DNA of 44,546 nucleotides from Geodermatophilus obscurus (GTDB taxonomy: Bacteria > Actinomycetota > Actinomycetes > Mycobacteriales > Geodermatophilaceae): NCBI RefSeq assembly GCF_900143215.1, contig NZ_FRDM01000031.1, positions 1-44,546 of the forward strand. Direction: 5' to 3'. The position numbers and the translations under genes are program-made. Each line of letters starts with the position of its first letter. The stretch's first letter is position 1. Below, piece after piece: positions 1-44,546 of the stretch. The notes under the pieces were generated by a model, which saw only the letters and a list, made by a program, of their open reading frames with translations, was not told the DNA's origin and ran no database searches.

Positions 1-108
1 CACTCGGACTGGTCCGACGGCGGCAGCCCGATCCGCGAGATGGCGGAGGCGGCGATCGGGCTGGGCCACGAGTACATGGCGCTGACCGACCACTCGTCCC
101 GCCCGTAG
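1..108 (+). pseudogene. PHP-domain protein fragment at window edge
   Basis: Frame 1 from the first base reads HSDWSDGGSPIREMAEAA and continues to ALTDHS before running into a TAG at 106-108. The HSDWSDG and LTDHS elements are the metal-binding signature of PHP domains, as found in PolX-type polymerases and PHP hydrolases, where the second motif normally continues as TDHSPRL. Here the resemblance stops after the HS codons (to base 96) because the DNA switches to the antisense of fdhB. Only about 32 PHP residues are present, with neither natural end. It is either the scar of a rearrangement or an assembly chimera at a contig end. The family assignment is fairly safe; the biological reality of the join is not. 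Confidence 0.6.
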
Positions 109-974
109 AGCCGCGCGGTCTCGACGCCCTGCGACTTCAGCGTGGCCAGCCGCGCGTCGGCGCGGGCCTGCAGCTCGTCGAGGTTGCCGAACTGGATCGA
201 CTGCGTCGGGCAGGCGGTCGCGCACGCGGGCTGCAGGCCGTCGGTCAGCCGGTCGTAGCACATCGTGCACTTGAAGACCCGGCCGTCGCCCTTGCGCTGC
301 TCGATGACGCCGTACGGGCAGGACGGCACGCAGTAGCCGCAGCCGTTGCAGATGTCGCCCTGGACGACCACCGTGCCGAACTCGGTGCGGAACAGCGCGC
401 CGGTCGGGCAGACGTCGAGGCACCCGGCGTGCGTGCAGTGCTTGCACACGTCGGAGCTCATCAGCCAGCGGATCTGCTTGTCCGTGCCCGACTGCCCGGT
501 CTGCGGATCGAACTCGCTCAGCGCCTCGGCGTTGAGCACGCTGGACTGCTGCGCCGTCGCCAGGCTCTCGTCGTTCGGGCCGTCGGCGACCGAGCGGCCG
601 CTGTCGCTGCGGTCGTCCCCGGGCCGGCCGAACGTCGGCATCGGCAGGTCCACGGTGCGGGTCTGCTCGATGAACGCCACGTGCCGCCAGGAGTTGGCCC
701 CCAGCTGCCCGGTGTTGTCGTAGGACATCCCGGACAGCCCCATGACGTCGCGCACGCCGTGCGCGTCGTCCATCGGCAGGAAGTTCCACTCCTTGCAGGC
801 CACCTCGCAGGCCTTGCAGCCGATGCACACCGAGGTGTCGGTGAAGAACCCGACCCGCGCCGGGTGGTCGCCGTCGTACCCGGCCTCGCCCTGGACGTCG
901 GGCAGCGGCCCGTACAGCCGGTTCTCCGGGTCCCGCCCGGTGAAGGCCGGGCTCGCCGAACTGATCGAGGTCAT
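1..974 (-). CDS. fdhB: Formate dehydrogenase beta (iron-sulfur) subunit, 3' end broken
   Basis: Electron-transfer subunit that carries electrons from the FdhA active site through four [4Fe-4S] clusters to a membrane quinone-reducing partner or soluble acceptor. Translation from ATG 974, preceded by a GAGAGGAGG ribosome site, gives the four ferredoxin-type cysteine groups in order: C50-x2-C53-x2-C56-x3-C60, then the VCKHCTHAGC, CNGCGYC and CTMCYDR groups. The chain is normal to about residue 292 (LYGRDE, near base 95-110). From there the reading frame stays open to the window edge but encodes the antisense of a PHP gene, so the true C-terminal tail is absent. It lies 121 bases downstream of fdhA in the same direction, as is usual. 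The assignment is firm; the true 3' end is unknown. Confidence 0.9.
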   Translation of the reverse strand, partial: MTSISSASPAFTGRDPENRLYGPLPDVQGEAGYDGDHPARVGFFTDTSVCIGCKACEVACKEWNFLPMDDAHGVRDVMGLSGMSYDNTGQLGANSWRHVAFIEQTRTVDLPMPTFGRPGDDRSDSGRSVADGPNDESLATAQQSSVLNAEALSEFDPQTGQSGTDKQIRWLMSSDVCKHCTHAGCLDVCPTGALFRTEFGTVVVQGDICNGCGYCVPSCPYGVIEQRKGDGRVFKCTMCYDRLTDGLQPACATACPTQSIQFGNLDELQARADARLATLKSQGVETARLYGRDEWSVSAMYSWPSPIAASAISRIGLPPSDQSE

Positions 975-1013
975 GCCGGCCTCCTCTCGTCCATTCCGCC
1001 GTCCTCCCTCACC

Positions 1014-1081
1014 GTGGCGCGTCCTCCCCCACGGTCCACCGCGAGGGAGGACACGCCACGATCAGGGAACCTGATCGTGGC
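1014..1081 (-). promoter_or_regulatory. Two overlapping hairpins between fdhA and fdhB
   Basis: The 121-base gap between fdhA and fdhB holds two strong stems. One is a perfect 12-bp stem with a GAA loop (1055-1066 with 1070-1081) that begins 14 bases after the fdhA stop. The other pairs 1014-1027 with 1046-1059 with a single mismatch. They share 1055-1059, so both cannot form fully at once. There is no U-tract. They could act in partial termination, RNA processing or unequal expression of the two subunits; this role is inference. Confidence 0.5.
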
Positions 1082-1095
1082 CACAGCACCGGCGC

Positions 1096-4000
1096 TCACA
1101 GCTTCGATCCCTCGCCGGCCTCGGCCGTCACCGGGTCGCGGCCGTTGACCCCGACCCGCCCGGACGGCACGCCGGCGCGCTGCCGGTAGCCCTCCACGAA
1201 CTCGATGAGCTCGGGCCCGCGCGGACGCCGCCCCGGCCGGATGTCGGCGGTGCTGACCTTGTCCTCCTGGATGTGCGTGTTCGGGTCCAGCACGATCCCC
1301 AGCAGGTCGTTGGCCCCGTCGCCGGTCGAGATGCCGCTGTAGGACCAGTGGTAGGGCATCCCGATCTGGTGCACGACCTGGCCGTCCCCGAGCTTGATCG
1401 GCCGGATCCGCTCGGTGACCAGCACCTTCGCCTCGATGGCCGTCCGCGAGCTGACCAGCGTGGCGTACTCGCCGTTGGTCAGGCCGCGCAGCTCGGCCAG
1501 CTCCGGGCTGACCTCGACGAAGAACTCCGGCTGCAGCTCCGACAGGTAGGGCAGCGTGCGGCTCATCCCGCCGGCGGTGTGGTGCTCGGTCAGCCGGTAG
1601 GTGGTCACCTGGAACGGGAAGACGTCGGACAGCGGCGGGTTCTCCCGGTTCCACGGCCCCTCGATGCGCTCCAGCGTCGGGTTCGCCTGCTGCTTGTACA
1701 GGGCGTTCTCGACGACGGACTCGGCCGGCTCGTAGTGCGTCGGCAGCGGGCCGTCGACCAGCCCGGCGGGCGCGAACAGCCACGCCTTGCCGTCGCCCTG
1801 CATGACGAACGGGTCGGTCCCGGCGATCGCGTCCTGCGCCCTGGCACCCTCCGGCGGCACGTAGTCCGGCCGCTTGGTCGCCTCGAAGTCCGGGGTGTCC
1901 AGACCCGTCCAGCGACCGGCCTCCTCGTCCCACCAGACGTAGGCCTTGCGCTCGCTCCACGGCTTGCCGTCGGGGTCGGCCGAGGCGCGGTTGTAGAGGA
2001 TCCGCCGGTTGTACGGCCAGGCCCAACCCCACTCGGCGGCCACCGTCCCCTGCTCGCGGCCGGGCCTGCGGCGGGCGGACTGGTTGACCTCGTCGGCGTA
2101 GACGCCGGAGTAGATCCAGCAGCCGCACGACGTCGAGCCGTCGTCCTTGAGCTCCAGGTAGCCCGACACCGCACGGCCGTCCGGGCCGGTGCCGTTGATC
2201 TCCCGCAGCACGGCGTCCGCACTCGGCTCCCGGTCGGGCCCGTGGGTCGGGTAGTCCCAGGTGAGGTCGAGCAGCGGGCGGTCCCGCGGGTCGGTGGAGC
2301 CGGCCAGCCGCTCCCGCAGGATGCGACCGAGGTGGAAGTAGAACCACAGGTCGCTCTTGGCGTCGCCCGGCGGGTCGACCGCCTTGTGCCGCCACTGCAG
2401 CAGCCGCTGGGTCTGGGTGAACGTCCCCTCCTTCTCCGCGTGCGACGCCGCGGGCACGAAGAAGACCTCGGTGCCGATCGTCTCGGGGGCCAGCTCCCCG
2501 GTCTCGATCTCCGGGGACTCCTTCCAGAAGGTCGCCGACTCGATCATCTGCAGGTCGCGGACGACCAGCCAGTCCAGGTTGGCCAGGCCGAACCGGTTCA
2601 TGCGCCCGTTGGGGTGCCCGACCGTCGGGTTCTCGCCGACCAGGAAGTAGCCGGACACCTTGCCCTGGATCATGTCGGCGATCGTCCGGTAGGAGCTGTG
2701 GTCGCCGTCGATCTTCGGGAGGTAGTCGAACGCGAAGTCGTTCTCCGGCGTCGCGGCGTCCCCCCACCAGGCCTTGAGCAGGCTGGTCATGTAAGCGCGC
2801 TTGTTGCCCCAGAACCCGGCCTTGCCGGCCGCGTCGGCGCAGTACTCGTCGAGGTCGCCGTGCTGCAGGGCGTGCGGCATGGGCAGGTAGCCCGGCAGCA
2901 GGTTGTACAGCGTCGGGACGTCGGTCGAGCCCTGGATGCTCGCGTGCCCGCGCAGCGCCAGGATGCCGCCGCCAGGGCGGCCGATGTTGCCCAGCAGCGT
3001 CTGCAAGATCGAGCAGGTGCGGATGTACTGCGCGCCGACGCTGTGCTGCGTCCAGCCCACCGAGTACACCCAGGCCGTCGTCCGCTCGCGGCCGCTGTTC
3101 TCGGTGATCCACCGCGCGACCTGAAGGAACACCTCCGGCTCGATGCCGCAGACCTCGGCCACCATCTCCGGGGTGTAGCGGTCGAAGTGCCGCTTGAGGA
3201 CCTGGAACACCGAGCGCGGGTGCTGCAGGGTCTCGTCGCGCTTCGGCTTGGCCGCGATCGGCGGGCCGCCGCTGCCGGCCGCCTGCGCGTGGTCGGTCTT
3301 CTTGACCTCGGGGTCCTGCTCCCTGCGGTCCTGCTCGGCGGCCCCGGCCGGGTCGTCCGAGCCGGAGTGCGGCGGCTCCTCCGGTTCGTACTGCCAGCTG
3401 GCCTCGTCGTACTGGTTGTTCTCCGGGTCGAAGCCGGAGAACAGCCCGTCGAGGTCCTCGGAGTCGACGAAGTCCGCACTCACCAGCGCCGAGGCGTTGG
3501 TGTAGGCGACGACGTACTCCTTGAAGTACAGCTCGTTGTCGAGCACGTACTTGATCAGGCCGCCGAGGAACGCGATGTCGGTGCCGATCCGCAGCGGGAC
3601 GTGCAGGTCGGCGATCGCGCTGGTGCGGGTGAACCGCGGGTCGATGTGCACGACCTTGGCCCCGCGCGCCTTGGCCTCGCTCACCCACTGGAAACCCACC
3701 GGGTGGCACTCGGCCATGTTCGAACCCTCGATGACGATGCAGTCGGAGTTCGCGAGGTCTTCCTGGAAGTTCGTGGCACCGCCACGACCGAACGAGGCAC
3801 CCAGACCGGGCACCGTGGCGGAGTGCTATATGCGCGCCTGGTTCTCGATCTGGATCGCGCCCATGGCGCTGTAGAGCTTCTTCATGAGGTAGTTCTCCTC
3901 GTTGTCGAGGGTCGCCCCTCCGAGGCTCGCTATCCCCATGGTGCGGTTGACGCGCTTGCCGTCGTTCTCGTCCTGCCAACCCTTGCGGCGGGCCTCGATC

Positions 4001-4386
4001 ACCCGGTCGGCGATCATGTGCATCGCCGTGTCGAGCTCGAGGTCCTCCCACTCCGTCCCGAACGGACGGCGGTACTTCACCGTCGTCACGCGGGTCGGGC
4101 TGGTGACCAGCTGCTTGCTGGCGCTGCCCTTGGGGCACAGCCGGCCGCGGCTGATCGGCGAGTCCGGGTCGCCCTCGATCTGGACGATCTGCTCGTCCTT
4201 GACGTAGATCCGCTGGCCGCACCCCACCGCGCAGTACGGGCACACGCTCTGCACGACGCGGTCGGCGGTGGCCGTGCGGCTCACCACGTTCTCCGTCGCC
4301 TTGCTGCGCGCGGCCAGGCCGCGTCCGAGGGGATCGGCACCGGTCAGCTGCCGGAACACCGGCCACGCGTCGAGCCAGGTCTTCAC
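1096..4386 (-). CDS. fdhA: Formate dehydrogenase alpha subunit, selenoprotein with UAG-encoded selenocysteine
   Basis: Mo/W-bis-MGD catalytic subunit that oxidises formate to CO2. Residues C49, C52, C56 and C84 bind the N-terminal [4Fe-4S] cluster. At residue 187 the frame meets TAG (3826-3828) between QARI and HSATVPGLGASFGRG. E. coli FdnG has QARV-Sec-HGPTV at the same place, so the codon falls exactly on the metal-ligating selenocysteine. The frame is otherwise open for 910 codons downstream, with conserved molybdopterin-binding segments, and a SECIS hairpin follows the TAG. I choose GTG 4386 (protein start VKTWLDAWPV, the usual N-terminus in actinobacterial homologues); its Shine-Dalgarno is weak, and the longer frame to 4581 runs into a repeat. 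No Tat signal is visible. Standard gene callers would split this into two ORFs or call it a pseudogene. Total 1,096 residues. Confidence 0.92.
3779..3828 (-). promoter_or_regulatory. UAG Sec codon plus bacterial SECIS hairpin in fdhA
   Basis: Reading the minus strand, TAG (3828-3826) is followed by exactly 18 bases and then GGUCU (3807-3803), the same distance and loop as in E. coli fdhF. GGUCU is the apical loop of a 7-bp stem (GGUGCCC with GGGUGCC, two G-U pairs). Below it CCGCCAC (3821-3815) pairs perfectly with GUGGCGG (3785-3779) across a one-sided bulge. In bacteria such a stem-loop recruits SelB carrying Sec-tRNA. The structure is read directly from the sequence; decoding of UAG requires a tRNA-Sec with a CUA anticodon, which is not in this window. 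Confidence 0.85.
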
Positions 4387-4572
4387 GCCGGCAACTCTGC
4401 CACTCCTGCGCCCACTCGGCGCTGCGAGACCCGCCCGCTCCTGCGACAACCGGCCGTTGCGGTTCCGCCGTCCGGCCTGCCCTTCAGCCATCCCTCCGCT
4501 CGCCCGGCCGCGCCCGGCCTCTCGCCCCTCCTCGCCCGGCCGGCCGGTCTCGCCCGGCCGCCCCTCCTTACT

Positions 4573-4644
4573 GTTGATCATGGGGTTGTCGCACGCTCGA
4601 CCGGCGCGTCGTCCCGTGTCCCCTGCAACAACCCCATGATCAAC
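4573..4644. repeat. Palindromic intergenic element, copy 1
   Basis: A 17-bp perfect inverted repeat (4573-4589 and 4628-4644; arm core TGATCATGGGGTTGT) encloses about 38 bases with the words GTCGCACGCTCG, CCGGCGCGTCG and CGTGTCCCCTGCA. Nearly the same unit recurs at 5678-5745, and a diverged one at 38161-38234. It has no coding content and lies upstream of fdhA. It resembles a REP/MITE-like unit; the family name is unknown to me. Confidence 0.8.
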
Positions 4645-4693
4645 TCGGGGGCAGGGTTCGCCGTCGAGGCGATCGACCGGTGACGCCTCCGCG

Positions 4694-5563
4694 TCAGGGG
4701 CGCCAGCCGCGGCTGACCAGGGCCCGCCGCGTGCGCTCGACCACCACGACGGGGCCGCCGAGGTGCCGCCCGGCGAAGCGGAGGACCAGCCAGCCGTCGG
4801 CGGCCATCAGCGAGTACCGGTCGACGTCCCGCCCGAACTGGTCGGGGTCGGCGTGCTGGCGCCCCTCGTACTCCAGCGCCACCTTCCACTCCGGGTAGCC
4901 GAGGTCGGCGTGGGCGACCTCGCGGCCCCACCGGTCGTGCACCGGCACCTGCACCTGCGGGTCGGGCAGGTCGCTGGTCACCAGCCAGTAGCGGACCAGG
5001 CTCTCCGGCCGGGACGCCGCCCTGCCGTCGAGCCGTCGGGCGCAGTCGCGTGCCCGGACGACGCCCCGCACGCGGTCGGCACGCCGTAGGCGCCGCGCCA
5101 GCGAGTCGGCGTCCATCTCCCCGGAGCGCACGAGCGCGTCACCGACCGCCACCAGTTCCGCGGCCGGGAGCCGGGCGGCGAGGTCGAGGAACGTCTGCGC
5201 GCCGGACGTCAGCGGCAGCCCACCGGCCGCTCCGACGTCCTCCTCCGCCAGCAGCCGCTCGTGGACGGTGAGCCCCGCGCGCCTGGGCAGCTGCCGCCGA
5301 GAGGGGACGACGACGTGCACGGTGGGCGGCTCCGGCACCGGCGCCCCGTACAGCCGGGCCGCCGTCCCCAGACCGAAGGCGACGTCGCCCGGGAGGACCA
5401 GCCGCCAGGCGCCGCAGCGGGTGGTGAGGTCCGGCTCGACGGCGGAGGAGAGGTACAGCCCGCGCCCGATGCGGACGCCGTCCTGGGTGATCTGCCCGCG
5501 GGTCGCGCCCCGGGACCGGGCGTCGTCCCAGGTGTAGGCGGTGCCGAGGTCGATGTCCGTCAT
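4694..5563 (-). CDS. DUF559 / VSR-like nuclease-fold protein with AbiEi-type N-terminus
   Basis: 289-residue protein of a type that is abundant in actinobacteria. The N-terminal half (YTWDDARSRGATRGQI..GVRIGRGLYL and the following segment) resembles the AbiEi-like antitoxin winged-helix region. The C-terminal part (DLGYPEWKVALEYEGRQH, then a D-x-D and ..GWLVLRF) matches the DUF559/VSR endonuclease fold, with acidic residues in a PD-(D/E)xK-like arrangement and a conserved His. ATG 5563 is chosen over upstream alternatives because the AbiEi-like homology begins there. No adjacent toxin gene is visible, so an AbiE toxin-antitoxin role is unlikely. It stands alone between two copies of the palindromic repeat. 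Substrate and function are unknown. Confidence 0.75.
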   Translation of the reverse strand: MTDIDLGTAYTWDDARSRGATRGQITQDGVRIGRGLYLSSAVEPDLTTRCGAWRLVLPGDVAFGLGTAARLYGAPVPEPPTVHVVVPSRRQLPRRAGLTVHERLLAEEDVGAAGGLPLTSGAQTFLDLAARLPAAELVAVGDALVRSGEMDADSLARRLRRADRVRGVVRARDCARRLDGRAASRPESLVRYWLVTSDLPDPQVQVPVHDRWGREVAHADLGYPEWKVALEYEGRQHADPDQFGRDVDRYSLMAADGWLVLRFAGRHLGGPVVVVERTRRALVSRGWRP

Positions 5564-5872
5564 GCGGCCGACCGTGGAGCCTCGTTCGTCCGGGCAGCGC
5601 CGCCGACGGTGATCTGTGGACGCCGCCCTGCGCTGTGGACGTCGGCGTGCGGGCTCCCCGCCCACTGCCCTCCGCGGTGATCATGGGGTTGTCGCACGCT
5701 CGGCCGGCGCGTCGCCGCGTGTCCCCTGCAACAACCCCATGATCAACTCGAGAGGAGAGGGAGAGGAGAGCGAGGTGGCCCCTGGGCGGCCCGGGCGGCG
5801 CCTCACGTCAGGGGCTCCCCGTAGGGGTCGAACCGGTGCCGGATCGTCGGACCCGCGGTCGATACTGGGCGC
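5564..5872. other. Intergenic region between divergent genes
   Basis: Holds the second palindromic element and, immediately before the GTG start at 5873, a GATACT hexamer that could be a -10 box for a leaderless transcript. I see no gene. Confidence 0.5.
5678..5745. repeat. Palindromic intergenic element, copy 2
   Basis: Arms 5678-5692 and 5731-5745 are perfect inverted repeats of the same TGATCATGGGGTTGT core. The intervening sequence differs from copy 1 at only a few positions. Copies 1 and 2 bracket the DUF559 gene, so that gene plus its flanks could be excised or inverted by recombination between them (inference). Confidence 0.8.
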
Positions 5873-6667
5873 GTGGGCGGACCGCACCTGCACTTCCTCG
5901 GCCACTCGACGGTGCGTGTCGAGCTCGCCGGGCACGTCGTGCTGACCGATCCGCTGCTCACCGGCCGCGTCGGGCCGCTGCGCCGCGTGGTGCCGGTGCC
6001 CGCACCGGAGACCTACGCCGGCGTCGACCTGGTGCTCCTCAGCCACCTGCACGGCGACCACCTGCACCTGCCCTCGCTGCGGCGGCTGGGCCCGGACGTG
6101 CGGGTCGTCGTCCCCCGCGGTGCCGGCGGGTGGCTGCGCGCGTGGGGTCTCCGCCACGTCACCGAGGTGCTGCCCGGCGAGAGCATCACCCACGGCGCGC
6201 TGCGGGTCACCGCCGTCCCGGCCGAGCACGCCGGGCACCGCTGGGGCCCGCGGCTGACCCACGGTCCGGACACCCCCGCGGTCGGCCACCTGGTCGAGGG
6301 CGGCGGGCGCACCGTCTACGCCGCGGGTGACACCGACCTGACCGACGCGATGGACCTGCTGGGCGAGCGGGGGGTCGACGTCGCGCTGCTGCCGGTGTGG
6401 GGGTGGGGCCTGACGCTCGGCCCCGGCCACCTCGACCCGGCGGGCGCGGCCGAGGCGGTGGCGCGGCTGCGGCCGCGGGTCGCCGTCCCCGTGCACTGGG
6501 GCACGCTCGCGCTGCGCGGCGCGGCGCACCTGCCGCGGATGCGCCGGCTGCTGACCGACCCGCCGCGGGACTTCGCCGCCGCCGTCGCCGCCCGCGGCCT
6601 GGACACCGCCGTGGTGGTCGCCGAGCCGGGGCAGCCGGTGCCGCTGACCGTCGGGACGACGTCGTGA
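5873..6667 (+). CDS. MBL-fold metal-dependent hydrolase (UlaG-like)
   Basis: 264-residue cytoplasmic metallo-beta-lactamase-fold protein. It shows an early FLGHSTVRVE strand, the metal-binding LSHLHGDHLHLP motif (H-x-H-x-D-H, residues ~60-66), a later YAAGDTDL aspartate, and a distal PVHWG histidine, which together make up a two-metal site. The family includes UlaG-type lactonases and many uncharacterised hydrolases, so the substrate cannot be named. GTG 5873 is used, with no clear Shine-Dalgarno and a -10-like GATACT just upstream, suggesting a leaderless mRNA. The stop overlaps the next start (GTGA), so it is translationally coupled to the DedA gene. Confidence 0.85.
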   Translation: MGGPHLHFLGHSTVRVELAGHVVLTDPLLTGRVGPLRRVVPVPAPETYAGVDLVLLSHLHGDHLHLPSLRRLGPDVRVVVPRGAGGWLRAWGLRHVTEVLPGESITHGALRVTAVPAEHAGHRWGPRLTHGPDTPAVGHLVEGGGRTVYAAGDTDLTDAMDLLGERGVDVALLPVWGWGLTLGPGHLDPAGAAEAVARLRPRVAVPVHWGTLALRGAAHLPRMRRLLTDPPRDFAAAVAARGLDTAVVVAEPGQPVPLTVGTTS

Positions 6668-7299
6668 GCGCCGGCCTGCTCGCCGCGGGCTGGACCGACG
6701 GCTCGTCGATCGGCTACCCGGTCCTCTTCAGCGGCGTGCTGCTCGGCTCGGTCGTGCCCGTCGTGCCCACCGGAGCGGTCGTCGGCGCCGGCGCCGCGTT
6801 CGCCGTCACCGCCCACGGCCTCGACCTCGCGCTGGTCGTGCTGGTGGCCACGCTCGGCGCCTGGGCCGGCGACCTGATCACCTTCGCGATCTGCCGGTTC
6901 GGCGGGCCCGCCGCGGTCCGCTGGGTCGCCCGCGGCCAGCACGCCGACCGGATCGAGGAGGCCCGCGAGCAGTTCCGCCGGCACGGCTGGCAGATCGTCG
7001 TCGTCGGCCGGTTGCTGCCCGCGGGGCGCATCCCGGTGCTGCTGGCAGCCGGCGCGCTGGCCTACCCGTGGCGGCGGCTGCTGCCGGCGTCCCTGCTCGC
7101 CGCCTTCCTCTGGGCGGTCGCCTACGCCGCCCTCGGCGTGGTCAGCGGCGGCATCTTCGACTCCCCGCTGGTCGCCGTCCTGCTGGCCACCGTGCTGGTG
7201 CTGCTCGTGGGGGCGGTGCTCAACGTGGTCGGCTCGCACCGCCGGCGCACCCCCGACCCGGAGCCCGAGCCCGACCCCTCGACCTGCGGGCCGGCATGA
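6664..7299 (+). CDS. DedA-family (SNARE-associated/VTT) membrane protein
   Basis: 211-residue integral membrane protein. It contains hydrophobic segments, the DedA-type patch around GDLITFAICRFGG, and the conserved VVVGRLLPAGRIPVLLAAGA segment with its essential arginines. DedA proteins are linked to undecaprenyl-phosphate or phospholipid flipping and to membrane homeostasis. GTG 6664 overlaps the MBL stop by four bases, and its own TGA overlaps the ATG of the next gene, so all three form one coupled operon. The C-terminus is a short charged, Pro-rich tail. The role in this operon is probably envelope-related (inference). Confidence 0.85.
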   Translation: MSAGLLAAGWTDGSSIGYPVLFSGVLLGSVVPVVPTGAVVGAGAAFAVTAHGLDLALVVLVATLGAWAGDLITFAICRFGGPAAVRWVARGQHADRIEEAREQFRRHGWQIVVVGRLLPAGRIPVLLAAGALAYPWRRLLPASLLAAFLWAVAYAALGVVSGGIFDSPLVAVLLATVLVLLVGAVLNVVGSHRRRTPDPEPEPDPSTCGPA

Positions 7300-9476
7300 C
7301 CGCTCCCTCCGGGCGGGTCCTCCAGCGGGGCCGGACGCCGGCGCGCATCCTGCTCACCTGGGCGGCCAGCACCGCCGCGCTCGTCGTCCTCGACCGCTGG
7401 CTCGGCGCCTTCTCGATGACCTCATGGTGGCAGCCGCCGCTGATCGCGCTGCTGCTCGGACTGCTGACCGGGGTGGTGTGGCCGCTGGTCATGCGGGTCG
7501 CGCTGCCGCTGGCCTTCTTCACCCTGGGCCTGGGCAGCTTCCTGCTGCTGGGCGCCGCGGTGCTCGGCCTGTCCTTCCTCGTGCCCGGCTTCGTCCTCGC
7601 CGACCTGCGCACCGCCGTCGTCGTCGCGGTCGCCATGGCCGGCGTCTCCGGGCTGGTCAGCAGCGTGCTGGCCCTCGACGAGGACGAGCTGTTCTTCCGC
7701 CGCGCCCGTCGCCGGGCCCGGGGGACGGCGGACGCCGCGCCGTGCCCGCCCGGCGTGCTGTTCCTGCAGATCGACGCGCTGTCCCACGACACCGCCCGAC
7801 GCGCGGTCCGCGACGGGTCGATGCCCAACCTGGCTGCCTGGCTGCGCTCGGGCAGCCACGTGCTGACCTCCTGGCACACCGACTGGAGCTCGCAGACCGG
7901 CGCCTCGGTCTGCGGCATCCTGCACGGCTCCAACGCCGACATCCCGGGCTTCCGCTGGTACGACAAGGGCCGCGACCGGATCGTCCGGGTCTCCTCGCCC
8001 ACCGACGCCGCCGAGATCGAGCGGGCGCACTCCGACGGCCGCGGGCTGCTGGCCGGCGGCGGGGCCAGCCGCGGCAACCTGTTCACCGGCGACGCCACGC
8101 ACGTCAGCCTCACGATGAGCTCGCTCGCGCACGTCGTCCCGGCCGCCAGCCGCCGGGCCCGACAGCGCCGGGACCGGGCCGGCGCCGGCTACTACGCCTA
8201 CTTCGCCGACCCGGGAAACGCGGTGCGCACCATCGCGGTCTCCCTCGTCGACGTCTACCGCGAGCTGGTCGCGGCGGCCCGGGAACGCCGCGACGACGTC
8301 CGGCCGCGGGTGTCGCGCGGCGGCCTCTACCCGCTGGCCCGCCCGGCGACGACGGTGATCTCCCGGGACGTCGTCGTCTTCGCGCTGCTCGAGGACATGC
8401 TCGCCGGCCGGCCGGTCGCCTACGCCGACTTCCTCGGCTACGACGAGGCCGCGCACCACGGCGGGCTCGAGCGGGCCGACAGCCTGGCCGTGCTGCACAG
8501 CATCGACCAGCAGATCGGCCGGCTGCACCGCGCCGCCCAGCTCGCGCCCCGGGAGTACCACCTGGTGTGCCTCTCCGACCACGGGCAGACCCAGGGCGAG
8601 TCCTTCGCCACCCGCTTCGGGGAGACCGTCGAGCAGCTGGTCGGCCGGCTCTGCGGCGGGCCCGGCGACCTGCCGGACCGGCACCTCACCGGCCCACGGG
8701 ACAGCCGGCGGCTCACCGAGGGCTGGCAGGTCGGAGCGGCCCTCGCCGAGGGCGGCGGGCCGATCGCCCGCCGGCTGCGCGAGCGGGTGGAACGCGCCGA
8801 GGGGGTGCCGCACGCTCACGAGCTGCCTGCCGACCGGGAGGGCCGGGTGCCGCGGGTCGCCCCGGGCGTGGTCGTCGCCGTCTCCGGCCACACGGCGTTG
8901 ATCTCCTTCGCCGACATCCCCGGCCGGGTGTCGCTGGAGGAGATCGAGCGGCACTGGCCGGCGCTGCTGCCCGGCCTGGTCGACCACGACGGCGTCGGCT
9001 TCCTGCTCGTGCACTCCGAGGAGCACGGGCCGGTGGCGCTCGGCCGCGACGGGCTGCACCGGCTGGCGGCGGGGACGGTCCTCGGCGAGGACCCGCTGCT
9101 CCCCTACGGCCCGCACGCCGCCCGGCTGGTGGCCCGCGCCTCGACGTTCCCGCACTGCCCGGACGTGGTGGTCAACAGCCGCTACGACCCGGCCACCGAC
9201 GAGGCCTCGGCCTTCGAGCCGCACGTCGGCTCCCACGGCGGGCTCGGTGGACCGCAGCAGCACGCCTTCCTGCTGCACCCGCGCTCGTTCCGGCCGCCCG
9301 GCGAGGTGGTCGGCGCCGAGCATCTGCACCGGGTCCTCCGCGGCTGGCTCACCGACCTGGGCCACCCCGAGCCGACGGGGGACGGCGCCGCGGTCGGTGC
9401 ACTCAGCGCGACGGCACGGCGCTCCTCCGACGTCCCGGTGGAACCGGCTGTCGGACACGTGGTGACGACTCGGTGA
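7296..9476 (+). CDS. Membrane-anchored alkaline-phosphatase-superfamily phosphodiesterase with holin-like N-terminus
   Basis: 726 residues. Residues ~17-128 form four hydrophobic segments like the phage-holin-family (holin IV) membrane module. A large alkaline-phosphatase/nucleotide-pyrophosphatase domain follows. Metal ligands and nucleophile are visible: FLQIDALSHDT (Asp), DWSSQTGASVCGILHG (Thr/Ser nucleophile region), ADFLGYDEAAHHGG (Asp, His), CLSDHGQTQGESFA (Asp-His) and a late HVGSHGG histidine. This is the architecture of phosphotransferases and phosphodiesterases acting at the membrane, perhaps on phospholipid or nucleotide substrates. The start ATG overlaps the DedA stop (ATGA). The domain calls are strong; the substrate is unknown. 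About 52 bases separate it from gpgS. Confidence 0.85.
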   Translation: MTAPSGRVLQRGRTPARILLTWAASTAALVVLDRWLGAFSMTSWWQPPLIALLLGLLTGVVWPLVMRVALPLAFFTLGLGSFLLLGAAVLGLSFLVPGFVLADLRTAVVVAVAMAGVSGLVSSVLALDEDELFFRRARRRARGTADAAPCPPGVLFLQIDALSHDTARRAVRDGSMPNLAAWLRSGSHVLTSWHTDWSSQTGASVCGILHGSNADIPGFRWYDKGRDRIVRVSSPTDAAEIERAHSDGRGLLAGGGASRGNLFTGDATHVSLTMSSLAHVVPAASRRARQRRDRAGAGYYAYFADPGNAVRTIAVSLVDVYRELVAAARERRDDVRPRVSRGGLYPLARPATTVISRDVVVFALLEDMLAGRPVAYADFLGYDEAAHHGGLERADSLAVLHSIDQQIGRLHRAAQLAPREYHLVCLSDHGQTQGESFATRFGETVEQLVGRLCGGPGDLPDRHLTGPRDSRRLTEGWQVGAALAEGGGPIARRLRERVERAEGVPHAHELPADREGRVPRVAPGVVVAVSGHTALISFADIPGRVSLEEIERHWPALLPGLVDHDGVGFLLVHSEEHGPVALGRDGLHRLAAGTVLGEDPLLPYGPHAARLVARASTFPHCPDVVVNSRYDPATDEASAFEPHVGSHGGLGGPQQHAFLLHPRSFRPPGEVVGAEHLHRVLRGWLTDLGHPEPTGDGAAVGALSATARRSSDVPVEPAVGHVVTTR

Positions 9477-9528
9477 ACTCCGTCGCGCCCCGTGGCGCGC
9501 GGGTGATCACCCCACCGAGAGTGGGGGG

Positions 9529-10500
9529 ATGCGACCCGACGCGCGCGCCTGGTTCGAGCTCCGCACCACCTCGGCCCCCTCGCTGGACGCGCTCGACCTC
9601 GACACCCTGCTGCGCGCCAAGCGGCGCGGGCAGCACCGGGTGAGCGTCGCCCTCCCCGCCCGCGACGAGGAGGCGACGGTCGGCCGGCTGGTCGGCGACC
9701 TGCACGAGCACTGGGTGCGGCGGACGCCGCTGGTCGACGAGCTGGTCGTCGTCGACTCGGACTCCACCGACGCGACCGCCGCGGTGGCCCGGGCCGCGGG
9801 GGCCGACGTCGTGGTCACCGCCGATGTGCTCCCCCGGCACGGCAGCCGCCCCGGCAAGGGCGAGGCGCTGTGGAAGTCGCTGGCCGCGACGACCGGCGAC
9901 CTGGTCGTCTTCCTCGACGCCGACCTGCTCGGCGACGTCCGGCACTTCGTGCCCGGGCTGCTCGCGCCGCTGCTCACCGACCCGCAGGTCGACTACGTCA
10001 AGGGCTGCTACACCCGACCGCTGGAGGTGGACGGTTCGTCGGTACCGGCCGGCGGCGGGCGGGTCACCGAGCTCACCGCGCGGCCGCTGCTCAACGCGCT
10101 GTGGCCGGAGCTCGCCGGGTTCGTGCAGCCGCTGGGCGGCGAGTACGCCGGACGGCGGTCCGCGCTGGAACGGGTGCCGTTCGCGTCCGGCTACGGCGTG
10201 GAGGTCGGGCTGCTGGTCGACCTGCTGCACCTCGTCGGGCTGGCCGGGCTCGCGCAGGTCGACCTCGGCGTCCGCCGGCACACCTCGCAGGACCAGGAGG
10301 CGCTGGGCCGGATGGCGGGGCAGGTCGTGTCGACGGTGCTCGCCCGGGCCGGGCGTGGACGGGCCGGCGGGCTGCTCACCCAGTTCCGGCACGACGGCGC
10401 CGGGTTCGTGCCGCACAGCACGGCGGTGGCCGTCGACGAGCGGCCGCCGATGGCGACGGTGGCCGAGTACCGGGCGCTGCTGAGCGACGTCGTCAGCTGA
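9529..10500 (+). CDS. gpgS: Glucosyl-3-phosphoglycerate synthase, copy 1
   Basis: 323-residue retaining glycosyltransferase (GT81/GT-A fold) that transfers glucose from an NDP-glucose to 3-phosphoglycerate, the first step to glucosylglycerate (a compatible solute and a primer for methylglucose lipopolysaccharide in mycobacteria). Visible features: nucleotide-binding VSVALPARDEEATVG, the GKGEALWKS loop, the FLDADLLG metal-binding motif, and the acceptor-site region GGGRVTEL...RPLLN and SGEYAGRR-like LGGEYAGRR. Length equals the mycobacterial enzyme. ATG 9529 has a GGGGGG-rich site just upstream. A near paralogue follows at 10733. No phosphatase (GpgP) gene is adjacent. Confidence 0.88.
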   Translation: MRPDARAWFELRTTSAPSLDALDLDTLLRAKRRGQHRVSVALPARDEEATVGRLVGDLHEHWVRRTPLVDELVVVDSDSTDATAAVARAAGADVVVTADVLPRHGSRPGKGEALWKSLAATTGDLVVFLDADLLGDVRHFVPGLLAPLLTDPQVDYVKGCYTRPLEVDGSSVPAGGGRVTELTARPLLNALWPELAGFVQPLGGEYAGRRSALERVPFASGYGVEVGLLVDLLHLVGLAGLAQVDLGVRRHTSQDQEALGRMAGQVVSTVLARAGRGRAGGLLTQFRHDGAGFVPHSTAVAVDERPPMATVAEYRALLSDVVS

Positions 10501-10531
10501 GGCCGCGGCAACCCCCACGGCTCGGATCTCG

Positions 10532-10559
10532 GCCCCTGCTCGCCCACGGGAGCAGGGGC
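10532..10559 (+). terminator. Hairpin after gpgS copy 1
   Basis: A perfect 10-bp GC-rich stem (10532-10541 with 10550-10559, arm GCCCCTGCTC) starts 31 bases after the gpgS stop. It lacks a T-tract, as is common in high-GC actinobacteria. It separates the two gpgS transcription units. The remaining ~170 bases to the next start hold only smaller GC hairpins. Confidence 0.6.
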
Positions 10560-10732
10560 TGAGCACCCGCAGGGGTACTCGCACCCCCCGCGGCCACGGG
10601 CACGCAGCAGACCCGCAGGCCGGGGACGGGGACGCGGACAGTGGCCCGGAACTGCCGTTTCTCCTGCATCCTGTCGCCCGACGGGGACCTCCGTGCCGGC
10701 GCCGACGTCGGCACCCGGCCTTGGGGAGACCT

Positions 10733-11695
10733 GTGCGACCCGACGTCCGACGCTGGCTCCAGCACCGCACCTTCCCCGCCGACACCTGGCAGGCGGCCGA
10801 CCTCGTCTCCGCCAAGGGCACCCGCGGCGCCACGGTCAGCGTGGTGCTGCCGGCCCTCGACGAGGAACGCACCGTCGGCAGCATCGTGGCGACGATCCGC
10901 GAGGAACTGGTCGAGCGCTGCCCGCTGGTCGACGAGGTGGTCGTCGTCGACAGCGGCTCCAGCGACCGGACGGCGGAGGTGGCCGCGGCGGCCGGCGCCC
11001 GCGTCGTCACCGTCGACACCGTGCTCCCCCGGCACGGCAGCCGGCCGGGCAAGGGCGAGGCGCTGTGGAAGTCGCTGCACGCCACCAGCGGCGACCTGCT
11101 GGTGTTCATCGACGCCGACCTCGTCGCCTTCGACCCGCGGTTCGTCGTCGGCCTGCTCGGCCCGCTGCTCACCGACCCGACCGTCGGCTACGTCAAGGCC
11201 CTCTACGACCGGCCGTTGACCACCACCGACGGCATCGTCCCCTCCGGCGGCGGCCGGGTCACCGAGCTGGTCGCCCGGCCGCTGCTCAACGCCTTCTGGC
11301 CGGAGCTCGCCGGGTTCGTGCAGCCGCTGTCGGGGGAGTACGCCGGCCGCCGCGAGCTGCTCGAGCAGGTGCCGTTCGTCTCCGGCTACGGCGTCGAGCT
11401 GGGCCTGCTGGTCGACCTGGTGGCGCTGGCCGGCCTCGACGCGCTGGCCCAGGTCGACCTCGGCACCCGGCAGCACACCCACCAGGCCGATGCCGCGCTC
11501 GGCCGGATGGCCGGGCAGATCCTGCAGACCGCGCTGGCCCGCCGGCCCGGCACCGACCGGCCGGAGCGCGAGCTGCTGCAGTTCCTGCGCACCGCCGACG
11601 GCCTCGAGGGCGTCAGCTGGGACGTCGGCGTGGTGGAGCGGCCGCCGATGCGGACGGTCCGCGCCGCCGAGCACCGTCCGGGGAGGCGGGCGTGA
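10733..11695 (+). CDS. gpgS: Glucosyl-3-phosphoglycerate synthase paralogue, copy 2
   Basis: 320-residue GT81 glycosyltransferase collinear with copy 1: VSVVLPALDEERTVG, the shared RHGSRPGKGEALWKS block, FIDADLVAFD (DxD), GGGRVTEL..RPLLN, and LSGEYAGRRELLE. The start is taken as GTG 10733 (VRPDVRRW aligns with MRPDARAW of copy 1), with GGGGAG upstream; a TTG 12 bases earlier is less likely. Its stop overlaps the start of the GT4 gene (GTGA), so the two are coupled. Which copy makes glucosylglycerate, and whether the other uses a different sugar or acceptor, cannot be told from sequence. The copy coupled to another glycosyltransferase may be specialised. Confidence 0.85.
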   Translation: MRPDVRRWLQHRTFPADTWQAADLVSAKGTRGATVSVVLPALDEERTVGSIVATIREELVERCPLVDEVVVVDSGSSDRTAEVAAAAGARVVTVDTVLPRHGSRPGKGEALWKSLHATSGDLLVFIDADLVAFDPRFVVGLLGPLLTDPTVGYVKALYDRPLTTTDGIVPSGGGRVTELVARPLLNAFWPELAGFVQPLSGEYAGRRELLEQVPFVSGYGVELGLLVDLVALAGLDALAQVDLGTRQHTHQADAALGRMAGQILQTALARRPGTDRPERELLQFLRTADGLEGVSWDVGVVERPPMRTVRAAEHRPGRRA

Positions 11696-12879
11696 AGGTC
11701 CTGATGGACGCCGGGCCGTGGCTGCCGGTCCCGCCCCCGGGCTACGGCGGCCTGGAGAACGTCGTCGCCACGCTGACCACGGAGCTGCGCGCCCGCGGGC
11801 ACACCGTCGTCCTCGCCTCGGTCGGGAACTCGACGCTGCCGGTCGACGGCCTGGTCAGCGCCTTCCCCACCGGCCGCTTCGAGCAGCTGGGCGGGCCCTA
11901 TCCGCAGGTGGTCGGCACCGCGCACGCGCACGAGCAGGTGGTGCTGGCCACCCTGGCCGAGCACGCGCTGGCCGGCGAGCCGTTCGACCTCGTGCACAGC
12001 CACGTCGAGGTGGTGGGCCCGGCGCTGCTGGCCGGCCTGGGGGACGCCGCGCCGCCGACGCTCGCCACGCTGCACTGGGACACCGGCCGCAACGCCGACT
12101 TCTGGGCGTCCTTCGACGGCGGCGGCCGGGTGTGGTTCGCCGGGGTCTCCGACACCCAGGTGGCGCTGGCGCCGGCGCGGCTGCGCGAGCAGGTCGTCGG
12201 CGTCGTCCCGCTGTCGGTGCCGGTCGACGGCCTCCCCCCGGTGCCGCGGGGGGACCGGTCCGACGCGGTGCTGGTGCTCGCCCGGCTGTGCGAGGCCAAG
12301 GGCATCGACACGGCGCTGCGGACCTGCCGCGCCGCCGGGCTGCCGCTGGTGCTCGCCGGCCCGGTGGGCGGCCTGGCCGACCGGGAGGCACTGGAGGCAG
12401 CTCTCGCCACCCCCGGTCACCCGGCCCGCTCGCACCCCGACGTCGCCTGGTTCCTGGAGCACGTCGAGCCGCACCTCGACGGCGTCACCGCCCGCTGGAT
12501 CGGCAGCGTCGGGGGTGCGGCGAAGGACGAGCTGCTGCGCACCTGCCGCGCGGCGCTGTTCCCCATCCGCTGGGAGGAGCCCGGCGGCACCGCCGTCTGC
12601 GAGGCCCTGGCCGCCGGGACGCCGGTGGTCGCCATGGCCCGCGGCTGCCTGCCCTCCCTGGTGGACGACGGCCGCACCGGCTTCCTGGCCGGCGACGAGG
12701 CCGGCTTCACCGCGGCGCTGGGCCGGCTGGACGAAATCGACCCGCAGGCCTGCGCCGCCGAGGCCCGCCGCCGGTTCGCCCCTGCGGTGATGGCCGACGG
12801 CTACGAGCGGCTCTACGCCGCGGCGGTGGCCCGCGCCGGGGCCCGCAGCCGGTCCCGCGGCCGGCTGCCCGTCGGCTGA
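11692..12879 (+). CDS. GT4-family glycosyltransferase
   Basis: 395-residue GT-B glycosyltransferase. The N-terminus has a PPPGYGGLENVV glycine-rich acceptor loop; the C-terminal NDP-sugar domain has VLARLCEAKGIDTAL and the retaining EX7E motif in WEEPGGTAVCEALAAGTPVV, ending DDGRTGFLAGD. The same loop is common in GT4 enzymes related to glycogen and sucrose-phosphate synthases. GTG 11692 has GGGGAGG upstream and overlaps the gpgS copy 2 stop. Context suggests it modifies the same solute or a related oligosaccharide (inference). The gene ends inside the shared terminator palindrome at 12876. Confidence 0.85.
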   Translation: MKVLMDAGPWLPVPPPGYGGLENVVATLTTELRARGHTVVLASVGNSTLPVDGLVSAFPTGRFEQLGGPYPQVVGTAHAHEQVVLATLAEHALAGEPFDLVHSHVEVVGPALLAGLGDAAPPTLATLHWDTGRNADFWASFDGGGRVWFAGVSDTQVALAPARLREQVVGVVPLSVPVDGLPPVPRGDRSDAVLVLARLCEAKGIDTALRTCRAAGLPLVLAGPVGGLADREALEAALATPGHPARSHPDVAWFLEHVEPHLDGVTARWIGSVGGAAKDELLRTCRAALFPIRWEEPGGTAVCEALAAGTPVVAMARGCLPSLVDDGRTGFLAGDEAGFTAALGRLDEIDPQACAAEARRRFAPAVMADGYERLYAAAVARAGARSRSRGRLPVG

Positions 12880-12915
12880 CGGTCGGCCATCCCCGCGGGG
12901 ATGGCCGACCGTCAG
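12876..12915. terminator. Bidirectional terminator, perfect 40-bp palindrome
   Basis: Positions 12876-12895 are the exact reverse complement of 12896-12915. The palindrome contains the TGA stop of the GT4 gene (12877-12879, plus) and the TGA stop of the oxidoreductase (12912-12914, minus), so both convergent genes end inside one stem. The core is CCCCGCGGGG. Both transcripts would end in the same very stable hairpin. Confidence 0.85.
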
Positions 12916-13883
12916 GGCCGGACGGCGTCCCCGGTGCGGGCGGACTCGGCGATCGCGACCGCGACCCGGTGGGTGCGCAGTGCCTCGGCGTAGTCGACCA
13001 GCCCGGAGGCCGGCACCCCGCCGGCCAGCACGTCGACGAACGCCCGGTCGACCGCGGTGCGCCCGTCGACCCGCGGCTCGCTGCGGTCCGCCCCGTCGGC
13101 GGTGGTGACGGTCAGCGAGGTCTCGGTGAGCTCCACCGCCGCGCCGTCGCACACCACGGCCAGGCCGGCCGCCAGCTTGCCCGGCAGCGAGCAGGCCGCG
13201 GTCACCGTGCCCACGGCGCCGGACTCGAAGGACAGCAGCGCGGCGGTGGCGTCGTCGACGTCGCGACCCTCCGCGGTGGACAGCGCAGCGGTGGCGCGCA
13301 CCTCGGCCACCTCGCCGGCCAGCAGCCGGGCCAGGTCGAGCACGTGGGTCAGCTGCTCGACCACCTGGCCGCCGGAGCGCTCCCGCCGTGACCACCAGGC
13401 CGGCGGCGGCACCGTGTCCAACCAGGTGGCGTCGACCAGGCGGGGCCGGTGCGCGGCGCAGACGGCGCGCGCGACGGCCACGGTGTCCAGGTGCCGCCAG
13501 TGGTAGCCGGTCGCGGTCGGCAACCCGGCCCCGGCCACCGCGCGCGCCACCTCCTCGGCGACCTCGACGCCGGTGGCCAGCGGTTTCTCGACGAAGAAGG
13601 GGACCCCCGCACGGACGGCGGCCAGTTCCAGCTCGCCGTGGGCGAAGGGCGGCACGCACAGCCAGACGCCGTCCAGCGGCCGGGCGAGCAGCCGGTCGAC
13701 GTCCGCGACGACCGGCAGCCCGAGCTCCCCGGCGAGCGCGTCCGCGGCACCGGGGACGACGTCGGTGACGCCGACGACCTCCACGTCGGCGAAGCCGGCC
13801 AGCGTCCGCGCGTGGCGGGCGCCGACCCCCCCGGCGCCGACGAGTCCGATCCGGACGCGGCTGCCGGTGCGGGGTTCGGCCAT
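12912..13883 (-). CDS. Gfo/Idh/MocA-family oxidoreductase
   Basis: 323-residue NAD(P)-dependent sugar or cyclitol dehydrogenase-like protein. The N-terminal Rossmann fold shows GLVGAGGVGARHARTL, and EKPLATG is the family's hallmark catalytic/nucleotide loop. The C-terminal half is the GFO/IDH/MocA alpha-beta domain (TGYHWRHLDTV and ERSGGQVVEQLTHVLDLAR, the latter carrying the likely active-site His). ATG 13883 is chosen; upstream sequence to 13976 shows no homology. It converges on the glycosyltransferase cluster, so a sugar-linked role is plausible, but the substrate is not inferable. Confidence 0.85.
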   Translation of the reverse strand: MAEPRTGSRVRIGLVGAGGVGARHARTLAGFADVEVVGVTDVVPGAADALAGELGLPVVADVDRLLARPLDGVWLCVPPFAHGELELAAVRAGVPFFVEKPLATGVEVAEEVARAVAGAGLPTATGYHWRHLDTVAVARAVCAAHRPRLVDATWLDTVPPPAWWSRRERSGGQVVEQLTHVLDLARLLAGEVAEVRATAALSTAEGRDVDDATAALLSFESGAVGTVTAACSLPGKLAAGLAVVCDGAAVELTETSLTVTTADGADRSEPRVDGRTAVDRAFVDVLAGGVPASGLVDYAEALRTHRVAVAIAESARTGDAVRP

Positions 13884-14180
13884 GCCGGGGTCCTGCCCCG
13901 CCCGCGGACGACGCAACCTCGCAGGTCGGAGCGGGGTGCCTGCCCCGGCGGTGCCGCGCACCCCGACGGTGGGCACCGCGGCGGCGCCAACACGCCGACC
14001 CGCCGACCCCCCTCAGGGGCGACCCGGCCCGGTCAGCGCGTCCGTCCTGGTCGAACCGTGCGGTCAGGAGATGGTCAGGACACGGGGTCGGGCCGTGCTG
14101 GCCGGGCGGTACGGGCGCACAATGGGCGGGTGACACGGGGCACACGGCCCGTGCTTACCGAGTGGAGCTAACCTTCTACC

Positions 14181-14873
14181 GTGAGTGAGGTAATGGACCG
14201 GCGCGCGAGGAAGAAGGCGCAGACCCGGGCACTCATCCGCGAGACCGCGCAGGCCCTCTTCGCCGAGCGCGGCTTCGAGGCGGTCACGATCGCCGACATC
14301 GCCGCGGCTGCGGACGTCGCCGTCCAGACCGTCTTCAACCACTTCCCGACGAAGGAGGACCTCTTCTTCGACGGGCACACCCCCTGGGTCGACGGCGCCG
14401 CCGACTCCGTGCGCTCCCGCGCCCCGGGCACCGCTCCCCTCGAGGCCCTGCACGCCTACCTCATCGAGCGGGTCGCCGTGCACGCCCGGGAGCTCGCCAC
14501 ACCCGAGGGCCGGGTGTTCGACGCGACGCTGGAGGCCTCCCCCGCGCTGCGCGCCCGCGAGCGGGAACTGCAGCACGAGGCGACGGCCCGCCTGGCCGAC
14601 GCGCTGTTCGAGACGTGGACGGCCGAGGGGGGCGCGCCCGCGGTGCCGACCGACGTCCGCACCGCGGCGTCGGTGACCGCCGCGGTCTGGCTGGCCGCCG
14701 TCCGGACGCTGATCGTGCAGCACCGGCAACTGCTAGCCGGACCGGCCGGTGCGCTGCCGGCCGACCCGGAGGAGGGCGTCGCCCTCGCCTGCTCGGTCGC
14801 CGCCCAGGTCTTCAGCGGGCTCGGCTCGACGCTGCCCCCGCCGACCAGTGGCAGGCTGCGGCGCACCGGCTGA
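14181..14873 (+). CDS. TetR-family transcriptional regulator
   Basis: 230 residues with an N-terminal TetR helix-turn-helix: RALIRETAQALFAERGFEAVTIADIAAAADVAVQTVFNHF (residues ~15-54), followed by PTKEDLFF. The C-terminal ligand domain is helical and not assignable. GTG 14181 has no Shine-Dalgarno but a TAACCT hexamer ends 6 bases before it, so a leaderless transcript is likely. The gene converges with another TetR gene; their stop codons are separated by a single base. Targets are unknown. Confidence 0.88.
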   Translation: MSEVMDRRARKKAQTRALIRETAQALFAERGFEAVTIADIAAAADVAVQTVFNHFPTKEDLFFDGHTPWVDGAADSVRSRAPGTAPLEALHAYLIERVAVHARELATPEGRVFDATLEASPALRARERELQHEATARLADALFETWTAEGGAPAVPTDVRTAASVTAAVWLAAVRTLIVQHRQLLAGPAGALPADPEEGVALACSVAAQVFSGLGSTLPPPTSGRLRRTG

Positions 14874-14874
14874 G

Positions 14875-15468
14875 TCAGACCGTGACGCGCTCCCGGTCGG
14901 GCAGGACGACGGGCAGCAGCACCTCGTCGAGCACGCGCTGCACCTCTCCGCGGCTCATGGCTCCGCGGTCGGACGTGTAGCGCTGCCACCAGAAGGCCTC
15001 GATGACCGAGCAGAGCATCGCCAGGCGCGCCTCGGGGACCTGCTGCCCCCGCTCGGCGGCCCGGGCGCCGATGGCCCGGATCGCCTCGGCCAGGGGCTGC
15101 ACCAGCGCGGCGTCCAGGCCGGCACGGAGGTCCTCCTCGTGCCGTGCCGCACCGACCAGGCTGGCGGCCGCCCGTTCCTCCCGGTCCAGCGGCCGGCGCC
15201 AGCGGTCCACCAGCGCGGCGAGGTCGTCGCGCAGCGAGCCCTGGTCCGGCGGGACCCGCACCAGGGTGAACCGGCCCACCGCCGACCGAGCCATCGCCGC
15301 CATCGTCGGCCAGCGCCGGTAGATGCCGGCCTTCCCGGCGCGGGCGCGGGCGGCGACGCGATCGCTGTTGAGCTTGCCCCATCCCTCGTCGGCCAGGATG
15401 TCGACGGCGACGGTGAGCAGTTGCTCGGACAGTTCGGCGCTGAGTGGGCGGCCCGGCGTTCCGCTCAT
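14875..15468 (-). CDS. TetR-family transcriptional regulator
   Basis: 197 residues. The HTH region reads LLTVAVDILADEGWGKLNSDRVAARARAGKAGIYRRWP, with the typical GKAGIYRRW recognition helix of the subgroup having a TetR_C_11-like C-terminus. ATG 15468 is used; the longer open frame upstream crosses a tandem repeat and has no homology. It is convergent with the preceding TetR gene (stops at 14871-14873 and 14875-14877). It is not close in sequence to the first regulator, so this is not a recent duplication. Confidence 0.85.
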   Translation of the reverse strand: MSGTPGRPLSAELSEQLLTVAVDILADEGWGKLNSDRVAARARAGKAGIYRRWPTMAAMARSAVGRFTLVRVPPDQGSLRDDLAALVDRWRRPLDREERAAASLVGAARHEEDLRAGLDAALVQPLAEAIRAIGARAAERGQQVPEARLAMLCSVIEAFWWQRYTSDRGAMSRGEVQRVLDEVLLPVVLPDRERVTV

Positions 15469-15482
15469 GCCGAGACCGATGC

Positions 15483-15518
15483 GATGCGGGTCACGGGGTC
15501 GATGCGGGTCACGGGGCC
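15483..15518. repeat. Two 18-bp tandem direct repeats upstream of tetR
   Basis: GATGCGGGTCACGGGGTC at 15483-15500 is repeated at 15501-15518 with one mismatch. The pair ends 15 bases upstream of the minus-strand TetR start, a position suited to an operator or to interference with the promoter. Confidence 0.7.
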
Positions 15519-15626
15519 ATGGTGACGTGCTCGTGGAGTCGCCACAATGACGACACCGGCGGTTTCGCGATTTTCCGGGATTCCACGTTCCGGAACAGGC
15601 CGGATCGGCTGACGGCCGCCTGCAGA

Positions 15627-15959
15627 TCAGGCGCCGGCGGCGCTCTCCACCCGGACCTGCAGGCCGGCGCCGTCGTCGACCAACCGTCCCGTGTCCCTCG
15701 CCTCGCCGACCAAGCCGTCCCAGCGCTGCGCCCAGTCGTCGCTCCCGGCCTGCGGCTCGGCCGCCGCACGGAGCGCGGCCAGGTCCAGGACGCCGGTGTC
15801 CGCGTCCTGCACCCGGCCCAGACCGGCCTCGCGCAGGGCCTGGTCGGCCTCCTCGTCGGTCACCGCCCCCAGCGCCAGGTGCAGCGTGGTCAGGTCGTCC
15901 ACGTCCACGACCCGCACCTCGGGCAGCTCGTCGGCACCGCCCACCACCTCGACGATCAC
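15627..15959 (-). CDS. Small conserved-type hypothetical protein
   Basis: 110-residue acidic protein starting at GTG 15959 (VIVEVVGGADELPEVRVV) with an excellent GGAGGAGG site. It contains alternating beta-like and helical segments, with no cysteines, signal peptide or membrane segment. I do not recognise a family. It lies 56 bases downstream of menB on the same strand and is probably cotranscribed with it. Confidence 0.65.
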   Translation of the reverse strand: MIVEVVGGADELPEVRVVDVDDLTTLHLALGAVTDEEADQALREAGLGRVQDADTGVLDLAALRAAAEPQAGSDDWAQRWDGLVGEARDTGRLVDDGAGLQVRVESAAGA

Positions 15960-16015
15960 GCCTGACCTCCTCCGCTCGGATCCTCCGGGCCGGGAGTCCC
16001 CCCGGACGTGCCGTG

Positions 16016-16933
16016 TCACACGTGCCAGGGAAACCGGCTGAAGTCCGGATCCCGCTTCTCCAGGAACGCGTCGCGGCCCTCCACGGCCTCCTCGGCCATG
16101 TAGGCCAGCCGCGTCGTCTCACCGGCGAACAGCTGTTGGCCCACCAGCCCGTCGTCGATCAGGTTGAACGAGTACTTGAGCATCCGCTGAGCGGTCGGGC
16201 TCTTGGCTACGATCCGCCGTCCCCAGTCCAGCGCCGTCCGCTCGAGCTCGGCGTGCGGGACGACGCGGTTCACCATGCCCATGCGGTGCGCGTCCTCGGC
16301 GGAGTACTCCTCGCCCAGGAAGAACACCTCGCGGGCGAACTTCTGGCCGACCTGCCGGGCGAGGTAGGCCGAGCCGAAGCCGCCGTCGAAGCTGCCGACG
16401 TCGGCGTCGGTCTGCTTGAAGCGGGCGTGCTCGGCGCTGGCCAGCGTGAGATCCGAGACGACGTGCAGGCTGTGGCCCCCACCGGCCGCCCAGCCCGGGA
16501 CGACGCAGACGACGACCTTGGGCATGAAGCGGATCAGCCGCTGCGCCTCCAGGACGTGCAGCCGGCCGAGTCCTCCCCCGCCCGCACCACCCCCTGCCGC
16601 CTGCCCCTCGGCGTGCTCGTACCCGTACTTCCCGCGCACCCGCTGGTCGCCGCCGGAGCAGAACGCCCAGCCCCCGTCCCCGGGGCTGGGCCCGTTGCCG
16701 GTGAGGAGCACGCAGCCGACATCGGTCGACAGCCGGGCGTGCTCCAGGGCGGTGATCAGCTCGTCGACGGTCTGCGGGCGGAAGGCGTTGCGCACCTCGG
16801 GCCGGTCGAACGCGATCCGCACGACGCCGGCGTCGACGGCGCGGTGGTAGGTGATGTCGGTGAAGTCGAAGCCCTCGACCGGCTGCCACGCCGCGCTGTC
16901 GAAGATCTCGGAGACGTCGTCGCGGGCGGTCAT
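16016..16933 (-). CDS. menB: 1,4-dihydroxy-2-naphthoyl-CoA synthase
   Basis: 305-residue crotonase-fold enzyme that closes the second ring of menaquinone, converting o-succinylbenzoyl-CoA to 1,4-dihydroxy-2-naphthoyl-CoA. Diagnostic blocks: ITYHRAVDAGVVRIAFDRPEVRNAF, FCSGGDQRVRG (oxyanion hole), LHVLEAQRLIR, and TDADVGSFDGGFGSAYLAR with the acidic residue of the Mycobacterium-type (bicarbonate-independent) enzyme, then SFNLIDDGLVGQQLFA. A glycine-rich stretch (AAGGGAGGGGLGR) replaces the flexible loop that is also variable in homologues. No other men genes are adjacent, but a GGR-type flavoprotein lies 2.4 kb away. Confidence 0.93.
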   Translation of the reverse strand: MTARDDVSEIFDSAAWQPVEGFDFTDITYHRAVDAGVVRIAFDRPEVRNAFRPQTVDELITALEHARLSTDVGCVLLTGNGPSPGDGGWAFCSGGDQRVRGKYGYEHAEGQAAGGGAGGGGLGRLHVLEAQRLIRFMPKVVVCVVPGWAAGGGHSLHVVSDLTLASAEHARFKQTDADVGSFDGGFGSAYLARQVGQKFAREVFFLGEEYSAEDAHRMGMVNRVVPHAELERTALDWGRRIVAKSPTAQRMLKYSFNLIDDGLVGQQLFAGETTRLAYMAEEAVEGRDAFLEKRDPDFSRFPWHV

Positions 16934-17165
16934 GGGCCGAACCTAGCGCCGTCCCGGAACGGTCACGGCAGGAGCCCGCCGCCCGGCGCGACGGCGACCT
17001 GCTGGTCCCCCACGGGCACGACGACGCCGCAGCGGGTGCGGGAGGACACCGGCCGGCTCCCTCGGCGTCGAGGACGGGGCGTGCACAGGGCAGGTACCCC
17101 GCACGCAGCGGCACCTCGGGAGGAACGGCGCCGTCCGCGCCCCCGCCGCGGGTAGCGTCGCCGGG

Positions 17166-17972
17166 GTGTCCGAGGGGCCCGCCGTGCGAGTCGGCACCGT
17201 CAACGTGGCCTCGGGCCGCAGTCCGGGCGGTCCGGTCCTCGACGCCGCGCAGCTGGAGAAGGCGGTCGCCGGCCTGGACGTCGACGTGCTCGCCGTGCAG
17301 GAGGTCGACGCCGGGCAGCCCCGCTCCCAGCGCGTCGACCAGGCCGCCGCCCTGGCGGCCGGGCTCGGTGCCGCGGACTGGCGGGCCGCGGCCACGGTGG
17401 CCGGCACCCCGGACCCGTTCCGCAGCTGGTCCCCGGCCGGTCCGGTGCTGCGCGGCCCGCACACCCCGGCCGACGGCCCGCTCTACGGCATCGCGCTGCT
17501 CAGCCGGCTGCCGGTGCTCGAGTGGTCGGTGCTCGACCTGGGCGCGGGCCGGGCGCGGCTGCCGGTGCAGGGCCCCGACCCGCGCACCGGTCGGGTCCGG
17601 TGGTGGTGGTTCCCCGACGAGCCGCGGGCCGCCGTCGCCGCTCGGCTGGAGTCGCTGACCGTCGTCGCCACGCACCTGTCGTTCGCGCCGCACACCGCCG
17701 TCCGCCAGCTGCTGCGGCTGCGGCGGTGGATCGCCGGGATGCCCGGCCCGGTGGTGCTGGCCGGCGACCTGAACCTGCCCGGCGCGCTGCCCGGCCGGCT
17801 GCTCCGGGCCACTCCGCTGGTGCGCGAGCCGAGCTTCCCGGCGTCCGGCCCGCGGGTGCAGCTGGACCACCTGCTGGCCGTGGGAACCGGGCTTCGCGGC
17901 CGGGACGCCGAGGCCTCGACGCTCCCGGTCGGCGACCACCGCGCGCTCACGGTGACGGTGACCCCGGCCTGA
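17166..17972 (+). CDS. Endonuclease/exonuclease/phosphatase-family protein
   Basis: 268 residues with the EEP fold. Catalytic elements are in order: GTVNVASGR, VLAVQEVDAGQPRS (metal-binding Glu), THLSF (His), LAGDLNLPG (Asp/Asn pair), QLDHLLAVG and the final GDHRAL (Asp-His). Substrate may be DNA, phospholipid or phosphoinositide-like; sequence does not decide. There is no signal peptide, so it is cytoplasmic. GTG 17166 lacks a Shine-Dalgarno and has TAGCGT (17153-17158) seven bases upstream, typical of leaderless actinobacterial genes. Divergent from menB. Confidence 0.85.
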   Translation: MSEGPAVRVGTVNVASGRSPGGPVLDAAQLEKAVAGLDVDVLAVQEVDAGQPRSQRVDQAAALAAGLGAADWRAAATVAGTPDPFRSWSPAGPVLRGPHTPADGPLYGIALLSRLPVLEWSVLDLGAGRARLPVQGPDPRTGRVRWWWFPDEPRAAVAARLESLTVVATHLSFAPHTAVRQLLRLRRWIAGMPGPVVLAGDLNLPGALPGRLLRATPLVREPSFPASGPRVQLDHLLAVGTGLRGRDAEASTLPVGDHRALTVTVTPA

Positions 17973-18038
17973 GAGCGGCGCGATGGCCCCGCCCAGGGCA
18001 CCGCCCCGAGCCCTGACGCCCCCTTGCCGGGTCCCGCA

Positions 18039-18092
18039 GGCCCCGTCCGGAGGCTCGCCCCGAGCTTGCGAGGGATGAGAGGGACGGGGTCC
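18039..18092. repeat. Repeat/terminator element, copy A
   Basis: GGCCCCGTCC at 18039-18048 pairs with GGACGGGGTCC at 18082-18092, giving a terminator-like hairpin between the EEP and NUDIX genes. The internal segment (GGAGGCTCGCCCCGAGCTTG..) reappears in inverted orientation at 19203-19255. The hairpin could terminate transcription from both sides. Confidence 0.7.
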
Positions 18093-18096
18093 TTCT

Positions 18097-18564
18097 TCAG
18101 GCGGCGAGCAGGTCGTGCAGGCGGTACAGCGACGCCTCGAAGCCCGGGTGCAGCGGTAGCGACACCAGGTCACCGAGCGCCACCCAGGCCACGCCGTCGC
18201 TCTCGCCGTCCAGCCGCAGGTCGCCGGGCTCGATGCTGCGCACCGGCCGGGCCAGCACGGTCGTGTAGGACCAGCCGCCGTGGTCGTCCACCGAGGCGGG
18301 ACCGAGCTGCAGGTCCTGGGGCAGCAGGCCCAGCTCCTCCTGCACCTCCCGGAGGGCGCCGTGCTCCGGGGACTCCCCGGCGTGCAGCGCGCCGCCCGGC
18401 GTCCCCCACGTGCCGCCGTGGTGCGACCAGACCGCCCGGTGCTGCAGCAGCAGCTCCGGCCCGTCGGCGCCGGAACGGTGCACCAGCAGCCCGGCCGCGC
18501 CGACCCGGCCCCAGTGCCGGTGGCCGAGCGCGCAGGTCACCCAGCCGTCGGTCGAAGAGAACAC
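18097..18564 (-). CDS. NUDIX hydrolase
   Basis: 155 residues with a complete Nudix box GGALHAGESPEHGALREVQ followed by EELGL (G-x5-E-x7-R-E-x2-E-E-x-G). It hydrolyses some nucleoside diphosphate linked to another moiety; the family is too broad to name the substrate. The preceding WGTPGG and the RAVWSHHGG segment are typical of 8-oxo-dGTPase-like members. GTG 18564 (VFSSTDGWVTC) has CTGGGGG upstream. It is divergent from the LOG-family gene, with 54 bases between the start codons. Confidence 0.88.
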   Translation of the reverse strand: MFSSTDGWVTCALGHRHWGRVGAAGLLVHRSGADGPELLLQHRAVWSHHGGTWGTPGGALHAGESPEHGALREVQEELGLLPQDLQLGPASVDDHGGWSYTTVLARPVRSIEPGDLRLDGESDGVAWVALGDLVSLPLHPGFEASLYRLHDLLAA

Positions 18565-18618
18565 GCCCCCAGTGAACCCCGTCCGGGGTGCCGGCGCCGC
18601 CGTGACAGGCTCGGCGGC

Positions 18619-19200
18619 GTGCGCGTCGCCGTCTTCACCGGGTCCCAGAGCGGACCGCCGTCCCACCGGTCCGCCGTGGCGCAGTTCGCCGCCGGGCTCG
18701 CGTCCACGGGGGTGGGGATCGTCTACGGCGGTGGGCGCGCCGGGCTGATGGGTGTCGTGGCCGACGCCGCCCTGGCTGCCGGCGGCGAGGTCATCGGGGT
18801 CATCCCCCAGCACCTGGTGGACGACGAACTGGCGCACCCCGGGCTGCCGCGGCTGGAGGTGGTCACCTCCATGCACGAGCGCAAGGCGCGGATGGCCGAG
18901 CTCGCCGACGCCTTCGTCGCCCTGCCCGGCGCGGCCGGCACCCTCGAGGAGCTGTTCGAGGCCTGGACCTGGGGGATGCTCGGCCTGCACGCCAAGCCCG
19001 CCGTCCTGGTGGACGTCGACGGGTTCTGGCAGCCGCTGCTGGGCCAGCTGCGCCGCATGGTGGACGACGGCTACCTCGATGCCCGCCGGCTCGACGCGCT
19101 GGGCGTGGTCTCCGAGCCCGCGGAGCTGCTGGCGTTCGTCGAGCGGTACGAGCACCCGGTGCGGAAGTGGCGGGACCCCCTGCCCCCCGCCACTCGTTGA
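18619..19200 (+). CDS. LOG-family (TIGR00730) Rossmann-fold protein
   Basis: 193 residues. Family marks are VAVFTGSQSGPP, IVYGGGRAGLMGVVAD, MHERKARMAELADAFVALPG and GTLEELFEAWTWGMLG. LOG proteins are nucleoside-5'-monophosphate phosphoribohydrolases (cytokinin-activating type), cutting the N-glycosidic bond; in bacteria the physiological substrate is often unknown. The usual PGGxGT motif is PGAAGT here, one Gly to Ala change next to the active site, so activity should not be taken for granted. The start is GTG 18619 (VRVAVFTGS). Confidence 0.85.
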   Translation: MRVAVFTGSQSGPPSHRSAVAQFAAGLASTGVGIVYGGGRAGLMGVVADAALAAGGEVIGVIPQHLVDDELAHPGLPRLEVVTSMHERKARMAELADAFVALPGAAGTLEELFEAWTWGMLGLHAKPAVLVDVDGFWQPLLGQLRRMVDDGYLDARRLDALGVVSEPAELLAFVERYEHPVRKWRDPLPPATR

Positions 19201-19202
19201 AG

Positions 19203-19255
19203 GGCCCCGTCCCTGTCACCCCTCGCAAGCTCGGGGCGAGCCTCCGGACGGGGCC
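19203..19255. repeat. Repeat/terminator element, copy B (inverted)
   Basis: GGCCCCGTCC (19203-19212) and GGACGGGGCC (19246-19255) form a perfect 10-bp stem three bases after the LOG stop codon. The whole unit is an inverted copy of 18039-18092, sharing the segment CCTCGCAAGCTCGGGGCGAG. The pair brackets the NUDIX and LOG genes. Confidence 0.72.
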
Positions 19256-19285
19256 GGCCCTGCGGGGGGCCGTAGCGTCGGGCGG

Positions 19286-20407
19286 GTGGAGCGCTGGGAC
19301 GTCGTCGTGGTCGGGGGCGGCCCGGCCGGCTCCGCCACGGCGCTGGCCGCCCGGCGCAGCGGCGCCTCGGTGCTGGTGCTCGACCGGGCCGACTTCCCCC
19401 GCGACAAGGTGTGCGGCGACGGCGTGGCTCCGGAGGCGCTCGACGTCCTGGCCGGCCTCGGCGTCGACCGGGCCGCGGCGACCTCCGGGTACCCGCCGGT
19501 CCCCCGGCTCGCGCTGCGCGCGCCGGGCGGGGCGGTCGTCGAGCGCGACACGCACCGGCCGTCGTCCGTCGTCCCCCGGGAGGTGTTCGACGCCCGGCTG
19601 CTGGCGGCGGCACGGGGGGCCGGGGCGGAGTTCCGCCGGTCCACCGTCCGCACCCTGGTGGCCGACGCGGACGGCGTCACCGTCGACGGCACCGTGCGGG
19701 CGGGCGTGCTCGTCGGGGCGGACGGCGCGGAGTCCGTCGTCCGCCGGGCCCTCGGGCTGTCGACCAACCGCCCGGACCGGCTGGCCGTGGCGATCCGCGG
19801 CTACGCCCCCGCGCTGCCCGGCCAGGACGTCACCCAGGTGCTGGTGACCACCGAGCAGCGCTGGCCGGCCTACGCCTGGTCCTTCCCGCTCGGGAACGGG
19901 CGGGCCAACGTCGGCTACGGCGAGCTGGTGTCCGGCGGCGCGACCCGGACGGCGCTGGTCGACGGGCTGCACCGGCTGCTGCCGGGCGTGGCGCCCGAGG
20001 GGCTGCGCGCGCACCGGCTGCCGCTGTCCACCGGCCGGCCGCGGCTGCCCGACGGCCGGGTGCTGCTGGCCGGCGACGCCGCGTCGCTGGTCAACCCGCT
20101 GACCGGGGAGGGCATCTTCTACGCCGTCCTCTCCGGTGCACTGGCGGGTGCGGCGTGGTCCGCGGGTGCCGGCGCGGGCGCCCGGTACCGGGAGGCGCTT
20201 CGGCGGCGGCTCGGCGCGCACCTGCGCGCCACCCGGGTCGCCTCCGAGCTCTCCCGCTGGCCGCGGCTGATGGACGCCGCCGTGCGCGCGGCCGGCGCCG
20301 ATCAGCGGGTCTTCGACGACGTGGTGGCCCTCGGCCTGGCCGAGGGGCGGCTCACGGGGCGGACCGTTGCCGCGGCAGCCCGCCGGCTGGCCGGAGCACG
20401 GGGCTGA
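19286..20407 (+). CDS. Geranylgeranyl-reductase-family flavoprotein (possible menaquinone reductase)
   Basis: 373-residue FAD-dependent oxidoreductase. The N-terminus has the dinucleotide-binding motif VVVVGGGPAGSATALAARR and the family's RADFPRDKVCGDGV. The second FAD motif is RVLLAGDAASLVNPLTGEGI. These are diagnostic of the geranylgeranyl/digeranylgeranyl reductase group, which saturates isoprenoid double bonds; the mycobacterial member MenJ reduces menaquinone's beta isoprene unit. menB 2.4 kb away makes a menaquinone role plausible but not proven. GTG 19286 has TAGCGT seven bases upstream and no Shine-Dalgarno, so it is probably leaderless. Confidence 0.82.
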   Translation: MERWDVVVVGGGPAGSATALAARRSGASVLVLDRADFPRDKVCGDGVAPEALDVLAGLGVDRAAATSGYPPVPRLALRAPGGAVVERDTHRPSSVVPREVFDARLLAAARGAGAEFRRSTVRTLVADADGVTVDGTVRAGVLVGADGAESVVRRALGLSTNRPDRLAVAIRGYAPALPGQDVTQVLVTTEQRWPAYAWSFPLGNGRANVGYGELVSGGATRTALVDGLHRLLPGVAPEGLRAHRLPLSTGRPRLPDGRVLLAGDAASLVNPLTGEGIFYAVLSGALAGAAWSAGAGAGARYREALRRRLGAHLRATRVASELSRWPRLMDAAVRAAGADQRVFDDVVALGLAEGRLTGRTVAAAARRLAGARG

Positions 20408-20661
20408 CGGCGACCTCGACGCGGTCGCGGCCGGCCCGCTCGGCCTGGTAGAGCGCCGCGTCGACGGCGGCGTAGAGCTCCTGCACGGAGGCGGCGTGCA
20501 GCGGCGCGTGGGCGACCCCCACGCTGATCGACAGCGGCAGCGCGCCGCGGTCCGCGCGCGGCCAGGGGTGAGGCCCGCACCGTCTCGACCAGCGGCCCGG
20601 CGCGCCGGGCCGCGGTCTCGGCGGTGCACGGCCCTTCGGCGAACTCCCACGTCGGGCCCAC
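20352..20661 (-). pseudogene. GGDEF-domain (diguanylate cyclase) remnant
   Basis: On the minus strand one frame reads LPLSISVGVAHAPL then ELYAAVDAALYQAERAGRDR, the C-terminal third of a GGDEF domain (SiGvA, ADxALYxAKxxGRdR). Just upstream, a different frame carries TAETAARRAGPLVETVRASP, which matches the helix preceding it. So the domain is split by a frameshift, and the GG(D/E)EF catalytic loop and everything before it is gone (only EFA remains). The 3' end overlaps the end of the flavoprotein gene on the other strand. It cannot make cyclic-di-GMP. Confidence 0.7.
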
Positions 20662-20717
20662 GGAACTGTCAGACCGTGCGCGCAGGATAGCGGGCAGTGA
20701 TCAGAAGGAGGACGGTT

Positions 20718-21041
20718 GTGACGATGCCCCCCGCACCGGCTCGGGCGCACGAGGTGACCATCCACCTCACCGACGACCTGCTGGCCGGCGGGCTGGCCGA
20801 CGTCCGCTGGACGCTGCTCGGCACGCTGCACGCCGGCGCCCGCTCCCTCGTGGTCGACCTCTCCCAGGTCCAGCACCTGCCGGACGCCGTCGTCGCGGTC
20901 CTGGTGTCGGCGCACCGCATCTGCCGGGCCCGCGGTGGCGCGGTGGTGCTGCGCGGCGCCGACCCCCGCACGGAGGGGCTGCTGCGCCGCACCGGCCTGT
21001 GGCGGGTCCTGGTCGCCGAACCCGGGCGGGCGGTCGCATGA
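20718..21041 (+). CDS. STAS-domain protein (anti-sigma-factor antagonist type)
   Basis: 107 residues forming a STAS fold: EVTIHLTDDLLAGGLADVRWTLLGTL, SLVVDLSQVQHLPDAVVAVLVSAHR, then GGAVVLRGADPRTEGLLRRTGL. STAS proteins usually bind anti-sigma kinases in partner-switching control of stress sigma factors. The phosphorylated Ser/Thr would lie in the QHLPDAVVAVL loop; here that position is Asp (canonical D-S/T replaced by PDA), which may mimic phosphorylation or mean a different mechanism. GTG 20718 has AAGGAGG six bases upstream. It overlaps the following STAS gene by ATGA. Confidence 0.8.
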   Translation: MTMPPAPARAHEVTIHLTDDLLAGGLADVRWTLLGTLHAGARSLVVDLSQVQHLPDAVVAVLVSAHRICRARGGAVVLRGADPRTEGLLRRTGLWRVLVAEPGRAVA

Positions 21042-21282
21042 CCGGGGTGCTGAGCGAGGTCGTCGACCGGCGGACGGGGCTGATCACGGTGCGCGGCCAC
21101 CGACCTCCAGCGGCGCGGACCTGGTGTGGGGCACGGCCGACCAGCTCCGCGGTGCCGGCCACGCCCGCGTGGTGCTCGACCTCCGCGGCGGGGGCACCGC
21201 CGACGTCGAGCGCCTGGCGGTGCTGGGCGAGCTGCACCGTGACTTCCGCGTGGACGGTGGGGAGCTGCTCATCCGCAGCTGA
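21038..21282 (+). pseudogene. Second STAS-like gene, frameshifted
   Basis: ATG 21038 overlaps the previous stop (ATGA) and starts MTGVLSEVVDRRTGLITVRGH. About base 21100 the meaningful frame shifts by one: the continuation TSSGADLVWGTADQLR..ARVVLDLRGGGTADVERLAVLGELHRDF..GGELLIRS lies in frame 1 and ends at 21282. A single missing base near CACCGACC explains it. The whole makes an ~81-residue STAS-like protein (LDLRGGGTADVERL). It could be a real inactivation or a sequencing error. It ends 8 bases before the island boundary. Confidence 0.65.
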
Positions 21283-21290
21283 TCGCTGAG

Positions 21291-21315
21291 GCGGAGGGCG
21301 TGGGATTCGAACCCA
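21291..21315 (-). other. Left attachment repeat: tRNA-Ser 3' fragment
   Basis: Twenty-five bases identical to the 3' end of the tRNA-Ser gene at 37703-37789 (T-loop TTCGAAT, T-stem, acceptor strand and discriminator), in the same orientation. No anticodon or D-arm follows. This is the displaced original 3' end of the target tRNA, marking the island's left junction. Confidence 0.85.
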
Positions 21316-21895
21316 TGACGAGCTGTGAACGCCCAGCTGTTCCCACAACTGCTCGAGGCCGTCGGGACATGCGCTCCAGGTCGCATGACCGTATGCAGCA
21401 CCCGGCACGGCCGCGAGCGGCAGGCCGAGGACGATCCAGCTGACGGGGACCGGTCATGGCCGCTGCTGGGTGCACTGCGACCCTGCTGTGGACCCAGGTC
21501 GCGTCGCCCATGAGCACCCGTCCTGGGAAGCGAGGACCCCCGCCCGAGGGACGCGCGGCTGGGAGTGGCAGCTCCGGAGGCCATGCTGGTCGGGATTGCC
21601 CCGCTGGACGGTGCGCTCTCCGAATTGTTCGGGGCCCAACTGGCCATTAAGGTTCGATTCCCCTCACCCGCTCCATGTACTGGCCAGCTCACCTGTCCGT
21701 GTGCCCGATTCAGGACGGCGTGCGCACCTCTCTCGACGCCTCAGGGACGCCGACCTCTGTCGACAGCTGACCACCGGACTCGACCCGTTCATCCGGCACG
21801 GTCGGAGCACGACCTCGATGCCCGCCGACAGGTGGTGCCCCGACCCGCAGCCTGGCTTCAGTCGCTCAGGTCGTGCGAGTTGCAGCGCGGTCCGG
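21316..21895. other. Non-coding left end of the island
   Basis: I find no gene on either strand here. It holds the tRNA-Gly 3' remnant at 21651-21675 and otherwise unassigned sequence with less codon bias than flanking genes. Confidence 0.6.
21651..21675 (+). other. tRNA-Gly 3'-end remnant, possible second att site
   Basis: GGTTCGATTCCCCTCACCCG followed by CTCCA matches the T-loop, acceptor strand, U73 discriminator and encoded CCA of bacterial tRNA-Gly (5' strand GCGGGTG). The 5' T-stem (TAAGG) does not pair and no upstream body is present, so it is not a functional tRNA. It looks like the footprint of an element that used tRNA-Gly as its attachment site. Confidence 0.6.
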
Positions 21896-22312
21896 CTACG
21901 ACGACCGGGCCGCGTGGGTGACCAGCACCGGCATCGGTGAGTCAAGGATGATCCGCTGCGCGATGCTGCCGGTGAGCAGCTTGCCGACCGGGCTGCGCCG
22001 CTTCAGACCGAGGACGAGCAGCTCTGCGTCCGCCCCGATGGCCAGGTCGATGATCGCCTCCGCAGCGTCGCCGCCGTCGTCGACGACGCGCACCTCCATC
22101 TCCGGGTCGCCCGCCGCCCGCAGTTCCGCGAGTTGCCGTTCGATCTCCTCGCGCAGCGCCTGGTCGTCGGTCGCGTGGTCGTGCTCGAACCACTCCTGCC
22201 TGTCGGTCGCGAGTGCCACCAGCGGGGCCCCGCGCAACCGTGCCTCACGCACCGCCAGAGCGAGCGCGGCAGCGCCCTCCGGTGTCGGGCCGTACGCCAC
22301 ACAGATCGTCAT
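21896..22312 (-). CDS. Universal stress protein (UspA family)
   Basis: 138-residue single-domain Usp: MTICVAYGPTPEGAAALALAVREARLRGAPLVALAT at the start, then DDGGDAAEAIIDLAIGADAELLVLGLKRRSPVGKLLTGSIAQRII and MPVLVTH at the end. The ATP-binding G-x2-G-x9-G-S pattern is largely kept (LKRRSPVGKLLTGSIAQ). ATG 22312 has GGGAGCGAC upstream; an upstream ATG 11 codons earlier is less likely. The stop is TAG, which is notable in an organism that also uses UAG for selenocysteine. It is divergent from tctC, sharing a 148-base promoter region; Usp genes are often found beside TctABC operons. Confidence 0.87.
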   Translation of the reverse strand: MTICVAYGPTPEGAAALALAVREARLRGAPLVALATDRQEWFEHDHATDDQALREEIERQLAELRAAGDPEMEVRVVDDGGDAAEAIIDLAIGADAELLVLGLKRRSPVGKLLTGSIAQRIILDSPMPVLVTHAARSS

Positions 22313-22423
22313 GTCGCTCCCGTCAGGCGCGTGCGGATGGCGCAAACCCTAAGCCCTCGCGAGTGGCGGAATGGGCGACGTTCATTGCGTTCACAACGGT
22401 TCTTGAGTTCTCGAACGCGGGCA

Positions 22424-22452
22424 TTGGGTTCTCCTGCGGCGGGCGATAGCGT
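22424..22452 (+). promoter_or_regulatory. Putative promoter of tctCBA
   Basis: TTGGGT (22424-22429), 17-base spacer, TAGCGT (22447-22452), eight bases before ATG 22461, which would give a leaderless mRNA. No Shine-Dalgarno precedes the ATG. Confidence 0.45.
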
Positions 22453-22460
22453 TACCGGGC

Positions 22461-23456
22461 ATGCCACGGAGGCGGGTCGTCGCAACGCTGGGAATCCTGC
22501 TCGTCGCCGCGCTCGCGGTCACGGCCTTCACCGATGCCGCCCGGTCAGGGGAGGGTCAGGCCGCACGTGCCAGTCTCACGCTGATCGCCCCGGCCGCGGC
22601 CGGCGGTGGTTGGGACCTGGTCGCCCGCGAGGGCCAGCAGGCGATGCGCACCGGCAACATCGTCAACACCGTCCAGGTGGTCAACATCCCCGGGGCTGCT
22701 GGGACCATCGGGCTGAACCAGCTGGCCGGCCTGACCGGCCAGGGCACCACGATGATGGTGACCGGCACGGTGATGCTCGGCGGGATCAGCCAGTCCGGCA
22801 GTGCGATCAGCATGCAGGACACCACTCCGATCGCCCGGCTGGCCGAGGACTTCGAGGTCATCGCGGTGCCTGCGGAGTCGCCGTTCCGCACCTTCGACGA
22901 CTTCGTGCAGGCCTGGGCTGCGAACCCGGCCGCGGTGCCGATCGGCGGCGGGTCGGCCGGTGGCATCGACCACATGGTGGCCGCCCAGATGGCGCAGGCC
23001 GCTGGAGTTCCGGTCGAGACCGTGCAGTACACGGCGCATGCCGGCGGCGGTGAGCTCACGCTGAGCCTGCTGTCCACCGCGGCCGGCACCGTCGGGGTCG
23101 GGATCAGCGGCTACAACGACTTCGCCGACCTCGTCGACAGCGGTCAGCTGCGGGTGCTCGCCGTCGTGGCACCGGAGCGCCTGGCCGGGATCGACGCGCC
23201 TACGATGACCGAGCTCGGCCTGCCGGAAGTCGATCTGGTCAACTGGCGCGGCCTGGTCGCCCCACAGGGGATCACCGACGCGCAGCGGACCGAGCTGGAG
23301 CAGATCGTGCGCGAGATGGTCGCCACCGAGTCCTGGTCCGAGGCGGTCGAGCGCAATCGGTGGGTGCGCAGCGAGATCTACGGCGAGGACTTCGAGGAGT
23401 TCCTCGTCGAGGAGCAGGGCCGGATCGACGCACTCCTCGAGGAGCTGGGGCTGTGA
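22461..23456 (+). CDS. tctC: Tripartite tricarboxylate transporter substrate-binding protein (Bug/TctC family)
   Basis: 331-residue periplasmic-type binding protein. The N-terminus PRRRVVATLGILLVAALAVTAF is a signal sequence or signal anchor (no lipobox cysteine is visible). Bug-family blocks are LTLIAPAAAGGGWDLVAREG, VVNIPGAAGTIGLNQLAG, FDDFVQAWAANPAAVPIGGGSAGG and VNWRGLVAPQGITDAQ. It captures a carboxylate and delivers it to TctAB. The ligand may be citrate, another tricarboxylate or an aromatic acid; the family is broad. First gene of a complete transporter operon; stop and tctB start overlap by one base. Confidence 0.9.
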   Translation: MPRRRVVATLGILLVAALAVTAFTDAARSGEGQAARASLTLIAPAAAGGGWDLVAREGQQAMRTGNIVNTVQVVNIPGAAGTIGLNQLAGLTGQGTTMMVTGTVMLGGISQSGSAISMQDTTPIARLAEDFEVIAVPAESPFRTFDDFVQAWAANPAAVPIGGGSAGGIDHMVAAQMAQAAGVPVETVQYTAHAGGGELTLSLLSTAAGTVGVGISGYNDFADLVDSGQLRVLAVVAPERLAGIDAPTMTELGLPEVDLVNWRGLVAPQGITDAQRTELEQIVREMVATESWSEAVERNRWVRSEIYGEDFEEFLVEEQGRIDALLEELGL

Positions 23457-24031
23457 TGAGCGAAGTGCCGAGCGACAGGGCCGCGACCACCGGACGGCCG
23501 CGCCCGCGGCCCGCGCACCTGTCGAAGGGGGCCTTGGTCGTCCCGGCGGTCCTCGTGGTGCTCGGCATCTTCCTGGTGGTCGGCACGGCGACGATGGACG
23601 TCGTCGGGGAAGGCGGGCTGTTCGGCCCCACCGTGATGCCGTGGGCGGTCGCGGCGATCTGCTTCGTCGTGGCGGTCTTCCTCGCCGTGGACATCCTGCG
23701 GCCGCGACCCGAGTACGACCCCGCGTTCGGGGCTGGGTCGAGAGCCGCGACCGACTCCTCGGACGGCTCGTACGAGGCCGGGCCCGACACCGTCAACGCA
23801 CCGGCCGTCGGGACCGCGATCGGCGGAGTCGTCGTGTTCATCGCGGTGCTGCCGTGGCTGGGCTGGATCCTGTCGGCGACGCTGCTGTTCACCGCGGTCG
23901 CGATCGCGCTCGGCAACCGGAAGTTCGTCACCTGCCTGCTGGCGGGGCTCGCGCTGGCGTCGGTCATCCAGATCGTGTTCAGCGGGCTGCTCGGCATCTC
24001 CCTGCCCGCCGGCTTCGTCGGGGGGTTCTGA
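23456..24031 (+). CDS. tctB: Tripartite tricarboxylate transporter small membrane subunit
   Basis: 191-residue membrane protein. A cytoplasmic charged N-terminus precedes LVVPAVLVVLGIFLVVGTATM, then PTVMPWAVAAICFVVAVFLAVDIL, GTAIGGVVVFIAVLPWLGWIL and further hydrophobic segments, four in all, as expected for TctB. The middle loop (residues ~80-118) is acidic and Ser-rich. GAGGAG lies upstream of ATG 23456, inside the end of tctC. It pairs with TctA to form the permease. Confidence 0.87.
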   Translation: MSEVPSDRAATTGRPRPRPAHLSKGALVVPAVLVVLGIFLVVGTATMDVVGEGGLFGPTVMPWAVAAICFVVAVFLAVDILRPRPEYDPAFGAGSRAATDSSDGSYEAGPDTVNAPAVGTAIGGVVVFIAVLPWLGWILSATLLFTAVAIALGNRKFVTCLLAGLALASVIQIVFSGLLGISLPAGFVGGF

Positions 24032-24035
24032 GGAC

Positions 24036-25541
24036 GTGGAGCAGCTTTCCAACCTGATCGGCGGGTTCGGGGACATCCTCAGCCCGTCCGCGCTGCTGTT
24101 CGTGCTGATCGGAGCCTTGCTCGGCACGGCGGTCGGAGTGCTGCCCGGCTTGGGCTCGGCGATGGCTGTCGCGCTGCTGCTGCCGCTGACGTTCGTGCTG
24201 GAGCCGACGAACGCGCTCATCATGTTCACCGGCATCTACTTCGGCGGTCTCTTCGGCGACTCGATCTCCGGCATCCTGATGAACACCCCGGGCAACTCGA
24301 CGGCGATCGCGAGCGCCTTCGAGGGCTACCGGATGGCGCAGAGCGGCCGTGCGGCGCAGGCGCTCGCCACCGCGGCGATCGGCGCCTTCATCGGCGGCAC
24401 CGTCGCCTCGGTGCTCGTGGTGTTCTTCGCCCCGACGCTGGCGGAGCTGGCGACCGGGTTCGGGCCGGCCGAGTTCTTCGCGCTCGCCGTCCTCGCGTTC
24501 ATCGCGATCTCCGCCGTCGTCACGGACTCGGCCGTGCGCGGCCTCGCGGCGCTGGCGATCGGGCTGGTGCTCGCCATGATCGGGATCGACCAGCCGACCG
24601 GCACGGCGCGGTTCTCCTTCGGCTCCTCGGCGCTGCTGGACGGCATCCCGATCGTCGTCATCACCGTGTCGCTCCTGGCACTGGGCGAGGTCTTCCACCA
24701 GGCCGCCAAGGCGAGTGGCAGCGGCACCCAGGACACGGTGCTGCCCAGCGGGCGGCCCTGGCTGTCCGGGTCGGAGTTCCGCGCGGCGTTGCCGGCGTGG
24801 CTGCGCGGCACCGGCTACGGCCTGCCGTTCGGCGTCATCCCGGCCGGGGGCGCGGAGGTGCCGACGTTCCTGTCCTACGGCACCGAGCGCCGGCTCGATC
24901 GGCGGCGGGCGAAGCCGATGTTCGGCCGCGGCGCGATCCAGGGCGTCGCCGGCCCGGAGGCCGCCGGCAACGCCACCGCCGGCACCGCGATGGGCGCGCT
25001 GCTCGCGCTCGGGCTGCCGACATCGGCGACCGCCGCGCTCCTGCTGGCGGCGTTCCAGCAGTACGGGCTGCAACCCGGCCCGCTGCTGCTGGAGCGCAGC
25101 GGCGACATCGTCTGGCCGCTGCTCGCCGGTTTCTTCCTCGCGATGGTCGTGCTGCTGATCCTGAACCTGCCGTTCGCGCCGCTGTGGGCGCAGCTGCTGC
25201 GAGTTCCGAAGTCCTACCTGTACGCCGGCATCGCGGTCTTCGCCTCGTTCGGCGTGTACGCCGCCGGAGCCAGCATCATCGACCTAGTGATCATGCTGGT
25301 GATCGGCGTCCTCGGCCTGGCCATGCGGCTTTACGACATCCCGATCGCACCGGTGCTGATCGCGGTGATCCTCGGCCCGCTCGCCGAGTACTCGCTCCGC
25401 GACGCGATGGCCAATTCCGAGAACGACCCTGCGGTGCTGGTCAGCAGCCCCATCACCATCGGCCTCTACGTCTTGTTGCTCGCCGGTCTGGGCTTTGCGG
25501 CCTGGCGTCGCGTCGCCGAGCGCCGTCGAGCGGACGTCTGA
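24036..25541 (+). CDS. tctA: Tripartite tricarboxylate transporter large permease subunit
   Basis: 501-residue multi-spanning permease. Signature blocks are VGVLPGLGSAMAVALLLPLTF, FTGIYFGGLFGDSISGILMN with TPGNSTAIASAFEGY, PFGVIPAGGAEVPTFLSYG and GVAGPEAAGNATAGTAMGAL, the two duplicated halves typical of TctA. GTG 24036 follows the tctB stop by four bases. No TctDE two-component regulator is present, so control may lie in the divergent usp-tctC promoter region. Codon use matches the rest of the island and the host. Confidence 0.92.
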   Translation: MEQLSNLIGGFGDILSPSALLFVLIGALLGTAVGVLPGLGSAMAVALLLPLTFVLEPTNALIMFTGIYFGGLFGDSISGILMNTPGNSTAIASAFEGYRMAQSGRAAQALATAAIGAFIGGTVASVLVVFFAPTLAELATGFGPAEFFALAVLAFIAISAVVTDSAVRGLAALAIGLVLAMIGIDQPTGTARFSFGSSALLDGIPIVVITVSLLALGEVFHQAAKASGSGTQDTVLPSGRPWLSGSEFRAALPAWLRGTGYGLPFGVIPAGGAEVPTFLSYGTERRLDRRRAKPMFGRGAIQGVAGPEAAGNATAGTAMGALLALGLPTSATAALLLAAFQQYGLQPGPLLLERSGDIVWPLLAGFFLAMVVLLILNLPFAPLWAQLLRVPKSYLYAGIAVFASFGVYAAGASIIDLVIMLVIGVLGLAMRLYDIPIAPVLIAVILGPLAEYSLRDAMANSENDPAVLVSSPITIGLYVLLLAGLGFAAWRRVAERRRADV

Positions 25542-25858
25542 GCTCGACTGCCTGCGGCGCCCCCCACCGTGGCCTGACCGCGATGCACGACTGGCTCGTG
25601 CCGACCCCCGGAAAGCCGCGCGACCGTGAGGGGACCGCGGCGGCAGCTCGACACGACAGCCGGGAACCCGGGTAGCAACCGCCCGCCGGGCCTCTGCTGC
25701 TGAGGCGCCACACCGTGCCCGGCACCGAGGTCCGCTGTTCGACTGGATGTCGCCGCTCGGAACGACGGCCCGAGCCGCCACGTTGGCGGACTCCGTCGCA
25801 GTCACTCGTCGCTGGCGCCCGGGCTTCTGGACACTCCTGCGCGAGGAAGGTAACGGGG
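25542..25858. other. Intergenic, no gene recognised
   Basis: Between tctA and the dead transposase. Short open frames exist but none shows a ribosome site or a recognisable domain. It may include further decayed insertion-sequence DNA. Confidence 0.5.
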
Positions 25859-26245
25859 GGACCACGTCGGCCCGTCCCCGTTCGACCGCGGGCAGCCGAG
25901 CTCCAAACACCACCGGATTCGCGACGCCGACGGCATCCCGCCGGTGGCCACTCCTGACCGGGGGCAACCGCAACGACATCACCCAGCTCCTCCTGCTGGG
26001 CGATGCCACCCGCCGATCCTGGGTCGACGCGGGCTGACTTCGCCGCCGGCCGCACGAGCTGTTCGCCGACCGCGGCCATTACCGGACATCCACCACCGGC
26101 GGCTGCGCCAGCGCGGCACCACTCCACGGATGGCCCGCCGCGGCGTCGCGCACGGCTACGGGCTCGGCAAGCAGCGCTGGGTGGTGGAGCGGGGCTCCAC
26201 CTGGCTGCACCGCCTCCACAGCTCCGCACTCGCTAGGTACGTCGA
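25859..26245 (+). pseudogene. IS5-family transposase remnant
   Basis: Pieces of an IS5-type DDE transposase appear in shifting frames: VGPSPFDRGQPSSKHHRIRD (25869 on), then LLTGGNRNDITQLL, then ELFADRGHY, then RRLRQRGTTPRMARRGVAHG and GLGKQRWVVERGSTWLHRLH. In intact enzymes these are contiguous (GGNRND, the ADRGYD aspartate, and the RWVVERTFAWL glutamate). At least three frameshifts and loss of the N-terminal domain make it dead. No terminal inverted repeats could be identified. Confidence 0.75.
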
Positions 26246-26286
26246 GCCGACCATCCGTCCGCTGTGCTTACCGTGGAGTCGCTGGG

Positions 26287-26538
26287 TCACCCGGCCGCGA
26301 GACGACGGCGGTCCTCCGTGGAGATCAGCGCGTCCAGGGTCACGAAGGTGTAGTCGGCCGCGCGCATCCGCTCGATCATGTCGGGCAGCGCGTCGGCATC
26401 CAGAGTCGTGCCGTCCTCCGGGTGCGACCCGAGGTGCATCAGCACGATCTCTCCGGGGCGGAGGGCGTTCATCGCCCGGTCCGCCACCTGCTGTGCGCTC
26501 ATCCCGCCGCTCGTGCCCTGCCACCCCAGCGTGTCCAC
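26287..26538 (-). pseudogene. Polysaccharide deacetylase, C-terminal fragment
   Basis: 83 residues match only the last third of a NodB-type deacetylase: DTLGWQGTSGGMSAQQVADR, then ALRPGEIVLMHLGSHPEDGT (the motif with the catalytic-region His), and LPDMIERMRAADYTFVTLDA. The metal-binding D-D and H-x3-H motifs of the N-terminal part are missing, and upstream sequence gives no continuation. It is a truncated gene; the remaining piece would not be active. Confidence 0.72.
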
Positions 26539-27174
26539 CGGCCGGGTGTCCGGGGATCCTCGTCCACGCGCATCGTCATCGTCCGCTCCCTGGTGCCCGG
26601 GCGTTCAGCACATCGCGGGAACCGGGCCGCCGGCAAGCGGCTGCGACCTCCCGGATCCGATCCAGGACCAACGGCACGACGGACGGCGGTCGGCTCCCGG
26701 GCGAGGGCCTCGGGAGGTGCGGCGTCCACTGGAACCCCCGCCGCGGGCGCCGGCTCGCCGGCTGCGATGCCGTGCTGGGCTGACCGGGCGAGCCGTCCCC
26801 GGTCAACGGGCCCAGATCCGCCGTGGGCGCGCCCTCGACGGTTGGTCGGAGAGCCGCCACCAGCCAGTAGCGCCGCGAGGTCCACAGCCGCGAACAGCCG
26901 ACGGGCCCCCGTCAGCCCCGACGCCGGTGCGGCGTCGGCACGTGCAGGGCATTGCCAGCGAATCGGACGGGGGTGTATGACCGCTCAGGAGCACCAGCGA
27001 GGCGCTGCGCCGGTCTCTCCCGGACGGCGGCATGCTCCACCCCGCCTTCCTCGGACCCTGCTCCACCCAGGCGGTCGTCCGCGCCGGGCGTGGTGGGGTG
27101 GGGTGGGGTGGGGTGGGCGACGGTGACCACGTCGAGGTGCCCGCCGACGCAACGCCCAACGAGCAGGTGTGGAG
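26539..27174. other. Intergenic region, no gene recognised
   Basis: About 630 bases with several open frames on both strands but no recognisable domain or good ribosome site. The right part contains the G-rich repeat at 27094-27117. It is probably decayed island DNA. Confidence 0.5.
27094..27117 (+). repeat. GGGGT tandem repeat, potential G-quadruplex
   Basis: Five consecutive runs of three or four G separated by single T bases (GTGGGGTGGGGTGGGG..). Such a tract can form a very stable G-quadruplex on the plus strand. It lies 58 bases upstream of the amidase start, in its likely promoter region. Confidence 0.7.
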
Positions 27175-27951
27175 ATGACCGATCAGCGTCAGGGCACACC
27201 GGCGGCTGGCGACGCCGGCGCTGCGCCACGGGCTCTGAGTCGACGTGCCGTGCTCGTCGGCTCGTCTGCGACAGCTCTGGCGATCTCGCTCGTCGCAGTG
27301 ATGCCTGAGGAGGCTCGGGCCCGGACCCCCTTCAGGGGGGTCGACGTGCGTCCGCGAGCCGATTGGGCCGGGGGCCTGACGCCCGCGGGTCCGTTGCAGC
27401 AGGAGCGATCGGGCGACACCCGCTTCCTGCTGGTCCACCACACTGCGTCCGCGAACGACTACGGCCCCGGCGATGTGCCCGGTCTGCTCCGCGGCTTCTA
27501 CCGGTTCCACACCGGGCCGGACCGGAGGTGGCCGGACGTCGCCTACAACTTCTTCGTCGATCGGTACGGCACGGTGTGGGAGGGCCGCACCGGGAGCCTG
27601 GCCGGTCCCGTGATGGCCGATGCAACCGGTGGCAGCCAGGGGTTCGCCCAGTTGTGCTGCTTCATCGGCAACCACCAGGCCGAGGCTCCGACTCCGGAAG
27701 CCCGGACGTCCATGACGGCTCTGCTCGCAGCACTCGCGGACACCTATGCCATCGAGACCGCGCCGGGTGCGACGACCACCTTCGTGTCCCGTGGGTCCAA
27801 CCGCTGGCCGGCCGGAACCACCGTGACGACCACGACGATCGCCGGACATCGGGACATGTCCCTCACCACGTGCCCTGGTGACACCGCCTATGAACTGGTG
27901 CGAGACGTGTTCCCGGCCGCGGTCACCGCGCTGAGGCCGACGCCACGCTGA
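27175..27951 (+). CDS. Tat-exported N-acetylmuramoyl-L-alanine amidase (PGRP/amidase_2)
   Basis: 258-residue zinc amidase cutting the lactyl-amide bond between N-acetylmuramate and L-alanine. The N-terminus carries a Tat-type signal: SRRAVLVGSSATALAISLVA then an Ala-rich cleavage region. The mature domain shows FLLVHHTASANDY (first zinc His), YNFFVDRYGTVWEGR (Tyr), AGHRDMSLTTCPGD (second His and Cys ligands), all in PGRP order. ATG 27175 is preferred over GTG 27169. Length is normal. It may serve wall turnover or attack on other bacteria; it is not in an operon. Confidence 0.85.
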   Translation: MTDQRQGTPAAGDAGAAPRALSRRAVLVGSSATALAISLVAVMPEEARARTPFRGVDVRPRADWAGGLTPAGPLQQERSGDTRFLLVHHTASANDYGPGDVPGLLRGFYRFHTGPDRRWPDVAYNFFVDRYGTVWEGRTGSLAGPVMADATGGSQGFAQLCCFIGNHQAEAPTPEARTSMTALLAALADTYAIETAPGATTTFVSRGSNRWPAGTTVTTTTIAGHRDMSLTTCPGDTAYELVRDVFPAAVTALRPTPR

Positions 27952-28358
27952 CCCGCCACCCACGACCGTGAGTGGTGACCCGGAGCGGACCGCTGCGTCG
28001 GCCGACGTCCTCACCAGGGTCCGTCCGGCGGATCGTCGCGGATCCACCGGTGCAGGGCGACGCCGGCGATGACCCGGGCGGCACCGAGGACCTCCGGCAT
28101 CGTGGGTACGTGGCCAGGACCACGACGCCGATGACGGTGACCGTGGGCGGGAGCACGGAGACCTCGGGGGCGCGGGTGGCACGGGCGGGTCGCGCCGTGG
28201 TGAGCCGGCCGGAGTCACCGCGGTCCCCGCGTCGTCGTCGCCCGGACGACGTGGAAATCCGCTTGCCCTCAAGCTGGCTCGAGGTCGCATGCTGGCCGCA
28301 TGACCCCGCGGAGGACCACCGCCGTCGATCTGTCGGCACCGAGGAACAGGATCACGGC
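27952..28358. other. Intergenic region, no gene recognised
   Basis: A minus-strand open frame (27923-28339) is Arg/Ser-rich with no ribosome site or domain; a short hydrophobic piece (VTVIGVVVLATYP) hints at decayed membrane-protein DNA. Otherwise nothing. Confidence 0.5.
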
Positions 28359-29342
28359 ATGAACGCCGCACCGGCCGTCGAGGCGATCGACCTGGTCAAG
28401 CACTTCGGTGAGACCCGAGCCGTCGACGGGGTGAGCTTCGTCGTCCCTGAGGGTTCGGTCCTGGGCCTGCTCGGGCCCAACGGGGCGGGCAAGACCACGC
28501 TCGTGCGGATGCTGACAACCTTGAGCATCCCCACCCGCGGGACGGGCCGGGTGGCCGGGTTCGACATCCTGCGGCAACCGACCGAGGTCCGCCGCAGCCT
28601 GGGCCTCACCGGTCAGGCGGCGACGGTCGACGAGATCCTCACCGGACGGGAGAACCTCAAGCTGATCGGCAGTCTCTACGGCCTGCCCAAGAAGTACGTC
28701 CGGGAAGCGACCGAGCGGCTGTTCACCCGCTTCGACCTCCTCGACGCGGCCGACCGGATGGCGAAGACGTACTCCGGCGGGATGCGTCGCCGTCTCGACC
28801 TGGCGGTCAGCCTGCTGGCGGCACCGCCGATCCTCTTCCTGGACGAGCCCACGACGGGCCTGGACCCGCAGAGCCGGTCGGGGCTGTGGGCGGTCCTCCG
28901 GGAGCTCGTGAGCGAGGGCACCACCCTCGTCCTGACGACGCAGTACCTGGAGGAGGCCGACCACCTGGCCGACGAGATCGTGGTGGTCGACAAGGGCCGG
29001 GTCATCGCCGCCGGCACGCCGACACAGCTCAAGGACCAGGCGGGCCGGGCCAGCGTCGTCGTCACCCTGACCCACGCCGCGGACGTCGACCGGGCGGCGG
29101 AGCTCATGGAGTCCTGCTGCCAGGAGGTGCACGTCGAGCGAGGCAGCCGGCGGCTGACCGCGCAGGCCGGCGGGCTCGGCGACATGACGCGCATCGCCGC
29201 GGTGTTCGAGACCAGCGGCATCGAGCTCGACGACCTGGGCCTGACCCGGCCGAGCCTGGACGACGTCTTCCTGCACCTCACCGGGCACCGGGCCGAGGCC
29301 GAGGATGCCGCGGACCCGACGAACGAGGGAGTCACGACATGA
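28359..29342 (+). CDS. Drug-type ABC exporter ATP-binding protein (DrrA-like)
   Basis: 327-residue ATPase of the daunorubicin-resistance group. Walker A is GLLGPNGAGKTT, the Q-loop region LTGQAATVDEILTGRENL is typical of DrrA, signature is YSGGMRRR, Walker B ILFLDEPTTGLD, and the switch segment LTTQYLEEADHLAD. The C-terminal extension (..TRPSLDDVFLHLTG) is the DrrA signature tail. It powers export by the following permease, with which it overlaps by ATGA. The natural substrate is unknown; the island also has a macrolide-type glycosyltransferase. Confidence 0.92.
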   Translation: MNAAPAVEAIDLVKHFGETRAVDGVSFVVPEGSVLGLLGPNGAGKTTLVRMLTTLSIPTRGTGRVAGFDILRQPTEVRRSLGLTGQAATVDEILTGRENLKLIGSLYGLPKKYVREATERLFTRFDLLDAADRMAKTYSGGMRRRLDLAVSLLAAPPILFLDEPTTGLDPQSRSGLWAVLRELVSEGTTLVLTTQYLEEADHLADEIVVVDKGRVIAAGTPTQLKDQAGRASVVVTLTHAADVDRAAELMESCCQEVHVERGSRRLTAQAGGLGDMTRIAAVFETSGIELDDLGLTRPSLDDVFLHLTGHRAEAEDAADPTNEGVTT

Positions 29343-30181
29343 CCACCGTCCAGGCCACCCGGGCACCGGCCACGCGGCCGCCCATCTCCCCGCCGTCCCT
29401 GCTGCGGGCGTCGTCGACCATCGTCTGGCGCAACCTGCTGCACATCCGGCGGATGCCCGAGATGCTGCTCGACGTCACGGTGCAGTCGGTGATGTTCGTG
29501 CTGCTGTTCGCCTACGTCTTCGGCGGGGCGATCGCGGCTCCGGGCGCCGACTACAAGGAGTTCCTGCTTCCCGGGATCATGGTGCAGACCATGGTGTTCT
29601 CCTCCGCGATCGTGGCCATGGGGCTGACGAGCGACCTGCAGAAAGGGTTCGTCGACCGGTTCAAGTCGCTGCCGGTCCCCCGGTCGGCGGTGCTGGTCGG
29701 GCGGAGCATCTCGAGCCTGATCCACTCCAGCATCGGCGTCGCCGTCATGGCGGTGACCGGTCTGCTGATCGGCTGGCGGGTGCGCAACGGGTTCGTCGAC
29801 GGCGTGCTCGCGTTCGCGCTGCTGCTGCTGTTCGGCTTCGCCCTCATCTGGCTCGGCATCTGGGTCGGCTCGCTGATGCGGACCGTCGAGGCCGTGCAGG
29901 GATTCATGTTCACCGTCATGTTCCCGCTGACCTTCGTGGCCAACACGTTCGTGCCGACCGAGAGCATGCCGGCCTGGCTGCGGGCCATCTCCGAGTGGAA
30001 CCCGGTCTCGGCCATCACCCAGGCGTGCCGCGAGCTGTGGGGGAACGGCCCGCCCGCGGGCGCGGATGCCGCGTGGCCGTTGCAGCACCCGATCCTGGTC
30101 TCGATCGGCTGGTCGGTCGTCCTCACGGCGATCTTCGCGCCGCTCGCCGTCTCGGCGTTCCGTCGCCGTTCCCGTGACTGA
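29339..30181 (+). CDS. ABC-2 type permease (DrrB-like)
   Basis: 280-residue membrane protein with six hydrophobic segments. The ABC-2 pattern is clear: RNLLHIRRMPEMLLDVTVQSVMFVLLFAYVFGGAI, then FLLPGIMVQTMVFSS, FKSLPVPRSAVLVGR (cytoplasmic coupling helix), and late AWLRAISEWNPVSAITQACR. These motifs define the DrrB subfamily. ATG 29339 overlaps the ATPase stop. The two proteins together form a complete half-transporter pair for amphipathic drugs or lipids. Confidence 0.9.
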   Translation: MTTVQATRAPATRPPISPPSLLRASSTIVWRNLLHIRRMPEMLLDVTVQSVMFVLLFAYVFGGAIAAPGADYKEFLLPGIMVQTMVFSSAIVAMGLTSDLQKGFVDRFKSLPVPRSAVLVGRSISSLIHSSIGVAVMAVTGLLIGWRVRNGFVDGVLAFALLLLFGFALIWLGIWVGSLMRTVEAVQGFMFTVMFPLTFVANTFVPTESMPAWLRAISEWNPVSAITQACRELWGNGPPAGADAAWPLQHPILVSIGWSVVLTAIFAPLAVSAFRRRSRD

Positions 30182-30250
30182 ACCGAGGCTCCCGCCAGCA
30201 CGTGTGGTGCGCTCGCTGCCGTCACCGCGGCGGATGGGTTCGCGGCTGGC

Positions 30251-30712
30251 TCATCGGATCAGGACGCCGTCCGCGCGGGTGACCTGCCACATGTGGCCGT
30301 CGGGATCGGCGAAGGCGCCGGCGTAGGCATCTGGGCTCTGCGTCTCCGCGAGCTCATCGTCCACCGAGACGGGGCCCCATGTCTGGTTTCCGGGCTCGAA
30401 GACGATCTCGGCGCCGGCATCCCGTGCGCGGCGCATCAGCTCGTCGACCTCGGCATCGGTGTCCAGCCCGATCACGACGAGACACTCATGCGCACCCCGG
30501 GGCGATCGTCGACGTCGACCGATCACCCAGCCGAAGCCGACCGCCGGGATCAGCATCACCCGCAGACCGACGCCGATCTCGAACTGCAGGGGCTCGGGAA
30601 GGCCATCGTCACCCGGCTCACCCACTGCCACGAACCCGAGGGCGGTGTAAAAGGCGTGGGATACCGAACGATCCTCGATGGGCAGGCACACAGTTGCTCG
30701 GTCGAGTTTCAC
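30251..30712 (-). CDS. VOC-family (glyoxalase-fold) protein
   Basis: 153 residues with the paired beta-alpha-beta-beta-beta modules of the vicinal oxygen chelate fold: DRATVCLPIEDRSVSHAFYTALGF, then ECLVVIGLDTDAEVDELMRRARDAGAEIVFEP and YAGAFADPDGHMWQVT. Members include metal-dependent lyases and dioxygenases and resistance proteins of the bleomycin-binding type. Likely metal ligands are in FADPDGHMWQV. Start is GTG 30712 (MKLDRATV). Convergent with the ABC permease; function unassigned. Confidence 0.85.
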   Translation of the reverse strand: MKLDRATVCLPIEDRSVSHAFYTALGFVAVGEPGDDGLPEPLQFEIGVGLRVMLIPAVGFGWVIGRRRRSPRGAHECLVVIGLDTDAEVDELMRRARDAGAEIVFEPGNQTWGPVSVDDELAETQSPDAYAGAFADPDGHMWQVTRADGVLIR

Positions 30713-30858
30713 GATGCCCTCCCCAGGACGGATTCAGCCTCCTCAACACCGACCCGACAGGCTTCCCAGAGTCATCGCTCAATCCGCCGTCCTCCTGCGA
30801 CTGGACCGGCATCCCACCATCCGGCGTCCTCATGAGCTGGCGATTCGCAAGCCGGACA

Positions 30859-30918
30859 CGCTACGGCGATATGCGTGCGGTCCCCGGGGGTGCAGCGACG
30901 GCGTCCCGCTGGGATCCC
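30859..30918. repeat. Island repeat, copy 1
   Basis: Starts CGCTACGGCGATATGCGTGC and ends near GTCCCGCTGGGATC. About 57 bases match 32210-32266 in the same orientation with few mismatches. A diverged version is near 35000-35056. All are intergenic. Confidence 0.65.
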
Positions 30919-31045
30919 CCCGCGGTGATCGCCGAGGTGCTGATGCTCGGGCGAGCGGCAGGAGACCGCTGGCCGTAGGCGTGTGATCGGAGCAGGCTGG
31001 GCGGCGGATCGGATCGGAATGCGCGCCGCACCGGGAGGGATCGCC

Positions 31046-31735
31046 ATGCCGTCCTTCGAGCACCGCGGGCGCCGGCCCGTGATCGATGACAGCGCATACG
31101 TGGCGCCCACCGCCGTCCTCTGCGGTGACGTGCACGTCGGGCCGCAGGCACGGGTCCTGTTCGGCGCCGTGCTCACCGCCGAGAACGGCGCCGTGTCGGT
31201 GGGGCGGCGCACCGTGGTGATGGAGGGTGCCCTCGTGCGCGGCCGGGGCGAGCACCCGGCGGTCCTGGCTGACGACGTCCTGGTCGGTCCGCACGCCCAC
31301 ATCAACGGGGCGACCATCGAGGACGGCTGCTTCATCGCCACCGGTGCCGCGGTCTTCCCCGGCGCGCGCCTGGGATCGGGGGCCGAGGTGCGCGTGCACG
31401 GCGTCGTGCAGGTCAACACGGCGCTGCCGGCCGGCACCGTGGTGCCCATCGGTTGGGTGGCGGTCGGCAACCCGGCGCAGGTGCTGCCACCGGACCGGCA
31501 CGAGGACATCTGGGCGCTGCAGCGGGAGCTGGACTTCCCCGGCACCGTCTACGGCGTCTCCCGAGACGCGTCGGCGACCGAACGGATGACCCGGCAGAGC
31601 GAGTGGTTCGGCGCGCACGCCCACGACCGGCTGCTGCGCGAGCACCGCCTGCACCTGGCCGAGGACCTGGGAGCGGCCGGCAGCAGTGCTCCGTTCGCCA
31701 CGCCGGAGGCCGACATCGACCCCCGCCGACCCTGA
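31046..31735 (+). CDS. Gamma-carbonic-anhydrase-like left-handed beta-helix protein
   Basis: 229 residues. Hexapeptide repeats begin at YVAPTAVLCGDVHVGPQARVLF and continue through VLVGPHAHINGATIEDGCFIATGAAVFPG, giving the left-handed beta-helix of gamma-carbonic anhydrases and acyltransferases. The PHAHINGA histidines are candidate zinc ligands, and IPIGWVAVGNPAQVLPP-type residues (PIGWVAVGNPAQ) are the family's C-terminal turn. The C-terminal helical tail has DIWALQRELDFPGTVYGV. ATG 31046 has GGGAGG upstream. Whether it hydrates CO2 or is a structural homologue is undecided. Confidence 0.82.
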   Translation: MPSFEHRGRRPVIDDSAYVAPTAVLCGDVHVGPQARVLFGAVLTAENGAVSVGRRTVVMEGALVRGRGEHPAVLADDVLVGPHAHINGATIEDGCFIATGAAVFPGARLGSGAEVRVHGVVQVNTALPAGTVVPIGWVAVGNPAQVLPPDRHEDIWALQRELDFPGTVYGVSRDASATERMTRQSEWFGAHAHDRLLREHRLHLAEDLGAAGSSAPFATPEADIDPRRP

Positions 31736-31921
31736 TCCGGGGCGCGCTGCGGCACCTCGGTCGCCCGGGACGCTGGCAATCAGCTCGACCGCCGCCCGGC
31801 CGGTGCCACGACGCCGTCGATGGGCACGCAAGCGTGGTGACCACGCCACCGCCTGGGCCCGTGCACGCAAACTCCTGACGCCTGACATCACGATCAGCGG
31901 TTGATGAACCGGGAGGACGTC

Positions 31922-32074
31922 ATGGTCACACCGACCACGGCCTCGGCGGCGGAGGCAACGCCGGAGCTCCCTGGCACGCTGGGGATGGTGCGCACGGTCA
32001 GCGCCACCCCCCAGGTGGTGTGGCGCTCTGGTCGGACACCGGAGGGGGCCTGGAGTACCTCTCGTCCACGGTGA
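31922..32074 (+). CDS. Possible 50-residue small protein
   Basis: ATG 31922 has a well placed GGGAGGACGTC ribosome site and encodes 50 residues beginning MVTPTTASAAEATPELPGTL and ending at TGA 32072. There is no recognised domain. An overlapping frame (LWSDTGGGLEYLSSTVITLS) is equally gene-like, so this may be the start of a longer gene broken by a frameshift. Low certainty. Confidence 0.3.
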   Translation: MVTPTTASAAEATPELPGTLGMVRTVSATPQVVWRSGRTPEGAWSTSRPR

Positions 32075-32209
32075 TCACCCTGTCAGTCCGCCGGTTGCCG
32101 GCGCCGACCAGCACCGGAGGATGCTCGACAAGGTATCCGCACACCGAACGGTCAGCGGCGACCTCCTCGACGACCTGGCCATGAGAGACATGCGTCCCGC
32201 AGGGGAACG

Positions 32210-32269
32210 CGCTACGGCGATATGCGTGCGGTCCCCGAGGGTGCGGCGACGGCGTCCCGCCGGGATGCG
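32210..32269. repeat. Island repeat, copy 2
   Basis: Direct repeat of 30859-30918 (CGCTACGGCGATATGCGTGC..GTCCCGCCGGGAT), differing at a few positions. It lies just before the 3' end of the minus-strand alpha/beta hydrolase gene. Confidence 0.65.
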
Positions 32270-32392
32270 CTTACGGGCAGGGTGGCGCTGGCAGTGCGGT
32301 CCATGACGTGGAGGGTTCAGAGGCGAAGGACGCCGAGTAGGCGCGCGTCGGGCGGAGCGGGCCAAGTGGCGTCTCGGGGTGCGCCCGAGGCA

Positions 32393-33223
32393 TCACGACG
32401 GGTCCGGCGGTCTCCGGGGTGGCAGCCAGTCGCGCAGCAACGCGAGGAAGTCCTCGGGGCGTTCCATCGAGGGCAGGTGAGCGGTGCCTGGCCAGTCGAC
32501 GCGCCGCACGCCGGCGATGCCGACAGCCAGGCGCCGTGCCGCGTCGTGGACCGCCTGGAGATCCAGGGCACCGACGAGGACCAGGGTGGGCACCTGGATC
32601 TCGGCGAGCCGGTCGAGCGCGGGCGGGTCGAGTTCGCGCTCCTCGACGTCGTCCCATCCGGCGGTCACCTCGAATGCGCGGCGCTGCATCCGTCGGACCA
32701 GGTCGCGCACAGTCGGGTCGACGTCGTCGGCGGTCCGCTGGGGACCTTCGACCCACCAGGCCAGGTTCGCCTCGACGGCGCTGTCCAGGTCGTCACGGGC
32801 CAGGGCGGCGCCCTCGGCCTCGGTGAACGCGCGCAGGTCCGGGGTCGCCTCGGCGATGAGCGAGCCACCCGGCGCGATGAGGAACAAGGAGGCCACCTGC
32901 GCGGGCTGGCTCAGAGTGACCTCGATGGCCACGCCGGCACTGAAGGAGGCACCGACCAGGTGGCAGCGGCCGATGCCGAGCTCGGCCAACGTGGCGACCA
33001 CGTCATCGACCGGGCAGAGCGCTCCACGTGGACGTCCTGCCGACTCGCCGAACCCGCGCAGGTCCAGTCTGACGACGTCGCGCTCGGTGGTGAGCGCCGG
33101 CCAGAGGGGCTCCCACATTCGGCGGTCGGCCACGCCGGCGTGGAGCAGGACGACGGGCAGGTCACCGCGGGGGCCTGCACGGTCGTAGGCGATGCCAGCG
33201 GAGGTGCGCGACGTCGTCGACAC
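32393..33223 (-). CDS. Alpha/beta-hydrolase-fold protein
   Basis: 276 residues. VVLLHAGVADRRMWEPLWPAL is the oxyanion-hole strand, LDLRGFGESAG the next strand, HLVGASFSAGVAIE the nucleophile elbow (G-x-S-x-G with Ser), and VLVGALDLQAV plus the AHLPSMERPEDF histidine complete the triad. It is probably an esterase, lactonase or related hydrolase; no substrate can be named. GTG 33223 (VSTTSRTSAGIAYDRAG) is preferred over a longer frame to 33319. Confidence 0.85.
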   Translation of the reverse strand: MSTTSRTSAGIAYDRAGPRGDLPVVLLHAGVADRRMWEPLWPALTTERDVVRLDLRGFGESAGRPRGALCPVDDVVATLAELGIGRCHLVGASFSAGVAIEVTLSQPAQVASLFLIAPGGSLIAEATPDLRAFTEAEGAALARDDLDSAVEANLAWWVEGPQRTADDVDPTVRDLVRRMQRRAFEVTAGWDDVEERELDPPALDRLAEIQVPTLVLVGALDLQAVHDAARRLAVGIAGVRRVDWPGTAHLPSMERPEDFLALLRDWLPPRRPPDPS

Positions 33224-33546
33224 GAAGGCGCCTCTCAGGATGTCGATGTGAGCCCGCAGCCTGCTCACGCCAGGCGACCGCGACAACCGGTATCTCCGAC
33301 GGGCAGCGGTGACGCCCACGGCTCGCCCGTTCCCGTCGGGGGATCCTTCTGCGCGACGCGCCTTGGTGGTCGGCCCAGCACTTCACCAGGGGCGGCCTAC
33401 GCATCCAGCCGGGGTGCGCGGCCAGCCGCGCGCGGCCGGTCGAGGGCGCGGCAGGCCGGGCGGTGCGGCGTACGGCGGGCGCATCGCACAGGTCGGGCCC
33501 GCCGTCCCCGCTGCCCCTGGACGAACGGCAGTCCGAGCGTCGCGAC

Positions 33547-34683
33547 TCAGCCGGTGACGAGGCGTTCGACTGCATCGGCCGCGTGGACGGGCCCGCCGGT
33601 GGTAAGCGCCTCGCCCTGCAGCGCCCGCACCCGGCCGGCGCAGGCGTGTGCGGCGGCGACGGCCGAGCGCAGCGCGCCCGGCTCGACGGCCTCCAGCCGG
33701 ACTCCCGCACCGATGCGCTCCAGGGTCTCGGCGTTGAGGAACTGGTCGACCGCCTGCGGGACGGCGACCGTCGGCACGCCGTACCAGAGGGCCTCCCCCG
33801 CGCCGCCCATCCCCGCGTGGGTGACGAACAGGTCGGCGTGCGCCAGGACGTCCAGCTGCGGCTGCACCCGCGCCACCACCGCTCCCCGCGGCAGCGGGCC
33901 GAGGGCGGCCGGGTCGACCTTGCCGCTGGCGAGGACCACGCGGTGGTCCTCGCCGAGGACCTGCAGGCACAGTCGGTAGAGGTCAGGGCGGTCGGTGTAG
34001 GCCGTGCCCAGGCCGACGTAGACCAGCGGCCGGTCATCGCCGGGTGGTGGCGCCCAGCCGGTCAGCCGCGACGGGTCGGGGCACGGTCCAGCGAAGACGT
34101 AGCGGTCGGGGTCGACCCGGTCGGCGTGCGGCTGCAACACCCGCGGCACCAGGACGACGCACGCCGACGGCCGGCCCAGGAACGCCTCGCCGTCGTCGGT
34201 CACCCCGTGCGCGTCGAGCCATTCCCGCAGCGCCGCGGCGAACCGCCGCCCGCTGGGGCCGGCCGCCACCGTCGCCTCGTGCTCGGCCATGTCCTCCTCG
34301 TAGCCGTCCCAGGCGACGTACGCCGGGCTCAGCTGCACGGCGGGGACGTCCCAGCGCCGTGCGGCCACGCGGCCGGCGTAGCCGCCGATGTCGTAGAGCA
34401 CCGCATCGGGCCTCGCCTGCTCCTCCAGCAGCGGCAGCACCGCCGCCTGCTCGTCGAGGAACACGTGGCGTGCCTGCGCCACGTCCTGTGGCCAGTGCTC
34501 GTCCGCGGTGGGCAGGACCGAGCGGTGCGCAAGGACGTCGGCGCCCGTGGGCGCGACCAGCGGGGCGAGGCGCTCCCCGACGGCGTAGGTGACGCGGTGG
34601 CCGCGGCGGACGAGCTCGGCGATGACGGCGAGGCCGGGGTGTACGTGGCTTGGTGCGGTGGTACCGACCATCAGCAGGTTCAC
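33547..34683 (-). CDS. Macrolide-type UDP-glycosyltransferase (GT1/MGT family)
   Basis: 378-residue GT-B enzyme. The N-terminus NLLMVGTTAPSHVHPGLAVIAELVRRGHRV is the acceptor domain; the C-terminal UDP-sugar site has PLVYVGLGTAY, then VQPQLDVLAHADLFVTHAGM, GEALWYGVPTVAVP and QAVDQFLNAETLERIGAGVRL, the standard GT1 donor motif order. MGT-type members inactivate macrolides by 2'-O-glucosylation, others glycosylate flavonoids or polyketides. GTG 34683 has GAGGAAGGACTG upstream. With the DrrAB-like exporter 4 kb away, a drug-tolerance role is plausible but unproven. Confidence 0.85.
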   Translation of the reverse strand: MNLLMVGTTAPSHVHPGLAVIAELVRRGHRVTYAVGERLAPLVAPTGADVLAHRSVLPTADEHWPQDVAQARHVFLDEQAAVLPLLEEQARPDAVLYDIGGYAGRVAARRWDVPAVQLSPAYVAWDGYEEDMAEHEATVAAGPSGRRFAAALREWLDAHGVTDDGEAFLGRPSACVVLVPRVLQPHADRVDPDRYVFAGPCPDPSRLTGWAPPPGDDRPLVYVGLGTAYTDRPDLYRLCLQVLGEDHRVVLASGKVDPAALGPLPRGAVVARVQPQLDVLAHADLFVTHAGMGGAGEALWYGVPTVAVPQAVDQFLNAETLERIGAGVRLEAVEPGALRSAVAAAHACAGRVRALQGEALTTGGPVHAADAVERLVTG

Positions 34684-35115
34684 GGGGGCAGTCCTTCCTC
34701 GAGGGGGACGCGACGCCCGGACGGGCGGCGCGGGGCACGCGGGCGCACCCCGGGACGTCGAGCGCCGGGGGTGCGGCCTGGGCCGGCCCTAGAGGAAGAG
34801 GAGCTGCTGCACATGAGGAGCCTGACGCGTCGGGGCCGCGCCGATCAACGGGGTTTCAGCGACCTGCCGCCGCAGGGGCGGGAGGTTTCCTCGCGGCAAC
34901 GCCGGCACCCGCACCGAGGACGACCGTACCGCTCACCGATTCCCTTGCGCGGGACCCGCTGGAGCACCGATCGAGGACCGCGTCCGGCTGGCCGAAGCGG
35001 TTACGGCGATGGTCGAGCGGAACGGAGCAGCCAGCCATCGTCGTCCCGCAGGGATCCCCTGACGGCCACGAGATCCTTGCGTGGCCCGGGCCCGCGCCGA
35101 TCCGAGGTCGGGTAT
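34684..35115. other. Intergenic region with diverged repeat
   Basis: About 430 bases. I see no gene; 35000-35056 (TTACGGCGAT .. GTCCCGCAGGGATCCCC) is a degenerate third copy of the island repeat. Confidence 0.5.
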
Positions 35116-35679
35116 TCACCGCCTGGTCTCGTACCTGGTCAGGAGCACGCCGTCGGGAAACGTCCGGGTCTCCACCAGGTTCAGGTTCACCCAGTTGTCC
35201 AGGGCCGTGAAGAACGGCGTGCCACCGCCCACCAGGACCGGGTGGGTGACGATCGCGTACTCGTCGATCAGCCCGGCCCGCATGGCCGCCGCGGCGAGGG
35301 TGGCGCCGCCGACGTCCATGGGACCGCCATCCTCGGTCTTGAGCCGGGTGATCTCGGGAACAGCGTCGCCGGCGACCGGGCGGGCGTTCCAGTCGACCGC
35401 GCTGGTCGTCGAGGAGAACACCACCTTCGGCATGTCCCGCCAGCGGCGGGCGAACTCGATCTGCGCCGGTGTGGCGCCAGGCTGCTGGTCGGCGGTCGGC
35501 CAGTGGGAGCTCATCGTCTCCCACAGTTTGCGCCCGTACAGCGCCAGGCCCGTCGCCCCCACCCGGTCGGACCACCACTGGAACAGCTCGTCGCTCGGCA
35601 CGCTCCAGCCGAGGTCGTCGCCGGGCGCGGCGATGTAGCCGTCCAGGCTCAGGTTCATGCCGAAGGTCAGTTTCCGCAT
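35116..35679 (-). CDS. Dihydrofolate-reductase-fold protein (RibD C-terminal type)
   Basis: 187 residues. KLTFGMNLSLDGYIAAPGDDLGW is the first strand and substrate loop, LALYGRKLWETM the nucleotide-binding helix, and VGGATLAAAAMRAGLIDEYAIVTHPVLVGGGTPFF the C-terminal signature. These small reductases resemble the deaminase-reductase domain of RibD and bind NADPH; most in this group are not folate enzymes. ATG 35679 is used. Neighbours give no clue to substrate. Confidence 0.87.
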   Translation of the reverse strand: MRKLTFGMNLSLDGYIAAPGDDLGWSVPSDELFQWWSDRVGATGLALYGRKLWETMSSHWPTADQQPGATPAQIEFARRWRDMPKVVFSSTTSAVDWNARPVAGDAVPEITRLKTEDGGPMDVGGATLAAAAMRAGLIDEYAIVTHPVLVGGGTPFFTALDNWVNLNLVETRTFPDGVLLTRYETRR

Positions 35680-36007
35680 GGCGTAGCCTCCCGTGGGTCG
35701 GTATTCGGCGTACAGACCAACACGGCGCGGAAAATTTATCGGTCAGACCACACCGAGGGCCGGTTGACCACCGCGCCAAGCGGATGCTGCGTACCGAAGG
35801 GGACGACGACCGGCACAGCGCCCCGTAGGACGACCGGTAAGCGAACGGTCGGCGGCGATGCCCGGATTCGGCTGGTGACCAAGCTCGGGCGTCCTGCACG
35901 GGGATCCGCTTGCGGCGATTGCCGTGGTCGGCATGGAACGCATGGCCGTTGTCGCGGAGCCCGAGCCCGACGATGACAGTGGTGATCACGCTTGTGGAAG
36001 ATCCGGG
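35680..36007. other. Intergenic region, no gene recognised
   Basis: About 330 bases holding an unusually AT-rich patch (AAAATTTATC near 35730) that could be part of a promoter for the minus-strand gene at 35116-35679. No gene is supported. Confidence 0.45.
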
Positions 36008-36589
36008 TCAGCCTCCGACGGTACGGCAGATCCGAACGAAGAGGTCATGAAAGCCCGGGAAACCACCGAACAGGGCGCCGACCTCGAGAACCTTGATGCG
36101 CGCCATGGCATCCGGGAATGGGGGCTCGAAGGGCGGCAGACCGCTCAGAGCATTCGCAAAGGCCTCGTCGAAGCTGAGACTCCGAGAGAAGCCGGTTGCT
36201 TGCTCCGCGCCGGAAGGACACGGCAGGTCGGGGCTGCCGGCCACGGCAATTGCGAAGTCCTGCAGATCGTCGCCGCAATCCTTGATCTCGACGGCGTCCT
36301 GGCCGTCGGCGTGATGGACCGTCACGACCGGCTGGTCGGTGGGAAAGGGGACGACCTCCCCGTAACGGTAGGGCGTCATGACGTCGGGCCAGACTCCCGG
36401 GCGCTCCCGGCGGAGGAGGTTGAACTGGGGCGGAAATATCTTGAGCGGGCTCTGGACGATGTCCACGTCATAACCCGGTGAGGGCGAATCTCCCTCGGCG
36501 ACGATCAGGACGTACCGGTCCGCACGGAACGCCCGAATCACAGCCCGCTGTGCGAGCTTCCACTCAGTGTTGGTCAGGACTGTGGTCAT
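36008..36589 (-). CDS. Hypothetical protein
   Basis: 193 residues from ATG 36589, which has GGAGGAGAGG close upstream. Composition is ordinary for a soluble globular protein (MTTVLTNTEWKLAQRAVIRA at the start; later FSRSLSFDEAFANALSGLPPF). There is no signal peptide, membrane segment or motif that I recognise. It has lower third-position G+C than most of the window, consistent with acquisition on the island. Function unknown. Confidence 0.7.
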   Translation of the reverse strand: MTTVLTNTEWKLAQRAVIRAFRADRYVLIVAEGDSPSPGYDVDIVQSPLKIFPPQFNLLRRERPGVWPDVMTPYRYGEVVPFPTDQPVVTVHHADGQDAVEIKDCGDDLQDFAIAVAGSPDLPCPSGAEQATGFSRSLSFDEAFANALSGLPPFEPPFPDAMARIKVLEVGALFGGFPGFHDLFVRICRTVGG

Positions 36590-36907
36590 CGACCTCTCCT
36601 CCACGATGCTCGTCGCCCATGTCTGCAGCGGATCAACAGCGCAGTCAGCCGAAGGCAGCGGTGCGCGCACACCTTGGTCACCGGCATCGCCAGTCTGCGG
36701 TGACCGCATCACCGCAGCGTCTATCCCGCGTCACCGGGAACGGTCACTGTCCGGCTGACGCCGGATCGCGGCCGTCGATGCCCCACCGCCCGGGGGGCTG
36801 AACCGCTGCGGCGAGCCCGGAGACTCCAGTCCTCGGAGGAGGATGGAGTCGTGGCAGATCGCAGCGTCCGGTAGCCGCAGGAACTGCGGGAGCGGGCGGG
36901 CGTCCAG

Positions 36908-37625
36908 GTGTACCGGCTCACCCCGGCCGCGGTGCGGCGGTGGCACGCCGAGACGAGCGCAGCCACCGGTCCGACGGCGACCAGGCAGGCCTATGCCCTC
37001 CTCCACGCCATCCTGGCCACGGCCGCTGCTGGACGTCGGCCAGGTGCAGCACCTCTCCGCGCACATGCCCGAGAACCTCCGGGGCCTCGTCGACCTGGCC
37101 TTCTGGGCCCACCCGCGCCCCGGCGAGCTGCTGGCCCTCCGCATCGGCGACATCGATCTGGACGCCGGCACCGTGGCCGTGCAGCGGCAGGTCGTGGAGA
37201 CGGACGCGGGCCTCGTGGAGAGCCCACCGAGGGCGGGCAGCCGGCGCGTCGTCCACCTCCCGCCGCAGGGCGTCTCGGCACTGGCCCAACACCTCAAGAC
37301 CCGCTCCCCGGCGCTGCCGACCGCTCGGCTGCTCGTGCGGAGGGACGGGAGGGTCCTCCGCGCGCATCATGTCCACGCCACCTGGAGCACGGCCCGGCGA
37401 GCAGCCGACCTGCCCGGCGTCCATCTGCACGACCTGCGGCATGCCGGACTCACCGTGGCGGCGCAGAGCGGGGCGACCCTGGCCGAGGTCATGCGACGTG
37501 CCGGCCACTCGTCGTCCCGCGCGGCGATGATCTACCAGCACGCGGCCGAGCGACGCGACGCCGAGGTCGCGGCCCGCCTGGGGCGCCTCGCAGCGGGCAC
37601 GACCCCGAACCGTACGGGCACGTAG
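36908..37625 (+). pseudogene. Tyrosine-type integrase, decayed
   Basis: The core-binding domain appears in one frame (YRLTPAAVRRWHAETSAATG then ATRQAYALLHAILATA, 36908-37026) and then stops, and the catalytic domain resumes in another frame at PLLDVGQVQHLSAHMPENLR. About 28 residues that normally link them are missing, as is the N-terminal DNA-binding arm. The catalytic domain is otherwise complete: ARPGELLAL-type HPRPGELLALRIGD (Arg), HLHDLRHAG-type HLHDLRHAGLT (H-x2-R), AGHSS, and the IYQHA Tyr nucleophile. It points at and ends 78 bases from tRNA-Ser, so it is almost surely the island's own integrase. Stop is TAG. Confidence 0.82.
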
Positions 37626-37702
37626 CGGGCACGCGAGCGATCGGCGGCGCCGGGCGCCTCCCGCAGGAGCTCCTCGGGTAGCGCAAAACCCCTGGTCAGG
37701 AG

Positions 37703-37789
37703 CGGAGGGCGTGGGATTCGAACCCACGATGGGTGTTACCCCATAGCGGTTTTCAAGACCGCCGCCATCGGCCACTAGGCGAGCCCTCC
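37703..37789 (-). tRNA. tRNA-Ser (anticodon UGA)
   Basis: 87 bases. Acceptor stem GGAGGGC (37789-37783) pairs with GCCCTCC (37710-37704), with discriminator G and no encoded CCA. Anticodon TGA at 37756-37754 lies in a CUUGAAAA-type loop; a long variable arm (about 37724-37745) and TTCGAAT loop are typical of tRNA-Ser. It is intact and serves as the right end of the island. Confidence 0.93.
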
Positions 37790-37857
37790 TGGCGGGTCGA
37801 GGCTATCCCGTCGGGCCGCCACGCACGGCCCACACCCGCAGGGGCCTCGGCCCTTAG

Positions 37858-38097
37858 TCAGTCGCCGGGCTCCACCGGCTTGCCCGAGGTCGCGTCCTGC
37901 TCGCGGCGGAAGCGCAGCGACTCGACCAGCACGTAGCCGAACAGCACGCTCCAGGCGAAGTCGAGAAACGCCTGCGACCACAGGCCGTCGACGAGCTGCA
38001 CCACCAGCTGCACGAGGCAGTAGGCGAGTGCTCCGCCGGCGAGCACCTGCACGCCTCGGTTGCCGAACCAGGGCGGACGGAACGGGGTGGCGGCCAC
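37858..38097 (-). CDS. Small two-helix membrane protein
   Basis: 79 residues starting at GTG 38097 (VAATPFRPPWFGNRGVQ). Two hydrophobic stretches, VLAGGALAYCLVQLVVQLVDGL and AFLDFAWSVLFGYVLVESL, then a charged tail with RRE. No family recognised. Its 3' end lies 69 bases from the tRNA 5' end, so it is just outside the island. Confidence 0.65.
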   Translation of the reverse strand: MAATPFRPPWFGNRGVQVLAGGALAYCLVQLVVQLVDGLWSQAFLDFAWSVLFGYVLVESLRFRREQDATSGKPVEPGD

Positions 38098-38160
38098 GGC
38101 GCCACGCTAGCCGGGCACGCGGGACCGCCCGGCGGAGCCGTCCGCCTGCCGCGCTCCCCG

Positions 38161-38234
38161 TGTTGATCATGGGGTCGTTGCCGCACGCCTCGCCGGGTCG
38201 CGGCGGGTCCTCCTGCCACAACCCCATGATCGAC
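38161..38234. repeat. Palindromic intergenic element, copy 3 (diverged)
   Basis: Same plan as the elements at 4573 and 5678: TGTTGATCATGGGGTCGTTG on the left and ACAACCCCATGATCGAC on the right, with shared internal words (CCGCACGC, CGGGTC). The arms are imperfect here. It sits just downstream of the hypothetical gene at 38256. Confidence 0.72.
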
Positions 38235-38255
38235 CGCGGAAGGGTCGGCAGTTGA

Positions 38256-38888
38256 CTACTCGGGCAGCTCGCCCTCCCGGACCACGCAGGCGCCGCCGAG
38301 CGGCTCCACCGCGAAGCCACGCGCGGTCAGCACCTCGGCCAGCGCGCGGTTCATCACCTGCTGCACCAGCGCGTCGGCGGCGGCGCCGTGCAGCTGATCC
38401 CGGCTCATCCGGTCGTGCTGCCGCCAGCTGACGACGACGCCGTCCAGGGCCGCCTCGGGGGTCAGGCACACCCCGCCCAGCTCGCCGTCGGCATCGGAGG
38501 GGTCGTAGAGGAACAGCCCCGCCTCGGCCAGCACCGCGACCACCTCGACGACCAGGCCGGGCAGCGGGTGCTCGTCGTCCAGGTCGGCGTCCCACCCCTC
38601 GGGCAGCCGGTCCACCTGCTCGCCGAGGAAGGACCACCACGTGCGGTCCTGCGGTGAGGACCGGCGGCGCAGCAGGCCGTCGGCCCGCCGGACGCCGTAC
38701 ACCGGGTGCAGACCGGCCGGGGCGTCCTCGAGGTCGTCGAGGGCCCACACGGCCTCGTCGCGGTCACCGAAGGGACCGGCCAGGACGAACCCGGGGCCGT
38801 CCTCCTCGTCGACGACCAGCCACCAGCCCTGGCGGACGACGCCGCCCAGGACCACCTCGCTGAACCGGGTGCCCACGATGCTGCTCAC
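38256..38888 (-). CDS. Hypothetical acidic protein
   Basis: 210 residues from GTG 38888, with GGGGGAGG 11 bases upstream. Begins VSSIVGTRFSEVVLGGVVRQGWWLVVDEE and is rich in Asp/Glu throughout (WDADLDDEHPLPG), with no membrane segment. I do not recognise a domain. Ends with TAG, then runs into the palindromic repeat. Confidence 0.7.
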   Translation of the reverse strand: MSSIVGTRFSEVVLGGVVRQGWWLVVDEEDGPGFVLAGPFGDRDEAVWALDDLEDAPAGLHPVYGVRRADGLLRRRSSPQDRTWWSFLGEQVDRLPEGWDADLDDEHPLPGLVVEVVAVLAEAGLFLYDPSDADGELGGVCLTPEAALDGVVVSWRQHDRMSRDQLHGAAADALVQQVMNRALAEVLTARGFAVEPLGGACVVREGELPE

Positions 38889-39181
38889 CGGCGACCAAAC
38901 CTCCCCCGACAACGGGCCGTCACCGGGGAAGGGCGACAGGTTCCCGTGCGCCGTCGGCGTGCCGGCGGCGTGCGAGAACGATAGGTGTCGCAGCCCGCTT
39001 CTCCGGGACGCGCGCGACGTGCCCTCGCGTCCGCGACGCCGAATCGTTGCCATTCGCCCCAACGGCCACGGTGACCCGCCGCAGCGCGCACCCACATGTC
39101 GACCGTTCCGCCGCCCGGCGAGCGTGCCGGCGCCCCCGGACGGGTCGATCACCTCGGGAGGACGACGCGCGCCCCGGCGTG

Positions 39182-39889
39182 TCAGACCGCGACGGCGGTG
39201 ACGAACGTGCAGATCCCCTCGCCGTGCTGCGCGCGCCGTCGCAGCCCGAGGAGCGCGAGCAGGGCCATCTCGACGCGGTAGGCCGCGCGGGTCAGGCCGG
39301 TGTAGAAGGTGTCGCCACCGCGCGTGACCTGGATGTCGTCGAAGCCGGCCAGCCGGACGTGCTCGGTGAGCATCCAGTCCGGGAGGATCGTGATGTGCCC
39401 GGGCTCGTGGTAGTGCCGGGGGCCGAAGATGAACGGCGCGCCGCGGAGGAACATCTTCAGCCGCGAGTGCGGGTGGGTGACGTTCGGCGTGCTGACCAGC
39501 AGCTTGTCCCCCGGCCGCAGCAGCGAGCGGATCGAGCGGAGCACCTGCCGCGGGTTCTCCACGTGCTCCAGCGTCTCGACGCACACCACCATGTCGAACG
39601 GGCCCTGGGTCTCGTCGGTCCACTGCGGGTCGTCGAGGTCCAGCCGGTGGATCCAGTCGTGCGGCGGGTCCAGGTCGGTGGGGACGACGTCGAGGCCGGC
39701 GTCGCGCAGCCGCAGCGCCAGGGCACCGCAGCCGGCGCCGACCTCCAGCACCCGCCCGCCGTGCGGCAGCGCCGCCCGCACCAGCTCCACGGCGTACTCG
39801 TGCACACCCGGCGCGGCGTGGACGCTGTGACCCTTGTAGAACCCGTGAGCCGCCGTCCGGCGACCGCTCCTCTGCTCGACACCCGCCAT
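39182..39889 (-). CDS. SAM-dependent methyltransferase (class I)
   Basis: 235 residues. SAM-binding motif I is GRVLEVGAGCGALALRLRDAG, followed by VVPTDLDPP (acidic motif II) and FDMVVCVETLEHVENPRQVL, the hallmark of UbiE/UbiG-like small-molecule methyltransferases. The C-terminus has FIFGPRHYHEPGHITILPDW, typical of the DREV-like/class of predicted methyltransferases acting on lipids or quinones. ATG 39889 is chosen. Substrate not known. Confidence 0.85.
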   Translation of the reverse strand: MAGVEQRSGRRTAAHGFYKGHSVHAAPGVHEYAVELVRAALPHGGRVLEVGAGCGALALRLRDAGLDVVPTDLDPPHDWIHRLDLDDPQWTDETQGPFDMVVCVETLEHVENPRQVLRSIRSLLRPGDKLLVSTPNVTHPHSRLKMFLRGAPFIFGPRHYHEPGHITILPDWMLTEHVRLAGFDDIQVTRGGDTFYTGLTRAAYRVEMALLALLGLRRRAQHGEGICTFVTAVAV

Positions 39890-39965
39890 CGGGCCACCCT
39901 GGCACACCGGCCCGCCCGGTGACCGGGCCGATCGGCGGGTGGGCGGCCGCGACCGCTCACCCGAC

Positions 39966-40826
39966 CTACAAGGCGACCTCGGCGAGCATCTCCACCTGCG
40001 CCGGATCGGACACCGTGGGGTCGAGGATCAGCTCGTCCACCCCGATCTCGGCGAAGGCGGCGATGACCTCCTTGATCGCCTGCGGAGAGCGGTGCGCGCT
40101 CCCGGCGATGTACTCGGCCGCCTCCCTGCCCATCGGCTCGTAGTAGTCCAGCAGGTAGGCGCGGGACTGCTCCTCCGTGTCGCCGAGGGCGAAGTAGTTG
40201 AGCGCGGCGATGCGCGGGGAGCCCTCACGACCGGCCTCCGCCCAGGCGGCGCGGACCCGCTCGACGAACGGCGCGGTCGCCTCCGGCGGTAGGCCACCCG
40301 CCGTCCAGCCGATGCCGTGCTCCACCGTCCGCCGGATCGCCGCGTCGGTGTTGCCGCCGACGAGCACGGGGACCCCCGGGGAACCGGTCTCGGGCGTCGC
40401 CGAGCGGGTCCCCTCGACGAGCGGCTCCCCCGCCCAGGCCCGCCGCAGATCGGCCAGCTGCTGGTCGAACAGCCGGCCGCGCCCGGCGAAGTCGCGTCCG
40501 GTCAGCGTGTAGTCGGCCTCCCGCCACCCGACCCCGAGGCCCAGCGTGAGCCGGCCGCCGGTGAGCTCCTGCACGGTGGCGGCCTGCTTGGCCAGCTCGG
40601 CGGTGCTGCGCGCCGGCGCGATCAGCACGTTCGGCAGGAAGCGGATGCGCTCGGTCACCGCGCCGGCGGCGGCGAACACGGTCAGCTCCTCGTAGGACGG
40701 GTAGGAGACCGCGCCGATCGAGGCCAGGGTGGAGAAGCCGGCCGCGTCCGCCCGTCTCGCCCACTCGAGCAGCTGGGCACCCGTGGTGCCCCGGACGCTG
40801 TTCGGGATGCCGATGCCGATCTCCAT
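39966..40826 (-). CDS. LLM-class flavin-dependent oxidoreductase
   Basis: 286-residue TIM-barrel oxidoreductase of the luciferase-like family that uses F420 or FMN. EIGIGIPNSVRGTTGAQLLEW and DAAGFSTLASIGAVSYPS start it; RIRFLPNVLIAPARSTAELAKQAATVQELTGGRLTLGLGVGWREADY is the coenzyme-binding core, and PVLVGGNTDAAIRR follows. ATG 40826 has GGAGAGGACC upstream. It is only 14 bases from an F420-type partner, so a shared redox role is likely. The stop is TAG. Confidence 0.88.
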   Translation of the reverse strand: MEIGIGIPNSVRGTTGAQLLEWARRADAAGFSTLASIGAVSYPSYEELTVFAAAGAVTERIRFLPNVLIAPARSTAELAKQAATVQELTGGRLTLGLGVGWREADYTLTGRDFAGRGRLFDQQLADLRRAWAGEPLVEGTRSATPETGSPGVPVLVGGNTDAAIRRTVEHGIGWTAGGLPPEATAPFVERVRAAWAEAGREGSPRIAALNYFALGDTEEQSRAYLLDYYEPMGREAAEYIAGSAHRSPQAIKEVIAAFAEIGVDELILDPTVSDPAQVEMLAEVAL

Positions 40827-40840
40827 GCCGGGTCCTCTCC

Positions 40841-41254
40841 TCAGGGAGTGCTCGACCAACCACTCCACTGCTCGACGGTGACCACGAGCAGCGGGCCCGT
40901 CGGGGGCTGCTCGCGGTACTGCGGGTGCCGCTCGGCGAGCGCCACCAGACCAGGGTGCGTGGCCGGCGGCTCGTCCACCACCGCGGCCGTGCCATCCGCC
41001 CGGACCCACCACAGGCGCGACCAGTCGTCCTCGTAGTGATCGACCAGCAGCGCGCACCGCGGCTCGACCCGGACGTTGACCAGCCGCTGCAGCCGGGGCG
41101 TCCGCTTGGGCTTGGCGTCGACCGCCGAGTAGACCGTGCCGTCGACGACCGCGAACACGACCGGGACGACGTGCGGTGCGCCGTCCGGCCGCACCGTCGC
41201 CAGCCGGGCCACCGCGCCGGAGGCGAAGCGCCTGCGCAGTTCCGCCGTCCGCAC
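40841..41254 (-). CDS. PPOX-class F420-dependent protein (TIGR03668 family)
   Basis: 137 residues: RRRFASGAVARLATVRPDGAPHVVPVVFAVVDGTVYSAVD at the start, KRTPRLQRLVNVRVEPRCALLVDHYEDDWSRLWWVR in the middle, ending in WSGWSSTP. This is the split-beta-barrel fold of the F420-binding PPOX family defined in actinobacteria. It precedes the LLM oxidoreductase on the same strand with a 14-base gap; the pair is probably one unit. Start is GTG 41254. Confidence 0.87.
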   Translation of the reverse strand: MRTAELRRRFASGAVARLATVRPDGAPHVVPVVFAVVDGTVYSAVDAKPKRTPRLQRLVNVRVEPRCALLVDHYEDDWSRLWWVRADGTAAVVDEPPATHPGLVALAERHPQYREQPPTGPLLVVTVEQWSGWSSTP

Positions 41255-41302
41255 GCGCCTGTCCTACCAGTAACGGCGGCACCCGAGGAACCCGCGAGTG
41301 CG

Positions 41303-41344
41303 CAGTTGCAGTCGCCGACACTCCGTCCTGGGCGACCGCAACTG
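41303..41344 (-). terminator. Terminator after the peptide ABC operon
   Basis: CAGTTGCAGTCGCC (41303-41316) pairs with GGCGACCGCAACTG (41331-41344), 14 bp with one mismatch. It ends one base before the stop codon of the last ATPase gene (41346), so it is well placed to end the ABC operon transcript. Confidence 0.75.
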
Positions 41345-41345
41345 C

Positions 41346-42473
41346 TCAGTCGGCGGGTGCGGGAACGGCGTCCTCCTGCTCGACCGGGCGGCCGACGACG
41401 CCGTGCAGGTGGCAGGCGGCGAGCTGACCCGGCGCGCCGACCGGCTGCAGTGCCGGGTCCACGTCGGGGCAGGGCTCGAAGACGTACGGGCAGCGGGTGC
41501 GGAACCGGCAGCCGCTGGGGACGTTCGCCGGCGAGGGGACGTCGCCGCCCAGCACGACCCGCTGCCGCGTCCGCTCGAGCGCCGGGTGCGGCACGGGCAC
41601 CGCCGAGAGCAGCGCCTGGGTGTAGGGCATCTTCGGGTCCGAGCCGACCGCCGCGGCGGGGCCGACCTCGACGACCCGCCCCAGGTACATCACCGCGATC
41701 CGGTCGGAGACGTGCCGGACCGCGGAGAGGTCGTGCGAGATGAACAGCAGCGTGAGCCCGAGCTGTCGCTGCAGCCGGCGGAGCAGGTTGAGCACCTGCG
41801 CCTGGACGCTGACGTCCAGCGACGCGATCGCCTCGTCGCAGACCAGGAAGTCCGGCTCGCCGGCCAGTGCGCGGGCGATGCCGACCCGCTGCCGCTGCCC
41901 GCCGGAGAACTCGTGCGGGTAGCGGTCGGCGACCGCGGGGTCCAGGCCGACCAGCTCGAGCAGCTCGGCGACCCGCGCGGAGCGCTCCTGCCGTCCCGAC
42001 CGCAGGCCGTGCACCTCCAGCGGCTCGGACACCGTCTGCCGAACCGTCCGGCGCGGGTCGAGCGAGGCGAACGGGTCCTGGAACACCATCCCGGCCCGCC
42101 GGCGCAGGTCGCGCAGCCCGCGGCGGTCCAGCCCGGTCACGTCGGTGCCGTCGAAGGTCACCGTCCCGCCGGTGGGCTCCACCAGGCGCAGCAGCGCGTT
42201 GCCCAGCGTCGACTTGCCGCAGCCGGACTCCCCGACCAGCCCCAGCGTCTCCCCGCGGTGGATGTCGAGGTCCACGCCGTCGACGGCGCGCAGCAGCCCC
42301 GTCGTCCGGCGCAGGGCGTTGCCGGACCGGACCGGGAAGTGCACCTCCAGCCCCCGCGCGGAGACGAGGACGCCGGAGACGGGCACGTCGGACGCCGGCA
42401 CCGGGGAGGCCGGGACGTCGGAGGCGGGGACGCCCCGGGCGTGGGCGGTCGGCCCCTGCGGCAGGTCGGTCAT
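41346..42473 (-). CDS. Peptide ABC transporter ATP-binding protein (DppF/OppF type)
   Basis: 375 residues. Walker A is [12 protein letters not shown], signature [15 protein letters not shown], Walker [14 protein letters not shown], with the C-terminal oligopeptide-specific tail carrying the four-cysteine group [15 protein letters not shown] that may bind an [4Fe-4S] cluster. The N-terminal arm contains a PASDV repeat (residues ~16-34) with no known role. ATG 42473 overlaps the preceding gene's stop (ATGA). Energises a dipeptide/oligopeptide importer. Confidence 0.9.
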
Positions 42474-43525
42474 CGTGGGCTCCCCTCCTCGCACCACGTC
42501 GCGGCCCGGTGCGGCAGTCCGCCCGTCGACGCGCCCACCACCGCCAGCGGCGGCTGCTCCGTCTCGCAGCGGGGGTCGGAGCGCACCGGGCAGCGCGGCC
42601 AGAACACGCACCCGGCGGGCAGGTCGGTCGGCGCGGGCGGCACCCCCGGCACGGTCGCGAGCTCGCCGTCGCCGGAGGAGGCCAGGTCGGGCAGTGCGCC
42701 GAGCAGCCCGCGCGTGTAGGGGTGCGCCGGACGCTCCAGGACGTCGTCCACCGAGCCGTCCTCCACGCAGCGGCCGCCGTACATGACCAGCACCCGGTCG
42801 GCGATCCCGGCGACCACACCCAGGTCGTGGGTGATCCAGACGACCCCGGTGCCGTGCTCGCTCTGCAGCCCCGCCACCAGGTCGAGGATCTGCGCCTGCA
42901 CGGTGACGTCGAGGGCCGTGGTGGCCTCGTCGGCGATGAGCAGCGAGGGGTTGTGGGCGAGCGCGATCGCGATGACCACCCGCTGGCGCATGCCTCCCGA
43001 CAGCTCGTGCGGGTAGCGGTCCAGCGCGCGCTGCGGGTCGGGCAGGCCCACCTCGGCCAGCAGCCCGGCCGCCCGCTCCCGCGCCGCGGCCTTGGACACC
43101 TCGCCGTGCGCGCGGATCCCCTCGACCAGCTGCCGGCCGATGGTGAGGACCGGGTTCAGCGAGGTCATCGGGTCCTGGAACACCATCCCGACGCCGGGGC
43201 CGCGCACCTCGCGCAGCCGCTCGGGCGGCATGGTGAGCAGGTCCTCGCCGTCCAGCCGCGCGGCGCCGGTCACCGTCGCCACCCGGACGGGCAGCAGCCC
43301 GAGCAGGGCAAGGACCGAGACGCTCTTGCCGCTGCCGGACTCCCCGACGACGGCGACCGTCTCGCCGCGCCCGACGGCGTAGCTCAGCCCGTTGACGACC
43401 TCGGCCGGACCGCGCGGCGTGCGCAGCCGCACCCGGAGGTCCTCCACCTCCAGCAGCGGCGCGCTCGTCGACTGCACTGGTTCGCTCCCGCCCGGCGGAG
43501 CCGGTGGAACGGCAGAGCCGCTCAC
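42470..43525 (-). CDS. Peptide ABC transporter ATP-binding protein (DppD/OppD type)
   Basis: 351 residues: Walker [12 protein letters not shown], signature [15 protein letters not shown], Walker [14 protein letters not shown], and the C-terminal [10 protein letters not shown] cysteine group of DppD. It pairs with the DppF-type ATPase. GTG 43525 overlaps the permease stop. Three genes in a row overlap by four bases, so this is one translationally coupled operon. The substrate (peptides, nickel or other) is not decided by sequence. Confidence 0.9.
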
Positions 43526-44463
43526 CGACCGCTCCCGGCCATCAGCGTGCGCTGGCGCGGGTCGAGGACGTCCCGCAGCCCGTCACCGAGCAGGTTGAAG
43601 CACAGCACGGTCAGGAAGATCGCCAGCCCCGGGAAGAAGGCCAGCCACCAGGCCAGGTCGATGAAGCCGCGCCCCTCGGCCAGCATCAACCCCCACGACG
43701 GGTTGGGCGGCTGGGTGCCCAACCCGAGGAAGGACAGCGCCGCCTCGGCCAGGACGGCGAAGGCCAGGCTGATCGAGGTCTGCACGATGATCGGCGGCGC
43801 CGCGTTGGGCAGCACGTGCCGGGTGATCAGCCGGAGGTCCGACGCCCCCACCGAGCGGGACGCCCGCACGTACACCTCCTCCCGGACGCCGAGCACGCTG
43901 GCGCGGGTGACCCGGGCGAAGATCGGGACGTAGACGATGCCGATGGCCAGGGCGGTGTTACCGGAGCCAGGACCGCGGACGGCGAGCACCGCGATCGCCA
44001 GCAGCACCGCGGGGAAGGCGAAGATGATGTCCATGAACCGCATCAGGACGTCGTCCACCCAGCGGCCGTAGTAGCCGGCCACCAGGCCGATCGTCGCGCC
44101 GACGACCAGCGCGAAGGCGACCGCCAGGAACCCGACCCGCAGCGAGACCGCCGCCCCCAGGACCACCCGGCTGAGGATGTCCCGGCCGAGGTCGTCGGTG
44201 CCGAACGGGTGCTCGAGGCTCGGCGGCTGCAGACGGTCCTCGACCGCGATCTCGTTGGCGCCGCTGGGCGCGATGGTGTCGTCGAAGACGGCCATGAGGA
44301 CGATGAGCAGCAGGAGCGTCGCTGCGGTCGCCGCGGTCGGGTTCCGGATCAGCAACCCGAGGGTCTCCCGCCACCGGGGCCGCGGCGGGCGCGTCGTCGA
44401 CGGGACGCCGGCTTCGGTGGCGGTCGGCGAGGCGGCGGGCTCGGGGAGGGGCGCGCCGGTCAT
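43522..44463 (-). CDS. Peptide ABC transporter permease (DppC type)
   Basis: 313 residues. An N-terminal helix ([24 protein letters not shown]) precedes the BPD_transp_1 domain: [28 protein letters not shown], then [35 protein letters not shown] and the [14 protein letters not shown] coupling-loop motif. DppC family length is normal. ATG 44463 lies in the first unit of a 26-27 bp tandem repeat. The matching DppB and binding protein are expected just outside the window. Confidence 0.92.
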
Positions 44464-44546
44464 CGCAGCAGGACCCGGCTGTGGGTCATCGCAGCACGAC
44501 TCGGCTGGGATGTCATCGCAGCAGGCCCCGGCTGGGATGTCATCGC
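44460..44546 (-). repeat. 26-27 bp tandem repeat carrying ATGA at each unit end
   Basis: Three and a third units (44460-44485, 44486-44512, 44513-44539 and 44540 on) of TCATCGCAGCAGGNCNCGGC followed by TG-rich bases. On the minus strand every unit gives GCGATGAC, so each carries a start-stop ATGA overlap like the one used by the permease. One frame reads through the repeat and ends at the permease start with TGA. The repeat continues past the window. Confidence 0.8.

Follow-up and report, generated by a model that had tools for sequence, protein, structure and literature searches.

Does a TAG inside a formate dehydrogenase gene of Geodermatophilus obscurus terminate translation, or is it read as selenocysteine (Sec)? 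The question is posed by fdhA, encoding the formate dehydrogenase alpha subunit (1096..4386, minus strand), on the 44,546-nucleotide stretch of DNA that was analysed as a whole and is called the window here; in the assembly (5.24 Mb, 99.7% complete) it is contig C27. When read from the GTG start at 4386, the frame comprises 186 codons, a single TAG as codon 187 (3826..3828, minus strand, read 3828..3826, in the context QARI-U-HS), 909 sense codons and a TGA stop (1098..1096), yielding 1096 residues if UAG is taken as Sec. An earlier reading made from the letters alone (the sequence-only reading) had described this frame; the 186 codons before a single TAG and the open frame behind it were recovered, while its count of 910 downstream codons included the stop. 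Next to fdhA lies fdhB, encoding the 4Fe-4S beta subunit (1..974, minus strand, start at 974), which is cut by the contig start and as a partial piece scored 160.6 bits with TIGR01582, below the cut-off of 334.7. Third-position GC of fdhA is 0.957 on the 5' side of the TAG and 0.976 on the 3' side, and 909 open codons would arise by composition alone with a chance of about 1.5e-6. Frames of 1131 and 1136 codons, for which no homology is claimed, overlap fdhA in other readings. Since the window sequence has 74% GC and such long rival frames overlap the gene, the open frame alone is weak proof.

A palindromic repeat of about 70 bases (TGATCATGGGGTTGT ... ACAACCCCATGATCA) was also observed in the window. 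It occurs at 4575-4642 and 5678-5745, as close copies flanking the gene at 4694-5665, and as a diverged third copy at 38164-38232. Exact pairs were absent from twelve 20-kb genome stretches and present in the loci L043, L045 and L055.

Homology, not the openness of the frame, decides whether fdhA is real. The protein belongs to the molybdopterin formate dehydrogenases, with matches to Pfam PF04879, PF00384 and PF01568, and it reaches 1919.9 bits with NCBIfam NF041513 (actinobacterial formate dehydrogenase; curated cut-off 1400). Residue 187 aligned with residue X of the PDB chains 1kqf_A (E. coli FdnG) and 1h0h_A, which we take to be Sec, so that the TAG indeed occupies the Sec position of E. 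coli FdnG, as had been proposed. The site is thus identified by frame reading, by this alignment and by the codons of the family.

These codons were collected from all 112 genomes of GTDB Geodermatophilaceae and from an order-wide draw of 397 genomes (75 of the family, 322 others). In the family, 126 FdhA matches were obtained in 100 of the 112 genomes, some of them being two pieces of one gene; by hand count 118 span residue 187, and the remaining 8 are pieces that start after it. Each of the 118 carries an in-frame TAG. TGA occurs in all 69 non-family FdhA among the matches listed, doubled in two and accompanied by an extra TAG in one. Codon 187 itself was read in 70 FdhA loci and is TAG in 47, all from the family, and TGA in 23, all from outside it. 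With TAG in every spanning family match and in all 47 family codons read, the TAG in the window is no sequencing error. A double stop (TGA and TAG) considered for FdhA of the genomes G024, G009 and G029 was discarded, as only the TAG lies within the aligned residues 1-1086 and the TGA beyond was taken as the true stop; similarly, in the non-family FdhA of G321 with a TAG besides TGA, codon 187 is TGA. Both FdhA copies of G079 (L076 and L077) break in frame near the Sec site, their alignments lacking residues 171-202 and 180-196, either because the genes have decayed or because the assembly is faulty at the hairpin.

Publicly listed close relatives of FdhA are pieces of about 860-910 amino acids without the N-terminal Fe4S4 domain, confirming the suspicion that ordinary annotation hides this gene. 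The same records could be taken to mean that TAG terminates and that a shorter enzyme is made from an internal start, like the annotated 905-residue form from GTG 3813. Such a form would possess neither the Fe4S4 domain nor the catalytic residue, and the upstream half is kept in frame across the family, which makes termination at this codon very improbable.

If UAG is Sec, a matching tRNA is expected, and the sequence-only reading had proposed to search the genome for a tRNASec with CUA anticodon and for selA, selB and selD. A tRNASec gene with this anticodon and a long extra arm was found at C48:309560-309651 (Rfam RF01852, 65.1 bits, cut-off 47), with selD on one side and selA followed by selB on the other; its absence from the genome, which had been named as the observation that would speak against Sec, is therefore not what is seen. 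Apart from this gene, RF01852 exceeded the cut-off only at the tRNA-Ser(TGA) gene of the window. For selA and selB a single match each scored above the cut-off, and selD was called by eye from its open reading frame, which was used as search query. The best TIGR00475 match among other proteins, in this genome and in the Geodermatophilus sp. LHW52908 genome discussed below, scored 206.4 (cut-off 242.25) and was not taken as SelB.

ARAGORN labels the same gene tRNA-Pyl (cta), and UAG is the pyrrolysine codon, so that the tRNA might be thought to insert pyrrolysine. The label probably results from the CUA anticodon. The gene passes the Rfam tRNA-Sec cut-off, has a long extra arm and lies between selD and selA, and the TAG is found at the Sec site of a formate dehydrogenase; tRNAPyl, according to the accessible text of PMC7609411, has a variable arm of three nucleotides, a structure that the tRNA found here does not share. 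Pyrrolysine is therefore exceedingly improbable.

UAG is also used for termination in this genome. RF1 is encoded (prfA, 475.3 bits, cut-off 423.25), and among 165 crude gene calls in 284,546 bases of the genome 142 end in TGA, 22 in TAG (one being the 5' piece of fdhA) and 1 in TAA, indicating that UAG is a minor and UGA the main stop. As RF1 is present and 21 of 164 calls end in TAG when the fdhA piece is set aside, UAG functions as a stop as well, and fdhA may be read through only in part.

A hairpin predicted to act as SECIS element (GGUGCCC-GGUCU-GGGUGCC; 3796..3814, minus strand) starts after 11 nucleotides downstream of the TAG. Rfam SECIS_3 (RF01989) matched 3770-3831 at E 0.011, its 22.1 bits falling short of the gathering score (63), and folding energies of the region are ordinary compared with shuffles (z -0.65 and -1.43). 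The element was recognised by covariation, the Rfam model alone staying below threshold. The third positions of the Val codon and a Gly codon can pair in all 56 distinct sequences compared (34 TAG, 22 TGA), whereas 2000 shuffles averaged 27.5 and never exceeded 40; the pair occurs as G-U, G-C, C-G, U-A and U-G. The second wobble pair (20,26) is likewise formed in 56/56, with a shuffle mean of 54.0 and an equal count in 42 of 2000 shuffles, and the outer pair (14,32) is weak (41/56 paired, shuffle mean 37.3). The first two of these pairs have z values of 8.1 and 5.1, as against 3.4 and 3.1 for two third-position combinations outside the hairpin. The loop region reads CGGTCTG in 48 of the 56 sequences. 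One hairpin is thus common to the TAG and the TGA group, indicating that the codon changed between them and the SECIS element did not.

FdhA is not the only protein in which TAG is found at a Sec site. Two UGSC-family genes of the same genome have TAG followed by GSC, one at C52:229657-230082 (142.7 bits) and one at C83:89175-89588 (106.7 bits, short of the cut-off of 125). Behind each TAG comes an 8-bp hairpin whose loop is GUG or GUC (z -1.69 and -1.68 against shuffles). By hand count, 54 of the 112 family genomes contain 95 UGSC matches, 72 of which have one TAG, 23 no stop and none TGA. The seven CMD-domain matches in the window's genome contain no stop. Some readthrough of UAG is general in bacteria, and a near-cognate tRNA might accordingly insert an ordinary residue at codon 187; this would leave the tRNASec(CUA), the covarying SECIS hairpin and the occurrence of UAG at Sec sites in two gene families unexplained, and the chance that it applies is minute.

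Taken together, a TAG at the Sec site of relatives and a tRNASec gene whose anticodon fits UAG suggest that UAG is Sec here, and the covarying SECIS hairpin and the two UGSC genes with TAG lend support to the sequence-only reading on this point. Codon 187 of fdhA is very likely decoded as Sec by the tRNASec(CUA) encoded beside selD, selA and selB. Both this decoding and its efficiency we infer from the genes. By analogy with the bacterial Sec pathway, SerRS would charge tRNASec(CUA) with serine, SelA together with selenophosphate from SelD would convert the seryl-tRNA to Sec-tRNA, and SelB would deliver it to a ribosome paused at UAG and the SECIS hairpin, where RF1 would compete with it. Since other UAG codons have no SECIS element behind them, they would remain stops.

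How far this use of UAG extends was analysed with tRNA patterns in the order-wide draw. The CUA tRNASec pattern was found in 75/75 family genomes and 2/322 others, and the UCA pattern in 1/75 family genomes (LHW52908, G058) and 168/322 others; in 154 of the 322 non-family genomes neither pattern matched. One of the two CUA matches outside the family, in G236, shows no tRNASec-like arm by eye and was taken as chance. The other is in G230, a metagenome-assembled genome of another family with both CUA and UCA patterns. Its selD and part of its selA on the CUA contig (C194) are 89% and 81% identical to those of the window's genome and the selA of its UCA locus only 62%, and for this reason a two-codon genome was rejected and C194 regarded as most likely a contaminant. 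This contaminant-like Geodermatophilaceae contig with a tRNASec(CUA) (L236) could be mistaken for a sign of two Sec codons in one genome.

Of 30 tRNASec loci read from a fuller scan of the family, 22 have CUA and 8 UCA, seven of the latter in the genera g5, g6 and g7 and one a second gene in LHW52908. The three genera comprise nine draft genomes, two of which have no clear tRNASec, and FdhA gave no match in the nine at E 1e-100. In the four g5-g7 genomes with a selA gene close to the tRNA, SelA shares 63-66% identity with that of the window's genome, compared with 85% for LHW52908. Given these UCA tRNAs and distant SelA proteins, the switch from UGA to UAG likely took place after g5-g7 had split off. 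It requires two base changes in the codon and in the anticodon alike, and UAA is a possible intermediate. A paired change, from UCA to CUA in the tRNASec anticodon and from UGA to UAG in the Sec codons, would likely have fixed the trait in the ancestor of the core Geodermatophilaceae, with the SECIS element left as before.

A tree of 70 FdhA proteins, built with a quick method, includes 47 of the 118 spanning family matches as TAG rows and 23 of the 69 non-family matches listed as TGA rows; L243, L254 and L262 were flagged as long rows. TAG appears in five separate places, and branches with at least 95% SH-aLRT support force at least five changes. The main TAG clade has 40 rows, and further TAG copies (L245-L247, L243, L242, and L241 with L244) stand beside TGA copies of other families. 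These seven copies, L241-L247 from the genomes G039, G104, G001, G057, G052, G092 and G033, are 62-69% identical to FdhA of the window and are nested among TGA copies. AU tests, in which the groups were named after the tree had been seen and a joint clade of L243 with L245-L247 lay outside the set, rejected a single clade of all TAG rows (p 2.7e-7) as well as joining to the main TAG clade for L245-L247 (p 1.9e-46), L243 (p 1.2e-7), L242 (p 5.95e-4) and L241 with L244 (p 7.1e-58); L242, L241 and L244 as one clade were also rejected (p 1.1e-5).

TAG in five places of the tree suggests that acquired UGA fdhA genes have apparently undergone recoding four times or more. Most simply, UGA fdhA would have arrived by horizontal transfer on at least four occasions and been converted to UAG each time; the tree itself cannot separate gain from loss, and the direction from TGA to TAG is deduced from the TGA seen in the remainder of the order. 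Complete clusters of fdh, selD, tRNASec, selA and selB are present on Arthrobacter plasmid pYA7-1a (L288), which was typed as conjugative, and on plasmid 17 of Tsukamurella tyrosinosolvens (L289), indicating that enzyme and complete Sec trait can be transferred together.

LHW52908, which shares the genus code of the window's genome, has its tRNASec(CUA) inside the sel locus and uses TAG in FdhA as well as in its UGSC gene; for SelA and SelB it has a single match each above the cut-off. Its second tRNASec has the anticodon UCA (81.8 bits) and lies together with an AhpD-like gene at L071 1169-2157 on contig C17 (NZ_QVQH01000024.1, 69,133 bases). The AhpD-like gene, 315 bases from this tRNA, matches Pfam CMD and TIGR01926 (112.6 bits vs 81.8) and contains one in-frame TGA, at residue 98 in NRCFY-U-MESH. 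According to the accessible text of PMC13188914, AhpD-like TIGR01926 proteins with CxxU are known selenoproteins. A search for relatives returned 67 loci, the first being the query's own; 64 cover the site, 63 with TGA and one with TGC. By their titles these are mostly from Acidobacteria and also from Planctomycetes, Gemmatimonadetes and others, with no actinobacterium besides LHW52908 among the 67. The TGA is followed by a 7-bp hairpin with a GUU loop, whose letters are alike in most of the 25 sequences printed.

The island carrying the two genes has 59-63% GC, compared with 73% over the first 40 kb, and lies, judged by eye, between transposase-like open reading frames. A neighbouring gene has relatives that are mostly unnamed among the 120 listed, one being named Pyrinomonadaceae. 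As hemG on C17 is 94% identical to another Geodermatophilus hemG, the contig looks like host chromosome. No tRNASec was found within the examined flanks of the other AhpD-like loci. The AhpD-like protein has no relative in IMG/VR and only relatives below 60% identity on plasmids; the tRNASec(UCA) had no match in phages and five records on plasmids.

Both tRNASec types, together with Sec-site genes carrying TAG and TGA, suggest that two Sec codons are likely in use in LHW52908, unless the island is inactive or misassembled. On balance, we consider it probable that this strain reads UAG with its native tRNASec(CUA) and UGA with a tRNASec(UCA) from a transposase-flanked island with a foreign AhpD-like gene, using a single SelA and a single SelB for both codons. 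An incoming UGA fdhA would usually have been converted to UAG (at least four times), and LHW52908 would have imported the tRNA instead. If so, the strain would represent a naturally occurring Sec code with two codons and an intermediate stage of code change, and would allow the direct question whether SelB serves two codons in one cell.

More generally, a stop-codon reassignment so far described in a few genomes holds throughout the core genera of an actinobacterial family, and its boundary, across which the SECIS element is unchanged, is visible within one order. The phylogenetic split itself is observed directly; the order of events behind it is our interpretation. The apparent repeated recoding of fdhA shows the fate of an imported gene when the code of the host differs. 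In practice, these enzymes are annotated as truncated and without their catalytic residue.

Mukai et al. reportedly described UAG-programmed selenoprotein synthesis in Geodermatophilus and Blastococcus in 2016. The literature claim that the sequence-only reading invoked holds at second hand, as the accessible text of the SecMarker paper lists tRNASec(CUA) in three Geodermatophilaceae genomes and TAG as Sec in FDH, UGSC and, in Blastococcus saxobsidens DD2, AhpC (PMC5330540). UAG, UAA and ten sense codons are in use for Sec according to the accessible text of PMC10778597. UAG as Sec in Geodermatophilaceae is thus already known as a rare exception to the UGA rule. New here, as far as no report was found, are the repeated recoding of fdhA and the two-codon candidate LHW52908; the search gave no report of recoding of acquired fdhA or of mixed tRNASec anticodons in one Geodermatophilus genome, and with most subscription journals outside its range it is weak evidence of absence.

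LHW52908 resembles genomes with several tRNASec genes in having more than one, and differs from them in that its two genes have different anticodons, a case that is not mentioned in the accessible text of the SecMarker paper (PMC5330540). The system in the window's genome resembles the UAG-Sec system of Geodermatophilus and Blastococcus in tRNASec(CUA), in TAG at the FDH and UGSC Sec sites and in the family of the organism, and no mechanistic difference was seen. Its hairpin agrees with SECIS_3 in position after the Sec codon and in loop sequence, and differs in scoring below the gathering threshold of that model (22.1 versus 63). With the canonical bacterial Sec system it shares SelA, SelB, SelD, the position and loop of the SECIS element and the FdhA family, whereas UAG and the anticodon CUA are found here in place of UGA and UCA.
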